This document shows positions 1 through 55,475 of a stretch of 55,475 bases of DNA, piece after piece. The stretch's first letter is position 1, and each line of letters starts with the position of its first letter. Both the position numbers and the translations under genes were made by a program. The stretch is from Bacillota bacterium. Lineage in GTDB: Bacteria; Bacillota; Limnochordia; DTU080. The stretch covers positions 1-55,475 of the forward strand of contig DULU01000116.1 in the NCBI GenBank assembly GCA_012840225.1, given 5' to 3'. The notes beneath the pieces were generated by a model, which did not search any database, was not told the origin of the DNA, and saw nothing but the letters and a program-made list of their open reading frames with translations.

Positions 1-1
1 C

Positions 2-403
2 GGCAGCCAGGTCCTCGAAACCCGCCTGGCCGGTGAGCTGGAGCGCTTGTTAAGTCAGGTGGCGGGCGCCGGGCGGGTGGAGGTCTATATCACCATGGAG
101 AGTGGTCCCAGGCAAGTGCTGGCTGAAGAGGTGACCACGGAAAAAAGCACCGGCACAGGCAACGGGGCAAACGGTACCGGCAGTCTGCTCCGGGAAAGCA
201 GGAGACCGCTCACGGTGCGCGATGAAGCGGCGCGCTCGGAGAAGCCGGTGGTGCTGGTGCAGATAGAACCGGAGATACGGGGGGTGCTCGTACTGGCTGA
301 TGGAGCGGGAGATGCCGCCTTGCGTTACACTTTGGCCAAAGCCGTCGCCACCATATTGGGTGTGGACATACATAAAGTCTCGGTGTTGTCGAGATACAAC
401 TAG
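2..403 (+). CDS. spoIIIAG: SpoIIIAG, C-terminal part (cut by window start)
   Basis: Stage III sporulation protein AG, a ring-forming mother-cell component of the SpoIIIA-SpoIIQ channel that links mother cell and forespore during engulfment. Only the C-terminal 133 or so residues are present; the reading frame is open from base 2, so the gene begins outside the window. The visible part starts with an amphipathic stretch and a segment reading GRVEVYITMESG, typical of the SpoIIIAG ring-building domain. A Gly/Thr-rich insert follows, then a C-terminal alpha/beta segment ending in VDIHKVSVLSRYN. The next gene is spoIIIAH, 8 bases away, matching the usual last two genes of the spoIIIA operon. A sigma-E promoter for this operon would lie upstream, outside the window. 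Confidence 0.88.
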   Translation, partial: GSQVLETRLAGELERLLSQVAGAGRVEVYITMESGPRQVLAEEVTTEKSTGTGNGANGTGSLLRESRRPLTVRDEAARSEKPVVLVQIEPEIRGVLVLADGAGDAALRYTLAKAVATILGVDIHKVSVLSRYN

Positions 404-411
404 GAGGTGCG

Positions 412-1032
412 GTGATGTTGATCATCGTGAAACGCCGTCATCTGCAATATGGAGCTATCTTTCTGGGCCTGGGCATCATATTGTTGTGCCTGTTCAGTAT
501 GGGAGAGAAAGAAGCCCAAAGCCCAATCGCCAAAGCGACCTTGTCGGCAGGGAACGACATGGTGGTCCGGCCGGGCGGCGAGGAGGCCTCGGCCTTATCC
601 CCGTACTCAGCCGGACCGGGAGAGACAGCTCCCACCGCCTCTGCGCCGGAGCGCATTTCCGGAGCCGTCACCAACCCTGATTTCTTCGCCGCCTATCGGC
701 TGGAACGGGACCGGGTCCGCTCCGTGCAGGCCGAGTTGCTGCGCAGCGCCTCGACGGACAAAAGCCTGAGCGAAAACCGGCGCGCCCAGCTCACCGACGA
801 GCTGATGGCGCTCCTGCGCAAAAATGAACTGGAAGTGGAGACCGAAGCCTTGCTGATGGCCGGCGGCTTTGCCGATGCTGTGGTGGTGTTGGGCACCAGC
901 GGCGCCACGGTGGTCGTGCCCAGGATCCTCACCGCCAAAGAAGCGGCGCAAATAGGAGAATTGGTCTCCAGAGTTTGCGGCCTGGCTCCGGAGCGCATTA
1001 CTATAATGGATGCGGCTACAGGGCGATCATGA
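412..1032 (+). CDS. spoIIIAH: SpoIIIAH, stage III sporulation channel protein
   Basis: 206 residues; the forespore-facing partner of SpoIIQ in the feeding-tube channel of the engulfed forespore. The N-terminus has a short basic stretch (KRRHLQYG) followed by one membrane segment (about residues 13-30), then a Ser/Ala/Gly-rich linker and a C-terminal YscJ/FliF-like alpha-beta domain (about residues 85-206) ending in CGLAPERITIMDAATG. An AGGAGGTG ribosome site ends just before GTG at 412; ATG at 415 is the alternative start. It follows spoIIIAG within the same operon. The gene is complete and of normal length. Function is inferred from family and operon position, both of which agree. Confidence 0.92.
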   Translation: MMLIIVKRRHLQYGAIFLGLGIILLCLFSMGEKEAQSPIAKATLSAGNDMVVRPGGEEASALSPYSAGPGETAPTASAPERISGAVTNPDFFAAYRLERDRVRSVQAELLRSASTDKSLSENRRAQLTDELMALLRKNELEVETEALLMAGGFADAVVVLGTSGATVVVPRILTAKEAAQIGELVSRVCGLAPERITIMDAATGRS

Positions 1033-1071
1033 ACACCAGATGAGACCGCCCATCTCCTTATAGAGGTGAGT

Positions 1072-1149
1072 AGTCGCTCATCCGGCAAAAAGGAATTTCG
1101 CCCCGCGAAAGCGAACCTTCTTGACTTACGGCGACTCGGCCCTTTTTGC
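1072..1149 (+). promoter_or_regulatory. Structured leader in front of accB
   Basis: The gap between spoIIIAH and accB holds a perfect hairpin TTTCGC-CCC-GCGAAA (1096-1110). It is enclosed by a 9-base inverted repeat, GCAAAAAGG (1085-1093) with CCTTTTTGC (1141-1149). A second possible pairing, AGTCGC (1072-1077) with GCGACT (1131-1136), crosses the outer stem, so the two are mutually exclusive or form a pseudoknot. No clear sigma-A promoter was found here. It could be a terminator for spoIIIA, a cis-regulatory leader for accBC, or chance pairing. Confidence 0.4.
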
Positions 1150-1170
1150 TCAATGTGAGGAGATGGTCCC

Positions 1171-1644
1171 GTGAACTTAAGGGAAATAAAAGAACTGATC
1201 AAGATGCTTAACGGCACCGACATCGTGGAGTTGAATCTGGAAAAGGAAGGCTTCCGCCTCAGCCTGAAAAAGAGAGCCGACGGCGGCGGCCATATCCGGG
1301 AAACCGATTACCCGGCCATAGGTGCGGCGGCGGTGGATGCCGCCAAGTCCGAGATGACCCGCATCCCATCGCCGGTGGCCGAGGGAGAAGACGACGACAG
1401 CAACTACACTACCATCGTTGCCCCCATGGTAGGCACCTTCTACCGGGCGCCTTCCCCGGATGCGCCGCCCTACGTCAATCCCGGCGACGAAGTGGAAGTA
1501 GGCCAACCGCTTTGCATCATCGAGGCCATGAAGCTGATGAACGAAATTGAATCGGAGGTCAAAGGCAGGATAGTAGAGATATTGGTGGAAAACGCCCAAC
1601 CGGTGGAGTATGGACAACCCCTGTTTATAATCGAGCCATTGTAA
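1171..1644 (+). CDS. accB: Biotin carboxyl carrier protein of acetyl-CoA carboxylase
   Basis: 157 residues. Carries the biotin that is carboxylated by AccC and then donates CO2 to acetyl-CoA, the first committed step of fatty-acid synthesis. The N-terminal region (about 1-80) is the usual variable helix and linker. The C-terminal biotinyl domain (about 82-157) contains the canonical EAMKLMNE motif, with the biotinylated lysine at residue 121. The start GTG at 1171 has a GAGGAG ribosome site at 1158-1163. accC follows after 19 bases, the standard accBC pair. Spacing suggests co-transcription with accC and perhaps with the Asp23 family gene behind it. Confidence 0.95.
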
Positions 1645-1663
1645 GGAAGAAGAGGATAGAATA

Positions 1664-3040
1664 TTGTTTGAACGCATTTTAATTGCCAACCGCGGTGAAA
1701 TTGCCTTGCGGGTGATGCGCGCCTGCCGTGAACTGGGCATCAAAACCGTGGCCATCTATTCGGAAGCCGATGAGGACGCCTTGCACGTCCGCTTCGCCGA
1801 TGAGGCTTACTGCGTCGGTCCCGGCCCGGTGCGTCAATCATATTTAAACATACCTAATATCATCAGCACCGCCCTGATCGCCGGGGTGGATGCCGTGCAT
1901 CCCGGCTACGGCCTCCTGGCCGAGCGGGCTCAATTTGCCGAGATCTGCGAGACGCACGGTCTAAAGTTCATCGGCCCTTCCAGCAAGACTATTGAGCTGA
2001 TGGGGAATAAATCGGCAGCCAAGCAGGTGATGCGCCAGGCCGGCGTGCCGGTCATCCCCGGAGGCGAAGGCAATGTGAAAAACGAAAAACAAGCTCTGGC
2101 CGTGGCGGAAGAGATCGGCTATCCCGTGATGATCAAAGCCGCCGCCGGCGGCGGGGGAAAGGGCATGCGCATTGCCACCAGCCCCCAAGAGCTGCTGCGG
2201 CTGTGGGCTACCGCCAGTGCGGAAGCCGAAGCGGCTTTCGGCAGCCCGGAAGTATATATAGAAAAATATATCGAGGAACCCAGGCATATCGAAATCCAGA
2301 TCTTCGCCGATAAGGATCATAACGTGTTTCACCTGGGGGAGCGGGAGTGTTCCCTGCAGCGCCGCCATCAGAAGGTGCTGGAGGAGTCGCCTTCCCCGGC
2401 CGTCAGCCCCCAGTTGCGCCGGCAGATGGGCGAGGCGGCGGTGAAGGGGGCGGCGGCGGTGGACTACACCGGCGCCGGCACCATGGAATTCCTCCTAGAT
2501 AAGGATGGGCGTTTCTATTTCATCGAGATGAACACCCGCATCCAGGTGGAGCACCCGGTGACCGAGGCCGTTTGCGGCATCGATCTGGTCAAGGAGCAGA
2601 TCCTGACGGCGGCCGGGGAGGCCATCACCTTCAGGCCGGATAAGGTGAAGCTAAAAGGCCACGCCATCGAGCTGCGCATCAATGCCGAGGATCCGGCCCA
2701 GGGCTTCCTGCCCTCGCCCGGCAAGATCGAATTTTACCATGCTCCCGGAGGACCGGGGGTCAGAGTGGACAGCCACGTCTATACCGGCTACGTGGTGCCG
2801 CCTTATTATGATTCGCTCCTGGCCAAGCTGATCTGCCATGCTCCCACCAGGGAGGAAGCCATCAAAAAAGCCCAGGCGGCACTGGAGGAATTCATCATCG
2901 AAGGGGTGGCCACTACCATTCCCTTCCATAAAGCGCTGCTCAGCCATCCCCTGTTCAGAAAAGGAGCCGTCCATACCGGATTTATCCAGGCCCATATGAA
3001 CTTGCAGCCGGAAGGCGGCGCCGGGGAAGGGGAGAAATGA
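1664..3040 (+). CDS. accC: Acetyl-CoA carboxylase, biotin carboxylase subunit
   Basis: 458 residues, the normal length for AccC. It uses ATP and bicarbonate to carboxylate the biotin on AccB. The N-terminal domain starts [16 protein letters not shown]; the ATP-grasp domain contains the glycine-rich loop [13 protein letters not shown] (about residues 159-171), and the signature [20 protein letters not shown] is present. The metal-binding segment [16 protein letters not shown] and a C-terminal biotin carboxylase domain complete it. The start is TTG at 1664 behind an AGGAAGAAGAGG ribosome site. It sits directly behind accB. All hallmark residues are visible and nothing is odd except the TTG start. 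Confidence 0.96.
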
Positions 3041-3085
3041 TGGATTGGACAGCGGCGGTTTGCCAAATAATGAAGGAGGTTTATA

Positions 3086-3472
3086 ATGGTGGCACGCAGT
3101 GAGCGCAGCGAGTTGGGAGAATTGCGCATCGCCAATGAAGTGGTGGCGGTGATTGCCGGACTGGCGGCCACGGAGGTTGAGGGAGTGGCCGGCATGAGCG
3201 GCGGCATCGCCGGGGGCATCGCCGAGATGCTGGGACGGAAAAACCTGGCCAAAGGGGTCAAGGTGGAAGTCGGTGAGGAGCAGGCCGCCGTCGACTTGTT
3301 TGTGGTGGTCGACTATGGCGTGCGCATCCCCGATGTGGCCTGGAAGATCCAGGACAATGTGAAGAATGCCGTCGAGAGCATGACCGGGCTGGATGTGGTG
3401 GAGGTCAATGTGCATATACTCGGGGTACACATCCCGCCTGAAGAGCGGAGCGAAGAACAGCGGGTGAAGTAG
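3086..3472 (+). CDS. yqhY: Asp23/Gls24 family protein (YqhY-type)
   Basis: 128 residues, a single Asp23 domain. Near the start it reads ANEVVAVIAGLAATEVEGV, followed by a Gly/Met stretch and a C-terminal helix plus strand ending VEVNVHILGVHIPPEE, as in the family. Asp23 proteins sit beneath the membrane via AmaP; YqhY, next to accBC in Bacillus, has been connected to control of acetyl-CoA carboxylase. The same arrangement is seen here: accBC upstream, an AmaP-like anchor directly downstream. A strong AAGGAGG ribosome site precedes ATG 3086. The exact role is not settled, so only the family is certain. Confidence 0.88.
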   Translation: MVARSERSELGELRIANEVVAVIAGLAATEVEGVAGMSGGIAGGIAEMLGRKNLAKGVKVEVGEEQAAVDLFVVVDYGVRIPDVAWKIQDNVKNAVESMTGLDVVEVNVHILGVHIPPEERSEEQRVK

Positions 3473-3483
3473 GTGGGTGCGGC

Positions 3484-4017
3484 TTGAAACAGATCGATAA
3501 AGTGTTTATTTTGATCGCCTCGGCTCTGACCTTGGCGTGGAGCGCGGCGCTCTTTGCCGTAGCTTTGGGCTGGAACGCCGGGCCGCCGCTGTCGGTGACC
3601 CTGATCACCCTCTATAACCGCACCTGGGAGACGGTGGTGGTGGCCGGTGTGCTCCTCTTGATCGCCGTGCATCTCGCCGGGCTGGTTTTGCGCCGCGGCG
3701 AGGAGAAAGCAGTGGTCACGGAGACCGATCTGGGAAGGATCCGCATCTCTTTCCGGGCCATCGAAAACCTGGTCTGCCGCACCGTGCGGGGCATCAAAGG
3801 GGTGCGGGATTTGGATGTTAAAGTTTTACCCCGCAGCGGTGGCGTCGACATCCAGATCGCCCTGATCGTCGAGCCGGGTGCTGTTTTCACTGCCTTGGCA
3901 GATGAGGTGCAGCAGAAAGTGGTGCAAGCCGTCGGCGAAACCGGGGGCATTGTCGCCGGTTCGGTAGCGGTGAAGATCAAGGCTGTGGCCTCCATGGCCC
4001 GCACCCGCCTTGAGTGA
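3484..4017 (+). CDS. amaP: AmaP-like membrane anchor for Asp23 proteins
   Basis: 177 residues. Two hydrophobic segments (about residues 7-28 and 48-68) form an N-terminal hairpin in the membrane, followed by a cytoplasmic alpha-beta domain with ISFRAIENLVCRTVRGIKGV and VDIQIALIVEPG, resembling the Asp23-type fold. AmaP anchors Asp23 at the membrane and is linked to envelope stress in Firmicutes. The start is TTG at 3484 behind AGGTGGG, overlapping nothing. It lies between an Asp23 gene and a DUF2273 gene, the usual triplet. Its reading frame ends at 4017, just ahead of the next gene. Confidence 0.85.
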   Translation: MKQIDKVFILIASALTLAWSAALFAVALGWNAGPPLSVTLITLYNRTWETVVVAGVLLLIAVHLAGLVLRRGEEKAVVTETDLGRIRISFRAIENLVCRTVRGIKGVRDLDVKVLPRSGGVDIQIALIVEPGAVFTALADEVQQKVVQAVGETGGIVAGSVAVKIKAVASMARTRLE

Positions 4018-4034
4018 TGTTGGGGAGTGAAGCC

Positions 4035-4268
4035 ATGCTGGAAATTTGGCAGCTGTTGGTGGAGAGCATACGCCGTCATCCCGGGAAAATCGTCGGTACC
4101 TTGCTGGGATTGGTCATGGGCTGGTTGATCATCTTTTACGGTGTATGGCGGGCTTTATTTATCCTGGCTTGTGTGGCCTTGGGTTTCTATATCGGCAGCC
4201 GCTTCGACGATAAAGACGATTACTCCCAAACCGAGCGGTTCAGGCGCAGAGGAGGCTGGTCGGAGTGA
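4035..4268 (+). CDS. DUF2273 small membrane protein
   Basis: 77 residues from ATG 4035, chosen because GGGAGTG lies 6-8 bases ahead; GTG 4014 is a possible longer start that overlaps amaP. Two hydrophobic segments are visible: [20 protein letters not shown] and [17 protein letters not shown] charged tail with [16 protein letters not shown] follows. This is the pattern of the DUF2273 family found with Asp23/AmaP genes. Its molecular function is unknown. It overlaps nusB by four bases (GTGA), so translation of the two is probably coupled. Confidence 0.8.
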
Positions 4269-4699
4269 GCCGGAGGCTGGCCAGAGAAGCTGCTTTTCGC
4301 ACTTTGTTCCAGATCGATGTGGGAAAGAATGAACCTGAGGCTTCACTTACCTATAACCAGGTGGAGATGGGCCTGGAGCCCGAGGAAAGCCGGTTTGCCG
4401 CCTTTTTGGTGTACGGGGTGCTTGAAAGGCAAGAGGCCATCGACGGGATCATCAGGAAGCATGCGGAAAACTGGGCGCTGCACCGCCTGGCCGCCACCGA
4501 CCGGGCAGTGTTGCGGCTGGCTATTTTCGAGCTGACGGCGGCGGAAAACCACACGCCGCCAGGGGCGGTGATCAATGAAGCCGTCGAGTTGGCCAAAGTT
4601 TATGGCGATGAATCCTCAGGGCGCTTTGTCAACGGTGTTTTAAGCGCCGTGGCCAAGGTGGCGGTGCCCGGGAGTGAAGAGCGGCTTGAGCGGCAGTAG
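4265..4699 (+). CDS. nusB: Transcription antitermination protein NusB
   Basis: 144 residues, all-helical NusB. It forms the rRNA antitermination complex with NusE (S10) on boxA RNA. The start reads [19 protein letters not shown], and the C-terminal half has the diagnostic [40 protein letters not shown] elements (shown here in parts). The GTG start at 4265 overlaps the stop of the DUF2273 gene, and its own end overlaps the next gene's start by 26 bases. nusB behind the Asp23/AmaP/DUF2273 set is a common Firmicutes order. Confidence 0.94.
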
Positions 4700-5732
4700 A
4701 GTGGTTTTAGGTATAGACACCAGCGCTTATACCACTTCTGCTTGCCTGGTGCGGGAAGACGGCTTCGTTTTGGCCGACTGCCGCCAGGTGCTCGCCGTGG
4801 CGCCCGGCCGACGCGGTCTGCGCCAATCCGAGGCTGTTTTCCACCATGTGAGAAACCTGCCGGCGCTTCTGGCGGCCTGTTTCAGTCGCCTGGAGGAGAA
4901 AGGCGCCGCGGCAGCGGTGGGCGTGAGCACCGCTCCCCGGGACGCTCCGGATTCATATATGCCGGTGTTTGTGGCCGGCAAATCTTGTGCCGAAGCTATT
5001 GCCGTCGCTGCGGGTATACCCTGTTGGGAAACTTCGCACCAGGTGGGGCATTTTCTGGCCGCACTCGGTTCTTTGCCGGCTGCCGCCCGGGAGTTGATCG
5101 GCCGCCGTCCCACCCTTTTTGTCCACGCTTCGGGCGGCACTACCGAAGTCTGTGCCGTCCGGCCCTATGCGGAGGCGCCGGAAGAGTGGCCCGCCTTATG
5201 CCCGGTGAGCGCCACCGAGGATCTCACCGCCGGTCAGCTGGTCGACCGCGCCGGGGTGGCTTTGGGCCTCCCTTTTCCGGCCGGCGCCGTCCTGGAGCAG
5301 CTCGCCGCCGGCGGCGATGCGGCGCAGGCTCACTTTCCCCGGGCGGTCAGAGGCGATAAGCTTTCTTTTTCCGGTCCGGCCGCCGCCGTGGAGCGCGCCA
5401 TAAAAGATGGTCTGGAGCCCCGGCATGTGGCGGCGGGCATATATGAGCTGCTGGCCGGCTCTTTTGCAGCCTGGCTCGCTTGCCTGGCCCGGAAGTCCGG
5501 CGCCGGCCAACTTCTTTTCGCCGGCGGGGTGATGGCGAGTGTTAGGCTGCAAAACCTCCTCGCCGCTCGCGCCGAGTTGGCTCATCTGCAACTGTGGTTT
5601 GCCGACCGGAAATTCTGTACCGACAACGCCGTCGGCCCGGCATTGTTTGCCGCCGGCCGCCTCAGCGGGCGCCCCCTTTATTCCCTGGCGATAAATCCAC
5701 CGCCTCTCCCGCCGTCCGGGGAGCAAGAGTAG
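4674..5732 (+). CDS. TsaD/Kae1-like ASKHA-fold protein (second TsaD paralogue)
   Basis: 352 residues, close to TsaD length. The TsaD layout is preserved in order: [17 protein letters not shown] at the start, an HxxxH metal site ([10 protein letters not shown]), a [10 protein letters not shown] nucleotide loop, [40 protein letters not shown] and a late [15 protein letters not shown]. In true TsaD the loop is usually SGGHT; here the His is Thr. TsaD makes the t6A modification of tRNA with TsaB/TsaE. The operon position (between nusB and xseA, where folD is often found) is not the normal tsaD locus. I infer a divergent paralogue, not the housekeeping enzyme; its substrate is unknown. GTG 4674 overlaps nusB; TTG 4686 is an alternative. 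Confidence 0.75.
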
Positions 5733-5813
5733 TTGCCGGAAGGCGGGAGGTTTTGCGCCGCGATATGAGAAGCATGTCTATACCCTCGCCATGCCCGATC
5801 GGAAGGTGCGGTC

Positions 5814-7034
5814 TTGTTGATGATGAATCCTGAACAACAATTTCTCACCGTCTCGGAGTTGACCACTCTGATAAAATACCGGCTGGAAACGGAGCCGGCC
5901 TTCAACAATGTGACGGTGAAAGGCGAGATCTCCAATTTTAAACATCATACCTCGGGACACATGTATTTCACCCTGAAGGATGCCAAAAGCCGCCTGCGCT
6001 GCGTCATGTTTCGCCATCGCAATTTCGGTATACGCTTTCGGCCGGAAGACGGCCTGACGGTGCTCGCCCGCGGCGATATCGGCGTCTACGAAGCTGCCGG
6101 CGATTACCAGCTTTATGTCAATGAACTCTACCCGGCCGGCCAGGGCGCCTTGTTTTTCGCCTTTGAACAGCTGAAAAAGAAGCTGGCGGCTGAGGGGCTT
6201 TTTGCTCCGGAGCGCAAGCGGCCGCTGCCTTTCCTGCCGCGCACGGTGGGGGTGGTCACTTCGCCGACCGGAGCCGCCTGGCGGGACATCATGAGCGTCA
6301 TCAGGCGGCGCAACCCAAAAGTGAACATCATCATCGCCCCGGCCATCGTGCAGGGAGAAGCCGGAGCGGCCAGTGTGGTGGCGGCCATCCAGCTGATGAA
6401 CGAAGCCGGCTTGGCCGATGTCCTGATCGTGGGCCGAGGCGGTGGCTCGCTGGAGGAGCTCTGGGTGTTCAATGAGGAAGTGGTGGCCCGCGCCGTGGCT
6501 GCCTCCCGGATCCCGGTCATATCGGCGGTAGGACATGAGACCGACTTTACCATCACCGACTTTGCCGCCGACGTCAGGGCACCCACCCCGTCGGCCGCCG
6601 CTGAGTTGGCTGTGCCCGAATATACCGTGCTTTACCGGCAGGTGGAAGATACTCACACCCGCATGTATCACCTGATGAAAAACCAGGTGCACCGCGAGCG
6701 GGAGAAACTGGCCTTGTTGCAGAAAAGCCCGGCGCTCACCCGTCCGCTGGACAGGATCAACCAGTGGCGGCAGAGCGTGGACGATTTAGTCGGCAGCTGC
6801 CGCACCGCTCTGGAAAAAAAGCTGGTGGAGCGGCGCGGGGAGCTCAAGGTGCTGGCGGCCAAACTGCACAGCCTCTCGCCGCTCGCTACCCTGGAGAGAG
6901 GTTATGCCATCTGCCGCAGATGGCCGCAGCTGGAAGTGGTGCGCCGGGTGGATCAGGTCGAAGATGGCACGGAACTCCGCATCAGAGTGACGGACGGCGA
7001 GATTGCGGCGCGCGTCTCCGGCGTCCGCCACTAA
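5814..7034 (+). CDS. xseA: Exodeoxyribonuclease VII large subunit
   Basis: 406 residues. Catalytic subunit of exonuclease VII, which degrades single-stranded DNA in both directions and acts in mismatch repair. An N-terminal OB fold (NVTVKGEISNFKHHTSGHMY, about residues 24-100) precedes the catalytic domain with GVVTSPTGAAWRDI, the RGGGSLEELW motif and the SAVGHETDFTI signature with its catalytic region. A coiled-coil and C-terminal strand segment (LATLERGYAICRR) follow. The start is TTG 5814 by the position of GGAAGG (5801-5806); ATG 5820 or 5823 are possible. xseB follows after 43 bases. Confidence 0.95.
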   Translation: MLMMNPEQQFLTVSELTTLIKYRLETEPAFNNVTVKGEISNFKHHTSGHMYFTLKDAKSRLRCVMFRHRNFGIRFRPEDGLTVLARGDIGVYEAAGDYQLYVNELYPAGQGALFFAFEQLKKKLAAEGLFAPERKRPLPFLPRTVGVVTSPTGAAWRDIMSVIRRRNPKVNIIIAPAIVQGEAGAASVVAAIQLMNEAGLADVLIVGRGGGSLEELWVFNEEVVARAVAASRIPVISAVGHETDFTITDFAADVRAPTPSAAAELAVPEYTVLYRQVEDTHTRMYHLMKNQVHREREKLALLQKSPALTRPLDRINQWRQSVDDLVGSCRTALEKKLVERRGELKVLAAKLHSLSPLATLERGYAICRRWPQLEVVRRVDQVEDGTELRIRVTDGEIAARVSGVRH

Positions 7035-7077
7035 AGCGGGAGAGGAAAGCATGAGGTTGGCAGAGGGAGGTAAGACA

Positions 7078-7380
7078 ATGGCTGATGGGGCGAAAGAAGT
7101 GACCGCCGGCAGCGGCGAAGTTGAGCATAAAATGGACAACCTTACATTTGAAGAGGCCTATGCCAGATTGGAAATGATTGTGCGCCAGCTGGAAACAGGC
7201 CAGGTCACCCTGGAGGAGTCGTTAGCCCTTTTTGAGGAAGGGGTAGCGCTCACCGGGAAATGCCTATCGCTTCTGGACCGGGCGGAGGCGCGCATCACGG
7301 TGTTGACCAAAAGTGAAAGCGGGATAATAAAGGAAGAACCTTATGAGGCAATGCATCTGCCGGGAGCGACGGCCCCATGA
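7078..7380 (+). CDS. xseB: Exodeoxyribonuclease VII small subunit
   Basis: 100 residues from ATG 7078, chosen because GGGAGG lies at 7065-7070 with a 7-base gap; in-frame ATGs at 7051 and 7132 would give 109 or 82 residues. The family core begins at LTFEEAYARLEMIVRQLETG and continues VTLEESLALFEEGVAL, the helical hairpin that binds XseA. The N-terminal 18 residues are extra compared with the usual about 80-residue protein. The stop overlaps the start of the prenyltransferase gene (ATGA), so the two are probably translationally coupled. Confidence 0.92.
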   Translation: MADGAKEVTAGSGEVEHKMDNLTFEEAYARLEMIVRQLETGQVTLEESLALFEEGVALTGKCLSLLDRAEARITVLTKSESGIIKEEPYEAMHLPGATAP

Positions 7381-8309
7381 CCAAGAAATTGGACCATCTT
7401 TCATTTTCTATGTATTTAGCCTCCCTGGCAGAGATGGTGGAAGCGGAGCTCAACAGGCTTCTGCCGGCGGAAGATGAGCGGCCTGAGATCATGCACCGGG
7501 CCATGCGCTACAGCGCCTGCGGCGGCGGCAAGCGGTTGCGGGCCATATTGGTGCTGGAAGCCGCCGCCATATGCGGGGCCTCCAGGGAGAAAGCCCTGCC
7601 GGCAGGGGCGGCGATAGAAATGCTCCATGCCTATTCGCTGATCCATGACGATCTGCCTTGCATGGACGACGACGATTATCGCCGCGGTAAACTCAGCAAC
7701 CACAAAAAGTTCGGCGAGGGCATCGCCGTCTTAGCCGGAGACGCCCTTTTAACCCGGACTTTTGCGGTCCTGGCCGACCTGCCGGCGCTCATCGGGGTGA
7801 GCGACGCCACCGCTCTGGCTATAATAAGGGAAGTAGCCGATGCCGCCGGTACTGCCGGCCTGATCGGTGGACAGGCTGTCGATCTTTTGGCTGAAGGCCT
7901 GGCTGTAGACAACACGGACAACGGGCAAAACGTGGAAACATTGCGCTATATACACACGCGCAAGACCGGGGCTCTCTTTCGGGCCGCTTTGCGCACCGGT
8001 GCCGCCATCGGCGGGGTGTTGCCACCCGAGACCCGTCATCTCGATCAATATAGCGAGTATTTCGGCCTGGCCTTTCAGATCACCGACGATATCCTCGACG
8101 TGGTCGGTGATCAGAGCAAACTCGGCAAGAAAGTGGGCAGCGACGAGCGCCTGCAGAAGTTGACCTACCCGCGGCTCTTCGGCTTGGAAGCCTCCCGCCG
8201 CATGGCCGAAGAGGCTGTGGAACAAGCTTTGGCCGCCTTGGCGCCATATGGGGAGGCGGCCGGGCGCCTGGCGGAGTTGGTCGTTTATATAGGGGAAAGA
8301 GATCGATAG
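7377..8309 (+). CDS. ispA: Polyprenyl (farnesyl/geranylgeranyl) diphosphate synthase
   Basis: 310 residues, all-helical trans-prenyltransferase. It condenses isopentenyl diphosphate with allylic diphosphates to give FPP (possibly GGPP) for undecaprenyl and quinone lipids. Both aspartate-rich motifs are visible: the first in IHDDLPCMDDDDYRRGK (with the two extra residues between the Asp groups typical of the bacterial FPP synthase class), the second in FQITDDILDVVGD. Substrate-binding CGGGKRLRA lies upstream. The gene overlaps xseB by four bases and is followed by dxs 21 bases later, so the isoprenoid start and chain-elongation steps are co-located. Confidence 0.94.
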   Translation: MTKKLDHLSFSMYLASLAEMVEAELNRLLPAEDERPEIMHRAMRYSACGGGKRLRAILVLEAAAICGASREKALPAGAAIEMLHAYSLIHDDLPCMDDDDYRRGKLSNHKKFGEGIAVLAGDALLTRTFAVLADLPALIGVSDATALAIIREVADAAGTAGLIGGQAVDLLAEGLAVDNTDNGQNVETLRYIHTRKTGALFRAALRTGAAIGGVLPPETRHLDQYSEYFGLAFQITDDILDVVGDQSKLGKKVGSDERLQKLTYPRLFGLEASRRMAEEAVEQALAALAPYGEAAGRLAELVVYIGERDR

Positions 8310-8330
8310 TACCTGAAAGCGAGGAAGCCA

Positions 8331-10232
8331 ATGGCCCGTCTTCTACAATCCATCTCTTCTCCCGCTCTTCTGCACCAGATGTCGGCACAGGAGTTAAAAG
8401 CTTTGGCGGGCGAAATCAGAGAAGAGATCATAAAAACCGTGCACCGGACGGGAGGTCATCTAGGGGCCAGTCTGGGGGCGGTGGAGATCATCATCGCCAT
8501 CCATTCGGTGATCAACAGTCCCGAAGATAAAGTGATATTCGACGTCGGCCATCAAGCCTACGCCCACAAGCTCCTCACCGGCCGGCTGGACAATTTCGCC
8601 TGCCTGCGTCAGGCGGACGGCCTGAGCGGCTTTCCCCGCCGCTCGGAAAGCCCTCACGACCCCTTCGGCACCGGCCACGCCGGCACTTCCATATCGGCTG
8701 CCTTAGGCTATTGTCTGGCCAGGGACGCCCTCGGCCAGAAATACAAGGTGGTCACGGTCACCGGAGACGGGGCCTTGACGGCCGGCATGGCCTTTGAGGC
8801 TTTGAATCATGCCGGCGAGCTGCAGACCGATCTGGTGGTGGTGCTGAACGACAACGAGATGTCCATCGCTCCCAATGTCGGCGGCCTCTCTGACTATCTC
8901 ACCAGGATCCGCACCGATCCCACCTATCACCGGGCCAAAGACGATCTGGAAAGGCTCATCAGCCGCATCCCGGCGGTGGGCGGGCAAATGCTGCGGGTGG
9001 TGGAGCGCTTGCGGGACACGGTGCGCTCCCTGGTGGTGCCGGGCGCCTTCTTTGAGGAGCTGGGTTTTTCCTACTATGGCCCCATCGACGGGCATAATAT
9101 TCCACTTCTGCAACGAGTGTTGCGGGAGGCCTTCGAGCGAGGCGGGCCGGTGTTGATTCATGCCTACACGCAAAAAGGGCGAGGCTATGCGCCGGCGGAA
9201 AGCGATCCGGGGCACCTGCATGCGCTGGCGCCCGAGCGGGCCAACGGCGTGCACCGTCCCACCTTTTCGCAACTCTTCGGGGAGACCCTGGAACAATTGG
9301 CGGCGCAGGATCAGCGGATCGTGGCCATCACCGCCGCCATGCCGGAGGGTACCGGTTTGTCCGGTTTCGGGCACCGTTTTCCGGACCGGCTGATCGATGT
9401 GGGGATTGCCGAACAGCACGCCGTCACCCTGGCGGCCGGTCTGGCCTGCGGAGGCATGAAGCCGGTGGTGGCCATCTATTCATCGTTCATGCAGCGGGCC
9501 TACGACCAGATCGTCCACGATGTCGCCCTGCAGAACCTGCCGGTGGTCCTGTGCCTCGACCGGGCGGGTCTCGTGGGTGAAGACGGGCCCACCCATCACG
9601 GCGCTTTTGATATCTCCTATCTCCGCCACATCCCGAACCTGGTGGTGATGGCGCCCCGCGACGGCGCCCATCTGCGCCACATGCTTTACACCGCCCTGGA
9701 ACACGACGGGCCGGCGGCCATCCGCTACGGGCGGGAAGAAGTGCAGGATGTCGGCGCCCGCCACCAACTCCCGGCCAAAATTCCAATCGGCCGGGGAGAA
9801 TTGTTGCGCCGGGGAGGAGATATAGCCATTTTGGCTGTCGGTACCATGGTGGCTGTGGCCATGGCCGCGGCAGAGCTTCTGGAGGAACGGGGCCTCTCGG
9901 TGGCGGTAGCCGATGCCAGGTTTATTAAACCCCTTGATGAAGCGCTGCTCGGCGAGCTGGCACGCTCTGTCCGCTGCCTGGTGACTGTGGAGGATAACTG
10001 TGTGGCCGGAGGCTTCGGGTCGGCGGTGCTGGAAACTCTGGCCAGGCTCTCCCTCCAATTGCCGGTACGCTGTCTGGGCATACCGGACCGTTTCATCGAG
10101 CACGGGCCACTGGAATGGCTCAGGGAAAAATGGGGACTGCATCCGGCCGCTGTGGCGGAAGCCGCCTATGGTCTCTGGGCCGGAAGCCGCCAGGGATGGC
10201 CGCAAATCATCGAAACAGGAAGCCATAACTGA
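8331..10232 (+). CDS. dxs: 1-deoxy-D-xylulose-5-phosphate synthase
   Basis: 633 residues, full length. Condenses pyruvate and glyceraldehyde 3-phosphate with thiamine diphosphate, first step of the MEP isoprenoid pathway. The TPP site GDGALTAGMAFEALNHAG is clear, as are the DVGHQAYAHKLLTGR and HAGTSISAALG motifs of the N-terminal domain. The transketolase-like middle domain has DVGIAEQHAVTLAAGLA and the C-terminal domain VEDNCVAGGFGSAV. ATG 8331 has AGGAAG upstream. Followed by tlyA with a one-base stop/start overlap at 10232. Confidence 0.96.
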   Translation: MARLLQSISSPALLHQMSAQELKALAGEIREEIIKTVHRTGGHLGASLGAVEIIIAIHSVINSPEDKVIFDVGHQAYAHKLLTGRLDNFACLRQADGLSGFPRRSESPHDPFGTGHAGTSISAALGYCLARDALGQKYKVVTVTGDGALTAGMAFEALNHAGELQTDLVVVLNDNEMSIAPNVGGLSDYLTRIRTDPTYHRAKDDLERLISRIPAVGGQMLRVVERLRDTVRSLVVPGAFFEELGFSYYGPIDGHNIPLLQRVLREAFERGGPVLIHAYTQKGRGYAPAESDPGHLHALAPERANGVHRPTFSQLFGETLEQLAAQDQRIVAITAAMPEGTGLSGFGHRFPDRLIDVGIAEQHAVTLAAGLACGGMKPVVAIYSSFMQRAYDQIVHDVALQNLPVVLCLDRAGLVGEDGPTHHGAFDISYLRHIPNLVVMAPRDGAHLRHMLYTALEHDGPAAIRYGREEVQDVGARHQLPAKIPIGRGELLRRGGDIAILAVGTMVAVAMAAAELLEERGLSVAVADARFIKPLDEALLGELARSVRCLVTVEDNCVAGGFGSAVLETLARLSLQLPVRCLGIPDRFIEHGPLEWLREKWGLHPAAVAEAAYGLWAGSRQGWPQIIETGSHN

Positions 10233-11050
10233 TGTCTGCCCAAAATCGCCGCCGCCTGGATGTGTTGCTGGTAGAGAAAGGCTACTTCCCCACCAGGGAG
10301 CAGGCTAAGCGGGCCATCATGGCCGGGTTGGTGCGCGTCGACGACCAGCCCTGCACGAAGCCCGGCGCCGAGGTGGCCGCTGCCGCCCGGCTGACAGTGA
10401 CCGGCAAAGAGCATCCCTATGTCTCCAGAGGCGGCCTGAAACTGGCTAAAGCGCTGGATGAATTCCAGATCTCCGTGGCCGGACGGGTGGCCCTGGATGT
10501 GGGTGCTTCCACCGGCGGCTTCACCGACTGCCTGCTGAAGCGGGGCGCGGTTCATGTCTATGCCGTCGATGTAGGCTATGGCCAGTTGGACTGGAGCCTG
10601 CGCCAGGATGAGCGGGTCACCGTGCTGGAGAGGACCAATGCCCGCTATCTGCAACCCGGGCAAATTCCCGTGGTCGAAATGATCACCATCGACGTCTCCT
10701 TTATCTCCCTCAGTAAAATCATCCCGGCCGTGCGGATCTTTCTGGCCGAGGAGGGAGATCTCGTGGCTTTGGTGAAACCACAATTCGAAGCCGGGCCAAA
10801 TGAGACCAAACGCGGCGTGGTGCGCGACAAGCATATACACGTGCAGGTATTGCAAGACATCTGGAAAAAAATTTCCAGCCTGGAGCTTTCACTCCGGGGA
10901 GCCACCTATTCGCCGATCACCGGTCCGAAGGGGAATATTGAATTTTTTGTGCACTTTACCCCTCGCCCGGTCGGCACAGCGGCCGCCGCTCAGGATTGGC
11001 CGGTTCTTTTCGCGGAGATAGTCGAGAAAGCTCACGAGGAGTTAACCTGA
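10232..11050 (+). CDS. tlyA: TlyA family rRNA 2'-O-methyltransferase / hemolysin A-like
   Basis: 272 residues. N-terminal S4 RNA-binding domain (about 5-65; RLDVLLVEKGYFPTREQAKR) followed by an FtsJ-like Rossmann methyltransferase domain with LDVGASTGGFTDCLLKRGA as SAM-binding loop. TlyA proteins methylate the 2'-O of cytidine in 16S and/or 23S rRNA. The typical order dxs-tlyA-nadK-argR-recN is kept here. The ATG at 10232 shares its first base with the last base of dxs, and its own last base is the first of nadK, a fully packed operon. Confidence 0.92.
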   Translation: MSAQNRRRLDVLLVEKGYFPTREQAKRAIMAGLVRVDDQPCTKPGAEVAAAARLTVTGKEHPYVSRGGLKLAKALDEFQISVAGRVALDVGASTGGFTDCLLKRGAVHVYAVDVGYGQLDWSLRQDERVTVLERTNARYLQPGQIPVVEMITIDVSFISLSKIIPAVRIFLAEEGDLVALVKPQFEAGPNETKRGVVRDKHIHVQVLQDIWKKISSLELSLRGATYSPITGPKGNIEFFVHFTPRPVGTAAAAQDWPVLFAEIVEKAHEELT

Positions 11051-11916
11051 TGAAAGAGAAGAGGATCGCTCTCCTCGCCAATGTGGGGAAGGAGAAAGCG
11101 GTAGCCATAGCCGGTGATATCGCCGGGCGGATGAGCCGGGCGGGCGTGACGGTGGTGATGGACACAGCCACCGCCGCCGCCGCTGGCCGGCCTGAGCTGG
11201 AAGTGGGGGAGGAGATGTGGGCCGCCTGCCATGCCGCCGTGGTGTTGGGCGGGGACGGTACCCTGTTGAAAGCCGCCCGCCTTTTTGCCGGACCGGGGGT
11301 GCCGCTTTTGGGCGTCAACCTGGGACACCTGGGCTTTCTGACCGAAGTGGAGCCCCATGAGCTGGACATGGCTCTCACCGCACTGCTCGCCGGTAAATAT
11401 AAGATTGAAGAGCGGATGATGATTGAGGCGACGGTGGTGAAAAAAAGCGGCACCACAGGCGGCCGGTATCTCGCCCTGAACGACGCCGTCATCTCCCGCA
11501 GCACCTTTGCCAGGCTGGTCACGTTGGAAGCTTCCGTGGACGATTCCACCCTGGGCACCTTTGTGGGCGACGGGCTGATCCTCGCCACTCCCACGGGATC
11601 GACCGCCTATTCGCTTTCCGCCGGCGGACCGATCGTCCATCCGGGTCTGGAGGCCATCATCGTCACCCCAATCTGCCCGCATGCCTTGGGCCACCGGGCC
11701 ATATTGGCCCGGGGAGACGACACGGTGAGGGTGAAGGTGAATTCGGCCGTGGCCCAGGACGAACTCTTGCTCACGGTGGACGGTTCTCCCGGCGCCAGCT
11801 TAAGTACCGGCGATACGGTGGTGATCAAACGGGCGGCGGAACGCACCCGCCTCATCCGGCTGACGGGCAGAAGTTTCTACGATGTGCTGGGTCTGCGCCT
11901 GTATTATCCGATGTGA
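11050..11916 (+). CDS. nadK: NAD kinase
   Basis: 288 residues. Phosphorylates NAD to NADP using ATP. ATG 11050 overlaps the tlyA stop and has GAGGAG at 11036-11041. The family GGDG motif is present (VVLGGDGTLLKAAR), as are the NAD-binding segment LALNDAVISR, with Asp beside the Asn, and the ATPTGSTAYSLSAGGPIV segment. The Gly-rich end region (GSPGASLSTGDTVVI) closes the beta-sandwich domain. Position in the tlyA-argR-recN operon is standard for Firmicutes. Confidence 0.95.
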   Translation: MKEKRIALLANVGKEKAVAIAGDIAGRMSRAGVTVVMDTATAAAAGRPELEVGEEMWAACHAAVVLGGDGTLLKAARLFAGPGVPLLGVNLGHLGFLTEVEPHELDMALTALLAGKYKIEERMMIEATVVKKSGTTGGRYLALNDAVISRSTFARLVTLEASVDDSTLGTFVGDGLILATPTGSTAYSLSAGGPIVHPGLEAIIVTPICPHALGHRAILARGDDTVRVKVNSAVAQDELLLTVDGSPGASLSTGDTVVIKRAAERTRLIRLTGRSFYDVLGLRLYYPM

Positions 11917-11947
11917 AGGCGGCGCTTTTTTCCAGGAGGTCGGCGTC

Positions 11948-12454
11948 ATGAAGTCTAAGAGACATCGCTTCATATTAAACCTGATCCGGCAGCGCCCCAT
12001 CGCCACCCAGGAGGAATTGCTGCGCGAGCTGAAGGCTGCCGGGTTGCCCGTGACTCAAGCCACCATCTCGAGGGATATCAGGGAATTGCGCTTGATGAAG
12101 GTGGCTTCCGGAAACGGCTACCGTTATGCCGAATCACCCCAGATTCCGGCCATGGATGCCCACGGGCGCCTGTGCCGCGCCGTCCGGCAGTATGTAAAAG
12201 ACATCCTCTTTTCGGGTAACATCGTCATCCTGAAAACCCATTCCGGAGCCGCCAACACCGTAGCCGCCGGTTTGGATGAGGTGAACTACCCCGAAGTGCT
12301 GGCCACCATCGCCGGCGACGATGTGGTGTTGATCATCGTCAAGCCGGCCAACCAGAAGACGATGCCGGACGATCCGGTAGTGAAAAAATTCTATCTCGAA
12401 TTGAGGCGACTGGCAGAGGAACTACCGCCCGACTGGCCAGGGGAGGGAACCTAG
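11948..12454 (+). CDS. argR: Arginine repressor ArgR/AhrC
   Basis: 168 residues from ATG 11948, preceded by CCAGGAGG at 11933-11940. N-terminal winged helix (SKRHRFILNLIRQRPIATQEELL) with the recognition segment VTQATISRDIRELRLMKV; C-terminal trimerisation/arginine-binding domain with HSGAANTVAAGLD and TIAGDDVVLII. The family usually has about 150 residues; the extra length is a C-terminal extension with EELPPDWPGEGT. ArgR controls arginine synthesis and catabolism. Recognised by family; its targets are not in this window. recN starts one base after its stop. Confidence 0.93.
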   Translation: MKSKRHRFILNLIRQRPIATQEELLRELKAAGLPVTQATISRDIRELRLMKVASGNGYRYAESPQIPAMDAHGRLCRAVRQYVKDILFSGNIVILKTHSGAANTVAAGLDEVNYPEVLATIAGDDVVLIIVKPANQKTMPDDPVVKKFYLELRRLAEELPPDWPGEGT

Positions 12455-14230
12455 GTGCTCCTGGAGCTGCATATCCGGAATTATGCCCTGATCGAAAAGG
12501 CCGACCTCACCTTTGAACCGGGGCTGACCGTCATCACCGGGGAGACCGGCTCCGGCAAATCGATGGTGATCGAAGCCTTGGCCGCCGCCATGGGCGCCCG
12601 CGTGACGGCCGGCGATTGTGTCGGCCGCCGCGCCGAGAGCGCTTTAGTGGAGGCCGCCTTCGCTCCCAACGAGGCCGCCCTGTTGGCATTATCCGAGTTA
12701 GGCATAGCCGCAGAAGACGACTGCATCATCCTCTCCCGGCAGATACAGAATACCGGGCGCAGCCGCTGCCGTATCAACGGGCAACTGGCGACGGTGACGG
12801 CCCTGGAGCGCCTGGGTCGGGCTTTAGTGGACATTCACGGACAACACGAGCATCAATCCCTATTGAGCCCAGCCACCCATCTCGATCTCCTGGACGCTTT
12901 CGCCGGCCCGCCCGTCGCCCGGCTTCTGGAGGAATTCCGCACTCTGGCAAGGCGTTATCGTCGGCTGCAGGCGGAAGCCGCCGGGCTGGGGCAAAGCGAC
13001 GAAGAGCGGCAAAAAGAGCTGGACCTCCTGCAATACCAGATTGAGGAGATCAAGGCGGCAGCCCTGGCGGCAGATGAAGACCACCAGCTCCTCGAGGAGC
13101 TCAACCTCCTGACCAACAGCGAAGAGCTGGCGCGCCTCTTGGATGGCGCCTACAGCGCCATATATGAGGCGACCGGAGACGGCGCCGGTCACGGCATGGG
13201 CCTGGGCCTGAAACCAGGCTCAGCCTCAGCCCTTGATCAGACCGGGCAGGCGCTGAAGTATCTATATGAGGCGGCCCGGTACGACAAAAGCTGTGAGGAA
13301 CTGGCGGCTTCCCTGGAGCTGTTGGCCGAGCAGTTGACCGAAGCCGGGCGGGCTATTCGCCTCCGCCGCGAACAGGTCAAAGCGGATCCGCAGCGCCTGG
13401 CGGAGATTGAGCGCCGCCTGGCTCTGATCGACAAGCTGAAGCGCAAATACGGTAGTTCCATTGCGGAGATACAAAAACATCTGACCTGGGCCGAGGAGCG
13501 GCTGACCTATTTGACGGAAGCAGCCGGACTTCTGGCGGAGCGGCGCCGGGAATTGCATCTAATCGCCATTCAGATGCAGCAGATCGGCACCGAGCTGCAT
13601 GAGCTGCGTCAGGCAGCGGCAGAGAAACTGGACCGGGCCGTGATGGCCCAGCTTGGTGATCTGGGCATGAAAGGGGCAGCCTTCTGCACGAAACTCCATT
13701 TTGCCCTGCCGCCTGCGCCGGACGGACCGGCAGACGAGCCGGAGCAGCCGGACGACTTGACTTTTACCGAGCGCGGCTTCGATACCGGCGAGTTTCTCTT
13801 CTCAGCCAATCCGGGCGAAGACGTCAAACCGCTGGCCCGCATCGCCTCCGGAGGCGAGATGTCCAGAGTGATGCTGGCGCTGAAGGTGGTGCTGACAGCG
13901 GTGGATCCTTTGCCGACCTTGATCTTTGATGAGATCGACGCTGGACTCGGCGGGCGCATGGCCAACTCCGTGGCCCGGAAATTGGCGCAACTGAGCACCG
14001 GTCATCAGGTAATATGCATCACCCATCTTGCCCAGATCGCCAGCAAGGCAAACGTCCACATTATGATCGATAAGGAGGTTCGTGGGGATGGTAGCGCAGT
14101 CATCCTGCGCCGCCTCAGCCCCGCGGAGCGGATAAATGAAGTGGCCAGGATGCTCGACGGCACCCTGTCCGCTACCGCAGTTGAACATGCCAGGCAGATG
14201 CTGGCCTGGACGTTGAAAGGCGCCAGCTGA
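12455..14230 (+). CDS. recN: DNA repair protein RecN
   Basis: 591 residues, SMC-like ABC ATPase that gathers broken DNA ends. Walker A is GETGSGKS near residue 31; the ABC signature region is RIASGGEMSRVMLALKVVL and Walker B TLIFDEIDAGLGGRM. Long helical segments in the middle (about 150-400) form the coiled coil. The middle contains a short Gly-rich insert (GDGAGHGMGLGLKPGS) at about residues 241-256. The start is GTG 12455 with GGGGAGGG immediately upstream. It closes the operon before the sporulation genes. Confidence 0.95.
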   Translation: MLLELHIRNYALIEKADLTFEPGLTVITGETGSGKSMVIEALAAAMGARVTAGDCVGRRAESALVEAAFAPNEAALLALSELGIAAEDDCIILSRQIQNTGRSRCRINGQLATVTALERLGRALVDIHGQHEHQSLLSPATHLDLLDAFAGPPVARLLEEFRTLARRYRRLQAEAAGLGQSDEERQKELDLLQYQIEEIKAAALAADEDHQLLEELNLLTNSEELARLLDGAYSAIYEATGDGAGHGMGLGLKPGSASALDQTGQALKYLYEAARYDKSCEELAASLELLAEQLTEAGRAIRLRREQVKADPQRLAEIERRLALIDKLKRKYGSSIAEIQKHLTWAEERLTYLTEAAGLLAERRRELHLIAIQMQQIGTELHELRQAAAEKLDRAVMAQLGDLGMKGAAFCTKLHFALPPAPDGPADEPEQPDDLTFTERGFDTGEFLFSANPGEDVKPLARIASGGEMSRVMLALKVVLTAVDPLPTLIFDEIDAGLGGRMANSVARKLAQLSTGHQVICITHLAQIASKANVHIMIDKEVRGDGSAVILRRLSPAERINEVARMLDGTLSATAVEHARQMLAWTLKGAS

Positions 14231-14301
14231 AAACGCGTGGCTTGCCCTGCCGCGGCGGGCATTCTATGTAGCAGAGTGTACCGCCGAAGGAGTGTAGCCA
14301 T

Positions 14302-15624
14302 TTGCAGAGGAACGCCTTGCACCCCGTAAAGAGCTGGGCCGTTATTACCACCGCCGTCATTTTCTCCTTTTTTGGTATATTGCTGGCCATATCCGCCCCT
14401 TCCTTCCTGCGCTTTCCCAGCCATCTGCGCCTTTTTCCCGGTCAGGAATATAGCCTCCACACCGGTCTCTTGCTCACCGTGGCGGAAGCCGGTCTGCCCA
14501 AGACCTCCCCAAGCCGGAGCATCCTGGCCAAAAACGGGCGCCAGGTTACCCTGCAGGGCACGGAGATCGGCGCTTATCATCTGGCTTTGAAGATATTCGG
14601 CCTGATACCGATTAAAACCGCCCTTATCAATGTGGTGCCGGAAATTGCCGTCTATCCGGGCGGGCAGGCTGTGGGGGTTTTGTTGTCCGCGCAAGGGCTA
14701 ATGGTGACCGACACCGTAGCTTTGCTTGCCGCCGACGGCACCACCCGCTCCCCGGCGGCAGAAGCCGGGATAATGGCCGGAGACATCATCATCAAGCTGG
14801 CCGGCATGGAACCCGGGCACTTCACCAGCATGGAGGAGATCATCGCCACCTATGGCCGCCAGCAGCGCCCCGTACCCATAGAGGTGCGGCGCGGCGCGGC
14901 TAGTCATGAATTTTATGTCACCCCGCTCTTGGCCAAAGATCCCAATGGACCAGGTTACCGGTATATGCTCGGCCTCTACCTGCGCGATCCGGTGGCCGGG
15001 GTGGGCACCCTCACCTTTTGGGAGCCCGAGAGCCGGCGTTTTGGAGCCTTGGGCCACATGATCGCCAACGACGACCGACAGCCGCTGGTGATCACCAACG
15101 GGGTGATCGTCCCGGCGGTGATTCAGGGCATCCAGCCGGCGGTAAAAGGCCATCCGGGCGAAAAACTGGGTTTATTTGCCGACGGCAGTCCTGAGCTGGG
15201 CAAGATCGACAAGAATACGGAATACGGCATTTTCGGCCGCCTGGAACATCTGCCGGCAGAGACGGAGTATAGCCGGCTGATACCTGTCGCCTTGGCTCAT
15301 GAAGTGGTTACCGGACAGGCGGAGATCCTCACCGTGATAAAAGATGAACAAGTGGAAAGGTTCACCATAGAAATTCTCGAAGTAAATCGCCACAAGGACA
15401 GCAAGGGGCTGGTGGTCAAAGTGACCGATCCGGTCCTCCTGGAGAAAACCAAAGGGATAGTGCAGGGCATGAGCGGCAGCCCCATTATCCAGGGCGGTAA
15501 GCTGGTCGGTGCCCTGACCCACGTCTTCATTCACAGCCCGGAGAAAGGCTTCGGGGTTTTGGCGGAATGGATGATCTATGAAGCCGGCATTGCCGAAGCG
15601 GTTTCCCTGGCCGAAGCGGCATGA
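14302..15624 (+). CDS. spoIVB: SpoIVB peptidase
   Basis: 440 residues. Serine protease made in the forespore, secreted into the intermembrane space, where it cuts SpoIVFA and so triggers pro-sigma-K processing. One N-terminal membrane segment (about 13-35), then a PDZ domain (about 110-200; the segment TRSPAAEAGIMAGDIIIKLAGM is the core, written in part) and a C-terminal serine-protease domain with GMSGSPIIQGGKLVGALTHV, whose Ser is the catalytic residue. TTG 14302 has GAAGGAG upstream. recN-spoIVB-spo0A is the conserved order. A CATTCTA at 14260-14266 resembles a sigma-G -10, but no good -35 was found. Confidence 0.94.
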   Translation: MQRNALHPVKSWAVITTAVIFSFFGILLAISAPSFLRFPSHLRLFPGQEYSLHTGLLLTVAEAGLPKTSPSRSILAKNGRQVTLQGTEIGAYHLALKIFGLIPIKTALINVVPEIAVYPGGQAVGVLLSAQGLMVTDTVALLAADGTTRSPAAEAGIMAGDIIIKLAGMEPGHFTSMEEIIATYGRQQRPVPIEVRRGAASHEFYVTPLLAKDPNGPGYRYMLGLYLRDPVAGVGTLTFWEPESRRFGALGHMIANDDRQPLVITNGVIVPAVIQGIQPAVKGHPGEKLGLFADGSPELGKIDKNTEYGIFGRLEHLPAETEYSRLIPVALAHEVVTGQAEILTVIKDEQVERFTIEILEVNRHKDSKGLVVKVTDPVLLEKTKGIVQGMSGSPIIQGGKLVGALTHVFIHSPEKGFGVLAEWMIYEAGIAEAVSLAEAA

Positions 15625-15635
15625 TAGGCCTGATA

Positions 15636-15661
15636 GGTTTGACAGGCGATTGGTTTGACAG
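15636..15661 (+). promoter_or_regulatory. Two direct repeats resembling 0A boxes, upstream of spo0A
   Basis: GGTTTGACAG occurs twice, at 15636-15645 and 15652-15661, start to start 16 bases. TTTGACA differs at one position from the reverse complement of the Spo0A box TGTCGAA (TTCGACA). The repeats sit 16-41 bases ahead of the spo0A start. Known family behaviour (Spo0A feeding back on its own gene) makes autoregulation plausible; the direct repeat is seen, the role inferred. They contain TTGACA but no -10 at the right distance, so I do not call them -35 boxes. Confidence 0.4.
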
Positions 15662-15676
15662 ACGAGGTGGTAGTAA

Positions 15677-16447
15677 GTGCAGCCGTTACCGGTGCTTTTG
15701 GCTGATGCCGATGCCGGATTCAGCCGGACGGCCGCGGAAGCGCTCAAGGCGGACGGACGCTTTATTCTCCTGGCTGCAGTAGAAGACGGTCCGGCAGCCC
15801 TGGCGGCCTTGGCGAAAAATAAGGCCCAACTCCTCCTCCTTGATCTTCATCTGCCCCCGCACGACGGCTTTGCCGTGTTGGAGGAGGTAAAAAGGTGGGA
15901 GAGGCGACCGCTGGTGGTCGTCACCAGCCCCGCCGACGACGAGGCCCGGATAATGCGGGCTTTTGCCCTGGGAGCCGCTTATTTTTTCCTGAAACCGGTA
16001 GCTATTGATGCCCTGCTCGACAGGATCTACCAGCTGTCCATACCCCTGGACCAGGCCGCCGCCAACACATCCCGCCCGCGGCTGGAGCCGGAGCGCCGGC
16101 TGGAGAAGCTCATCATCCTGCATCTGAAACGGTTGGGCGTGCCGGCGCACTACAAAGGCTACCAGTATTTAAAAGAAGCCGTGCTGATGGTGATCAAGGA
16201 CGGCGAGCTTTTGAACCGGATGACCAAAGGGCTTTATCCGGCTATCGCCGCCAAGTATGGCACTTCGGCCTGCCAGGTGGAGCGCGCCATCCGCCACGCC
16301 CTGGAGATCACTTGGATGCGGGGCGATCTGGCTTATATCGAGCGCCTTTTTTCCTATACGGTGGATGCGGAAAAAGGCAAGCCTACCAATTCCGTCTTCA
16401 TTGCCTCTCTGGCGCAGCGCATTGGTCTGGAGATGAAGGCCGGTTAA
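15677..16447 (+). CDS. spo0A: Sporulation master regulator Spo0A
   Basis: 256 residues; response regulator that starts sporulation when phosphorylated through the phosphorelay. Receiver domain (about 1-120): phospho-Asp in LLLLDLHLPPHDGF, Thr in VVVTSPADDE, Lys in FLKPV. The acidic pocket reads ADADA, so residue 11 is Ala, where the reference Spo0A has Asp (ADDN); residue 10 is Asp and residue 12 is Asp. The C-terminal effector domain is very conserved: GVPAHYKGYQYLKEAV, YGTSACQVERAIRHALEITW recognition segment and KPTNSVFIA. GTG 15677 is behind GAGGTGG. The changed acidic pocket may affect metal binding; a shifted D12 may compensate. Confidence 0.95.
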   Translation: MQPLPVLLADADAGFSRTAAEALKADGRFILLAAVEDGPAALAALAKNKAQLLLLDLHLPPHDGFAVLEEVKRWERRPLVVVTSPADDEARIMRAFALGAAYFFLKPVAIDALLDRIYQLSIPLDQAAANTSRPRLEPERRLEKLIILHLKRLGVPAHYKGYQYLKEAVLMVIKDGELLNRMTKGLYPAIAAKYGTSACQVERAIRHALEITWMRGDLAYIERLFSYTVDAEKGKPTNSVFIASLAQRIGLEMKAG

Positions 16448-16531
16448 TTTTCCCTCCGCACCGCGCTCTCCCCCAAGGGGATACTAGCTAGGGAGGCGCT
16501 TTCATAATTCGCCCCTTGATGGAGCCGTTCT

Positions 16532-17665
16532 TTGTCGCATAATGCCAGAATCGGCGGCCTAGCCCGCGTCGATAAAAAGACCAAAAATCTGATACCCAGG
16601 TTGCATCCCGGCGACATCGCCATCATCGACCATGCCGATCTGGACGAGGTGGCGGCTTTGGGCTTGGTTGAAGCCAAAGTGAAGGCCGTGGTGAATGCCG
16701 CTGCCAGCATCAGCGGTCGCTACCCCAATCAGGGACCGCTCCTTTTGGCCGAGCGGGGCATCCCCCTGATCGATCAGGCCGGTGAGCAGGTGATGGAGGC
16801 GGTGAAGGATGGGGAAGAGGTGTTCCTCATCGGTCCGGAGATCCACACTGCCGGCGGCCTGGTAGCCTCCGGCCGCCTTCTGGATAAAGAGAGCATCACG
16901 GCACTCTTGGAGCAAGCCCGGGCCAACCTCATGAGCGAAGTGGAAAAATTCATCGACAACACTCTCACTTATGCCCAGGCGGAAAAGAAGTATTTTATCG
17001 CCGATCTGGATCTGCCTCCTCTGCGGGTGAACATGCGGGGTCGGCAGGTCCTGGTGGTGGTGCGCGGCAAGTCTTACCGGGAAGACCTGCGCGCCGTCGA
17101 TCCATATATTCAGGAGATGCACCCCTTGCTGGTCGGGGTGGACGGCGGGGCGGACGCCCTTTTGGATGCCGGTTATAAACCGGACCTGATCATCGGCGAC
17201 ATGGACAGCGTCAGCGAGCGGGCGCTGAAGTGCGGGGCCGAACTGGTGGTCCACGCCTATCTGGACGGCCGCTCCCCCGGCTATGAGCGCCTTCAGGCCT
17301 TGGGCTTGCCCTGCACCGTCATCGCCGCCCCGGGCACCAGCGAGGATTTGGCTTTGCTTGTGGCCTATCAAATGGGGGCTGAACTGATCGTGGCGGTGGG
17401 CACCCATTCCAATATGATCGATTTCCTGGAAAAAGGACGGCCGGGCATGGCCAGCACCTTCCTGGTCCGCCTGAAAACCGGGTCTATTGTGGTGGACGCC
17501 AAGGGAGTGAGCAAACTCTATCAAGGGCGGCCGAAGCATCGCTACTGGCTGCAGGTGGTGATCGCCGCCCTGGTGCCTATCTTCTTAGTCGGCATGCTTT
17601 CCGGCTATCCCAGGCAATGGTTGCGCCTGATCGCCCTCAGCCTGCGGATGGCCCTGGGGTGGTGA
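16532..17665 (+). CDS. steA: SteA-like protein with thiamine-pyrophosphokinase-type domain and C-terminal membrane helix
   Basis: 377 residues. The first half contains RVDKKTKNLIPRLHPGDIAIIDHADLD in parts and an ASISGRYPN segment typical of the SteA N-terminal domain. The second half has LVGVDGGADALLDAGYKPDLIIGDMDSVS, the pyrophosphokinase-like fold, then a C-terminal membrane helix (about residues 343-360). SteA with the membrane protein SteB is known in Corynebacterium as a cytokinetic-ring pair; equivalents occur next to spo0A in Firmicutes. TTG 16532 has GGAG at 16521-16524. The role in spore formers is not established; I infer a link to division or wall synthesis. Confidence 0.75.
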   Translation: MSHNARIGGLARVDKKTKNLIPRLHPGDIAIIDHADLDEVAALGLVEAKVKAVVNAAASISGRYPNQGPLLLAERGIPLIDQAGEQVMEAVKDGEEVFLIGPEIHTAGGLVASGRLLDKESITALLEQARANLMSEVEKFIDNTLTYAQAEKKYFIADLDLPPLRVNMRGRQVLVVVRGKSYREDLRAVDPYIQEMHPLLVGVDGGADALLDAGYKPDLIIGDMDSVSERALKCGAELVVHAYLDGRSPGYERLQALGLPCTVIAAPGTSEDLALLVAYQMGAELIVAVGTHSNMIDFLEKGRPGMASTFLVRLKTGSIVVDAKGVSKLYQGRPKHRYWLQVVIAALVPIFLVGMLSGYPRQWLRLIALSLRMALGW

Positions 17666-17672
17666 GAGGAAA

Positions 17673-18329
17673 ATGATCGTCGACATTCGCTACCATCTGT
17701 CCACCTTGATAGCCGTATTTCTGGCGTTGGGGCTCGGCATATTGATCGGCACCTCCATCAACGCCAACGATGTCTTGCTCAACGAGCAGAGCAAGATGAT
17801 CGATCGTATAGAAGCCCAGCTCACGGAGTTAAACCTGGAAAGGGCGCGCCTCAAGGAAGAAGCGGGGCTGGCGGCGGCGGAAACCACTTTATACAGGAAT
17901 TTCCTGGCAGCCTTGCTGCCGGAGCTGCTGGCCGGGCGCCTTGACGGGCAATACTACATCACAGCTGAAGTGAAAGCTCAGGAATTGGCCACCCAGGTGA
18001 CGGCAACTCTCAGGGAGGCAGGAGCAACGGTGCACTATCTCTCCCTTTACTATAGAGAAAGCGAAAGCTCTCACCTGCTTCAGGCCATCGAGGAGATGGC
18101 GGCCCCCGCGGTGGTGGTGGTCGCCGGTGAGCTGTCCGAGCCGGAAGCCTCCTGGCTGAAGAAGATGCTTCTGCCCCTCTCCGGCAGGGTGGTGGTGGCC
18201 GCGGTGAACCGGGGCTGGCTGGAGCAGTTCAGGGCGGCCGGCCTGCCCACCGTGGAGAGAATCGATACGGTCATCGGCCACTGGCGCTTGGTGGATCTGT
18301 TGAAGGAGCGTGGCAAAAACGGCACATGA
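17673..18329 (+). CDS. MctB/SteB-type membrane protein (copper transporter family name)
   Basis: 218 residues. A single N-terminal helix (about residues 8-27; LIAVFLALGLGILIGTS) and the motif MIVDIRYHLSTLIAVFLALG identify the MctB-like family, annotated 'copper transporter' in actinobacteria. It is followed by a coiled coil (about 35-70) and a soluble alpha-beta domain outside the cell. Its partner SteA is encoded 7 bases upstream and the next gene overlaps its stop by four bases (ATGA). In Corynebacterium the equivalent pair is SteA/SteB. Copper transport is not supported by anything visible here; an envelope or division role is inferred from context. Confidence 0.72.
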   Translation: MIVDIRYHLSTLIAVFLALGLGILIGTSINANDVLLNEQSKMIDRIEAQLTELNLERARLKEEAGLAAAETTLYRNFLAALLPELLAGRLDGQYYITAEVKAQELATQVTATLREAGATVHYLSLYYRESESSHLLQAIEEMAAPAVVVVAGELSEPEASWLKKMLLPLSGRVVVAAVNRGWLEQFRAAGLPTVERIDTVIGHWRLVDLLKERGKNGT

Positions 18330-19030
18330 AGACAACGTCGGCCAGTGTGGTCATCCCGGCCTGGAATGAAGAGAAGATGATCACCACTACCGTGCAGGCC
18401 GCCTTCACCATTCCGGAGGTCGATGAGGTACTGGTGGTGGACGACGGCTCCACGGATCGGACGGCGGCCCTGGCCGAGACGGCCGGCGCCAAGGTGATCA
18501 GGCAAGCCCGGCAAAGCGGCAAAGGGGCGGCGCTGACCAGCGGGGCGGCAGCCGCCGGCGGAGAGATCCTGCTTTTCCTGGATGCCGATCTCGGCGCCTC
18601 TGCTGCTCTGGCCGGTCTCCTGCTGGGACCGGTGCTGGCGGGCGAAGCCGATATGACCATCGCCAGATTCCCTCCCGGGCAGAAAGCCGGCTTCGGCCTG
18701 GTCAAATACCTGGCCCGGTGGGGCATCAGATTGCTCACCGGCTGGCTCCCTGAGTGCCCGCTTTCGGGACAGCGGGCCATCCGGCGCCGACTCCTGCAAG
18801 AGATCACCATAGCGGCAGGTTGGGGAGCGGAGGTCGGGATGACCATAGATGCCATGCGCCTGGGCTACCGGGTGCTGGAGGTGCCCGTGCCTTTCAGCCA
18901 CCGGGCCACAGGGCGCGACTGGCAAGGTTTCCGCCACAGGGGACGGCAATTTTGCGGCGTGGCCTTAACTCTCCTCAGCCGCCTTTGCCCCGGGAGCCTA
19001 TTTCGCCGCACCGGAAAGGTAGAAAGCTGA
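18326..19030 (+). CDS. Family 2 glycosyltransferase
   Basis: 234 residues. GT-A fold: N-terminal SVVIPAWNEEKMITTTV, the VDDGSTDRTA nucleotide-sugar motif, and LFLDADLGAS as the DxD-like metal site. No membrane segments are evident, so it is probably cytoplasmic. Similar to dolichyl-phosphate-mannose or polyprenyl-phosphate sugar transferases. The ATGA overlap with the MctB-like gene and the MraY-like gene starting 2 bases later suggest a co-transcribed lipid-linked sugar set. The exact donor and acceptor are not predictable from sequence alone. Confidence 0.78.
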   Translation: MKTTSASVVIPAWNEEKMITTTVQAAFTIPEVDEVLVVDDGSTDRTAALAETAGAKVIRQARQSGKGAALTSGAAAAGGEILLFLDADLGASAALAGLLLGPVLAGEADMTIARFPPGQKAGFGLVKYLARWGIRLLTGWLPECPLSGQRAIRRRLLQEITIAAGWGAEVGMTIDAMRLGYRVLEVPVPFSHRATGRDWQGFRHRGRQFCGVALTLLSRLCPGSLFRRTGKVES

Positions 19031-19031
19031 A

Positions 19032-19901
19032 GTGATCATCTGGGCAATTTTGACTTATATATTGACAGGCAGCCTGTCCGCTCCGGTGCTCTCTTTGCTT
19101 GGCCAAAGCCCGCCGCTGGTACGGAAGAATTATGCCGGTAAGCTGATTCCCACCTCCGCCGGAATTCTTTTGCCTTTGGGAATTTTGCCGGTATTTCTCT
19201 TGATCATGATGTGGGAAACTGTTTCCCCGGGTGGCAGTGCAGTCACCCCCGGACTGATCACCGCCGGCACAGTGGTATTGCTGGGCTATGGCCTTCTTGG
19301 ACTATTTGATGATCTGGCCGGCGATGAAGTCCACCGCGGCTGGCGCGCCCATTTTGCCGCCCTGCGCCGGGGCCAAATCACCAGCGGAGGTCTCAAAGCT
19401 CTCTGGGGCCTGGTGATCGCCATCTTGGCGGCCCTTTTCGCCGGCGGCACAGGCGGGGAAGAAGCCGCTCTTTCTCCCGCCCGGCTCTGGAATTGGACCT
19501 GGCTTTTGGCTGCGGCTTTGATCGCCTTGGGCGCCAACACCATCAACCTCTTCGATTTGCGCCCGGGCCGGGCGCTCAAGGTCTTTTTCCTCCTATATTT
19601 CCTGGTGTTTCTCGCCGCCGGACACGCCGGCGGTCCTCTGCTCTGTGTGGCGGCGGCCGCGCTCGCACTGCTGCCGGCGGATCTCAAAGCCCGGGCTATG
19701 CTGGGAGACGCCGGGGCCAATCCGCTGGGCGGCATCATCGGTCTTTATGCCGCCATGAACCTGTCACCGGTTCGGCAGGTGGCTTTTCTCCTGGCCATGC
19801 TGGCGCTGAATGCCGCCGCCGAACGCCTCTCCTTTTCCAGATGGATCGACCTCTCACCCAGCCTGCGCTGGCTGGACAGGCTGGGCCGGGACGCCGACTG
19901 A
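19032..19901 (+). CDS. MraY/WecA-like polyprenyl-phosphate sugar-1-phosphate transferase
   Basis: 289 residues with about eight to nine hydrophobic segments. Family features: an N-terminal SLSAPVLSLL helix, the loop LLGLFDDLAGDEVHRGWRAH with the Asp pair, and NTINLFDLRPGRALK (NxxNxxD) as in MraY/WecA, a later GDAGANPLGGIIGL. These enzymes transfer a sugar phosphate from UDP-sugar to undecaprenyl phosphate. Shorter than MraY (about 320) and with a divergent C-terminal region, so it is probably a paralogue, not the essential MraY. GTG 19032; last gene of the steA-like set. Confidence 0.72.
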   Translation: MIIWAILTYILTGSLSAPVLSLLGQSPPLVRKNYAGKLIPTSAGILLPLGILPVFLLIMMWETVSPGGSAVTPGLITAGTVVLLGYGLLGLFDDLAGDEVHRGWRAHFAALRRGQITSGGLKALWGLVIAILAALFAGGTGGEEAALSPARLWNWTWLLAAALIALGANTINLFDLRPGRALKVFFLLYFLVFLAAGHAGGPLLCVAAAALALLPADLKARAMLGDAGANPLGGIIGLYAAMNLSPVRQVAFLLAMLALNAAAERLSFSRWIDLSPSLRWLDRLGRDAD

Positions 19902-20094
19902 TCCGTGCGGTGGGCCATGAGGAAGTCCACTGTCGAGCCGAGCTTGATGCCATAAATCTATGACCGGAATTCCGGCCCCACTGTCGGCAGGTCGAAATGC
20001 GACCAAGAGCGAAGGTTTTTCCGTTTCAATTTCCTGAACATGTTTCCCTGCACTGGTCGTGCCAGGTATCTCCAAAGCGGGAGAGGATGAATGG
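19902..20094. other. Intergenic region with perfect palindrome and small hairpin
   Basis: Before the helicase gene. Contains a perfect 12-base palindrome CCGGAATTCCGG (19964-19975) and a 5-bp hairpin GGTCG-AAATG-CGACC shortly after. No credible coding region or terminator; no clear promoter assignment. Confidence 0.4.
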
Positions 20095-22227
20095 TTGAAG
20101 CGCACCACATCTCAGGAAATAGCAGCCCTCTTGGGTCCGACAGGGCCGCTGGCCGCCGCCATGGCTAATTTTGAATGTCGCACCGGTCAGCAGGAGATGG
20201 CTAAAGCGGCGGCAGAGGTCATACAGGAAGGCGGCATCCTCTTGGTGGAAGCTGGCACCGGCACCGGCAAATCATTGGCCTATTTAACCCCGGCCGTGCT
20301 GCGGGCGGTGGAAAAGGAGGAAAAAGTGGTAGTTTCCACCAACACCATCAACCTGCAGGAACAGCTTTTGTATAAAGACATTCCCTTTGTGAAAAAGCAT
20401 CTCGCTCCCGACCTGATCAGTTGCCTGGTCAAAGGATGGCGCAACTACCTGTGCTTATATCGCTACTGGTCTCTGAGCCGGGAGGTGCAGGGAAAACTCG
20501 CCCTGGCGAAGGAGGAGGGGGAGAATAGCGACTTCCGGGCCCTGGATGAATGGGTGCGCCGCACCAGTGAAGGAAGCCTGAGCGAATGGGCCAAGGAACC
20601 GGAGTGGTGGCCGGAACTCTGCGCCGAGAGCGATCTCTGTTTGCGGGAGGATTGCCCATATAAAGAAAAATGCTTTGTGATGCGCGCCCGCGCCCAAATG
20701 GAAGCCGCCCATCTCCTGGTGGTGAATCACTACCTGCTCCTCGCCGATGCCGCCGTGAGAAGGGTCCTGGGCTATCACAGCGAAAAAGCCGTACTGCCGG
20801 CTTATAGCCACCTGATCATGGACGAAGCCCATCATGTCAAGGATGCCGCCGTGAACTACATGGGGGTATCCCTCTCCGAATATGCCGTCACCCGCCTGCT
20901 GAACCGCCTGCACCGCCCCGGAAGAAAGGGCAACAGAGGGCTCCTGGCCTTGATCAGCGCCGCTCTCACAGCCCCTGCGGCCAAAGAAGCGACCGAGATG
21001 ATCGTCAGGCAGTGCCTGCCGGCCCTCAACCAACTGGAAGATGCCGCCCATAAGTTTTTCGTGGCCGTACGGGCTTGGTTTACCGCCGGTGAGGGAACAG
21101 AACGGGAACAAAACCCGTCGGCCAAGCGCATCAAGCCGGGTCGCTCCCTGGATAGATGGCGCCATGAGGTGCTCCCGCCGGCGCTGGAGCTGGAAAAGCG
21201 CAGCATACAACTGGAACTCTCCCTGAAAGAGCTGGGGCAGGCGGCACAGCCCCATATGAAGGAGAACCAGTCCTACTGCCGTGAGCTGGATCTGCTCTCC
21301 GCCCGCTTTGGAGAGTTGGGGCAACTGGTGCGTCATCTGGGCGAGGTGGGGGAAGCTGAAACCGCCTATTGGGTGGAAAGCGACCGTCGGGGTCAGAGGC
21401 TGAAAGTGACCGCCACCCCGCTAGATGTGGCCCCTTTTCTCGCCGAATGGCTCTCCCATGTGGATTCGGTGGTGCTCACTTCGGCCACCCTGGCAATAGC
21501 CAAAAGCTTCACCTATATGGCCGCCTCTCTTGGACTCAAAGAGAGCGGCCACGATGTTCATGAAGTGCTGATCGATTCGCCTTTTGACTATCGCCGGCAG
21601 GTGTTGCTCTCGGTGCCGCTCGACATTCCCGACCCCAATCATCCCTCATATCCGGACGCTCTGGCCGCCGGGGTGAGTGAACTGCTCAAGGCCAGCCGCG
21701 GCCGGGCTTTCGTCCTTTTCACTTCATATGCTCTGCTGCGCCGGGTAGCGGCGGCCATTGCGCCATTGTGCCGGGAAGAGGGTTGGCCCCTCTATATCCA
21801 GGGCGAGAACTCCCGCCATCATATGCTCGAAGGTTTCAAGGCGGGGAACAGCGTCCTTTTGGGCACGGACAGCTTCTGGGAAGGAGTCGACGTGCCCGGA
21901 GAGGCCTTGTCCAGCGTGATCCTCACCCGCCTGCCGTTCCGGGTGCCGGACAATCCCTATTATGAAGCCTTTGCCGAAGCCTTGAAGAAAAAAGGCGGCG
22001 ACCCCTTCTATGAATATGCCATGCCGGAAGCCGTGCTGAAGCTGAAGCAGGGATTCGGCCGCCTGGTGCGCACCCGCACCGACAAGGGCACGGTGATCAT
22101 CTGCGACAACCGCATTTTAAAGCGCAGCTACGGCGCCTACTTTCGGCAGTCCTTGCCGGAATGCTCCTCATTTCAGGGATCGTTGGCCGAGGTCTGTCTC
22201 AGGGTAAAAGAGTGGCTCCAGTCATGA
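20095..22227 (+). CDS. dinG: DinG-type iron-sulphur DNA helicase
   Basis: 710 residues, superfamily 2 XPD-like helicase. Walker A is VEAGTGTGKSLAYL, DEAH box LIMDEAHHV; helicase end motif near QGFGRLVRTRTDKGT and GTDSFWEGVDVPG. Four cysteines between motifs Ia and II (NYLC and DLCLREDCPYKEKC) fit the Fe-S cluster domain. There is no exonuclease domain, so it is the short DinG/YoaA form and not the long Bacillus DinG. The start chosen is TTG 20095 because GGGAGAGGA lies at 20079-20087; GTG 20059 has no ribosome site. Acts on branched or damaged DNA in family members. Confidence 0.88.
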   Translation: MKRTTSQEIAALLGPTGPLAAAMANFECRTGQQEMAKAAAEVIQEGGILLVEAGTGTGKSLAYLTPAVLRAVEKEEKVVVSTNTINLQEQLLYKDIPFVKKHLAPDLISCLVKGWRNYLCLYRYWSLSREVQGKLALAKEEGENSDFRALDEWVRRTSEGSLSEWAKEPEWWPELCAESDLCLREDCPYKEKCFVMRARAQMEAAHLLVVNHYLLLADAAVRRVLGYHSEKAVLPAYSHLIMDEAHHVKDAAVNYMGVSLSEYAVTRLLNRLHRPGRKGNRGLLALISAALTAPAAKEATEMIVRQCLPALNQLEDAAHKFFVAVRAWFTAGEGTEREQNPSAKRIKPGRSLDRWRHEVLPPALELEKRSIQLELSLKELGQAAQPHMKENQSYCRELDLLSARFGELGQLVRHLGEVGEAETAYWVESDRRGQRLKVTATPLDVAPFLAEWLSHVDSVVLTSATLAIAKSFTYMAASLGLKESGHDVHEVLIDSPFDYRRQVLLSVPLDIPDPNHPSYPDALAAGVSELLKASRGRAFVLFTSYALLRRVAAAIAPLCREEGWPLYIQGENSRHHMLEGFKAGNSVLLGTDSFWEGVDVPGEALSSVILTRLPFRVPDNPYYEAFAEALKKKGGDPFYEYAMPEAVLKLKQGFGRLVRTRTDKGTVIICDNRILKRSYGAYFRQSLPECSSFQGSLAEVCLRVKEWLQS

Positions 22228-22288
22228 CCGGTCTTCCCCCCGCATAGCCTGTTATGAGGAATTGAGCTTGGGAAGCGGGGGAAGACAA

Positions 22289-23071
22289 ATGGTCATATAT
22301 TTGCGCCGGGAGGCTGCCCTGCCGCTCGTTTTGCTGCTCTTGGGCCTGATCATCCTGGGATTGGCCACCGCCGGGCGACCGGCCGTGCAGACGGTCAGCT
22401 CCATGTTGGCCGAACGGCTGGTGCCCATATATAAAGTGGATACCCCGAAAAAGCAGATCGCTTTTTCCTTCGATGCCACCTGGGGCGCCGATCAGACGGA
22501 CCGGTTGCTTGAGCTCCTGCGGGAGCATCAGGTGAGGACCACCTTTTTCCTGGCCGGCAATTGGGTGGAAGAATATCCCGACATGGTGCGCAAAATTGCC
22601 GCCGAGGGTCATGAGATCGGCAACCACAGCTATGCCCACGCCCACATGAACAGCCTTACCCCTGAGCAGATCAAAAACGACATCAGCAAGAACCATGTCT
22701 TGATCAAAGGGGTGTGCGGCTATGAACCCCGCTTGTTCAGGCCGCCTTTCGGCGAGTATAGCAACAAAGTGATCACCGCCGCCGGCGAGCTGGGTTATCA
22801 GGTGGTGCAGTGGTCCATCGATTCCCTGGACTGGAAAGATGTGAGCGCCGATTTCATCTACAACCGGGTGATGGCGGCAGAGGCCGGTGATATCGTCCTC
22901 TTTCATAATGCCGGCAAGCATACTCCGGAGGCGGTGGCCCGCCTTCTGCCCGCTTTGATCGCCAAAGGCTACAGCATTGTTCCCGTCGGCGAGTTGGTTT
23001 ACAAAGAGAATTATTTGATCGAGAAGCATTCGGGCGTGCAGAGACCTCTGCCCCCGGGCGAGGGGAGGTAG
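22289..23071 (+). CDS. PdaB-like polysaccharide deacetylase
   Basis: 260 residues from ATG 22289 behind GGGGGAAG; TTG 22262 is a longer alternative. N-terminal membrane segment (about residues 8-27), then a NodB domain. Motif 1 is IAFSFDATWGADQ: the first Asp is kept but the second is replaced, as in PdaB. Motif 2 is GNHSYAHAH and motif 3 FRPPFGEYS, both normal. C-terminal motif VVQWSIDSLDWKD is also present. PdaB is a sporulation-cortex deacetylase; substrate here is inferred as peptidoglycan or a spore polymer. The next gene is a related copy; the two overlap at one base if GTG 23071 were used. Confidence 0.85.
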   Translation: MVIYLRREAALPLVLLLLGLIILGLATAGRPAVQTVSSMLAERLVPIYKVDTPKKQIAFSFDATWGADQTDRLLELLREHQVRTTFFLAGNWVEEYPDMVRKIAAEGHEIGNHSYAHAHMNSLTPEQIKNDISKNHVLIKGVCGYEPRLFRPPFGEYSNKVITAAGELGYQVVQWSIDSLDWKDVSADFIYNRVMAAEAGDIVLFHNAGKHTPEAVARLLPALIAKGYSIVPVGELVYKENYLIEKHSGVQRPLPPGEGR

Positions 23072-23079
23072 TGAGCTTC

Positions 23080-23838
23080 ATGACCATCATCGTGATCAAA
23101 CCCTGGCAAGCAAGGCTGCTCCTGGGCCTGGCCTTCGCCACTTTTGTGGCGGCCGGCTATCATCTGTCCATGCAAAACGTGGTGCCGGTCACCGGTGGCC
23201 CTCCCCCGGTGAACGCCCCGCTGTTTGAAGTGGCCGGAGCGGCCGGCATGGTTGCCCTGACGGTCAATGTGGACTGGGGCGAAGAAGAGATCCCTGCCCT
23301 CCTGGAGGTGCTCGACAAGCATCAGGCCAAAGCCACCTTTTTTCTCACCGGCACCTGGGCACGGAAAAATGCCAAACTGGTGGCGGAGATCGCCCGCCGC
23401 GGCCATGAAATAGCCAACCACGGCACTTCTCATGTGCATCCCCGCCGCCTTTCCAATCAGGAGTTGATGGCGCATATCCTGGACAATCACGAAGAGCTGC
23501 AGAAGCTCTCCGGCGGTCGGGTGGCCCGGCTATATGCCCCGCCATATGGCGAGTGGGATCGGCGTATCGTGGAGCAAGCCGCCAAGCTGGGTTTTCGCAC
23601 CGTGCTCTGGACCATCGATACCAGAGACTGGCAGGATCCGCCGGCCGCCACCATCGTCAACCGGGTGATCCCCAAAGCCGTGGCGGGCACCATCATCCTG
23701 ATGCATCCCAAACCCAACACGGTAGCCGCCCTGCCCTCTATTCTGACCGGACTGGAGGTGAAAGGCTTACGGGCGGTCACTTTGTCGGAGATGCTCGCTG
23801 CCGTGCAGGCGGCTTACCCTCAGGAGAACATATCCTGA
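23080..23838 (+). CDS. Second PdaB-like polysaccharide deacetylase, divergent catalytic motif
   Basis: 252 residues. ATG 23080 fits GGAGG at 23064-23068 better than GTG 23071, which sits too close. One N-terminal membrane segment (about 6-28). The NodB domain is recognisable (KATFFLTGTWARKNAKLVAE, ANHGTSHVHP, APPYGEWD, VLWTIDTRDWQD). Motif 1 is VALTVNVDWGEEE: the position of the catalytic Asp in its neighbour (SFDATWG) is Asn, with an Asp two places on. Motif 3 has Ala in place of Arg. It could be a weak or pseudo-enzyme, or work with a moved residue. Its stop overlaps the convergent GH18 gene by 19 bases. Confidence 0.82.
   Translation: MTIIVIKPWQARLLLGLAFATFVAAGYHLSMQNVVPVTGGPPPVNAPLFEVAGAAGMVALTVNVDWGEEEIPALLEVLDKHQAKATFFLTGTWARKNAKLVAEIARRGHEIANHGTSHVHPRRLSNQELMAHILDNHEELQKLSGGRVARLYAPPYGEWDRRIVEQAAKLGFRTVLWTIDTRDWQDPPAATIVNRVIPKAVAGTIILMHPKPNTVAALPSILTGLEVKGLRAVTLSEMLAAVQAAYPQENIS
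23820..23838. other. Tail-to-tail gene overlap forming a hairpin
   Basis: The last 19 bases of the deacetylase gene (stop TGA at 23836-23838) and of the GH18 gene (stop TGA read on the minus strand at 23820-23822) are the same bases. They read TCAGGA-GAACATA-TCCTGA, a perfect 6-bp inverted repeat whose ends are the two stop codons. No T-run follows, so a classic terminator is not supported. Confidence 0.6.
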
Positions 23839-25142
23839 ATGATCTGCCAGCTGCCGGGATCTTCCTGACCCAGACGCCACAGGGAGATGCCGGCCAGTCC
23901 ATATTTGTTGACCAAGCCTAGCTTGTAGCTCAGGCTCTGCCGGCTTTCAAACCAAACCTGGCGGCCGTCGCCGTAGTGGAAATAGGGCACTTTGGCCGTG
24001 GCATCCCACTGTATCTGAGCGCCGTAATTCTTCGCCGTGGTGATGGCCTGAGTGTAGGTGACCGCCCGGGCTTGTCCCTGGCGCGGCCAGTCGTAACCAT
24101 AACCGGCCACTCCCAAAACGATCTTCTCCGGCGGCACCCCTTCATTCAGAGCAAAACGCACCACGCTTTCCACCCAGGGGAGGGAAGCCACCGGTCCCGG
24201 GGCGCCGCCGCGCCAATGCTCATCATAAGTCATCAGCATCATCAGATCGAGGTAGGGATGAAGAGCGCTGTAATCATAAGCTCCCGACCAAGAATTGGTG
24301 ACAGATTCGCGATCTTTAGCAGGAACAGCCATAGTAACCTCGAAACCCGCAGGATGAAGGGTATTGTAAAGCTCTTTCAGGAAAGCCTGGAGATTGTAGC
24401 GGTCGGACGGCATAACCATCTCAAAATCGATATGCACTCCTGTAAACTGCCAGCTTTTCAGGGTGGCGAGGATGTTTTGCACCAGTTTCCGCCTGGCGTC
24501 GGGATTGCTCAGCATGCTGTTCACCAGGGTGGCGTTGAAATTCTGCAGCCCCTTGCTGTTCAGAGCGAAATTATGGATCAGGGCATAGGTGGAAAGGCCG
24601 CGCTCCCCGGCCAGCTTAAGAGCCTGACCGGTCTCGGCAGTGCCGAAGCTCGCCACCAGGCCGCCGGACGCGGTGATCTCCCAGGTCCACGGAGAGATGG
24701 CCGTTAAGACATGGGAATAATTTTCTAGGGACGGCCTGGAGGGAAGTCGTTGATCGACTACATAATAACCTAATACGACCCGGCGGCGGGCGGCAGTGGC
24801 CGGATTTTCCACTACCGGAGGGCTGTCCGCCGGCATCAACGTAAAGGTGGTGACATAGCCTGTCTCGCCCGAGATCAGGCGCACTTTATACCAACTGCCT
24901 TCACGATGCAAAATATCGACATAATCGCCCCGCTGCAACGTGGCAACAATGTCGCGGCTGTCCGTCGACTTATATACCATAACGGTGTTGCCGGTAACCA
25001 CTCCGGAGGTAGGTACCTGAGCTGTTTCAGCAGTCTTTGGGGACTCTGCCGGCGGCGAGGATGGAGAGGAACCTATGCCGCTCAGCAAGCTAGACAGATA
25101 TAAAAATATAGATATTAAGGTTACGAGAATGCTCTGGGTCAC
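23820..25142 (-). CDS. SH3-containing GH18 family hydrolase (YaaH/YdhD-like)
   Basis: 440 residues. Secreted: N-terminal hydrophobic stretch (about 1-22), Pro/Ser-rich linker, a bacterial SH3 domain (about 55-102; RGDYVDILHREGSWYKVRL) and a GH18 catalytic domain (about 115-440). The catalytic motif is FTGVHIDFEMV (DxE ending in Glu), with MLMTYDEHWRGG and a late ISLWRLGQEDPGSW typical of the family. Relatives in Firmicutes include spore cortex and germination proteins, so a role in spore peptidoglycan is likely. GTG start at 25142 with GGAGGCGG upstream. Convergent with the deacetylase genes. Confidence 0.88.
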   Translation of the reverse strand: MTQSILVTLISIFLYLSSLLSGIGSSPSSPPAESPKTAETAQVPTSGVVTGNTVMVYKSTDSRDIVATLQRGDYVDILHREGSWYKVRLISGETGYVTTFTLMPADSPPVVENPATAARRRVVLGYYVVDQRLPSRPSLENYSHVLTAISPWTWEITASGGLVASFGTAETGQALKLAGERGLSTYALIHNFALNSKGLQNFNATLVNSMLSNPDARRKLVQNILATLKSWQFTGVHIDFEMVMPSDRYNLQAFLKELYNTLHPAGFEVTMAVPAKDRESVTNSWSGAYDYSALHPYLDLMMLMTYDEHWRGGAPGPVASLPWVESVVRFALNEGVPPEKIVLGVAGYGYDWPRQGQARAVTYTQAITTAKNYGAQIQWDATAKVPYFHYGDGRQVWFESRQSLSYKLGLVNKYGLAGISLWRLGQEDPGSWQIIQDMFS

Positions 25143-25269
25143 CTGCCGCCTCCTTGAGCATATAGTTGCACGACTGTTTGCCGCCTGTCGGCAAAACGCC
25201 GGCTTGGAGGGCGTCTACCTCTCGGGTCCACTTCGTCGCCAAACCTTTCGATCCTTTGCACAGTTAAAG

Positions 25270-25335
25270 GCAGAGCCGGCTTTAGCTGGCACTTTTGCCG
25301 GTTTCAGGCTGAAACCGGCTCCGACCGGCCTCTGC
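25270..25335 (+). repeat. Three-way-junction-type inverted repeat element
   Basis: Between the divergent GH18 and M16 genes. GCAGAG (25270-25275) pairs with CTCTGC (25330-25335). Inside are two hairpins: GCCGGC-TTTA-GCTGGC (25275-25290) and GCCGGTTTCA-GGC-TGAAACCGGC (25297-25319, ten perfect pairs). A further 7-bp inverted repeat TTTGCCG-CCTGT-CGGCAAA lies at 25177-25195. The pattern is like REP-type or small RNA-like elements; no T-run follows. Role unknown. Confidence 0.5.
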
Positions 25336-25370
25336 TTTGGGGATAGACAGATGGTTGAAGGAGCGGAAAG

Positions 25371-26612
25371 TTGTATCAAAAAACACGGCTGGATAATGGT
25401 ATAGAAATTGTGACCGAGCAGATTCCCTATGTGCGCTCGGTCACCGTTGGTTTTTGGTTCAAGGCCGGGTCACGCCACGAACCGCCGGAACTCAACGGTG
25501 CCTCCCACCTGATAGAACACATGATTTTCAAAGGCACGAAGGAAAGATCGGCCAAAGAGATCGCCGAGGAGATCGATGCCGCCGGCGGCCAGCTCAATGC
25601 CTTCACCGACAAGGAATATACCTGCTATTATGCTAGAGTGCTGGATTGCCATTTTGAATTAGCCGTGGAAATATTAGCCGACATGATTTTGCACTCCACT
25701 TTCCATGAAGAAGAACTGAAAAAAGAAAAAGGGGTGGTCCTGGAAGAGATCCATCTTTACGAGGACACTCCTGATGAGGTGGTGCACGACCTGTTTGCCG
25801 CCGCGGCGCTGGAAGGCCACCCCCTGGCGCAGGGTATACTGGGCACTGCCGAGAACATCAAGGCTATTGAGCGAGAGGAATTGCTGAATTACATGCACAA
25901 GTGTTATACGGCTGGCAATATGGTGGTGGCGGTGGCCGGCAACGTCACCCATGAGCGGGTGACGGCCGCGGTGGCCGCCAATTTCGCCGAAATGAAAGCC
26001 GCTCCCAACCACCTGTCTACCGCCGATTTCCCCTGCCAGATGCACCAGGCCAAGGTGATCAAGAGTAAAGACACCGAGCAGGTACATGTCTGTCTGGGAA
26101 GCTTGAGCATGGGACGGAAAAGCAACGCCAAATATGCCCTCTATGTGCTGGACATGGCTTTGGGCGGCAGCATGAGCTCGCGTCTCTTCCAGAAACTGCG
26201 GGAGGAGCGCGGCCTGGTTTATGCTACATATTCCTACCACACCCTGTTTCAGGATAACGGGCTTTTCACCGTCTATGCCGGCACCGGACCCCAACACGCT
26301 CCCATGGTAGTGGAGCTGATGCAGCAGGAGCTGGCCAGGGTGGCAGAGGAAGGCATCCGCCAGGAAGAGCTGGACAGGGCGAAAGAACAGCTGAAAGGCT
26401 CATTTATGCTGAGCATGGAAAGCACGTCCAATCGCATGAACTACCTGGCGAAATGCGCTTTGTCGGGAGACGAGATTCTCAACCCGGATCAATGGCTGAA
26501 GCATATCGATCGGGTGCAGATCGCAGATGTGCATGAGGTGGCCGCCATGCTGCTGCGGCCGGAATGCCAGGTGCTGGCAGCCGTCGGTCCAATAAACCAA
26601 AATGAGATTTAA
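25371..26612 (+). CDS. M16 family zinc peptidase (YmxG/MlpA-like)
   Basis: 413 residues. Zn-binding inverted motif HxxEH is visible in ASHLIEHMIFKG (H46, E49, H50), with the downstream Glu in the EEEIHLYEDTPDE region (EEIHLYEDTPDE). The C-terminal half has the second M16 domain with SSRLFQKLREERGLVYATYSY. It is a single-chain cytoplasmic metalloprotease related to mitochondrial processing peptidase, substrates unknown; in Bacillus the relative YmxG is close to dut/dpa genes, as here. TTG 25371 with AAGGAGCGG upstream. No signal peptide. Confidence 0.9.
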   Translation: MYQKTRLDNGIEIVTEQIPYVRSVTVGFWFKAGSRHEPPELNGASHLIEHMIFKGTKERSAKEIAEEIDAAGGQLNAFTDKEYTCYYARVLDCHFELAVEILADMILHSTFHEEELKKEKGVVLEEIHLYEDTPDEVVHDLFAAAALEGHPLAQGILGTAENIKAIEREELLNYMHKCYTAGNMVVAVAGNVTHERVTAAVAANFAEMKAAPNHLSTADFPCQMHQAKVIKSKDTEQVHVCLGSLSMGRKSNAKYALYVLDMALGGSMSSRLFQKLREERGLVYATYSYHTLFQDNGLFTVYAGTGPQHAPMVVELMQQELARVAEEGIRQEELDRAKEQLKGSFMLSMESTSNRMNYLAKCALSGDEILNPDQWLKHIDRVQIADVHEVAAMLLRPECQVLAAVGPINQNEI

Positions 26613-26669
26613 ATGCTGTTTAGTCGGACCAACAATTATCACATCTGGAAGGGAAGAGCTGGAGCAACA

Positions 26670-27125
26670 ATGAATGGGCCGATACAAGTGAAAGTGAAGA
26701 GAATGAGGGCGGAAGCCGCCTCTTTTGTGCCGGGATATGCCACCGGCGGCTCGGCCGGCTGGGATCTGCAGGCCGCCATCAGCGCTCCGCTGGTGATTGC
26801 GCCCGGCGAGACGGTGATGATTCCCACGGGGATAGCCCTGGAGATACCCCGATCGAACCTGGCCGGTCTGGTCTTCGCCCGCAGCGGGCTCGCGGCCAAG
26901 CATGGCCTCTGCCTTGCCAACGGCGTCGGGGTGATCGACTCGGACTACCGGGGAGAGATCTTCTGCGCCATGGTCAACATTGGGAAAAAAGAGTATACAA
27001 TCAAGCCGGGCGATCGCCTGGCACAGCTGGTTTTTGTTCCTGTGGAGCGGGCCGAGCCGGTCTTCGTCGCCGCACTGGAGGAGACCGAGCGGGGTGCGGG
27101 CGGATTTGGTTCCACCGGCATATGA
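26670..27125 (+). CDS. dut: dUTP diphosphatase
   Basis: 151 residues, trimeric dUTPase. It hydrolyses dUTP to dUMP to keep uracil out of DNA. The five family motifs are seen in order: AGWDLQAAI, ARSGLAAKHGL, GVIDSDYRGEI, RLAQLVFVPV and RGAGGFGSTG. ATG 26670 gives the family N-terminus; a longer in-frame start at ATG 26613 would begin directly behind the M16 stop but matches no family region. A weak CTGGAG ribosome site lies ahead of 26670. Confidence 0.94.
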   Translation: MNGPIQVKVKRMRAEAASFVPGYATGGSAGWDLQAAISAPLVIAPGETVMIPTGIALEIPRSNLAGLVFARSGLAAKHGLCLANGVGVIDSDYRGEIFCAMVNIGKKEYTIKPGDRLAQLVFVPVERAEPVFVAALEETERGAGGFGSTGI

Positions 27126-27201
27126 GTGAATGCGCATAGCCGGCCCTTCCTGCACATACGGTAAAGGAGAAAAGTAGCCAACGGGCAGGATGTGAGAGGC
27201 G

Positions 27202-27723
27202 ATGCGCTATTCGGACCTGATCGGTAAGGAATTGATCGACGTGGCGGAAGGCACCCGCCTTGGACTGGTGAGCCAGAGCGACCTCCTGATCGATGTCGAG
27301 CGGGGGGTGGTGAAAGCCATTCTCCTGCCGAGGAGAGGCGGCCTTTTTTCCGCCCGGGAATTGGCCATTCCCTGGTGCGCTATTCGCAAGATCGGGATAG
27401 ATTTTATAATAATAGACAGCTCCACCGCCACCGAAGCCGAGGGAGAGGTGAGAGTGTCCCGCAAGGAGAGAGAGCCGCTGCCGGCCCCGGCCGCGGCACT
27501 GAGCCGGGCTCAGGCACCGGCGGAGGTGCCGGCGGTGTCACAGTTACCGGCAGTGGCACAGATGCCGGCTCAGACTCCGTTCCCGGCACCCCTCAGGCCG
27601 GTGGAGGATCCGCAAAAGCTGAATGATGAAGATCCGCAACAGGTGCTGAAGCGGTTGGCGGCCGGGGGCTCGGCGGCACCGGAGCGCCGGCCGCGGCGGG
27701 CCGGTCACATACATCCGGTATGA
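27202..27723 (+). CDS. YlmC/YmxH family PRC-barrel protein with Pro/Ala-rich tail
   Basis: 173 residues. Residues 1-75 form a PRC-barrel: MRYSDLIGKELIDVAEGTRLG and VVKAILLPRRGG segments with a WCAIRKIGIDFIIID end. The family is annotated as YlmC/YmxH sporulation-associated, though function is not known. The rest (about 85-173) is low-complexity Pro/Ala/Gln, with repeats such as PAVAQMPAQTPFPAP, then a basic end. Typical family members are about 80 residues, so the tail is an unusual extension. Follows dut and precedes dapB. Confidence 0.78.
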   Translation: MRYSDLIGKELIDVAEGTRLGLVSQSDLLIDVERGVVKAILLPRRGGLFSARELAIPWCAIRKIGIDFIIIDSSTATEAEGEVRVSRKEREPLPAPAAALSRAQAPAEVPAVSQLPAVAQMPAQTPFPAPLRPVEDPQKLNDEDPQQVLKRLAAGGSAAPERRPRRAGHIHPV

Positions 27724-27813
27724 CATTTTTTGGCCGCAGAGCTGCTACTTCCGGCTAAGCGGCACATGGACAAGCCATCAAAGCAAATAAGGCAGTAATG
27801 TGGGAGGATGACG

Positions 27814-28614
27814 ATGACCATTCGGGTATTGGTTTCGGGAGCCGGCGGCCGCATGGGTCGGGAGGTGGTGAAAGCGGTACACTCGGCAGACGATATGGAA
27901 CTGGTGGGGGCGGTGGATCCTTTCTTTGCCGGTCAGGATGCCGGAGAGCTGGCCGGTCTCGGCCGGTTGGATATAGCCGTGGCCGGGGAGACGGAAAGCG
28001 CCATCCAGGCGAGCCGGCCGGAGGTGGTGATCGATTTCACCTGGGCGGAGGCGGTGAGGAACAATGCCCGCCTCGTCATCAAGGCCGGCGTGCATCTGGT
28101 GATCGGCACCACCGGCCTGAACGCGGAATTCCTGGAGGAACTGGACAAGCTTGCCCGCAGTGCCGGTACCGGGGTGATTCACGCTCCCAATTTCAGCATC
28201 GGCGCCGTGCTCATGATGCGCTTTGCCAAAGAAGCCGCCCGTTTTTATCCCGGGGTGGAAATAATAGAGCTGCATCATGACAAGAAGAGAGACGCCCCCT
28301 CTGGCACCGCCATTAAGACGGCCCAGATGATCATGGAGACCTGGCAAAGAAAAGAGGAGAAGGAAGTCCAGGACGAGATCAAGCTGGACGGCGCCAGGGG
28401 AGGGGATCTGGGCGGCATACATATTCACAGTGTCAGGCTGCCCGGACTGGTGGCTCATCAGGAGGTGCTCTTCGGCCGGGCGGGCGAACTCCTAAAGATC
28501 AGGCATGATTCCCTGGACCGCGCCTCCTTTATGCCCGGCGTCCTTCTGGCCGCCCGCCGGGTAAAAGAATACAAAGGCCTGGTATACGGTTTGGAGCATT
28601 TGCTATTCCAATAA
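27814..28614 (+). CDS. dapB: 4-hydroxy-tetrahydrodipicolinate reductase
   Basis: 266 residues. Reduces the product of DapA with NAD(P)H toward lysine and diaminopimelate. N-terminal Rossmann loop VSGAGGRMGREVVKAV; catalytic region IIELHHDKKRDAPSGTA, which carries the conserved His pair and Lys. ATG 27814 chosen over ATG 27808 because GGGAGG (27802-27807) would abut the earlier ATG. First gene of the lysine/DPA block; a sigma-K-like promoter lies between it and dpaA. Confidence 0.95.
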   Translation: MTIRVLVSGAGGRMGREVVKAVHSADDMELVGAVDPFFAGQDAGELAGLGRLDIAVAGETESAIQASRPEVVIDFTWAEAVRNNARLVIKAGVHLVIGTTGLNAEFLEELDKLARSAGTGVIHAPNFSIGAVLMMRFAKEAARFYPGVEIIELHHDKKRDAPSGTAIKTAQMIMETWQRKEEKEVQDEIKLDGARGGDLGGIHIHSVRLPGLVAHQEVLFGRAGELLKIRHDSLDRASFMPGVLLAARRVKEYKGLVYGLEHLLFQ

Positions 28615-28652
28615 TGTCGGACTGCGGCCGGCGCGGCTCATCCCCGGACAGG

Positions 28653-28680
28653 CACCGCTTCGTCTCGCCGTCATATATTA
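28653..28680 (+). promoter_or_regulatory. Candidate sigma-K promoter for dpaA (spoVFA)
   Basis: CACC (28653-28656) fits the -35, spacer 15, then CATATATTA (28672-28680), which matches the CATANNNTA consensus of mother-cell sigma-K -10 boxes. The start codon of dpaA is 88 bases downstream of the -10. In Bacillus the DPA synthase operon is sigma-K-controlled, so the match is in the expected place. A second, matching pair occurs upstream of the coat-type gene ending at 40359. Confidence 0.5.
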
Positions 28681-28768
28681 CTACCATCCTGGGAGCCAAA
28701 GACGAATCGGCCTTGGAGATTGGTAGAGAAGAGGTCGGAGCAGTCGGTCCTTGATCGGAGGAGTCTTT

Positions 28769-29650
28769 TTGTCCCGCACGCTCGAAGGTTTGACGGTAGC
28801 GCTCATAGGCGGCGACGAACGGGAAATCGTGCTCTGCGCCGAGTTGCAGCGCCTGGGAGCCCGGGTGTTGGCCGTCGGCTTCCCGGAAAGCCGCCTGCCC
28901 GGAGCGGTGCACTGCCGGCTCTTGCCGGCGGCAGAGGAAGCCAGGGCCGCTGTCGTGCCTTTGAGCGGCACCGACGACCGGGGGGTTATCAAGACCTGCC
29001 TCTGTAAGCCGGGCAGCCTGGTATTGACGGAGGAAGCGTTCCGGGCCATGGCCGGCAAGGTGCTCCTGATCGGCAGCGCCAAACCGGCGATCAGGCAACT
29101 TGCCGGCTATTATAACGTCCGTCTCATTGAAACGGCGGAAAACGATGAGATAGCCATCCTCAATTCCATTCCCACTGCCGAGGGGGCCATCGCCAAAGCC
29201 ATGGCGGAGTTACCCATCACCTTGCACGGCAGCAACTGCATCGTCACCGGCTTCGGCCGGTGCGGCATCACCCTGGCCAGAATGCTGGCCGGCATCGGCG
29301 CCGCCGTCACTGTGGCGGCCCGCAATCCGGCCCAGCTGGCCAGGGCAAAAGAGATGGGGCTGGCGACGGCGGAGCTGAAATATCTGGCAGAGGCGGTCGG
29401 GACGGCGGATTGTCTTTTCAATACCATTCCCGATCTGGTCATCACGGCACAGGTGATAGCCGCGCTACCTCCCTCGGCCCTGATCATCGATATCGCCTCC
29501 GCCCCCGGCGGCACGGACTTTCAGGCCGCCAAAATGCGGGGCATCAAGGCTTTTCACGAACTCGGCATTCCCGGCAAGGTGGCGCCTCTCACCGCCGGCC
29601 GCATTCTCGCCGACGTCATCCCGCGCCTCATTCTTGCCGCCTGTTCCTAA
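28769..29650 (+). CDS. dpaA: Dipicolinate synthase subunit A
   Basis: 293 residues from TTG 28769, which has GGAGGAG at 28757-28763. Dehydrogenase-like subunit that makes dipicolinic acid (DPA), the calcium chelator of the spore core, from the lysine-pathway intermediate. N-terminal TVALIGGDEREIVLCAELQ, and a Rossmann fold with NCIVTGFGRCGITLARMLAG. Normal length and position: immediately before dpaB. Also called SpoVFA. Expected to be expressed in the mother cell late in sporulation, consistent with the upstream sigma-K-like box. Confidence 0.94.
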   Translation: MSRTLEGLTVALIGGDEREIVLCAELQRLGARVLAVGFPESRLPGAVHCRLLPAAEEARAAVVPLSGTDDRGVIKTCLCKPGSLVLTEEAFRAMAGKVLLIGSAKPAIRQLAGYYNVRLIETAENDEIAILNSIPTAEGAIAKAMAELPITLHGSNCIVTGFGRCGITLARMLAGIGAAVTVAARNPAQLARAKEMGLATAELKYLAEAVGTADCLFNTIPDLVITAQVIAALPPSALIIDIASAPGGTDFQAAKMRGIKAFHELGIPGKVAPLTAGRILADVIPRLILAACS

Positions 29651-29678
29651 ATTTGTCGGGGCTCCCTAAAAAAATGGG

Positions 29679-30290
29679 GTGGCAGCGTTGAATTTGCACG
29701 GTAAAGTGATAGGATGGGGAGTAACCGGATCCTTCTGTAGCTTTGAGGAGGTGTACCCGTCAATCAGGCTGATGATCGCCGAGGGGGCCAGGGTGATCCC
29801 GGTCTTCTCCGCCGCCGCGGCGACAACGGACACCAGATTCGGCACCAGCGAAGAGATCCTGGCCGAAGTTTTGAAAATCACGGGCGAAAAACCATTGCAG
29901 ACCATGGTCGAGGTCGAACCCGCAGGGCAAAAACAGTTATTTGATTGCTTCCTTATTGCGCCCTGTACAGGCAACACTATAGCCAAACTGGCCAATGCCA
30001 TCACCGATACGCCGGTGCTGATGGCGGCCAAAGGTACTTTGCGCAACAATAAACCTGTGGTGGTGGCGGTTTCCACCAACGACGCCCTGGGAGCCAATGC
30101 CGGCAACATTGGTAAATTGCTTAACACCAAGAATATTTTTATGGTACCATTCGGACAGGATAACCCGATGGCCAAGCCCAAATCTTGTGTAGCCGACTTC
30201 AGTCTCATACCGGAAACAGTGGCGGCTGCTCTGGAAGGACGGCAAGTGCAGCCCATACTGCAGAAGCGGGAGTGGCGCACGGTGCGCTAG
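29679..30290 (+). CDS. dpaB: Dipicolinate synthase subunit B
   Basis: 203 residues. Flavoprotein-type subunit (SpoVFB) partner of DpaA. Start reads LNLHGKVIGWGVTGSFCSFEEVYPSI in segments; IAPCTGNTIAKLANAITDTPV and FMVPFGQDNPMAKPKS are typical. GTG 29679 or TTG 29688 are both possible; the ribosome site is weak (AATGGGG or GGGGTGG). It is followed by asd, so DPA synthesis is linked to aspartate-family biosynthesis. The stop is at 30288-30290. Confidence 0.93.
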   Translation: MAALNLHGKVIGWGVTGSFCSFEEVYPSIRLMIAEGARVIPVFSAAAATTDTRFGTSEEILAEVLKITGEKPLQTMVEVEPAGQKQLFDCFLIAPCTGNTIAKLANAITDTPVLMAAKGTLRNNKPVVVAVSTNDALGANAGNIGKLLNTKNIFMVPFGQDNPMAKPKSCVADFSLIPETVAAALEGRQVQPILQKREWRTVR

Positions 30291-30337
30291 AGATGAGTCT
30301 ACAGAAGGCCATAGCCAAATCGACGGAGGGAATGACC

Positions 30338-31372
30338 ATGCGCAAAATCAACATTGCTATTTTAGGAGCTACAGGAGCAGTAGGTGAAGAATTCTTGAGG
30401 CTTTTGGCTGAGCGCCGCTTCCCCTATGCCAGCATTAAACTCCTGGCTTCGCCGCGCAGTGCCGGACGCCAGGTGAAGGTGGGGGAAGAGGTGTATACGG
30501 TGGAGGCTGTCAGTCATGACAGCTTCAAGGGTGTGGATGTAGCCTTTTTCAGCGCCGGCGGCGATGTGAGCCTGGAATATGCGCCGGCAGCCGTGCGGGC
30601 CGGGGCGGTGGTGATCGACAACACCAGCGCCTATCGGCTCGATCCGGAAGTGCCGCTGGTGGTGCCGGAGGTTAATGCCGAAGATATTGCCAAACACAAG
30701 GGCATCATCGCCAATCCCAACTGTTCCACCATCATCATGGTAGTGGCCTTGAGTCCCCTGCACCAGGCGGCCGGCATCAAAAGAGTGGTGGTCTCCACTT
30801 ATCAGGCGGTCTCAGGCGCCGGCATCGAAGCCATCGACGAGCTGAACGAGCAGGTGAAGGCGCATCTGGAAGGCAGGGAGATCACGGCGCGGGTGCTGCC
30901 CTTTGCCTCTGCCGCCAAGCATTATCAGATCGCCTTCAATGTCATTCCTCACATCGACGTCTTCCAGGAATTGGACTACACCAAAGAGGAATGGAAGATG
31001 GTTAAAGAGACCCAAAAGATCCTGCATGTTCCGGATATGAAGGTGACGGCCACCACGGTGCGGGTGCCGGTTTACCGCAGCCATTCGGAGAGCATCAACA
31101 TCGAATTTGAGCGGGAGATGACCCCGGAGTTGGCCAGGGAAGTGCTCGGCAAAGCTCCGGGAGTGGTAGTGATGGACGACCCGGCCAATATGGTATATCC
31201 GATGCCGCTCGACGCTTCCGGCAAGGATCCGGTCTATGTCGGGCGCATCAGGAAAGACGACACCGTACCGTATGGTCTGAACATCTGGGTGGTAGGCGAT
31301 CAGATCCGCAAGGGAGCGGCACTGAACGGCCTCCAGATTGCCGAGTATATGCTTGCTGCCAACCTGCTTTGA
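30338..31372 (+). CDS. asd: Aspartate-semialdehyde dehydrogenase
   Basis: 344 residues from ATG 30338 (GGAGGG at 30325-30330; the frame is open further upstream into dpaB but matches no family sequence). Converts aspartyl phosphate to aspartate semialdehyde for lysine, DAP and DPA. N-terminal NIAILGATGAVGEEFLRLL is the NADP loop; the catalytic Cys lies in ANPNCSTIIMVVAL; a late SESINIEFE and MPLDASGKDPVYVGRIR confirm the family. The operon position is standard. Confidence 0.95.
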   Translation: MRKINIAILGATGAVGEEFLRLLAERRFPYASIKLLASPRSAGRQVKVGEEVYTVEAVSHDSFKGVDVAFFSAGGDVSLEYAPAAVRAGAVVIDNTSAYRLDPEVPLVVPEVNAEDIAKHKGIIANPNCSTIIMVVALSPLHQAAGIKRVVVSTYQAVSGAGIEAIDELNEQVKAHLEGREITARVLPFASAAKHYQIAFNVIPHIDVFQELDYTKEEWKMVKETQKILHVPDMKVTATTVRVPVYRSHSESINIEFEREMTPELAREVLGKAPGVVVMDDPANMVYPMPLDASGKDPVYVGRIRKDDTVPYGLNIWVVGDQIRKGAALNGLQIAEYMLAANLL

Positions 31373-31402
31373 TTTTTCTATTAGTAGGTGATGGGTGAAC
31401 CG

Positions 31403-32635
31403 ATGAAAGTGATCGTACAGAAATTCGGCGGCACCTCTGTGGCTACCGGTCAGATCAGAGAACGGGTGGTCCACCACATCATGCGGGCGATGTCGGAAGG
31501 ATATCGCCCGGTGGTGGTGGTCTCGGCCATGGGCCGGGACGGCGATCCCTATGCCACGGACACCTTGATCAAACTGGCACTGTCCGTCGGGGGACCGCCG
31601 GCGGGCCGCGAGCTCGATCTGATCATGTCCTGCGGAGAAGTGATCTCCGCCGTGGTGATGGCGCAAACCCTGAAAAGCAAGGGACAGCCGGCCGTAGCCC
31701 TGACCGGCGGTCAGGCCGGCATCATCACCGATGAATATTTCGGCGGAGCCGGCATCTTAAGGGTGGATCCCAAAAGGATTTGGCGCGAGCTGGAAGAAGG
31801 AAAAGTACCGGTGATCGCCGGCTTTCAGGGCGTCAATGAAAGTGGGGACATCACCACGCTGGGAAGGGGGGCGAGCGACACCACCGCCGCCGTGCTGGGT
31901 GTGGCCTTGGGTGCCGAGTTGGTGGAAATTTATACCGACGTGGACGGCATCAAAACTGCCGATCCACGCCTGGTCCCCAATGCCGTCACCTTGAGCCACG
32001 TCACCTATTCCGAAGTGGTGGAGATGGCCCATCTGGGGGCCAAAGTGATCCATCCCAGGGCGGTCGAGATCGCCAGGGAAGGTCGCCTGCCGCTCAAAGT
32101 GCGCTCCACCCTGGAGGATGGTCCCGGCACCTTGATCACCGATAGGCGCCCAGGCGGAGGGATCGACAAATTGAAAAGCGACAGACCGGTGGTGGGGGTG
32201 GCTCATGTGCCGGGCAGAACCCAGGTGCGCATCGATCTGACCGGCTGCATCGGCCCGGTCACGGTGGCCGGGGTCTTCCGCGCTTTAGGCGATGCCGGCA
32301 TCAGCATCGACATGATCAGCGTCACCCCGGAACAGATCCTCTTCATCATCGCCGCCGACGCCGCCGAACAGGCGGAAAAAGTCCTCCGGGGCTTGGGATT
32401 GGCTCCCGTGATCACCAAGGGATTCACCAAGGTATCCATTGTCGGGGCCGGCATGCACGGCGTACCGGGCATCATGGGGCGGGTGGCCACGGCTCTCACC
32501 AAAGCTGGGGTGGCTATCTATCAGACCACCGACTCCCATGCCAATATATCTTGCCTGGTAAAAGAGGAAGGTGCCGCCAAAGCGGTGGCGGCGTTGCATG
32601 ATGAATTCGGCTTGCAGGCGATGCCGGCCCAGTGA
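31403..32635 (+). CDS. lysC: Aspartate kinase
   Basis: 410 residues from ATG 31403 (ATG 31391 and GTG 31388 are earlier options). Phosphorylates aspartate. N-terminus [29 protein letters not shown]-type motif is [13 protein letters not shown]; ends with two ACT domains (from about 250; [20 protein letters not shown] and [20 protein letters not shown]). As the dap-linked isozyme (DapG type) it is likely regulated by diaminopimelate through these ACT domains. asd-lysC-dapA is the Bacillus order asd-dapG-dapA. Confidence 0.94.
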
Positions 32636-32663
32636 AAAGAGACTATTTTCAGGAGGTATGAAC

Positions 32664-33551
32664 ATGAACGTATTCGGCCGGGTAGTGACGGCTATGGTCA
32701 CCCCGATGAAGGATGATTATCAGGTAGATTATGAACAGGCGGAGCGCCTGGCCTCCTATTTGATCGAAAACGGCAGTGACGGAGTGCTGGTGTGCGGCAC
32801 TACCGGCGAATCGCCGACTGTAGACGATAAAGAGAAGCTCACCTTATTCCGTGTGGTCAAGCAAGCTGTCGGCCGGCGCGGTCTGGTGATGGCCGGCACG
32901 GGCACCTACAACACCCAGCACAGCATCGAGCTGTCGCGGGAAGCCGAGCGCCTCGGGGTGGACGGCCTGCTTTTGGTGGTGCCCTATTACAACAAGCCGC
33001 CGCAAGAGGGGTTATACAGACACTTCAAAGCCATCGCCGAGAGTGTGGACCTGCCCTGCATGATTTATAACATACCGCCCAGAGTGGTGGTGAATCTCCT
33101 GCCGGAGACGCTCGCCCGCCTGGCAAATGATGTGCCCAATATCGTGGCGGTAAAAGAAGCCAGTCAAAACATGGATCAGGTAGCTTTGATCCGCCGGCTC
33201 ACCCCGCCCAATTTCGCTATTTATTCCGGCGACGACAGTCTCACCTTGCCCATACTGTCCCTCGGGGGCGCAGGAGTGGTCAGCGTAGCCAGCCACCTGG
33301 TTGGCAAGGACATTGCCCGCATGATCGAGTTGTTCTATGCCGGCCGGGTTGAGGAAGCCGAAGCTTTGCACCGCCGCCTGGGTCCGCTTTTCAAAGCCTT
33401 GTTTATCACCACCAATCCCATTCCGGTCAAATGGGCCATGAGCCTGGTCGGCATAGATTGCGGTCCGGTCAGATTGCCCCTGGTGCCGCTCTCCGAGGCA
33501 GAGAAGGATGCTGTCGGTAAAGCGTGGGCAGATTATAAACAAAACTCCTGA
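32664..33551 (+). CDS. dapA: 4-hydroxy-tetrahydrodipicolinate synthase
   Basis: 295 residues from ATG 32664 (AGGAGG at 32651-32656; ATG 32658 is too close). Condenses pyruvate with aspartate semialdehyde; the product also feeds DpaAB. The Schiff-base lysine is in [13 protein letters not shown]; the Tyr of the triad in [29 protein letters not shown] is the N-terminal substrate loop. The gene is complete. A small hairpin region and then rnj follow. Confidence 0.95.
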
Positions 33552-33681
33552 AGGCTACCTGCGAGCCAAAGCGGCCGGAAGAAAGTAAGGAAATAATCAT
33601 CAAAATACTTAACATTATCATCCTGGTGCACCACCAGCCGGCAAACGGCAACTCGGGTGCTTTTAGAGGTGGTCTTTATTC
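33552..33681. other. Intergenic hairpins between dapA and rnj
   Basis: Perfect hairpin CTGGTG-CAC-CACCAG at 33623-33637 followed by GCCG-GCAAA-CGGC. No T-run, so a terminator is not proven; the rnj ribosome site AGAGGTGG follows at 33665-33672. Confidence 0.4.
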
Positions 33682-35346
33682 GTGGCTTCCGACAGCGGCA
33701 TGCTGACGCTGATCCCCCTGGGCGGCGTAGGCGAAATCGGCAAAAATATGTGGGTGGTAGGATACAACAATGATCTGGTGGTGCTGGATTGCGGCGCCAT
33801 GTTTCCGGAAGATGAGATGCTGGGAGTCGATCTGGTTATCCCGGATATCACCTATCTGATGGAGAATGCCGGGCGGATCCGGGCCATTGTGCTCTCCCAT
33901 GGGCATGAAGACCATATCGGCGCTTTGCCCTATGTGCTGCGGCATATCCGGGTGCCGATTTACGGCACCAGGCTGACCCTGGGTCTATTGGAAGGCAAAC
34001 TGGAAGAGCATGGCCTGAGCAAAGACGCCGAGTGCCACGAGATCAAAGCCGGCGATGAGATAACCATCGGCGCCATGCGGCTGGAATTCATTCACGTCAA
34101 TCACAGTCTGGCCGATGTGGTGGCGGTGGCCATACATACCCCGGTAGGTACGCTCTTATATGCCACCGATTTTAAGTTCGATTATACCCCCATCGACGGC
34201 AAAGTGACCGATTTGCAGAAATTGGCCCGCCTGGGCGACGAAGGGGTGTTGTGCCTATTGTCCGACAGCACCAACGCCGAGCGCCCGGGCTACACTTTTT
34301 CCGAACGCAAAGTTGGGGAAACGTTCATGGAAACCTTTGCCAAGGCCGAAGGACGCATCATTGTTGCCACCTTCGCCTCCAACATCCATCGCATCCAACA
34401 GGTTATCGACGCCAGCGTGCGTTTCGGGCGCAAGGTCTGCGTGCTCGGCCGCAGCATGGTGAACACCGTATCCATCGCCGTCCGCCTGGGATACCTGCGC
34501 ATACCAGATAACCTCCTGATAGAGGTGACCGATCTGGACGATTATGCGCCGGACCGCATTGTGGTCATCACTACCGGCAGTCAGGGTGAGCCGATGGCCG
34601 CCTTGACCCGCATGGCCATGGCCGAACACCGGCTGATGGAAATTATGCCGGGCGATACGGTGATCATCAGCGCCTCTCCCATCCCGGGCAATGAGCGTTC
34701 CATAGGCCGGATCATCAACCACCTGTTCAAACAGGGTGCCGATGTCATCTATCATGCCTTCTCCGGCGTGCATGTCTCCGGCCATGCCAGCCAGGAAGAG
34801 CTGAAACTGATGCTTTCTCTCGTCCGGCCGAAATATTTCGTTCCGGTGCACGGAGAATACCGCATGCTGGTCCACCATGCCCGCCTGGCCGAATCCCTGG
34901 GGATCACCTCCGACCGTATCTTTCTTTTGGACGTGGGCGACCGGCTGCAGATGGATGCCAATTCCTGCCGGCGGGTGGCCAAAGTGGCGGCGGGAGCGGT
35001 GATGGTGGACGGCCTGGGCGTGGGCGATGTCGGCTCGGTAGTGCTGCGCGATCGCCAGCAGCTGGCCAAGGACGGCATCCTGGTGGCGGTTTTGGTCATC
35101 GACAAGGAGACCAGGGAAATCCTGGCCGGACCGGAGATCGTCTCAAGGGGCTTCGTTTATGTGCGGGAAGCGGAACTGCTTTTGGAAGAGGCCAAGAAGC
35201 TGATAAAATCCGCCCTGGCCGACGGCGGCGACACCTTCGAGGATTGGTTCCATATCAAGAACGAAGTACGTGAGACCCTGGCCGACTTCTTCTGGGAGCA
35301 GATACACCGCCGGCCGGTGATTCTGCCGGTAGTTTTGGAAGTGTGA
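33682..35346 (+). CDS. rnj: Ribonuclease J
   Basis: 554 residues. Metallo-beta-lactamase/beta-CASP ribonuclease with 5' exonuclease and endonuclease activity, central to mRNA turnover in Firmicutes. The metal motif is SHGHEDHIGALPYV; other metal residues follow in YATDFKFDYTPID and HVSGHASQEELKLML. The start reads TLIPLGGVGEIGKNMWVVG. GTG 33682 with AGAGGTGG. Conserved neighbours dapA upstream and tepA downstream as in Bacillus (rnjB). Confidence 0.95.
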   Translation: MASDSGMLTLIPLGGVGEIGKNMWVVGYNNDLVVLDCGAMFPEDEMLGVDLVIPDITYLMENAGRIRAIVLSHGHEDHIGALPYVLRHIRVPIYGTRLTLGLLEGKLEEHGLSKDAECHEIKAGDEITIGAMRLEFIHVNHSLADVVAVAIHTPVGTLLYATDFKFDYTPIDGKVTDLQKLARLGDEGVLCLLSDSTNAERPGYTFSERKVGETFMETFAKAEGRIIVATFASNIHRIQQVIDASVRFGRKVCVLGRSMVNTVSIAVRLGYLRIPDNLLIEVTDLDDYAPDRIVVITTGSQGEPMAALTRMAMAEHRLMEIMPGDTVIISASPIPGNERSIGRIINHLFKQGADVIYHAFSGVHVSGHASQEELKLMLSLVRPKYFVPVHGEYRMLVHHARLAESLGITSDRIFLLDVGDRLQMDANSCRRVAKVAAGAVMVDGLGVGDVGSVVLRDRQQLAKDGILVAVLVIDKETREILAGPEIVSRGFVYVREAELLLEEAKKLIKSALADGGDTFEDWFHIKNEVRETLADFFWEQIHRRPVILPVVLEV

Positions 35347-35409
35347 CCGGCGGCGATTTAATTCCCTCCCCCGGTGGGATAATATCTTCCGACCGGAGGA
35401 GGATTTATT

Positions 35410-36246
35410 TTGCCCTTTGATTCCGAACCGCAACAGCATATCGACATCAGCGAAGACGAACCCAGGGAGCCGGAAATAGGCGGCGATGAGCCGGAGCAAG
35501 CCCAACTGGCCCTCCTGCAGCAGCTGGGGCAAACCCAGGCCCCGCCCCAGCTGGAGTCGCGCCTGCATCTCATTTCGGTTATCGGGCAGATAGAGGGCCA
35601 TTTCCTGCTCCCGCCCAAGACCAAGACCACCAAGTATGAGCACGTTATTCCCCAGTTGGTGGCCATCGAGCAAAACCCGAATATCGACGGGGTGCTGATT
35701 GTGCTCAACACTGTGGGCGGCGACATCGAAGCCGGCCTGGCTATTGCCGAAATGGTCAGGACCTTGTCGAAGCCCACCGTCACCCTGGTCCTGGGCGGCG
35801 GTCACTCCATCGGAGCGCCGATTGCCGTAGCCGCCAGGTATTCTTTCATCGCTGAGACCGCCACCATCACCATACATCCCATCCGCCTCACAGGTCTGGT
35901 GATCGGCGTGCCGCAGACCTATGAATACCTGGAAAAAATGCAGGACCGGGTGATCCGCTTCCTGGTGGCCAACTCAAAGATCGGCGAAGCCAGGCTGCGG
36001 GAGCTGATGTTCCGCACCGGCGAGTTGGTGCGCGATGTGGGTACGGTTTTGGTAGGTGCCGAGGCGGTACAAGTCGGCTTGATCGACGAAGTTGGCGGTC
36101 TGAAGCAAGCCGTGCAGAAGCTGGAAAGCCTGGTGGCGGAAGCGAAAAAGGGGGCGGCCGGCCTCTATCGCCCGGCTGAGCCCAAGGTTTATAACACCGG
36201 TCTGCCGGCACCTGCGACACCCTTCCGGGAAGAGGTCCTGGAATGA
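35410..36246 (+). CDS. tepA: TepA, ClpP-family membrane-associated serine protease
   Basis: 278 residues. Translocation-enhancing protein, a ClpP/crotonase-like protease linked to processing of secretory signal peptides. Acidic N-terminal tail (about residues 1-40), then the ClpP fold: [20 protein letters not shown] and [19 protein letters not shown] with the catalytic Ser and a His in [17 protein letters not shown] 35410 with CGGAGGAGG. The ylzJ gene overlaps by four bases (ATGA). The conserved order rnj-tepA-ylzJ is kept. Confidence 0.93.
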
Positions 36247-36491
36247 TATTTCATACCATCATACCGCCTGAATACCTATACGAGCAGTTTTGCGCCGTAG
36301 CCCCGGCTTTGCAGACTATAGATATCGGCGGCCTCAAGATGCAGGTGGAGCAGGGCAGCGCCGGATGGGGCAGAATTGTGCGCCTGTTTTCCACCAATCC
36401 GAACGACTACCTGAACCCCCGTTTTGCGCCCGGTTCCTGGATAGATCTGCGCCTGCTCTCCGGCAAAGGCCAAGGTTTCCAAAATCATTAG
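36243..36491 (+). CDS. ylzJ: YlzJ-like protein
   Basis: 82 residues. Sequence start [12 protein letters not shown] and middle [21 protein letters not shown] match the small uncharacterised YlzJ family, usually found directly after tepA and before spoIIIE/ftsK. Here tepA overlaps it by four bases, and the usual ftsK is not present; the next gene is a candidate selenoprotein. No function is known. No membrane segment or signal is visible. Confidence 0.85.
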
Positions 36492-36584
36492 AGGTTGCTG
36501 AGCAAGCGGACACCCGATGGTGGCAAGTCCCGGTGTGCCGTGCATAAAATACTGCGTAGCCCAAAAACAAGGAGCGAATGGCCG

Positions 36585-36932
36585 GTGCACCACACGCAGA
36601 CTCATGCCGGGCAACCCATTGAGGTAGCCGTGTTTGGATCGGGAAATACGCGCATCTGCTATGGGTGAGAGCGTGGGCGATCTCTGGAAGAGATCACCGG
36701 TTCTCTGGCCAAAAGATTGACGCGCCAATTCGGACCACTTGTCACCTGTAAATTTATCGATGTGACCAGCAGTGATCTGGACAAATATCCGGCGGTAAAA
36801 AAGTTGATCGAGGAGAGAAGAGCTCACTATCCGATTATTGCCATCAACGGCAAGGTGCGCTATGTGGGCACCTTCAGCCATACCTTCATATTGCGGGACA
36901 TCGCCGTGTTGACCGGCACGAAAAGACGGTAG
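36585..36932 (+). CDS. Candidate selenoprotein: thioredoxin-fold protein with CxxU (TGA read through)
   Basis: 115 residues if the TGA at 36666-36668 is read as selenocysteine (U28). GTG 36585 has AAGGAG at 36569-36574. Upstream of the TGA the frame encodes PIEVAVFGSGNTRICYG, a beta strand followed by C25-Y-G-U28, the thioredoxin-type active-site arrangement. After it come a helix (SLEEITGSLAKRLTRQFG), a strand (LVTCKFIDVTSSD), a second helix (YPAVKKLIEERRAH) and a strand with a Tyr-Pro (YPIIAINGKVRYVG), the cis-Pro area of the fold. Both sides of the TGA use the same codon style as neighbours. A SECIS-like hairpin begins 11 bases after the TGA. The C-terminal piece resembles the YuzD-type small disulfide oxidoreductases. 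The alternative is a nonsense-mutated cysteine gene or a sequencing error. Confidence 0.68.
36669..36698 (+). promoter_or_regulatory. Candidate bacterial SECIS hairpin after in-frame TGA
   Basis: GATCTC (36679-36684), loop TGGAA (36685-36689), GAGATC (36690-36695): six perfect pairs; two more G-C pairs beyond one mismatch (36676-36677 with 36697-36698). The loop starts 16 bases after the TGA, and its second base is G, as expected for bacterial SECIS elements. It lies inside the coding region. A computed fold and comparison with relatives would be decisive. Confidence 0.55.
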
Positions 36933-36996
36933 TAACTGTGGGGTAGTGGAACAGAGGGTTGTAAGAAATAGCTTGGGGCAGTTCGTTTTCCAAACA

Positions 36997-37043
36997 GAGC
37001 AGGGGCTGCCGGTGGCAAGCCGCAGACCCTGCTCATCATTTTT
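36997..37043 (+). terminator. Intrinsic terminator after the candidate selenoprotein gene
   Basis: GAGCAGGG (36997-37004) pairs with CCCTGCTC (37027-37034), eight pairs, with an inner CTGC/GCAG extension; a T-run (37039-37043) follows in the plus direction. It borders the stop of the convergent SPOCS gene (37043). Confidence 0.65.
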
Positions 37044-38764
37044 CACAATTTCGGCAACACCGTTTTGGGGAAAGGCTTCCAGACCAGCACTTCTTCCTTT
37101 TCGGCTCCTTCTTCTTTTTTAACCTCCTCCACTTTCTGTGCAGTGGTTTCCTGTTGGGCGCTCTCGACCTCTACCACTGCCTCTTCAGGAGGAACACTGT
37201 CTTCATTGGGCGCTTCAGCCAAAGCCGGCATGCTACTTTTATCTTCCTCTGCAGGTGAGATGGGCTCTGCAGGTGATGGTGGAGAGTCTTCTTCAGTTTG
37301 CTCTTCCACCTCTTGCACTTCCACCTCTGCTACATCGGGAATTGGAGTTGCCGGCTCCATTACCGGAGGTGGGGGTGCGGGCTCCAAGGTTTCCTCACCG
37401 GCTGTCACCGGAGCAGCAGCTGCGCTGTCGGCTTTTTCCGGTGCGGTCGCTTCATCTTCAGCTGTCGCCATCTCATCTTTTTCTTCTGTCAAAACCTGTG
37501 GTTCCCCGCTATGTTCATCAACCGACAGTTCTGCTTCAGCTGGTGCCGGTTCTGCGACGGCATCGCCGGCTTGGTCTTGATCTATATCGGCGGAATCTTG
37601 TTCACCTGCCTGAACTATAAGCGATTCCTCTTCCGGCGAAATATCTTTGACCTGTTCATCTACCCCAAGTTCTTCAGTTGCCGTCTCCTGAACCTCTGTT
37701 TCCATAGCCGGTATTTCCATAGCCGGTGTTTCAGCCGGTGGTGTTGCCGCCTCCATTTTTTCCACCTCCGATGCTGCCGGTATTTTTACCGGCACTGCCA
37801 AGGGCGCCGATACCTCGGTGTTCACAGCCAAAGGCTGTATAGGTGTTGTCTCATGAGCTGTCGCTTCGACCGCTACCGGCAGCTCGCTCTCGGCTTCAGC
37901 TTCACCAGGCGGCACCACCGTCCATCCGGCTGCCGGTTCGGCAGTTGGCTCGGCAGCAGTCTCCGCCTCTGTCTCTATGACCGTCTCTGCAGCCTGCTCT
38001 AAAATTCTCTCCGCCGCCTCTACCCTCTGTCCGGTGCCGGACGGGTGTTCAGCCTCTTCCGCTTTGGTTGGCTTCGTAGGTCCGGCCGCTGCTTCTTCGC
38101 TGTCCAGTCGAGCCGCCTGTTTTTTGATTTCCGCCCAATTGGGCTCCGGACCGTCATAACGTTGCCTTTGGATTTCATAAGTGCCGGAGCGCTCCCCCAG
38201 ATGAGGTTTCATGGAGGTGCCTGCCGCTCTCCGCCCTTTCTTTTCATCCAGGGCATCGGCTTTCACCACTTCATCGGCCGTCTCGTTTTCCTCTATCTCC
38301 CCACCGCTCCCGTTAATGCTGCTCCCGTCAATGCCGCTCCCGTTCCCACCGCTCCCGACTTTCGGCTCCGCCTTCTTTTCCGTGGCTTTGGCCTCGATCA
38401 TTACTCCGATCTTGATTTCATGATTCAGGTACTCATCGTCCCTGGAAAACTCGTGGCTGTCCTTTATATCCACCACACGGGCCACAAAGGGTCCTGTCAC
38501 TCCGGCCGGGGCGGCGATCTCCGTATGAAATGGGACTTCCAGACCTTGCCCCCGCACTTTTACCGAACCAAAACTCATGTAGTATAAATAAACTTTCAGA
38601 CTACCTTTGACGATTATTTTGTCATGGCGCAGGCTGGCCTCGCATTGACCGGCCTCAGTGCGAATTTCCACCACATGAGTGGCCCCACGCAGCGGTCCGC
38701 CGCCCTGCAGGACTATCTCGATTTGCCTGGACCAGATGGGCTCTGCTGTCTGCTCCATGGCCAT
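37043..38764 (-). CDS. SPOCS-domain (DUF3794/SipL-like) protein with long acidic tail
   Basis: 573 residues. The N-terminal 140 residues have a beta-rich pattern, ending in GVTGPFVARVVDIKDSHEFSRDDEYL, like the SPOCS domain that links spore coat and cortex proteins. A Gly/Ser/Asn spacer follows (SGGNGSGIDGSSINGSGG), then about 400 residues rich in Glu, Ala, Pro, Thr and Val, without clear domains. The final segment VLVWKPFPKTVLPKL is hydrophobic and basic. No signal peptide. The tail looks disordered and strongly acidic. It lies convergent to ylzJ's neighbour and divergent to the CAP gene. I infer a spore-surface or morphogenesis protein; family assignment is moderate. Confidence 0.6.
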   Translation of the reverse strand: MAMEQTAEPIWSRQIEIVLQGGGPLRGATHVVEIRTEAGQCEASLRHDKIIVKGSLKVYLYYMSFGSVKVRGQGLEVPFHTEIAAPAGVTGPFVARVVDIKDSHEFSRDDEYLNHEIKIGVMIEAKATEKKAEPKVGSGGNGSGIDGSSINGSGGEIEENETADEVVKADALDEKKGRRAAGTSMKPHLGERSGTYEIQRQRYDGPEPNWAEIKKQAARLDSEEAAAGPTKPTKAEEAEHPSGTGQRVEAAERILEQAAETVIETEAETAAEPTAEPAAGWTVVPPGEAEAESELPVAVEATAHETTPIQPLAVNTEVSAPLAVPVKIPAASEVEKMEAATPPAETPAMEIPAMETEVQETATEELGVDEQVKDISPEEESLIVQAGEQDSADIDQDQAGDAVAEPAPAEAELSVDEHSGEPQVLTEEKDEMATAEDEATAPEKADSAAAAPVTAGEETLEPAPPPPVMEPATPIPDVAEVEVQEVEEQTEEDSPPSPAEPISPAEEDKSSMPALAEAPNEDSVPPEEAVVEVESAQQETTAQKVEEVKKEEGAEKEEVLVWKPFPKTVLPKL

Positions 38765-38878
38765 GCTCCTCCTTATGATAACGCTGGGTAGACTACTTCC
38801 TGTCCATTACTATTCAGGAAAAGCGCCTCTCATGCCCAAGAGCGCGGCAATCGCCGCCCTCTGCCGCTCCGACCACAT

Positions 38879-38897
38879 AATGGTAATTGCTACCATT
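38879..38897. promoter_or_regulatory. Inverted repeat in divergent gap (possible operator)
   Basis: AATGGTA-ATTGC-TACCATT, seven perfect pairs, lies between the divergent SPOCS and CAP genes, in a 219-base gap. Its symmetry is what a dimeric regulator site would show. No regulator is known. Confidence 0.35.
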
Positions 38898-38983
38898 CAT
38901 AGGAGATAATGTAAATTCAGAGAATCTTTTCTATACGGCCTATATTCATCTGGTCCCTAAGAGAAAGGAGCGTCGAAATAGCG

Positions 38984-39598
38984 ATGACTGGAAAAAGGTC
39001 GATACTGTTCTTTGCTTTAATTCTGGCCCTGGCCGGCATGGTCGCCGCCGAGGCCGGCAGCTGGAGTTACTTCCCGGGCGACGGCACATACTGGGGTTGG
39101 CCAAAGCTCCCCACCCAGCCGAATCCGCCGGCCGCGAATCCTGAGCCGGGGAACAAAACCGGAGATAAAGGTGACGATCCGGCACCGACCCCCATCAGCG
39201 GCTTAACCGAGGAGGAGGAGCTTTCCTTCCGCCTGGTCAATGCCGAACGCCAAGCCAGAGGACTAGTCCCGCTTGAGATTAACATGGAACTGGTCCGCTT
39301 GGCCAGGTTGCGGGTGAATGCCATGGTTGGCCTCTCCTGGGAAGTGATCAGAACTCACGTCATTCCTCCATATGGTTCGCCGCTGGACATGCTGGTATCT
39401 GCTGGTATTAATTACCGGTTCTGGGGAGAAAACATCGGCATCATGTCCACGGTGAAGAAAAACCATGAGGCTTTCATGGACAGTCCCGACCACAGAAGCA
39501 ACATTATATGCTCGGCATACAGGGAAATGGGAGTAGCCGTGCTCAATAAGAACGGTAAAACCTATGTCTCCCAGATTTTCCTGAGACGACGGGACTAA
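38984..39598 (+). CDS. Secreted CAP/SCP-domain protein (YkwD-like)
   Basis: 204 residues. N-terminal signal peptide (about 1-22; ILFFALILALAGMVAAEA), a Pro-rich linker (about 35-65) and a CAP domain (about 73-204). The CAP family elements are visible: LVNAERQARGLVPLEIN, RTHVIPPYG, the WGENIGIM segment, SPDHRSNIICSAYREMGVAV. Proteins of this group (YkwD, CwlB-like) are common in spore formers and often appear as sporulation-associated. Function is unknown. The gene is followed by a strong bidirectional terminator. Confidence 0.85.
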   Translation: MTGKRSILFFALILALAGMVAAEAGSWSYFPGDGTYWGWPKLPTQPNPPAANPEPGNKTGDKGDDPAPTPISGLTEEEELSFRLVNAERQARGLVPLEINMELVRLARLRVNAMVGLSWEVIRTHVIPPYGSPLDMLVSAGINYRFWGENIGIMSTVKKNHEAFMDSPDHRSNIICSAYREMGVAVLNKNGKTYVSQIFLRRRD

Positions 39599-39659
39599 AG
39601 CTGCTCAATCGCAGCAAACAAACTCAATCGCTGCAAAAATAGCAGCCGCCAAAAATCCG

Positions 39660-39692
39660 GAGGCGGAGGGGATCACCTCCGCCTCGGCTTTT
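39660..39692. terminator. Bidirectional intrinsic terminator
   Basis: GAGGCGGAGG-GGATCA-CCTCCGCCTC (39660-39685), ten perfect pairs, followed by GGCTTTTTGG on the plus strand and, on the minus strand, CGGATTTTTGG. It separates the convergent CAP and coat-type genes. Confidence 0.8.
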
Positions 39693-39705
39693 TGGCCTGG
39701 TACTC

Positions 39706-40359
39706 TCAGTCGATCTGCGGCGGGAACGGCGGCCAGAACTCCCCGCGCTCGCACAGATCGGCCCATTCCGGACAACCAATCGGCGACACCTGCACACATT
39801 CGGGCGGCTGCGGGCAGAAGCGAGCTCTCTCGATCTCCAACTGAACGGTAAAGGTCACCTTAACCACGATGAACAGACCAACTTCGCACTCAATGAAGTC
39901 CTCACGATTAGGTTCCGCCGTCTCGCGCACCCGACAGTTCAGGCAGCGGACGAGATGGAAAAACCGCAGGTTCATGCCCACACGGGCGCCACGCAACCTG
40001 ATCCGCTTTTTGAATCGGAAGGTGCGGCACACGACATGATCGTATCCCTCGGCGTCCGTGTACACCACTTCCTGATCCCATTCCAGAGTGAACTCCACTT
40101 CGCCGTCGCGGGGTATGCTGGGATCGGGGACGATCCGCACATCCTTAACCTCGCAGGATACCACGTTGGCCGGTGCCGGCTCCAACCCCATAAAGCGGAA
40201 TGTGGGGCATTCACACACCGTGCACTCGTCATACACTTTCTCCGTCACAATGCACTCGGGACGATACTCCTCAATCTCCGAGCCCCCGATGGGCGGCAGC
40301 TGGCTGGACCGCGCATTGCGCTGCCAGTAATTCAGGCCGATGCTGCTGCTTTTAGCCAT
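39706..40359 (-). CDS. Cysteine-rich spore coat/SPOCS-like protein
   Basis: 217 residues. Starts with AKSSSIGLNYWQRNARSSQ; ECIVTEKVYDECTVCECP resembles the N-terminal motif of clostridial spore-coat SPOCS (DUF3794)-like proteins. It has about a dozen Cys, many in pairs, and ends with a Cys/Pro-rich stretch (PPECVQVSPIGCPEWADLC). No signal peptide or membrane helix. ATG at 40359 with GGAGGG close by. A sigma-K-like promoter lies upstream (40440-40468). I infer a mother-cell-made coat protein; exact role unknown. Confidence 0.7.
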   Translation of the reverse strand: MAKSSSIGLNYWQRNARSSQLPPIGGSEIEEYRPECIVTEKVYDECTVCECPTFRFMGLEPAPANVVSCEVKDVRIVPDPSIPRDGEVEFTLEWDQEVVYTDAEGYDHVVCRTFRFKKRIRLRGARVGMNLRFFHLVRCLNCRVRETAEPNREDFIECEVGLFIVVKVTFTVQLEIERARFCPQPPECVQVSPIGCPEWADLCERGEFWPPFPPQID

Positions 40360-40439
40360 GGGTTGCCTTTCCCTCCTTTATGGATTGCCCCCTGCCGGAG
40401 TCGTTGGAACCCACGGCACGGGCTGCTCACAGTCGCTAG

Positions 40440-40468
40440 TATTCTATGGCGTATGAAGCCGAATGGTG
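40440..40468 (-). promoter_or_regulatory. Candidate sigma-K promoter for the coat-type gene
   Basis: On the minus strand CACC (plus 40465-40468), spacer 16, then CATAGAATA (plus 40440-40448), a match to CATANNNTA. The start codon of the coat-like gene is at 40359, about 80 bases beyond. Same -35 and same type of -10 as the dpaA site, which supports both. Confidence 0.5.
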
Positions 40469-40547
40469 CTTGATTCCTAGTACTGCATACCTACGGAAGA
40501 GCAGGAAAGAATATTAAAAAAGAACGGAAGGAGCGCACCGGCACCAT

Positions 40548-41288
40548 ATGGCTTATATAAAAAAATTCGGCAGCCTGCTCATCGCCCTGATTCTCACCCT
40601 TGTCGTCGTACCCGGCCTTTTGAGCCTGTGGCCGGCTCCGGGCAGTGAGAGCCGGGAGGACGGCCAGGTGGAAGAGACCATCACCCTATGGCCGGGAAGC
40701 CAAGGCACCACTGTAAGAAACCTGCAAACCCGCCTGAAGGCCTGGGGTTATTACACCGGCCCCATAGACGGCGTCTACGGTCCCCAGACCACCCAGGCCG
40801 TGCGCCTGTTCCAAAGCCGCAACGGGCTGAAGGTGGACGGTGTGGCCGGTCCGGCCACCCTGAATGCCGTGGGTTTGCCTTCGGGCACTACCACCACCGC
40901 CCAGGCGACAGCCACGACCGTCAGCTACAATCGCAGCGAAGACCTGAACCTGCTTTCCCGGGTGGTGGCGGCGGAAGCGGAGGGCGAACCACATACCGGG
41001 CAGGTGGCTGTGGCCTCCGTTATTTTGAACCGGGTTCGCCACCCATCATTTCCCAACACCTTAAGCGGGGTCATCTTCCAGCCTCATGCCTTTGAGTCGG
41101 TGAGCAACGGGCTGATCTGGCGCCGTACCCCAAGCCAGCAGGCGATTAACGCCGCCCGCCAGGCTTTGGACGGTTGGGATCCCACCTATGGCTGTCTCTT
41201 CTTCTGGAATCCGGCCAAAGCGGTCAGTTCCTGGATATGGAGCAGGCCCATCGTCACCCGCATCGGCAACCATGTTTTCGCCAAATAG
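40548..41288 (+). CDS. sleB: Spore cortex-lytic enzyme SleB
   Basis: 246 residues. Exported lytic transglycosylase that opens the cortex at germination. N-terminal membrane/signal segment (about 7-27), a peptidoglycan-binding domain (about 44-105; LQTRLKAWGYYTGPIDGVYG) and a hydrolase_2 catalytic domain (about 125-246; VVAAEAEGEPHTGQVAVASV with catalytic Glu). ATG 40548 lies behind GGAAGGAG. ypeB follows 30 bases later; the two products depend on each other. A CATACCTA is upstream, but no good sigma-G box was found. Confidence 0.95.
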   Translation: MAYIKKFGSLLIALILTLVVVPGLLSLWPAPGSESREDGQVEETITLWPGSQGTTVRNLQTRLKAWGYYTGPIDGVYGPQTTQAVRLFQSRNGLKVDGVAGPATLNAVGLPSGTTTTAQATATTVSYNRSEDLNLLSRVVAAEAEGEPHTGQVAVASVILNRVRHPSFPNTLSGVIFQPHAFESVSNGLIWRRTPSQQAINAARQALDGWDPTYGCLFFWNPAKAVSSWIWSRPIVTRIGNHVFAK

Positions 41289-41318
41289 AGATTCAATATT
41301 AAGGGGGCTCCCGGTATC

Positions 41319-42698
41319 ATGGAGAAAAAGCAGCCGAAACTGTTAGTGGCCGGCCTTCTGGTCGCCGTCATGGCGGGAATCTGGGGCATGGCGCAGTACA
41401 GGGAAAGACTGGCCACAGAGCGCCAACTCGCCGCCCAATACCAGGAAAGATTCTTTGAGGCGGTGGGGCATGTGGAAAATGTGGAAGTGCTTCTGACCAA
41501 GGGTCTTTTGGTGGCAGCTACCGGTAGTAACCAAAGTGAGATGGCTATGTCCATATTTTCCGATATCTGGCGTCAAGCCTTCTCCGCTCAGGCCCATATC
41601 ACCCAGTTGCCGGTGCTGCAGGGCACTCTCATGCGCACCAGCAAATTTCTAACCCAGGTAGGTGATTTCGGCTTTGCCGCCGGTAAGAAGATCGCTGCCG
41701 GAATGGGGTTAACCGACAAGGAGCGCCAGGATCTCTTCGAATTCCGTAAGGAAGCGGCCCTGCTCAACCAGGCGCTTAAGGAAATCCAGGCCAAAGTGGC
41801 CGGCGGGCAAATGCCCTGGGAAGAGCTGCAGCAAGGCACCAACACGCTGTTGCGCCGGAAATCCAAGGAGATCGCCGACAACGATATGGTGCGCCTGGAG
41901 AAGCAGGCCATCGAATTTCCCACCATCATTTATGACGGCCCGTTTTCCGATCATATCCTCCAGCAAAAACCGAAAGGATTGACCGGAGAGCCTATCGGTG
42001 AGGGAGAGGCGGAACATATAGCCGTAAAATTCATGGCCGCGGCCGGTTTGGGCGAAGAGTTGGTGGCGGAAGTGATCGGGGAGGTGGAAGGCGACATTCC
42101 GGCCTATCAGGTCAAGGTCCGGCGCCCCGGGCGTAATGAGGAGTTAGCCCGGTTGGATATCAGCCGCAAGGGCGGGCATGTGGTCTGGATGATGGCCATG
42201 CGCCAGGTGGGGGAGCAGAAGCTAGATCTGGAAGAAGCGGCAAAAGCGGCAAAAGAATTCCTGGTCTCGCAAGGGTTCGCCCATATTGTCCCCACCTATG
42301 CTTCTCTGGCCGACGGGCAAGCGGTCATCCCCTTCGCTCCGCTTTCCGACAACGCCATCATCTATCCCGATCTGATCAAGGTTTCGGTGGCCGTGGATGA
42401 CGGCAGCATCATCGGCTATGAAGCCATGGGCTACCTGATGCAGCATCATGAACGCCGCCTGCCCACGCCCAAGATAACGGCCGATCAGGCTTTGGCGGTG
42501 GTCGAAGAGGTATTAACTCCCATCGCCCCGCCCCAGTTGGCTTTGATCCCCTTGCCCACCTTGGATGAGGTGCTCACCTATGAGATCAAGGGGCGGATGG
42601 CCGACGCTTTTCTGGCCGTCTATGTCAACGCTTTGACGGGTAAGATAGAAGAAGTGCTGCAGATCCTGCACACCCCGGAGGGCTACTTGGCCATGTAG
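41319..42698 (+). CDS. ypeB: Germination protein YpeB
   Basis: 459 residues. Single N-terminal membrane helix (about 8-24), then a large extracytoplasmic region with three PepSY-like segments in the C-terminal half, reading AEHIAVKFMAAAGLGEELVAEV, EAAKAAKEFLVSQGFA and ADQALAVVEEVLTPI in parts. YpeB stabilises SleB in the spore and is made as its operon partner. ATG 41319 with GGGGGCTCC upstream. Length normal. Position and family agree. Confidence 0.94.
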   Translation: MEKKQPKLLVAGLLVAVMAGIWGMAQYRERLATERQLAAQYQERFFEAVGHVENVEVLLTKGLLVAATGSNQSEMAMSIFSDIWRQAFSAQAHITQLPVLQGTLMRTSKFLTQVGDFGFAAGKKIAAGMGLTDKERQDLFEFRKEAALLNQALKEIQAKVAGGQMPWEELQQGTNTLLRRKSKEIADNDMVRLEKQAIEFPTIIYDGPFSDHILQQKPKGLTGEPIGEGEAEHIAVKFMAAAGLGEELVAEVIGEVEGDIPAYQVKVRRPGRNEELARLDISRKGGHVVWMMAMRQVGEQKLDLEEAAKAAKEFLVSQGFAHIVPTYASLADGQAVIPFAPLSDNAIIYPDLIKVSVAVDDGSIIGYEAMGYLMQHHERRLPTPKITADQALAVVEEVLTPIAPPQLALIPLPTLDEVLTYEIKGRMADAFLAVYVNALTGKIEEVLQILHTPEGYLAM

Positions 42699-42724
42699 CT
42701 CCTTCCGCCGGGAAAATGAGAATT

Positions 42725-42803
42725 GCCCTCCATTATAGCAGGAAGATGAGCGGCCGGCGTGAAAGATAAGGCAGAATAAACACCGGCTGCCGGCGTGGAG
42801 GGC
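42725..42803 (+). promoter_or_regulatory. Inverted repeat that can hide the uppP ribosome site
   Basis: GCCCTCCA (42725-42732) is the exact complement of TGGAGGGC (42796-42803), which contains the uppP ribosome site GGAGGG. Between them are further GC-rich repeats (GCCGGCGTG with CACCGGC). If the 8-bp pairing forms, the ribosome site is closed. Could be a translation switch for uppP, part of a terminator for ypeB (TTTTATTTTG follows), or chance. Confidence 0.4.
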
Positions 42804-42810
42804 TTTTATT

Positions 42811-43611
42811 TTGGATTATTTATCAGCTTTCCTACTGGGTGCACTGCAAGGTCTCACTGAGTTTTTGCCTGTTTCCAGTTCCGGACATTTGGTCATCGGC
42901 CACCACCTGTTAGGTTTAGCCAACAATCTGACTTTCGACATTGCCGTACATTTGGGCACATTGCTGGCCATCCTGATCGCCATGCGCCGGGAAGTCGGTA
43001 TCATCCTGCAAGGTCTGACCACCAGCAAGAGCGCCGAGGCCTCTGCCGGCCGGCGCCTGATGCTTATGGTCGTGATCGGTACCATTCCCGCCGCCGTGAT
43101 CGGTCTCCTCTTAAAAGATGCCATCAGCGCTTTGTTCGAAACTTTAATATGCACCGGCCTGATGCTGGTGGTCACCGGTACCTTATTGTTTGTCGCCGAG
43201 AGGCTTTCCGGTGGGCAGAGAATGCTCAATTCCATCTCCGTCACCGATGCTTTGCTGATAGGCGTCGCCCAGGCGTTCGCCCTCATGCCCGGTCTTTCCC
43301 GCTCGGGAACCACGTTAAGCAGCGGGCTCTTGCGGGGACTGGAAAAGGAAACCGCCGCCAGGTATGCCTTTTTGCTGGCCATCCCGGCCATTGCCGGCGC
43401 CGCCGTTCTGGAGTTGCCGGTCATATTGACCGGTGAAATCGGTATGCCTCTGAGCGTCCTCCTTTTCGGCGTGGTCATTTCCGCCATCACCGGCTACCTG
43501 GCCATCCGGCTCTTATTGCATCTGGTGCAGCGCGGCCGGCTGATCTTTTTTTCCTATTACACTTGGCTGGTCGGGTTGTTTACCATTATATACAGTCTGT
43601 TGAATATGTGA
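42811..43611 (+). CDS. uppP: Undecaprenyl-diphosphatase
   Basis: 266 residues, integral membrane. Dephosphorylates undecaprenyl diphosphate to recycle the wall-lipid carrier; linked to bacitracin resistance. Motifs: EFLPVSSSGHLVIGHHLLG and GLSRSGTTLSSGLLRG, the two BacA catalytic segments. About eight membrane segments. TTG 42811 with GGAGGG at 42797-42802 inside an inverted repeat. The next gene begins 6 bases behind its stop. Confidence 0.95.
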   Translation: MDYLSAFLLGALQGLTEFLPVSSSGHLVIGHHLLGLANNLTFDIAVHLGTLLAILIAMRREVGIILQGLTTSKSAEASAGRRLMLMVVIGTIPAAVIGLLLKDAISALFETLICTGLMLVVTGTLLFVAERLSGGQRMLNSISVTDALLIGVAQAFALMPGLSRSGTTLSSGLLRGLEKETAARYAFLLAIPAIAGAAVLELPVILTGEIGMPLSVLLFGVVISAITGYLAIRLLLHLVQRGRLIFFSYYTWLVGLFTIIYSLLNM

Positions 43612-43617
43612 GATGCG

Positions 43618-44568
43618 ATGTCTCTCAAGAGGCACATAAATCAGCCTCCCGGCCGGGCCGGGCGACATTTCCGTCGGCGTGCTCCGGTGCCTTGGTGGGT
43701 TTATCTCGGAGCAGCTCTTCTTTTGGTGATCGTGTTGTTGGCGGGGCTGAGTGTCTACCGCTGGCTTTCCGTACGCCTGATCAGAACCGTGACCGCCGTG
43801 GAGATCACCAGCGGCGAGCGCTGGCAAGGTGAAGCGGTGGCGGTGAGAGTGGAGACCACGGTGAAGAGCCAAAGCGCTGGCCGGTTGCGCCGGCGGGTGG
43901 CGGAAGGGGAGAGGGTGCGAGCCGGTGAGCTGGTCTGCGAGGTTGTGGGGGAAGACGGCAAGGTTTTCGAGGCTTTGGCCGCCCCCGCCGCCGGGCTGGT
44001 CAGCTACCGCTTCGACGGTCTGGAATTCCTGCACCCGGCCATGCGACCTGATGAGGTCTGGGAAGCGGTTCGGCAGCCGGTTGTCAGGGAACTGGCCGAC
44101 AACGAGAAAACCAAAGAGGATCAGGCTGTTTTCCGCCTGGTGGACAATCACACTATTTATTTTTACGCCTCCCTGAAAGGCACCGGGCAGCTGAAACCGG
44201 GGATGAATCTGGCTATGCGCCTGGCGGAGCGCTCGCTGCAGCTGACGGTGATGGAAGTGGTGCCGACATCGTCCGGGCAAAAGGTGCTGTTGAAAACTTC
44301 GGCATTCCTGCCCGCTTTTTTGCACCTCCGCTATCTGGATCTGGATTTGACCATCCAGGAGACCAGCGGGTTATCCCTCCCGGCCCGCTGCCTGACTAAA
44401 GCCGGCAGCTCGGAAGGTGTCTACCTCCTGGTGGACGGCCGTCCGGTCTTCTATAAAGTGCAGGTGCTGAAACGCAGTGAAGATACGGTCATTGTGAGCG
44501 ATATTCCCCCCGGGGCGCGGGTGGTGCTGAAGCCGGAAAAAATACGGCGCTACCTGTTGCCGTGGTAG
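43618..44568 (+). CDS. Membrane-anchored adaptor-like protein (HlyD-family type)
   Basis: 316 residues. A cytoplasmic basic N-terminus (HINQPPGRAGRHFRRR), one membrane helix (about 27-47), then an extracytoplasmic part with biotinyl-lipoyl-like half (SAGRLRRRVAEGERVRAGELVCEVVG, about 87-120) and later beta segments, ending with LVDGRPVFYKVQVLKRSEDTVIVSDIPPGARVV like HlyD/RND adaptor proteins. No ABC or RND genes are near. Found between uppP and yggS-sepF. Exact role unknown; the adaptor fold is an inference from motif pattern. Confidence 0.62.
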   Translation: MSLKRHINQPPGRAGRHFRRRAPVPWWVYLGAALLLVIVLLAGLSVYRWLSVRLIRTVTAVEITSGERWQGEAVAVRVETTVKSQSAGRLRRRVAEGERVRAGELVCEVVGEDGKVFEALAAPAAGLVSYRFDGLEFLHPAMRPDEVWEAVRQPVVRELADNEKTKEDQAVFRLVDNHTIYFYASLKGTGQLKPGMNLAMRLAERSLQLTVMEVVPTSSGQKVLLKTSAFLPAFLHLRYLDLDLTIQETSGLSLPARCLTKAGSSEGVYLLVDGRPVFYKVQVLKRSEDTVIVSDIPPGARVVLKPEKIRRYLLPW

Positions 44569-44652
44569 TTTGCTGCCTGGGGGTTGGGGGTGGAGGAAGG
44601 AGCCAGACCGCCCGTGCCGAAACTAGGAATGGCAGAAAAGGGGCAATAAGAG

Positions 44653-45363
44653 ATGTCGGCAGAGCATGAAATCTTGACGAAGAACATTGCTTCCGTCAGG
44701 CAGACGATCGCCGAGGCTTGTGAAAGGGTCGGTCGCCGGCCTGAAGAAGTGCACATCGTGGCGGTAAGCAAAACAGTAGATATAGCCCGCATCAAGGTGG
44801 CCTGGGAGTGCGGTCTGAGCGAGTTCGGCGAAAACAGAGTGCAAGAGGCGGCCCAAAAGATACCCTACCTGCCGAAAGAGATTAAGTGGCACCTGGTGGG
44901 GAGTCTCCAGACCAATAAAGTGAAAAAAGCTTTGTCGCTCTTCTCTTTAATACACTCTGTGGACAGGCCTGCGCTGGTCGAAGCTTTAGCCCGTGCCACC
45001 GGTACCACCGATCAGCGGCTACCGGTACTGATGCAGGTGAACGTGACGGGCGAGTCAACCAAACACGGGATCCCCATAGCGGAAGCCCGCCGGCTGGCAA
45101 GATTTATCATCCAGGTCGGCCTGGAACTTGAGGGTTTGATGACCATTGCTCCGCTGACCGATAATCCGGAAGAGACCAGGCCGGTCTTTCGCACTTTACG
45201 GCAGCTGAGAGATGATCTGCGGCAACTTGGTCTGCCGCATGCCCCACTAAACATATTGTCAATGGGCATGAGCGGCGATTATACCGTCGCCGTAGAGGAA
45301 GGGGCCACTCATGTGAGGATCGGCACCGCCATATTCGGCATGCGGCAGATGAATCCGGCATAG
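44653..45363 (+). CDS. yggS: YggS/PROSC family PLP-binding protein
   Basis: 236 residues, single-domain PLP barrel. Maintains the balance of pyridoxal phosphate and amino acids. The PLP lysine is in HIVAVSKTVDIARIKVA; GENRVQEAAQKI and HLVGSLQTNKVKKAL are family motifs; SMGMSGDYTVAVEEGATHVRIG ends the phosphate-binding region. ATG 44653. The yggS-sepF-proC-yggT-ylmH-divIVA order is standard in Firmicutes. Confidence 0.95.
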   Translation: MSAEHEILTKNIASVRQTIAEACERVGRRPEEVHIVAVSKTVDIARIKVAWECGLSEFGENRVQEAAQKIPYLPKEIKWHLVGSLQTNKVKKALSLFSLIHSVDRPALVEALARATGTTDQRLPVLMQVNVTGESTKHGIPIAEARRLARFIIQVGLELEGLMTIAPLTDNPEETRPVFRTLRQLRDDLRQLGLPHAPLNILSMGMSGDYTVAVEEGATHVRIGTAIFGMRQMNPA

Positions 45364-45377
45364 AGAGGGGGGTATCA

Positions 45378-45893
45378 ATGGGCGAGCGTTTCCTGGATAA
45401 AGTGTTGCACTTTATGGGAATTCGTAACGATGAGGAAGAAGAGGAGGAAGTAGCTGCAGCGGCGGAAGAAAAGGAGCCGGTCAAATCCCGTTCCGGCTTA
45501 GATGAGGAAACCCCGTCTCCCCGCAGCGGGCGGCTGGTCAGCTTTCCGCCTCGGGAGAGCACCACTCGCCGCCACCAGACGACAGCCGGGCCGGTCACCA
45601 GAACCACTGCAGACCACCTGCAGGCACGCTGGCGCATCTCTATCCTGGAACCGGTCAGGTTTGAAGATGTGCAGGAAATCTGTGATCATCTGAAGCAGCG
45701 CCGTCCTGTGCTTATTTCCGTGGAAGGAGTGGACAAGGAGCTGTCCAAGCGCATCATCGATTTCGTCAGCGGCACCACTTATGCCATAGACGGCCAGGTG
45801 CAAAGGGTAAGCGAGGGTATCTTTCTTTTCGCCCCGCCGAATGTCGCCATTGATGCCGATTTACAGCACAACTGGGAGGAAGATGAATTGTGA
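45378..45893 (+). CDS. sepF: Cell-division protein SepF
   Basis: 171 residues. N-terminal amphipathic helix (GERFLDKVLHFMGI), which binds membrane, an acidic and variable linker (about 20-80), and a C-terminal SepF core (about 82-165; VQEICDHLKQRRPVLISVEGVDKELSKR in parts). SepF organises FtsZ filaments in a ring. ATG 45378 with GAGGGGGG. Overlaps proC by four bases. Confidence 0.94.
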   Translation: MGERFLDKVLHFMGIRNDEEEEEEVAAAAEEKEPVKSRSGLDEETPSPRSGRLVSFPPRESTTRRHQTTAGPVTRTTADHLQARWRISILEPVRFEDVQEICDHLKQRRPVLISVEGVDKELSKRIIDFVSGTTYAIDGQVQRVSEGIFLFAPPNVAIDADLQHNWEEDEL

Positions 45894-46714
45894 GCCTATC
45901 TGCAGCAACTGCAGTGATCGGCGCCGGTACCATGGGCACCGCGCTGATGAGCGGGTGGATCAAGTCGGGCCTTTTGCGTCCTGAAAATATTGTGGCGGTG
46001 GATGTCGATCCCCAGCGGCGCCGGGTGGTCCAGGAGCAATTGGGCGTCACCGTGACCGACTCTCTGGCGGAGGCGATCCCCGGAGCCGAGATAGTGGTGA
46101 TCGCCGTGAAACCTTACACGGTCGGCGCCTTGCTGCCTGAGCTGAAGAAGGTCCTGCCTGCCGGTTCCCTGGTAATTTCCATTGCCGCCGGCATACCACT
46201 CTCCAAGCTGGAAACCGGCTTGGGTGAGGATGCCGCCGTGATCAGGGCTATGCCCAACACGCCCTGCACCATAATGGAGGCGGCTACCGGGCTGAGTGCC
46301 GGAAAAAAGGTGACGGTCGCCCAGAAAGAGACGGCCTTGCGCCTGTTCCGTGCCGTCGGCATAGCGCACCTGGTACCTGAAACGCTGCTGGATGCGGTGA
46401 CCGGTCTATCCGGATCGGGTCCGGCATATGTTTTTTTGTTTATAGAAGGGCTGATCAGCGGTGGCATTCAAGCTGGCTTGCCGGCGGCCGTGGCCCGCGA
46501 CCTGGCGGCCCAGACTGTTTTGGGAGCGGCGCGCCTGGTTCTGGCCGCGGAAGGGAAACATGTGGCGCAACTGCGGGATGAGGTGACCACCCCGGCAGGA
46601 ACTACCGCCGCCGGTTTGCTGGCCCTGGAAGAACAGGCCTTCCGTGCCGCCCTCACCAAGGCGGTGCTGGCGGCCTCAGCCAGAGCCAAGGAGTTGAAAA
46701 ACCAATTTGTATAG
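45890..46714 (+). CDS. proC: Pyrroline-5-carboxylate reductase
   Basis: 274 residues. Last step of proline synthesis (P5C to proline with NADPH). N-terminal Rossmann loop AVIGAGTMGTALMSGWIKSG; RAMPNTPCTIMEAATGLS and AVTGLSGSGPAYVFLFIEGL plus VTTPAGTTAAGLLALEE, the family signature. GTG 45890 overlaps the sepF stop. proC in the sepF-yggT region is common in Firmicutes. Confidence 0.95.
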   Translation: MSLSAATAVIGAGTMGTALMSGWIKSGLLRPENIVAVDVDPQRRRVVQEQLGVTVTDSLAEAIPGAEIVVIAVKPYTVGALLPELKKVLPAGSLVISIAAGIPLSKLETGLGEDAAVIRAMPNTPCTIMEAATGLSAGKKVTVAQKETALRLFRAVGIAHLVPETLLDAVTGLSGSGPAYVFLFIEGLISGGIQAGLPAAVARDLAAQTVLGAARLVLAAEGKHVAQLRDEVTTPAGTTAAGLLALEEQAFRAALTKAVLAASARAKELKNQFV

Positions 46715-46988
46715 ATCGTTAGGACTATCAGGATTGATTCACTTGGCCGGAGAGTTATATAGCTTGCTGATCTTGATCAGGGTGATACTCTCCTGGGTAC
46801 CGATGCGCTCCTGGCGCCCCCATCCGGCAGTGCTCTGGCTTTATCGCCTCACAGAGCCGGTGCTGGCCCCGGCCCGGCGCATCATTCCGCCCATCGGCGG
46901 TATCGACTTCTCGCCTCTGCTGGTGTTCTGGCTGCTTCCTAAAGTGACTGATATTATCGCCAGCCTATTCGCCGCCATGGGGCTTTAA
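46707..46988 (+). CDS. yggT: YggT family membrane protein
   Basis: 93 residues, two hydrophobic segments (about 8-28 and 68-89). The segment LILIRVILSWVPM and the LTEPVLAPARRIIPPIGGIDFSPLLVF region (given in parts) are typical of the YggT family. Function unclear; associated with division genes in Gram-positive bacteria. TTG 46707 overlaps the end of proC by eight bases. The structured RNA follows from 47017. Confidence 0.88.
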   Translation: MYRSLGLSGLIHLAGELYSLLILIRVILSWVPMRSWRPHPAVLWLYRLTEPVLAPARRIIPPIGGIDFSPLLVFWLLPKVTDIIASLFAAMGL

Positions 46989-47016
46989 TAGGAACTTGAT
47001 TGATAGATATAACCCT

Positions 47017-47274
47017 TTCGGAAACTCGGGATGACCGAGATATGGAAGGGCCAACCCGGGTGACGAAACCTGCGGGTAACCGTAGGCGAAGGATGAACCA
47101 GGTTCGGGGGCTGGAGCCAAAGACACACTGATGCTTACGCCGAACCCGACAGGCTTCTAAGTGACGATCCACCAAGCTGCGTTTGAGTGAACGTTCAACG
47201 GATGTCCGTCGCCTTGAGGTAGGCATCCAAATGAGGGATACCCCCCACGTCGATTTTGATAGGCGGTTTCCGAA
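47017..47274 (+). ncRNA. Candidate large structured RNA between yggT and ylmH
   Basis: A 258-base region without a sound reading frame and with nested helices. Outer stem TTCGGAAAC (47017-47025) with GTTTCCGAA (47266-47274). Inside: CTCGG-GATGA-CCGAG (47025-47039); ACCCG (47054-47058) with CGGGT (47073-47077) around GGT/ACC; GGATG (47091-47095) with CATCC (47224-47228), enclosing GGTTCGG (47101-47107) with CCGAACC (47140-47146) and GTGACGATCC (47161-47170) with GGAT (47200-47203) plus CGTCGC (47207-47212). All of these can form together. It could be a separate RNA (large Firmicutes classes such as raiA RNA are worth testing) or a 5' leader for ylmH. Strand is inferred from the neighbours. Structure is seen by eye only. 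Confidence 0.7.
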
Positions 47275-47303
47275 TAACTACAGATATTGCTAGGAGGAGC
47301 CTA

Positions 47304-48101
47304 GTGGAGATAGATCGCCGTCGTCTCACCGCTCATCTGGTTGATGATGAGGAGAGGCTACTTGCCGGCCGCCTCTTGGACGTAGTGGAGAAAGCTCTGG
47401 CCAAAAGCGAACCGCAGGCCACCGATTTTTATGATCCTAAAAGCCTGCAGATCGCCACAGGCTTGCTTGGCGCCATACCTCAGGTGTCCTATAAAGCCTA
47501 TGGCGGCTATGCCCAAGCCGAACGGCAACGCCTGTTGATATATCCCCATTATTACATGACGGAGTTTCTGTCGCCCCCGCTTGGTGCGGTGGAAATCGCC
47601 CCGGTCGAACCGGCCGATAATCCGAAACCGGCGCATCATGATTACCTGGGCGCCGTGCTGGGCATAGGCTTGAAAAGGGAAAAGGTAGGGGATTTGTTCC
47701 TTACCTCCGCCGGCTGCCAGGTAATATTGGCTCAGGAAGTGCTGCCGGCGGTGCTCTCGCATCTGAACAAGGTCAATCGCTACCCTGTGATAGTGCAGGA
47801 GATCGATCTGGAGCAGCTGGCCGTGCAGCCGGCACGGGTAAAAGAGATGCAGACCACGGTAGCCTCTCTGCGGCTCGATGCCGTGGCTGCCTATGGTTTC
47901 GGCACATCCCGCACCAAAATGGCCAGAGAAATAAAGGCCGGGCAAGTCAAGCTGAACTGGCGCCAGACCTTTGATCCGGCGGCGCCAGTAAAGGCTGGTG
48001 ACGTGATCTCTATGCGCGGCAGGGGACGGGTCAACATTGACGAAGTAAGGGGAGAAACGCGTAAAGGCCGTACTGTTCTGCTGTTGACTCGTATGTATTA
48101 G
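47304..48101 (+). CDS. ylmH: YlmH, S4-domain RNA-binding protein
   Basis: 265 residues from GTG 47304, with AGGAGGAG at 47292-47299. N-terminal domain with YPHYYMTEFLSPP, middle HHDYLGAVLGIGLKREKVGDL, and a C-terminal S4 domain (about 182-245; LRLDAVAAYGFGTSRTKMAREIKAGQVKLN). YlmH binds ribosomal particles in Bacillus. It stands between the candidate RNA and divIVA. The usual order is sepF-yggT-ylmH-divIVA. Confidence 0.9.
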   Translation: MEIDRRRLTAHLVDDEERLLAGRLLDVVEKALAKSEPQATDFYDPKSLQIATGLLGAIPQVSYKAYGGYAQAERQRLLIYPHYYMTEFLSPPLGAVEIAPVEPADNPKPAHHDYLGAVLGIGLKREKVGDLFLTSAGCQVILAQEVLPAVLSHLNKVNRYPVIVQEIDLEQLAVQPARVKEMQTTVASLRLDAVAAYGFGTSRTKMAREIKAGQVKLNWRQTFDPAAPVKAGDVISMRGRGRVNIDEVRGETRKGRTVLLLTRMY

Positions 48102-48134
48102 CCTGATTATTCGTCAGCGGGAGGAATCGTCGTC

Positions 48135-48578
48135 TTGCTTAAGCCAAGAGACATATTGCATACCGAATTCCGCCGCGTCCTGCGCGGTTATAATCCTGTT
48201 CAGGTGGATGAGTTCCTCCGCCGGGTGGTTGTGGAATATGAAGCACTGGCCCAGGAAAACATGGCCTTAAAACAAGCCGGAGCCAAAGTCGCCACCCAGC
48301 CGGACCAGGCAGCGACGGCCCAAGCTGAGGAAATATTGGCCAAAGCTCGCCGGGAGGCCGAGGAAATCATCGCCGAAGCCCGGAAAAAGATGGAGGCGGA
48401 AAAACAGCAACTGCTGGCCTGGCATAAAGAAGCGGCCGCCTGCATGCAACAAGTTGCCGCTTTAGTGGAAGAATGCCGCACTCTGTTCAACCGGGGATTG
48501 GATAGCACCGCCGCCTTGGATGCCATGCTGAAAAACTGGCTGGAGGCGGCTCCGCAAAAAGACGGCAGCCCAAAATAG
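48135..48578 (+). CDS. divIVA: DivIVA cell-pole/division protein
   Basis: 147 residues, coiled-coil. The DivIVA start motif is clear: LKPRDILHTEFRRVLRGYNPVQVDEFL (in parts), followed by a coiled coil with EALAQENMALKQAGAK and EEILAKARREAEEIIAEARKKM. It senses strongly curved membrane at the pole and septum. TTG 48135 behind GGGAGG. In many Firmicutes ileS follows; here cwlD on the opposite strand does. Confidence 0.93.
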   Translation: MLKPRDILHTEFRRVLRGYNPVQVDEFLRRVVVEYEALAQENMALKQAGAKVATQPDQAATAQAEEILAKARREAEEIIAEARKKMEAEKQQLLAWHKEAAACMQQVAALVEECRTLFNRGLDSTAALDAMLKNWLEAAPQKDGSPK

Positions 48579-48611
48579 CGCATTTCTGCTGTCCCGGTCG
48601 TCCGGCAATTA

Positions 48612-49337
48612 TCAGGAAGCAGCCGCTATGTAATCCAGGATCCCTTGCGTGATGGCTTCAGCCAGGAGGCTGCGATAGCTGTCCTGGCTGAGAAGCCGCT
48701 CCTCCTCCTCGTTGCTGATATAACCCACCTCCACAATGACCGCCGGGACGAGCGTTTCCCGGGTGAGGAAATGGTCTTCCGCTACGGGCTGTTTCAGTCC
48801 GCAGCCGCAGGCCTCCCTCAGCCTGTCTTGAATGAACTGGGCCAGTTTTTGCCCTTGTTCGGAACCAGGCTGGTAATAGGTGCGCGGGCCGCGCACCGAT
48901 CTCAGATGGAAGCTGTTGACGTGTATAGATACCAATAAATCGGCCCCCTGCCTGGTGGTGAACTCCACCCTGGCCCTGAGGTCGTTGCTCTGACTGCCGG
49001 CCAACCTGGAGTCCGAGGTGCGGGTCATATGGGCCGTCACGCCTTGTTGTTCCAATAAGGCGGCCACTTTGGCGGCGATGTCCAGGGTGATCGTTTTCTC
49101 CTGCAGCCCGCCGCGGCCGACGGCGCCAGGATCGATCCCTCCATGTCCAGGATCAAGCATGGTGGACAAAATGGGCCAAGCCGATGGAAGGTGCATATAG
49201 GCCAAAAGCATGGGTACCAGTGCGATCCATAAAATCACCGCCTGCGGACGGCGTGTCGCTTTCTTGCGGCTGCCGGCGAAAGGGGGAGAATAGTTGCGCC
49301 GTTTTTTCTTATGCACTCTCCAGAAAACCATCCGCAA
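48612..49337 (-). CDS. cwlD: N-acetylmuramoyl-L-alanine amidase CwlD
   Basis: 241 residues. Makes muramic-delta-lactam in spore cortex, the mark recognised by germination enzymes such as SleB. N-terminal basic region and one membrane helix (about 35-53), then amidase_3: MLDPGHGGIDPGAVG with Zn His, EKTITLDIAAKVA with Zn Glu, LVSIHVNSFH with Zn His, VIVEVGYISNEEEERLL with catalytic Glu. ATG 49337 used; TTG 49343 has a better-spaced GGTG. It belongs functionally with sleB-ypeB in this window. Confidence 0.92.
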   Translation of the reverse strand: MRMVFWRVHKKKRRNYSPPFAGSRKKATRRPQAVILWIALVPMLLAYMHLPSAWPILSTMLDPGHGGIDPGAVGRGGLQEKTITLDIAAKVAALLEQQGVTAHMTRTSDSRLAGSQSNDLRARVEFTTRQGADLLVSIHVNSFHLRSVRGPRTYYQPGSEQGQKLAQFIQDRLREACGCGLKQPVAEDHFLTRETLVPAVIVEVGYISNEEEERLLSQDSYRSLLAEAITQGILDYIAAAS

Positions 49338-49459
49338 CTGGTATCACCTTTTTATATCTATTAAGACCGGGGGAAGGTATACACCCAAAATGGGTAGAAT
49401 TAAAGGACTGTGAGAAGATAAGGCATATAAACGGCTGTTTTCGCTTGGGAGGTAAAGAG

Positions 49460-49675
49460 GTGCCCACTTATGAGTTTCGTTGCCGCAAGTGCCGGCATGA
49501 ATTCTCGGCCAAATCGAGCATGAAAGATAAAGTCAACATCGTCTGTCCCACATGCGGGGGAAAAGAGCTGGAGGAATTGTTCGGCAACTATCGCTTCCAT
49601 GTAGGCGGTAAAGCGACGGCAGATAAAGCCATGCCGCCTGGTTGCCGCGAATGCCCGGCCTCCGCCCCCACCTGA
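49460..49675 (+). CDS. FmdB-type zinc-ribbon protein
   Basis: 71 residues from GTG 49460, with GGGAGG at 49447-49452. PTYEFRCRKCRHEFSAKSSM and IVCPTCGGKELEELFG provide two CxxC pairs for one zinc; this is the FmdB/putative regulatory protein family. A third Cys pair occurs near the C-terminus (GCRECPASAPT). Function unknown in bacteria. It stands alone between convergent cwlD and the NHEJ operon. Confidence 0.82.
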   Translation: MPTYEFRCRKCRHEFSAKSSMKDKVNIVCPTCGGKELEELFGNYRFHVGGKATADKAMPPGCRECPASAPT

Positions 49676-49691
49676 GGGATCAACCGCTGAC

Positions 49692-49710
49692 CGGAAGCCG
49701 GGCGCTTCCG
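49692..49710. terminator. Hairpin between convergent genes
   Basis: CGGAAGC-CGGGC-GCTTCCG (49692-49710), seven perfect pairs, directly before the minus-strand stop of the LigD polymerase gene. T-runs are poor, so the terminator call is tentative. Confidence 0.45.
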
Positions 49711-50667
49711 CTAATGCACCTTCTGCCCCTCTTTTTCGCCGGCGGCAAAGAGGGGCATTATTTTATCCAGGCTCTGAGGTGCCTGATACATTTGCTCAAA
49801 AAGCGGCGGGCGGGCGAGTATCACTTTTATATCGGCTAAAGTGAAATCATGGGGTTGCACTCCTCTGCCGCTGCCGGTGACGATCAGTTCCTCCCATTCC
49901 ACCGGCACCGAAACGGGAGCATGGGGCAAGGGGCGCGGCACATAAGGCGCCACTATGGTTTTTCCGGGCAGATTCTGCAAATGGTCGATATACACTTTGC
50001 CGTCTCTTTTGGCCACCAGGCGTTCATTGGTGGCTTTCTGCGGATACGCTTTGACGATCAGCTCGCCTAAGTACCCCACAAAGCGGCTGGTCAGGCGATA
50101 AGGATAGCGCGGCCAAAGTGGGATATATATATGAATCCCGCTCGCTCCCGACAATTTCGGGTATCCCTTCAGGCCCAACTCCTGCAACAGCACGCGCACC
50201 AGCCCGGCAATTTCCACGACATCGCCGAATTCCGCCCCTGTGGCCGGATCCAAATCAACCACCGCATAGCTCGGATAATCCGGATGATCAGTGGTCGACA
50301 TCCAGGGGTGCAATTCGATGGCCGCCTGATTGGCCAGCCAGACCAAAGTGGCTTCATCCTCGGCCAGAAGATACCTGATCTCCCGGCTGTCATCGGAAAC
50401 AACCCTGTAGGTTTTAAGCCAGTCCGGAGCATATGAAGGGGTGTCTTTTTGGTAGAACATACCTTCCTCGATGCCGTCGGGATATCGTGTCAGGGTGAGG
50501 GGACGCTTATATAGATGAGGAAGAAGGCGCGGAGCGATTTGCCAGTAGTAGGCGATTAAATCGGCTTTGGTGAGGCCCGCCTCCGGCCAAAGCACCTTAT
50601 TCAAGCGGCTCAGCTCAAGCCTCTTCCCGCCCACCAAAACTGTATGCCTGTCTGCTTTCATTTTCAT
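49711..50667 (-). CDS. ligD: NHEJ DNA polymerase/primase (LigD POL type)
   Basis: 318 residues from ATG at 50667, which overlaps the ligase stop by four bases; a longer in-frame start exists but runs through the ligase. The start reads RLELSRLNKVLWPEAGLTKADLIAYY; HLYKRPLTLTRYPDGIEEGMFYQKD, VVDLDPATGAEF with the catalytic Asp pair, and SGASGIHIYIPL are the eukaryotic-type primase (AEP) motifs of LigD. It fills gaps with ribo- or deoxyribonucleotides at broken ends. Separate gene, not fused to the ligase. Confidence 0.9.
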   Translation of the reverse strand: MKMKADRHTVLVGGKRLELSRLNKVLWPEAGLTKADLIAYYWQIAPRLLPHLYKRPLTLTRYPDGIEEGMFYQKDTPSYAPDWLKTYRVVSDDSREIRYLLAEDEATLVWLANQAAIELHPWMSTTDHPDYPSYAVVDLDPATGAEFGDVVEIAGLVRVLLQELGLKGYPKLSGASGIHIYIPLWPRYPYRLTSRFVGYLGELIVKAYPQKATNERLVAKRDGKVYIDHLQNLPGKTIVAPYVPRPLPHAPVSVPVEWEELIVTGSGRGVQPHDFTLADIKVILARPPLFEQMYQAPQSLDKIMPLFAAGEKEGQKVH

Positions 50668-51704
50668 GGCTGCAGCACTCCTTCTTGCCGGACCAGAGGA
50701 TGATCGGCTTCCAGGCGACACTCGTGGGGTTCTTTGTCTGTGCGCCAACCCTTGAATACCGGGTGACGGAGAAGGCCGCCGCCGGTCCAGGTTAAAAACT
50801 GTACACTGCAGACCAGATTTGGCTGCACCCAGACGGCATCTTTGGCGTGTTCCCGGGGCACATGAAGGAGGAGGGGACCGGCCCCCGACTTGAGCCGGAG
50901 CGACAGAAGGATCCTGAGCAGGGAACGGCGCTCGGCGGTGCTGAAGCCGGTGCCTACATGACCGATGTAGATCAACTCACCGCCGGCGGTATATTGCCCA
51001 AGAAGCAAACTTTGCAGCGTGCCGTCTGCCGACTCGGCTCTCCCTTGGCCGATAAAGCCGCCGACCACACAGTCGATCTCCCTGACATTTCTGACCTTTA
51101 TCCAGTGGGTGCTGCGTTTTCCGGGAATATAGGGACTATCCAACCTTTTGGCCACCAGACCTTCCCAACCATCCCTCGCCAGCATCTGCCAGAAGGTTTT
51201 GCCGCTTCCGATCAGGCCGGGAGTTTTGATCAGACAGGGATTTTCCTCAAAGAGACCATGCAGCATCTCCCTCCTTTCCCGAAGAGGACGGGCCAGCATG
51301 GGCGCACCATTAAGATACAATAGATCGAAGGCGGCGAAAGTGGCCGGGTATTGAGCAGCCAGCTTGGCAATGTGTCCCGGGATGCTTGTCATATTGCGGT
51401 TTCTCACCAGATCGAAATCAGGCAGGCCGCCTGCGCCGATGACAATCAATTCTCCGTCGATGATCCAATCCGTCCCTTTGATCAGACCTGTCAAACAGGA
51501 TAGTTCGGGAAATCTGGGGAGCAATTCTTTGCCGTTGCGGCTCAGCAAACGCAAGCCGCCGTCTCTGAACCAGGCCTGGCAGCGCAAGCCGTCCCATTTC
51601 GGCTCGTTGAGGAAATCCTCCGTATCCGGCAACTCGCCCGTCACCGCCAACATGGGCGGGATAAAATCCGGCATGGTACCTGAGGCATTACTTGGCCTTG
51701 CCAT
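50664..51704 (-). CDS. ATP-dependent DNA ligase (LigD LIG type)
   Basis: 346 residues. Adenylation motif EPKWDGLRCQAW with the AMP-accepting Lys; DWIIDGELIVIG, FAAFDLLYLNGAP, EGLVAKRLDSPYIPGKRSTHWIKV, and a C-terminal OB fold. Seals breaks during non-homologous end joining. It overlaps ku by 17 bases if ATG 51704 is used; ATG 51674 is a possible start. The nuclease domain of large LigD proteins is not encoded here, so this is the split form. Confidence 0.9.
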   Translation of the reverse strand: MARPSNASGTMPDFIPPMLAVTGELPDTEDFLNEPKWDGLRCQAWFRDGGLRLLSRNGKELLPRFPELSCLTGLIKGTDWIIDGELIVIGAGGLPDFDLVRNRNMTSIPGHIAKLAAQYPATFAAFDLLYLNGAPMLARPLRERREMLHGLFEENPCLIKTPGLIGSGKTFWQMLARDGWEGLVAKRLDSPYIPGKRSTHWIKVRNVREIDCVVGGFIGQGRAESADGTLQSLLLGQYTAGGELIYIGHVGTGFSTAERRSLLRILLSLRLKSGAGPLLLHVPREHAKDAVWVQPNLVCSVQFLTWTGGGLLRHPVFKGWRTDKEPHECRLEADHPLVRQEGVLQP

Positions 51705-52563
51705 TTGTGCTTATGGCTCCGGCAGCCACGGCAGTCCGCCGCTTTGGAGCCGACCGGGGCGCCGCTTTTTTCTTCTTTTGCTCTGCCGTCGCTTTAATGC
51801 TGGCTTCCAGGGCAGCCATGAGATCCACCACCTTACCGGCAGCCGGAGCAATAGCAGGAGCTTCGTGTATTTGCTTCCCTGATGCTTTGTTCCTGATCAA
51901 CTCCAGGAGAGCGGTGCGATACTGATCGGTATACTTCTCCGGCTCAAAGGCAGCGGTCAGGTTTTCTATCAGGCGCAGGGCCATCTCTTTCTCCGCGCCG
52001 GATAAAACCGGCTCCTCGGCAATACCCTCGAGTTGGGCCACCGGTCTGATCTCATCGGCATAATGCATGGTCGCCAAGGCTAAGGCTTTCCCGAAGACCC
52101 GCAAGGCGCACAGGCTTTCCCTGTGCCGTAAGGCTACCTTGGCCACCGCTGCTTTACCTGATTGCTGCATGGCCAGCCGCAGCAGCGCATAAGGCTTCTG
52201 GGCCCCTTCTGCCGGCTCCAGGTAATAACTTTTCTCGAAATAAATCGGATCTATTTCCTCCAGATTGATGAAATCCATTATCTCGATGGTTTTCGTGGTC
52301 GGCAAAGGTAATTCTGCCAGATCCGCCTCTTCTATTACCACAAAACGTCCGCTTTCATATTCATAGCCACGCACAATCTCTTCCTGAGGCACCTCTGTCT
52401 GACAGTGGGGACACTGTTTCAGGTAGCGTATGGGAGTAAAACACTGGCGGTGCAATTGGTGAAACGATACGCTTTTGTTTTGCGTAGCGGCATATAGCTT
52501 GACGGGTATATTGACCAAACCGAAGCTGACGGCGCCTTTCCAAATGCTGCGCAAAAGGCTCAC
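51688..52563 (-). CDS. ku: NHEJ protein Ku
   Basis: 291 residues. Homodimeric DNA-end-binding protein. Start SLLRSIWKGAVSFGLVNIPVKLYAAT is the canonical Ku beginning; the RYLKQCPHCQTEVPQEEIVRGYEY core follows, with a basic C-terminal tail rich in Lys/Ala (EQKKKKAAPRSAPKRR), which helps DNA binding. GTG at 52563. In spore formers this system is used to repair dormant-spore DNA, so mother-cell or forespore expression may be expected. An inverted repeat covers the start codon. Confidence 0.93.
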   Translation of the reverse strand: MSLLRSIWKGAVSFGLVNIPVKLYAATQNKSVSFHQLHRQCFTPIRYLKQCPHCQTEVPQEEIVRGYEYESGRFVVIEEADLAELPLPTTKTIEIMDFINLEEIDPIYFEKSYYLEPAEGAQKPYALLRLAMQQSGKAAVAKVALRHRESLCALRVFGKALALATMHYADEIRPVAQLEGIAEEPVLSGAEKEMALRLIENLTAAFEPEKYTDQYRTALLELIRNKASGKQIHEAPAIAPAAGKVVDLMAALEASIKATAEQKKKKAAPRSAPKRRTAVAAGAISTNGKAK

Positions 52564-52591
52564 CCCGCCGTTTAGTCTGCCCTCGGGGTGA
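52560..52591. promoter_or_regulatory. Inverted repeat over the ku start codon
   Basis: TCACCCCG (52560-52567) pairs with CGGGGTGA (52584-52591), eight perfect pairs and a 16-base loop. In the ku transcript the start codon and its near side lie within the second arm, so pairing could reduce translation; it could also be a protein-binding site. Confidence 0.4.
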
Positions 52592-52638
52592 AAAAGTAAT
52601 CAACAAAGCGCAAGCCCCACCTCTTCGGCGGGGTTTGC
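52592..52638 (-). terminator. Intrinsic terminator behind tRNA-Val
   Basis: On the minus strand GCAAACCCC pairs with GGGGCTTGC (plus 52630-52638 and 52610-52618, one G-T pair). T-rich bases (ACTTTTTC) follow at the plus end near 52590. It lies between tRNA-Val and ku. Confidence 0.6.
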
Positions 52639-52657
52639 GGTGCTTTCCATATGCTGC

Positions 52658-52734
52658 TGGTGGGCGCTACGGGACTCGAACCTGTGGCCTCTTCCTTGTA
52701 AGGGAAGCGCTCTAACCAACTGAGCTAAGCGCCC
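52658..52734 (-). tRNA. tRNA-Val (anticodon TAC)
   Basis: Full cloverleaf on the minus strand, including encoded CCA. Acceptor GGGCGCT pairs with AGCGCCC; D arm GCTC/GAGC; anticodon loop CTTACAA within CTTCC/GGAAG gives TAC, reading GTA and related valine codons; T loop TTCGAGT. One A-C mismatch is seen in the T stem. Confidence 0.93.
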
Positions 52735-52882
52735 ATGTTTCCTTTCCGGCAAAAAGCTTGGAACAAAGCTAATTCTACCCCACCCATCACCGACTGTCAA
52801 CCATAAGCGGCAGGAAACCGATTCGTCCATAGACTAAAGTCGTTGCTTTCTCGCTAGTTCCTTGCAAATTACTAACTTAATG

Positions 52883-52911
52883 TTGAAGTGACACTCAGTA
52901 TAGGTTAATAT
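52883..52911 (+). promoter_or_regulatory. Weak sigma-A-like promoter for the CBM9-like gene
   Basis: TTGAAG (52883-52888), spacer 17, TAATAT (52906-52911). Each box matches 4 of 6 consensus bases. It lies 85 bases ahead of the start at 52996 in AT-rich DNA. Confidence 0.35.
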
Positions 52912-52995
52912 AGTAAATAGTTATAGGGAACCAGGTTCTGGGAGAAAAGTAAAACCATGCCTGGTTTCCATATTATCTATATGGAGGGTGTGTAT

Positions 52996-53649
52996 ATGAA
53001 GCTGTTTAGCAAAGTGTTGGTATTGACGTTAGTTGTAGTGTTTCAGTTGTCACTTGTAGCCATGGCTCAGACACCGAACCTATCGCTGACCGTGCCCAAA
53101 GTGTCCGCAGCCCCGACCATTGACGGCGTGATCAACGACATAGCTTGGGTGGAAGCCAGCCAAGTCGGAGCGAAGGTAGTTGTGGATCTGGCTCATACCG
53201 GCGACAAGCTCACTCAGTTCCCCCGGGTAGCTTATGTGGCTTATGATGATACGGCTCTCTATGTTGCATTCATAAACTATTCTCCTAATCCTGCCGCCCT
53301 AGTCACTGGCAACGCTGTATCCAGCAATGACGAGGTAGAGCTTTTCCTCCTCCCACCCGGCAAAATCTATAACAACAATGACTTCCAGATCATCGTGGAT
53401 AATGCCGGGGAGGCGAAGAACGGCCATCTGGTCAATTATGTAGTGAACAAGACCGCCATCCAGTGGATTGTGGAGCTGGCTCTGCCTTGGGCCAACTATG
53501 GTGTGGAGCCGCCCCAACCCGGCGATGAGTGGAGCATTAACCTGAACGGTCACCAGGTCGCCGACGGCGATCAGTGGCTGTGCTGGAATCCCACCTATGG
53601 TGGCTTCCATAATCCCAGCCGCTTCGCCACTTTGATCTTCGGTGAATAA
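52996..53649 (+). CDS. Secreted protein with CBM9-like (family 9 carbohydrate-binding-type) domain
   Basis: 217 residues from ATG 52996, with GGAGGG upstream. Clear signal peptide (about 1-24; VLVLTLVVVFQLSLVAMAQ). The mature protein reads APTIDGVINDIAWVEASQVG, then RVAYVAYDDTALYVAFIN and SNDEVELFLLP, typical of the CBM9/DOMON-like beta-sandwich used for binding sugars or as a sensor-like domain. No catalytic domain is present. It is a single-domain secreted protein followed by a terminator. Its carbohydrate ligand is unknown. Confidence 0.75.
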   Translation: MKLFSKVLVLTLVVVFQLSLVAMAQTPNLSLTVPKVSAAPTIDGVINDIAWVEASQVGAKVVVDLAHTGDKLTQFPRVAYVAYDDTALYVAFINYSPNPAALVTGNAVSSNDEVELFLLPPGKIYNNNDFQIIVDNAGEAKNGHLVNYVVNKTAIQWIVELALPWANYGVEPPQPGDEWSINLNGHQVADGDQWLCWNPTYGGFHNPSRFATLIFGE

Positions 53650-53699
53650 GGTCTGTCTAGCAACCGCGACAGTTACTATCATTCTCTGTTGCCTTATCC

Positions 53700-53728
53700 T
53701 GAGCCCCGGGGCACCGTCCAGGGGCTCA
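53700..53728 (+). terminator. Intrinsic terminator after the CBM9-like gene
   Basis: TGAGCCCC (53700-53707) pairs with GGGGCTCA (53721-53728), eight perfect pairs, followed by TTTACTTCT. The remaining gap up to 53907 is AT-rich, with no assignable coding region. Confidence 0.7.
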
Positions 53729-53907
53729 TTTACTTCTACCGGCATGGTATATAGAGAAATTCCTACATAATAGCGATCACGTTACCGTTCTGAACTATCA
53801 AATATACCCATTCAGTGTCGCAATCCTTTTTAGCACAGATGATAGGAATTACAGCATAGGGACCCCTTTTATAATGTCAACTATTAAAATAAAAAAGGAG
53901 GAATTAA

Positions 53908-55179
53908 ATGACCAATAATAGCAAGAGAAAATATTGGTTAATTAATATACTGTCAGTAATACTTGTCTGTCCTGTTGTACAGGTCTCCTCGGGAGCGGAA
54001 GTGCATCTGACGGCGTGGATATATAACAATACCGGTTGGCTGAATTTTCACCGGCAAGCATTTGCCGACTATGAGGCGCTAAACCCGCACATAAAGATAG
54101 ATATGGTTCCCGGCACCGCCGATACTTTGGTTGTAGCTTTAGCCGGCGGGGTACAGGTGGATTTTATCTACGAAGCCAGCGGTAGGTATACCGCTCCTGC
54201 CGCAGCCGGATTATATGCCGATCTTAATCACTTTATCGGTAAAGATGAGACGTTCAATATGTCAAATTATTTCACTAACGCTGTGGAAGGCTATATTAGA
54301 GAGTCGGCACTGTTCGGCATGCCGCAGACTGTCTCTCCGGCTATACTATTTTATAACAAAAACTTTACGGCGCAAGCAGGAGTAGTCATTCCTCATAATT
54401 GGACCTGGGATGATTTGATCGCCATAGCCAAAAAGATGACCCGCCAAAGCGCCGGCAGCAATACCGAGCAGTACGGCTATGCATATGAAAACTGGACTCA
54501 TTATAACCGCTGGCCTATATATGTGTGGCTAAACGGTGGCGATGTATTCTCAGCGGATTTGCGCCAGGTGATCGTAGAGCAGCCGGCCGCTGTCGAAGGC
54601 CTCCAATTCATGAAAGATTTGGCTTCCGTGCATGGCATTGCCGTATTACCGGGGCATCCGTCGCTTCCCGACAACAATTACACCAAGCAGTTCGAAGTAG
54701 GGCGCGCTGCCATGCTACCTTCCACCCGTTTTTACAATCCACCTGCCAATATGGAATATGCCTTAGCGCATATGCCCAAGTTAACACAGCAAGCCACCTC
54801 CTTGATTTCCAACTATTACAGTATCATCGCCACCAGCAAACACGCCGATGAGAGTTGGAAGCTGATACGTTATCTGCTTGAGATCTCCACCAAACCCGGC
54901 ACAATCGATCGTTTCACCCAAGCATTACCCAGCTATATACCCAATGCCCGTGAATTGATCATCAATCATCCCCGGGCAGCCAATGAGTTGCTTTGGGTAG
55001 AGGCCATGGATTATGCCCGCATGCCTTATTCACCACCGATCTCTTCCTGGCAGGACATCAATAACAAGTATCTGACGCCGTTTGGCCGTGGTGATATCAG
55101 CGCCCGGGCGGCAGCCGAAGGTATTGCCCGCGAAGCTAATGCCTTGCTCAACGAATATTATGCGGCCAAAGGAAAATAA
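53908..55179 (+). CDS. Family 1 extracellular solute-binding protein (sugar ABC type)
   Basis: 423 residues; AAGGAGGAA ribosome site before ATG 53908. N-terminal signal (about 10-30), but no good lipobox (Val, not Gly/Ala, before the Cys), so it may be released or cleaved after SSGA. The mature part starts VHLTAWIYNNTGWLNFHRQAFADYE and has GGVQVDFIYEASGRYTAPAAAGLYADLN, FYNKNFTAQAGVVIPHNWTWDDL and PSTRFYNPPANMEYALAHMP, the SBP_bac_1 layout. Permease genes are not in the window. AT-rich DNA and a different codon look hint at later acquisition. Sugar type is not predictable. Confidence 0.85.
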   Translation: MTNNSKRKYWLINILSVILVCPVVQVSSGAEVHLTAWIYNNTGWLNFHRQAFADYEALNPHIKIDMVPGTADTLVVALAGGVQVDFIYEASGRYTAPAAAGLYADLNHFIGKDETFNMSNYFTNAVEGYIRESALFGMPQTVSPAILFYNKNFTAQAGVVIPHNWTWDDLIAIAKKMTRQSAGSNTEQYGYAYENWTHYNRWPIYVWLNGGDVFSADLRQVIVEQPAAVEGLQFMKDLASVHGIAVLPGHPSLPDNNYTKQFEVGRAAMLPSTRFYNPPANMEYALAHMPKLTQQATSLISNYYSIIATSKHADESWKLIRYLLEISTKPGTIDRFTQALPSYIPNARELIINHPRAANELLWVEAMDYARMPYSPPISSWQDINNKYLTPFGRGDISARAAAEGIAREANALLNEYYAAKGK

Positions 55180-55182
55180 AAC

Positions 55183-55475
55183 GGGTGAAAATTCTATTGA
55201 AAGGTCCGTAGTCAGATGGGCAGAAATGGAAGACAAAGTCATGACCATGGCCGTGTCCGGCGATCCACCTGATGTGATATATGGTGATGACGAACGCATT
55301 TTCGGTTTTGCCGAATTAAATCTGCTGGCGTCACTAGAAGGTTTAGCCGCCCGTGACGGCATAAACTGGCGCGTCTATCCACAGCAAGTGCTGGACGGCC
55401 TGCGAGTAGATGAAAATAAAAAGCGGTAAAGTTTAAGAAAGGTACGTTTTATGGCGGCTCATGACCCTAGTGGAA
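55183..55475 (+). pseudogene. Decayed remnant of a second solute-binding protein gene (runs to window end)
   Basis: The frame ending at 55429 encodes RSVVRWAEMEDKVMTMAVSG, then DPPDVIYGDDERIFGFAELN and LEGLAARDGINWRVYPQQ, which looks like an N-terminal-to-middle piece of a solute-binding protein (usually GTPPDVFY and LDPYI-type segments). There is no signal peptide or start region; it stops at 55427-55429. In a different frame, KGTFYGGS follows at about 55438-55461, the expected next piece, and then a stop. I infer truncation plus frameshift. The rest lies outside the window. Confidence 0.55.

Follow-up and report, generated by a model that had tools for sequence, protein, structure and literature searches.

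Structure of the locus

The window, i.e., the whole stretch of DNA analysed here, comprises 55,475 nucleotides of a Bacillota genome (class Limnochordia; GenBank assembly GCA_012840225.1, contig DULU01000116.1). The features considered below are the following.

35410-36246 (+): tepA-like gene for a Clp-family protease, conserved upstream neighbour (Pfam CLP_protease, E = 5.5e-24; synteny)
36243-36491 (+): ylzJ, syntenic upstream neighbour (Pfam YlzJ, E = 1.8e-19; synteny)
36569-36574 (+): AAGGAG, probable ribosome-binding site for GTG 36585, proposed from the sequence
36585-36932 (+): gene for a predicted YuzD/DUF1462-like selenoprotein with a thioredoxin fold, 115 amino acids, C25-Y-G-U28; probable GTG start, TAG stop
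36666-36668 (+): UGA codon probably read as selenocysteine (Sec), residue 28; aligned with TGA in genomes of the class and phylum and with Cys elsewhere
36679-36695 (+): bSECIS apical stem-loop, GATCTCT-GGA-AGAGATC (fold, covariation, control scan and published constraints)
38984-39598 (+): gene for a CAP-domain protein, conserved downstream neighbour (Pfam CAP, E = 1.1e-10; tblastn)

A single TGA codon interrupts the frame that runs from GTG 36585 to the TAG at 36930-36932. When this codon is translated as U, the product has 115 amino acids, VHHTQTHAGQPIEVAVFGSGNTRICYGUERGRSLEEITGSL...TGTKRR, and U is residue 28. Re-reading the frame thus reproduced the initial annotation, which had placed the TGA at the second position of a redox motif, C25-Y-G-[TGA], and had expected conventional gene finding to return only a 71-residue fragment behind it; a start at TTG 36717 gives exactly 71 residues. 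GTG 36585 is a plausible start, with AAGGAG about 10 nt upstream. ATG 36578 lies close behind AAGGAG and was rejected because it is out of frame. We also rejected a 256-amino-acid open reading frame on the minus strand (36276-37046), which spans ylzJ and the selenoprotein gene, as a shadow frame, since ylzJ occupies the opposite strand and conservation is seen in the sense protein; a gene finder might call this antisense frame instead of the selenoprotein gene. When the window gene was compared with its three nearest Sec relatives, third codon positions were less conserved than the first two on both sides of the TGA. In the codons that form the bSECIS element, all three positions were identical in the two closest Sec relatives.

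The gene had been described as lying at the place where ftsK/spoIIIE is often found, which is right in that the tepA/Clp-like gene and ylzJ sit just upstream. The order tepA-ylzJ-gene-CAP is common to L030 (a TGA form) and L029/L098 (TGC forms), and at the locus shared by G019 and G040, tepA and ylzJ lie upstream, with a SPOCS-like gene and the CAP gene downstream. The CAP gene also adjoins distant Sec members of family f13. In two Sec orthologues from metagenome-assembled genomes (MAGs), RSA5 and RSA8, the whole row is common, from what we take by eye to be aspartokinase, dapA and rnj to SleB and YpeB.

Homologues and exchange of Sec and Cys

Among the relatives of the window gene, the TGA form was found in G004, G005, G019 and G053, and a form without TGA in G040, G018, G051 and G038. 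A class-wide profile search of 73 genomes detected the gene in 33, and 29 of these 33 carried one in-frame TGA. In the extracted homologues (three hits, G024, G058 and G049, are left out of this reading), the TGA always aligns with C28, a column occupied by Sec or Cys throughout; apart from it, only the column of P83 does not vary. In a sample of 398 genomes of the phylum, 71 matched the profile, and in all 17 of the TGA genomes outside the class in which the position was read, the TGA lay at the same active-site motif; six further genomes listed with TGA fall outside that reading. The initial annotation had proposed looking for Cys or Sec at residue 28 in homologues, and both occur at exactly that position.

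Orthologues were also found in MAGs, with TGA in RSA5 (PKEX01000004.1) and RSA8 (PKEU01000137.1) and with Cys in ZC3RG07 (PIUA01000011.1). Seven loci were found in genome contigs with alignment A3: three orthologues (L096-L098) and four others (Shewanella and Planctomycetaceae), which were weak partial matches and were set aside. The window protein used singly found no related locus in the genome contigs, and no relative was found in the plasmid and phage collections.

Sec and Cys forms can be very close to each other. At one locus in sister species of a single genus, L030 has TGA and L029/L098 have TGC; G019 (TGA) and G040 (Cys) are members of one genus in which the gene keeps its position. 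The tree requires at least eight changes between Sec and Cys, six of which are forced by well-supported branches. The first Cys of the motif is less constant: L042 has another residue in place of Cys25, and in several members of the phylum this Cys is shifted (for example C-x4-U in L082, C-x-U in L079).

Some members have unusual arrangements. L079 (in G140) is a Sec form with the motif C-G-U-G-C and extra Cys, nested among Cys forms. A family member in G160 (C37:2883-3119) has two in-frame TAG codons, and is either a pseudogene or perhaps a case of pyrrolysine use. Two diverged Cys-form copies lie about 2 kb apart in G018 (C3:5220-7892).

The bSECIS hairpin

A hairpin 11 bases past the TGA had been noticed at the outset, and the folding calculation agrees with it: 10 bases separate the UGA from the start of the stem at 36679, and a 7-bp stem carries a GGA loop. 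The 41-nt segment that begins at the UGA has a folding energy of -19.7 kcal/mol, vs. -11.3 kcal/mol for shuffled sequences (z = -3.39; none of 200 shuffles was as good). Published constraints for bSECIS elements are a loop of 3-9 nt with a G in its first two positions, a stem of 4-16 bp and a distance of 16-37 nt from the UGA (PMC13188914); the window hairpin, with a 3-nt GGA loop, 7 bp and 17 nt between UGA and loop, lies within all of them.

A hairpin was counted as comparable at a score of at least 11.5 and a distance of 14-26 nt, with a G in the first two positions of the loop. Such a hairpin followed 41 of 43 Sec codons and none of five Cys codons, and it was found at 174 of 2710 (6.4%) control positions, which were taken further downstream, inside and just behind the same genes. 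The standard hairpin was not seen in L079 and L085. Covariation was analysed in 36 sequences with a common spacing, an alignment that leaves out the ill-fitting L079 and four members whose spacing is 20 nt. Pairing was preserved in 96.3% of cells (83.5% in shuffled alignments) and two-sided changes occurred in 34 cells (9.9 shuffled). The covariation score was 0.468, compared with 0.211 for shuffled alignments (reached in 0 of 500 shuffles) and at most 0.171 for slid versions, and four of six pairs showed compensatory changes. Constraint on the protein explains part of the conservation of the hairpin bases, but it explains neither the compensatory changes nor the absence of the hairpin from Cys forms.

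Selenocysteine machinery

The genome from which the window comes (G000, 96.6% complete) encodes SelA (E = 7.5e-138), SelB (300 bits, encoded on the contig of the window gene itself), a tRNA-Sec with a UCA anticodon, and SelD (375 bits). Absence of selA, selB, selC and selD had been named in the initial annotation as a ground for abandoning its claim; all four are present. Furthermore, the selD gene has its own in-frame TGA, at ...KAG-U-AGKMSP, the known Sec site of SelD. This codon agrees with UxxK, the motif that PMC13188914 gives for selenophosphate synthetase with selenocysteine, and decoding of UGA as Sec is therefore to be expected in this organism.

Across the class, SelA was detected in 26 of the 29 genomes with the TGA form and in none of the four with the Cys form (Fisher P = 0.0009, a value that is indicative only, because related genomes are not independent). 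SelB likewise exceeded the cut-off in none of the Cys-form genomes of the class. Three TGA-form genomes account for the remainder. The assembly of G004 is missing SelA, but contains SelB (364 bits) and tRNA-Sec (63.5 bits). Neither SelA nor SelB was detected in G055 and G068, which are fragmented assemblies of about 290 and 190 contigs, respectively; because relatives such as G057 have their sel genes in a cluster, loss of a single contig could explain both absences. In G019, contig C1 carries two selB and two tRNA-Sec genes (373376-375387 and 3690062-3693193; tRNA-Sec scores of 81.0 and 69.3 bits), and one selB directly adjoins one of the tRNA-Sec genes.

Fold and relationship to known families

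The thioredoxin fold proposed in the initial annotation was borne out by structure prediction and by comparison with solved structures using Foldseek and VIA. An AlphaFold2 model built from a four-sequence alignment (pLDDT 81) has its elements in the thioredoxin order beta-alpha-beta-alpha-beta-beta-alpha. The CxxU follows strand 1, Pro83 precedes strand 3, and the active-site loop is a less confident part. Among solved structures, the S. aureus protein 1xg8 was the best match (E = 4e-5 in Foldseek; Z = 11.1 in VIA, with 104 residues aligned), and thioredoxins and ArsD followed at Z values of 8-9. 1xg8 is listed as DUF1462, SCOP c.47.1.17 (PMC3091736). The family profile also matches 1xg8 (E = 4.3e-6), placing C-A-S-C over C-x-x-U, so that the solved protein has a CxxC where the window protein has Sec for the second Cys. 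Against Pfam DUF1462 (PF07315), the window protein scored 20.1 bits (E = 7.9e-4), below the gathering cut-off of 25 bits, whereas the Sec member L088 passed with 28.8 bits. Therefore, the resemblance to YuzD noted earlier holds for fold and profile but not for Pfam membership: the window protein is a relative of DUF1462/YuzD, not a formal member of that Pfam family. A phmmer search of the PDB with the single window protein gave nothing useful, and weak Pfam/NCBIfam matches to Sep15/SelM, ThsA macro and SoxB were discounted, their scores being far under the cut-offs.

The alternative that deserves most attention is that the gene is a divergent copy of a catalogued selenoprotein family (the CC/Se motif family NF041239, HUIPC Trx NF047660, SelW-like Rdx, or Thioredoxin_3 Sec.1/Sec.2), or has already been reported elsewhere. 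All of these families are small and most are thioredoxin-like. In SelW/Rdx, as in the window protein, the CxxU of the thioredoxin fold directly follows strand 1, and SelW structures gave Z = 8.1; this match is no better than that to ordinary thioredoxins, and Pfam Rdx (PF10262) gave no match up to E = 1, either with the window protein or among the families listed for A1. The metallochaperone ArsD (PF06953) has a similar thioredoxin fold (Z = 8.7). Its Pfam/NCBIfam models matched several members weakly and always below the cut-off (at best 21.5 vs. 27 bits), and did not match the window protein to E = 1. NF041239, known from Moorella, is a small CxxU selenoprotein of the same phylum, but it is a separate gene at separate loci: its matches in G119, G185 and G122 lie elsewhere than the family gene, and G000 has none. 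L071 gave a weak match to NF047660, confined to the C-terminus (18.9 bits against a cut-off of 105).

In NCBIfam release 20.0 (June 2026), through which the families of Haft and Tolstoy (2025) were covered, no model reached its cut-off for any scanned member, and the best match by both structure and profile remained the DUF1462 protein 1xg8. The catalogues of 2022 (PMC9312934) and 2026 (PMC13188914, Table 1) have no DUF1462/YuzD entry, and no pairing of selenoprotein with DUF1462/YuzD was found in the open literature searched. We therefore consider this alternative unlikely. The family appears to be uncatalogued, and may have been noticed earlier, for example in a subscription paper or preprint, or among the candidates from groundwater MAGs in Deng et al. 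(2026).

Interpretation of the UGA codon

Two further alternatives concern the codon itself. If the TGA were a true stop, the gene would be a pseudogene or wrongly assembled, or a short protein would be made from the downstream part. Translation table 11 does end the frame at the TGA and leaves only the 71 residues from TTG 36717. However, the codon is found together with the protein flanks and the hairpin in dozens of independent genomes, which argues against chance and against the sequencing error that had been named as a possible refutation, and Cys takes the position where the Sec machinery is missing. These observations refute the stop reading in substance, and we give it very little weight. 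Least probable of all is decoding as Trp, Gly or Cys by reassignment or suppression, since, although only the codon and not the residue is visible, the TGA occurs once per gene, always opposite an otherwise invariant Cys, is followed by a covarying SECIS, and stands in a genome with SelA, SelB, tRNA-Sec and a SelD that uses the same code.

The frame, the Sec/Cys exchange, the machinery, the bSECIS and the predicted fold were obtained by computation, and the best explanation of them as a whole is that the gene encodes a selenoprotein, with UGA 36666-36668 probably decoded as Sec (probability about 0.92). Insertion of Sec is inferred from sequence evidence of a kind that the field accepts. The selenoprotein claim of the initial annotation is thus supported and enlarged, from one candidate to a genuine and widespread family.

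Proposed mechanism and implications

On the proposed mechanism, SelB and tRNA-Sec would decode the UGA as Sec, directed by the bSECIS hairpin, and the product would be a small thioredoxin-fold protein related to DUF1462/YuzD; it has no obvious export signal. In other CxxU selenoproteins, an attacking Sec is thought to be paired with a resolving thiol. Position 28 is invariant, and Cys25 is absent or moved in some members, which suggests that Sec28 is the attacking selenol; Cys25 would be the usual resolving thiol, or another thiol would resolve. Pro83, which precedes strand 3, would stand at the place of the cis-proline of thioredoxin. We infer that the window protein is most likely a selenol/thiol oxidoreductase, which would act on a disulfide or on an electrophile of the arsenical or metal type, and that the oxidised protein would be recycled by a cellular thiol system.

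For the family as a whole, we favour, with less assurance than for the codon, a phylum-wide and uncatalogued group in which the single Sec/Cys at position 28, rather than a CxxC pair, is the essential element, and in which gain or loss of the Sec machinery in the lineages went along with several swaps between Sec and Cys. Such proteins might handle a dedicated reductant, a metalloid or a selenium-related substrate. Within one class, 29 of 73 genomes have the Sec form, which is also present in at least nine other families of the phylum and extends the bacterial selenoproteome. Gene finders cut the family at its active site, and the catalogues examined miss it. It also offers a chemical lead for the uncharacterised YuzD/DUF1462 proteins: because Sec has been selected at that position, the second Cys of their CxxC is probably the catalytic residue. 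The close Sec/Cys pairs at one syntenic locus are suited to asking why Sec is kept or lost.

The neighbours in the class (RNase J, TepA-like, YlzJ and CAP) are not metabolic; like the SPOCS-like proteins, they give no clear functional pointer, and no arsenic operon was recognised beside the window gene. Distant members provide single cases, named by eye: presumably a YeeE/YedE gene near L082, a lipoamide dehydrogenase near L078, and, as a single hint, a thioredoxin-reductase-like gene near L089. Elsewhere in the window (49711-52563, minus strand), next to a tRNA-Val, lie genes that we take by eye to encode a LigD polymerase-like protein, an ATP-dependent ligase and Ku, presumably a bacterial NHEJ set.
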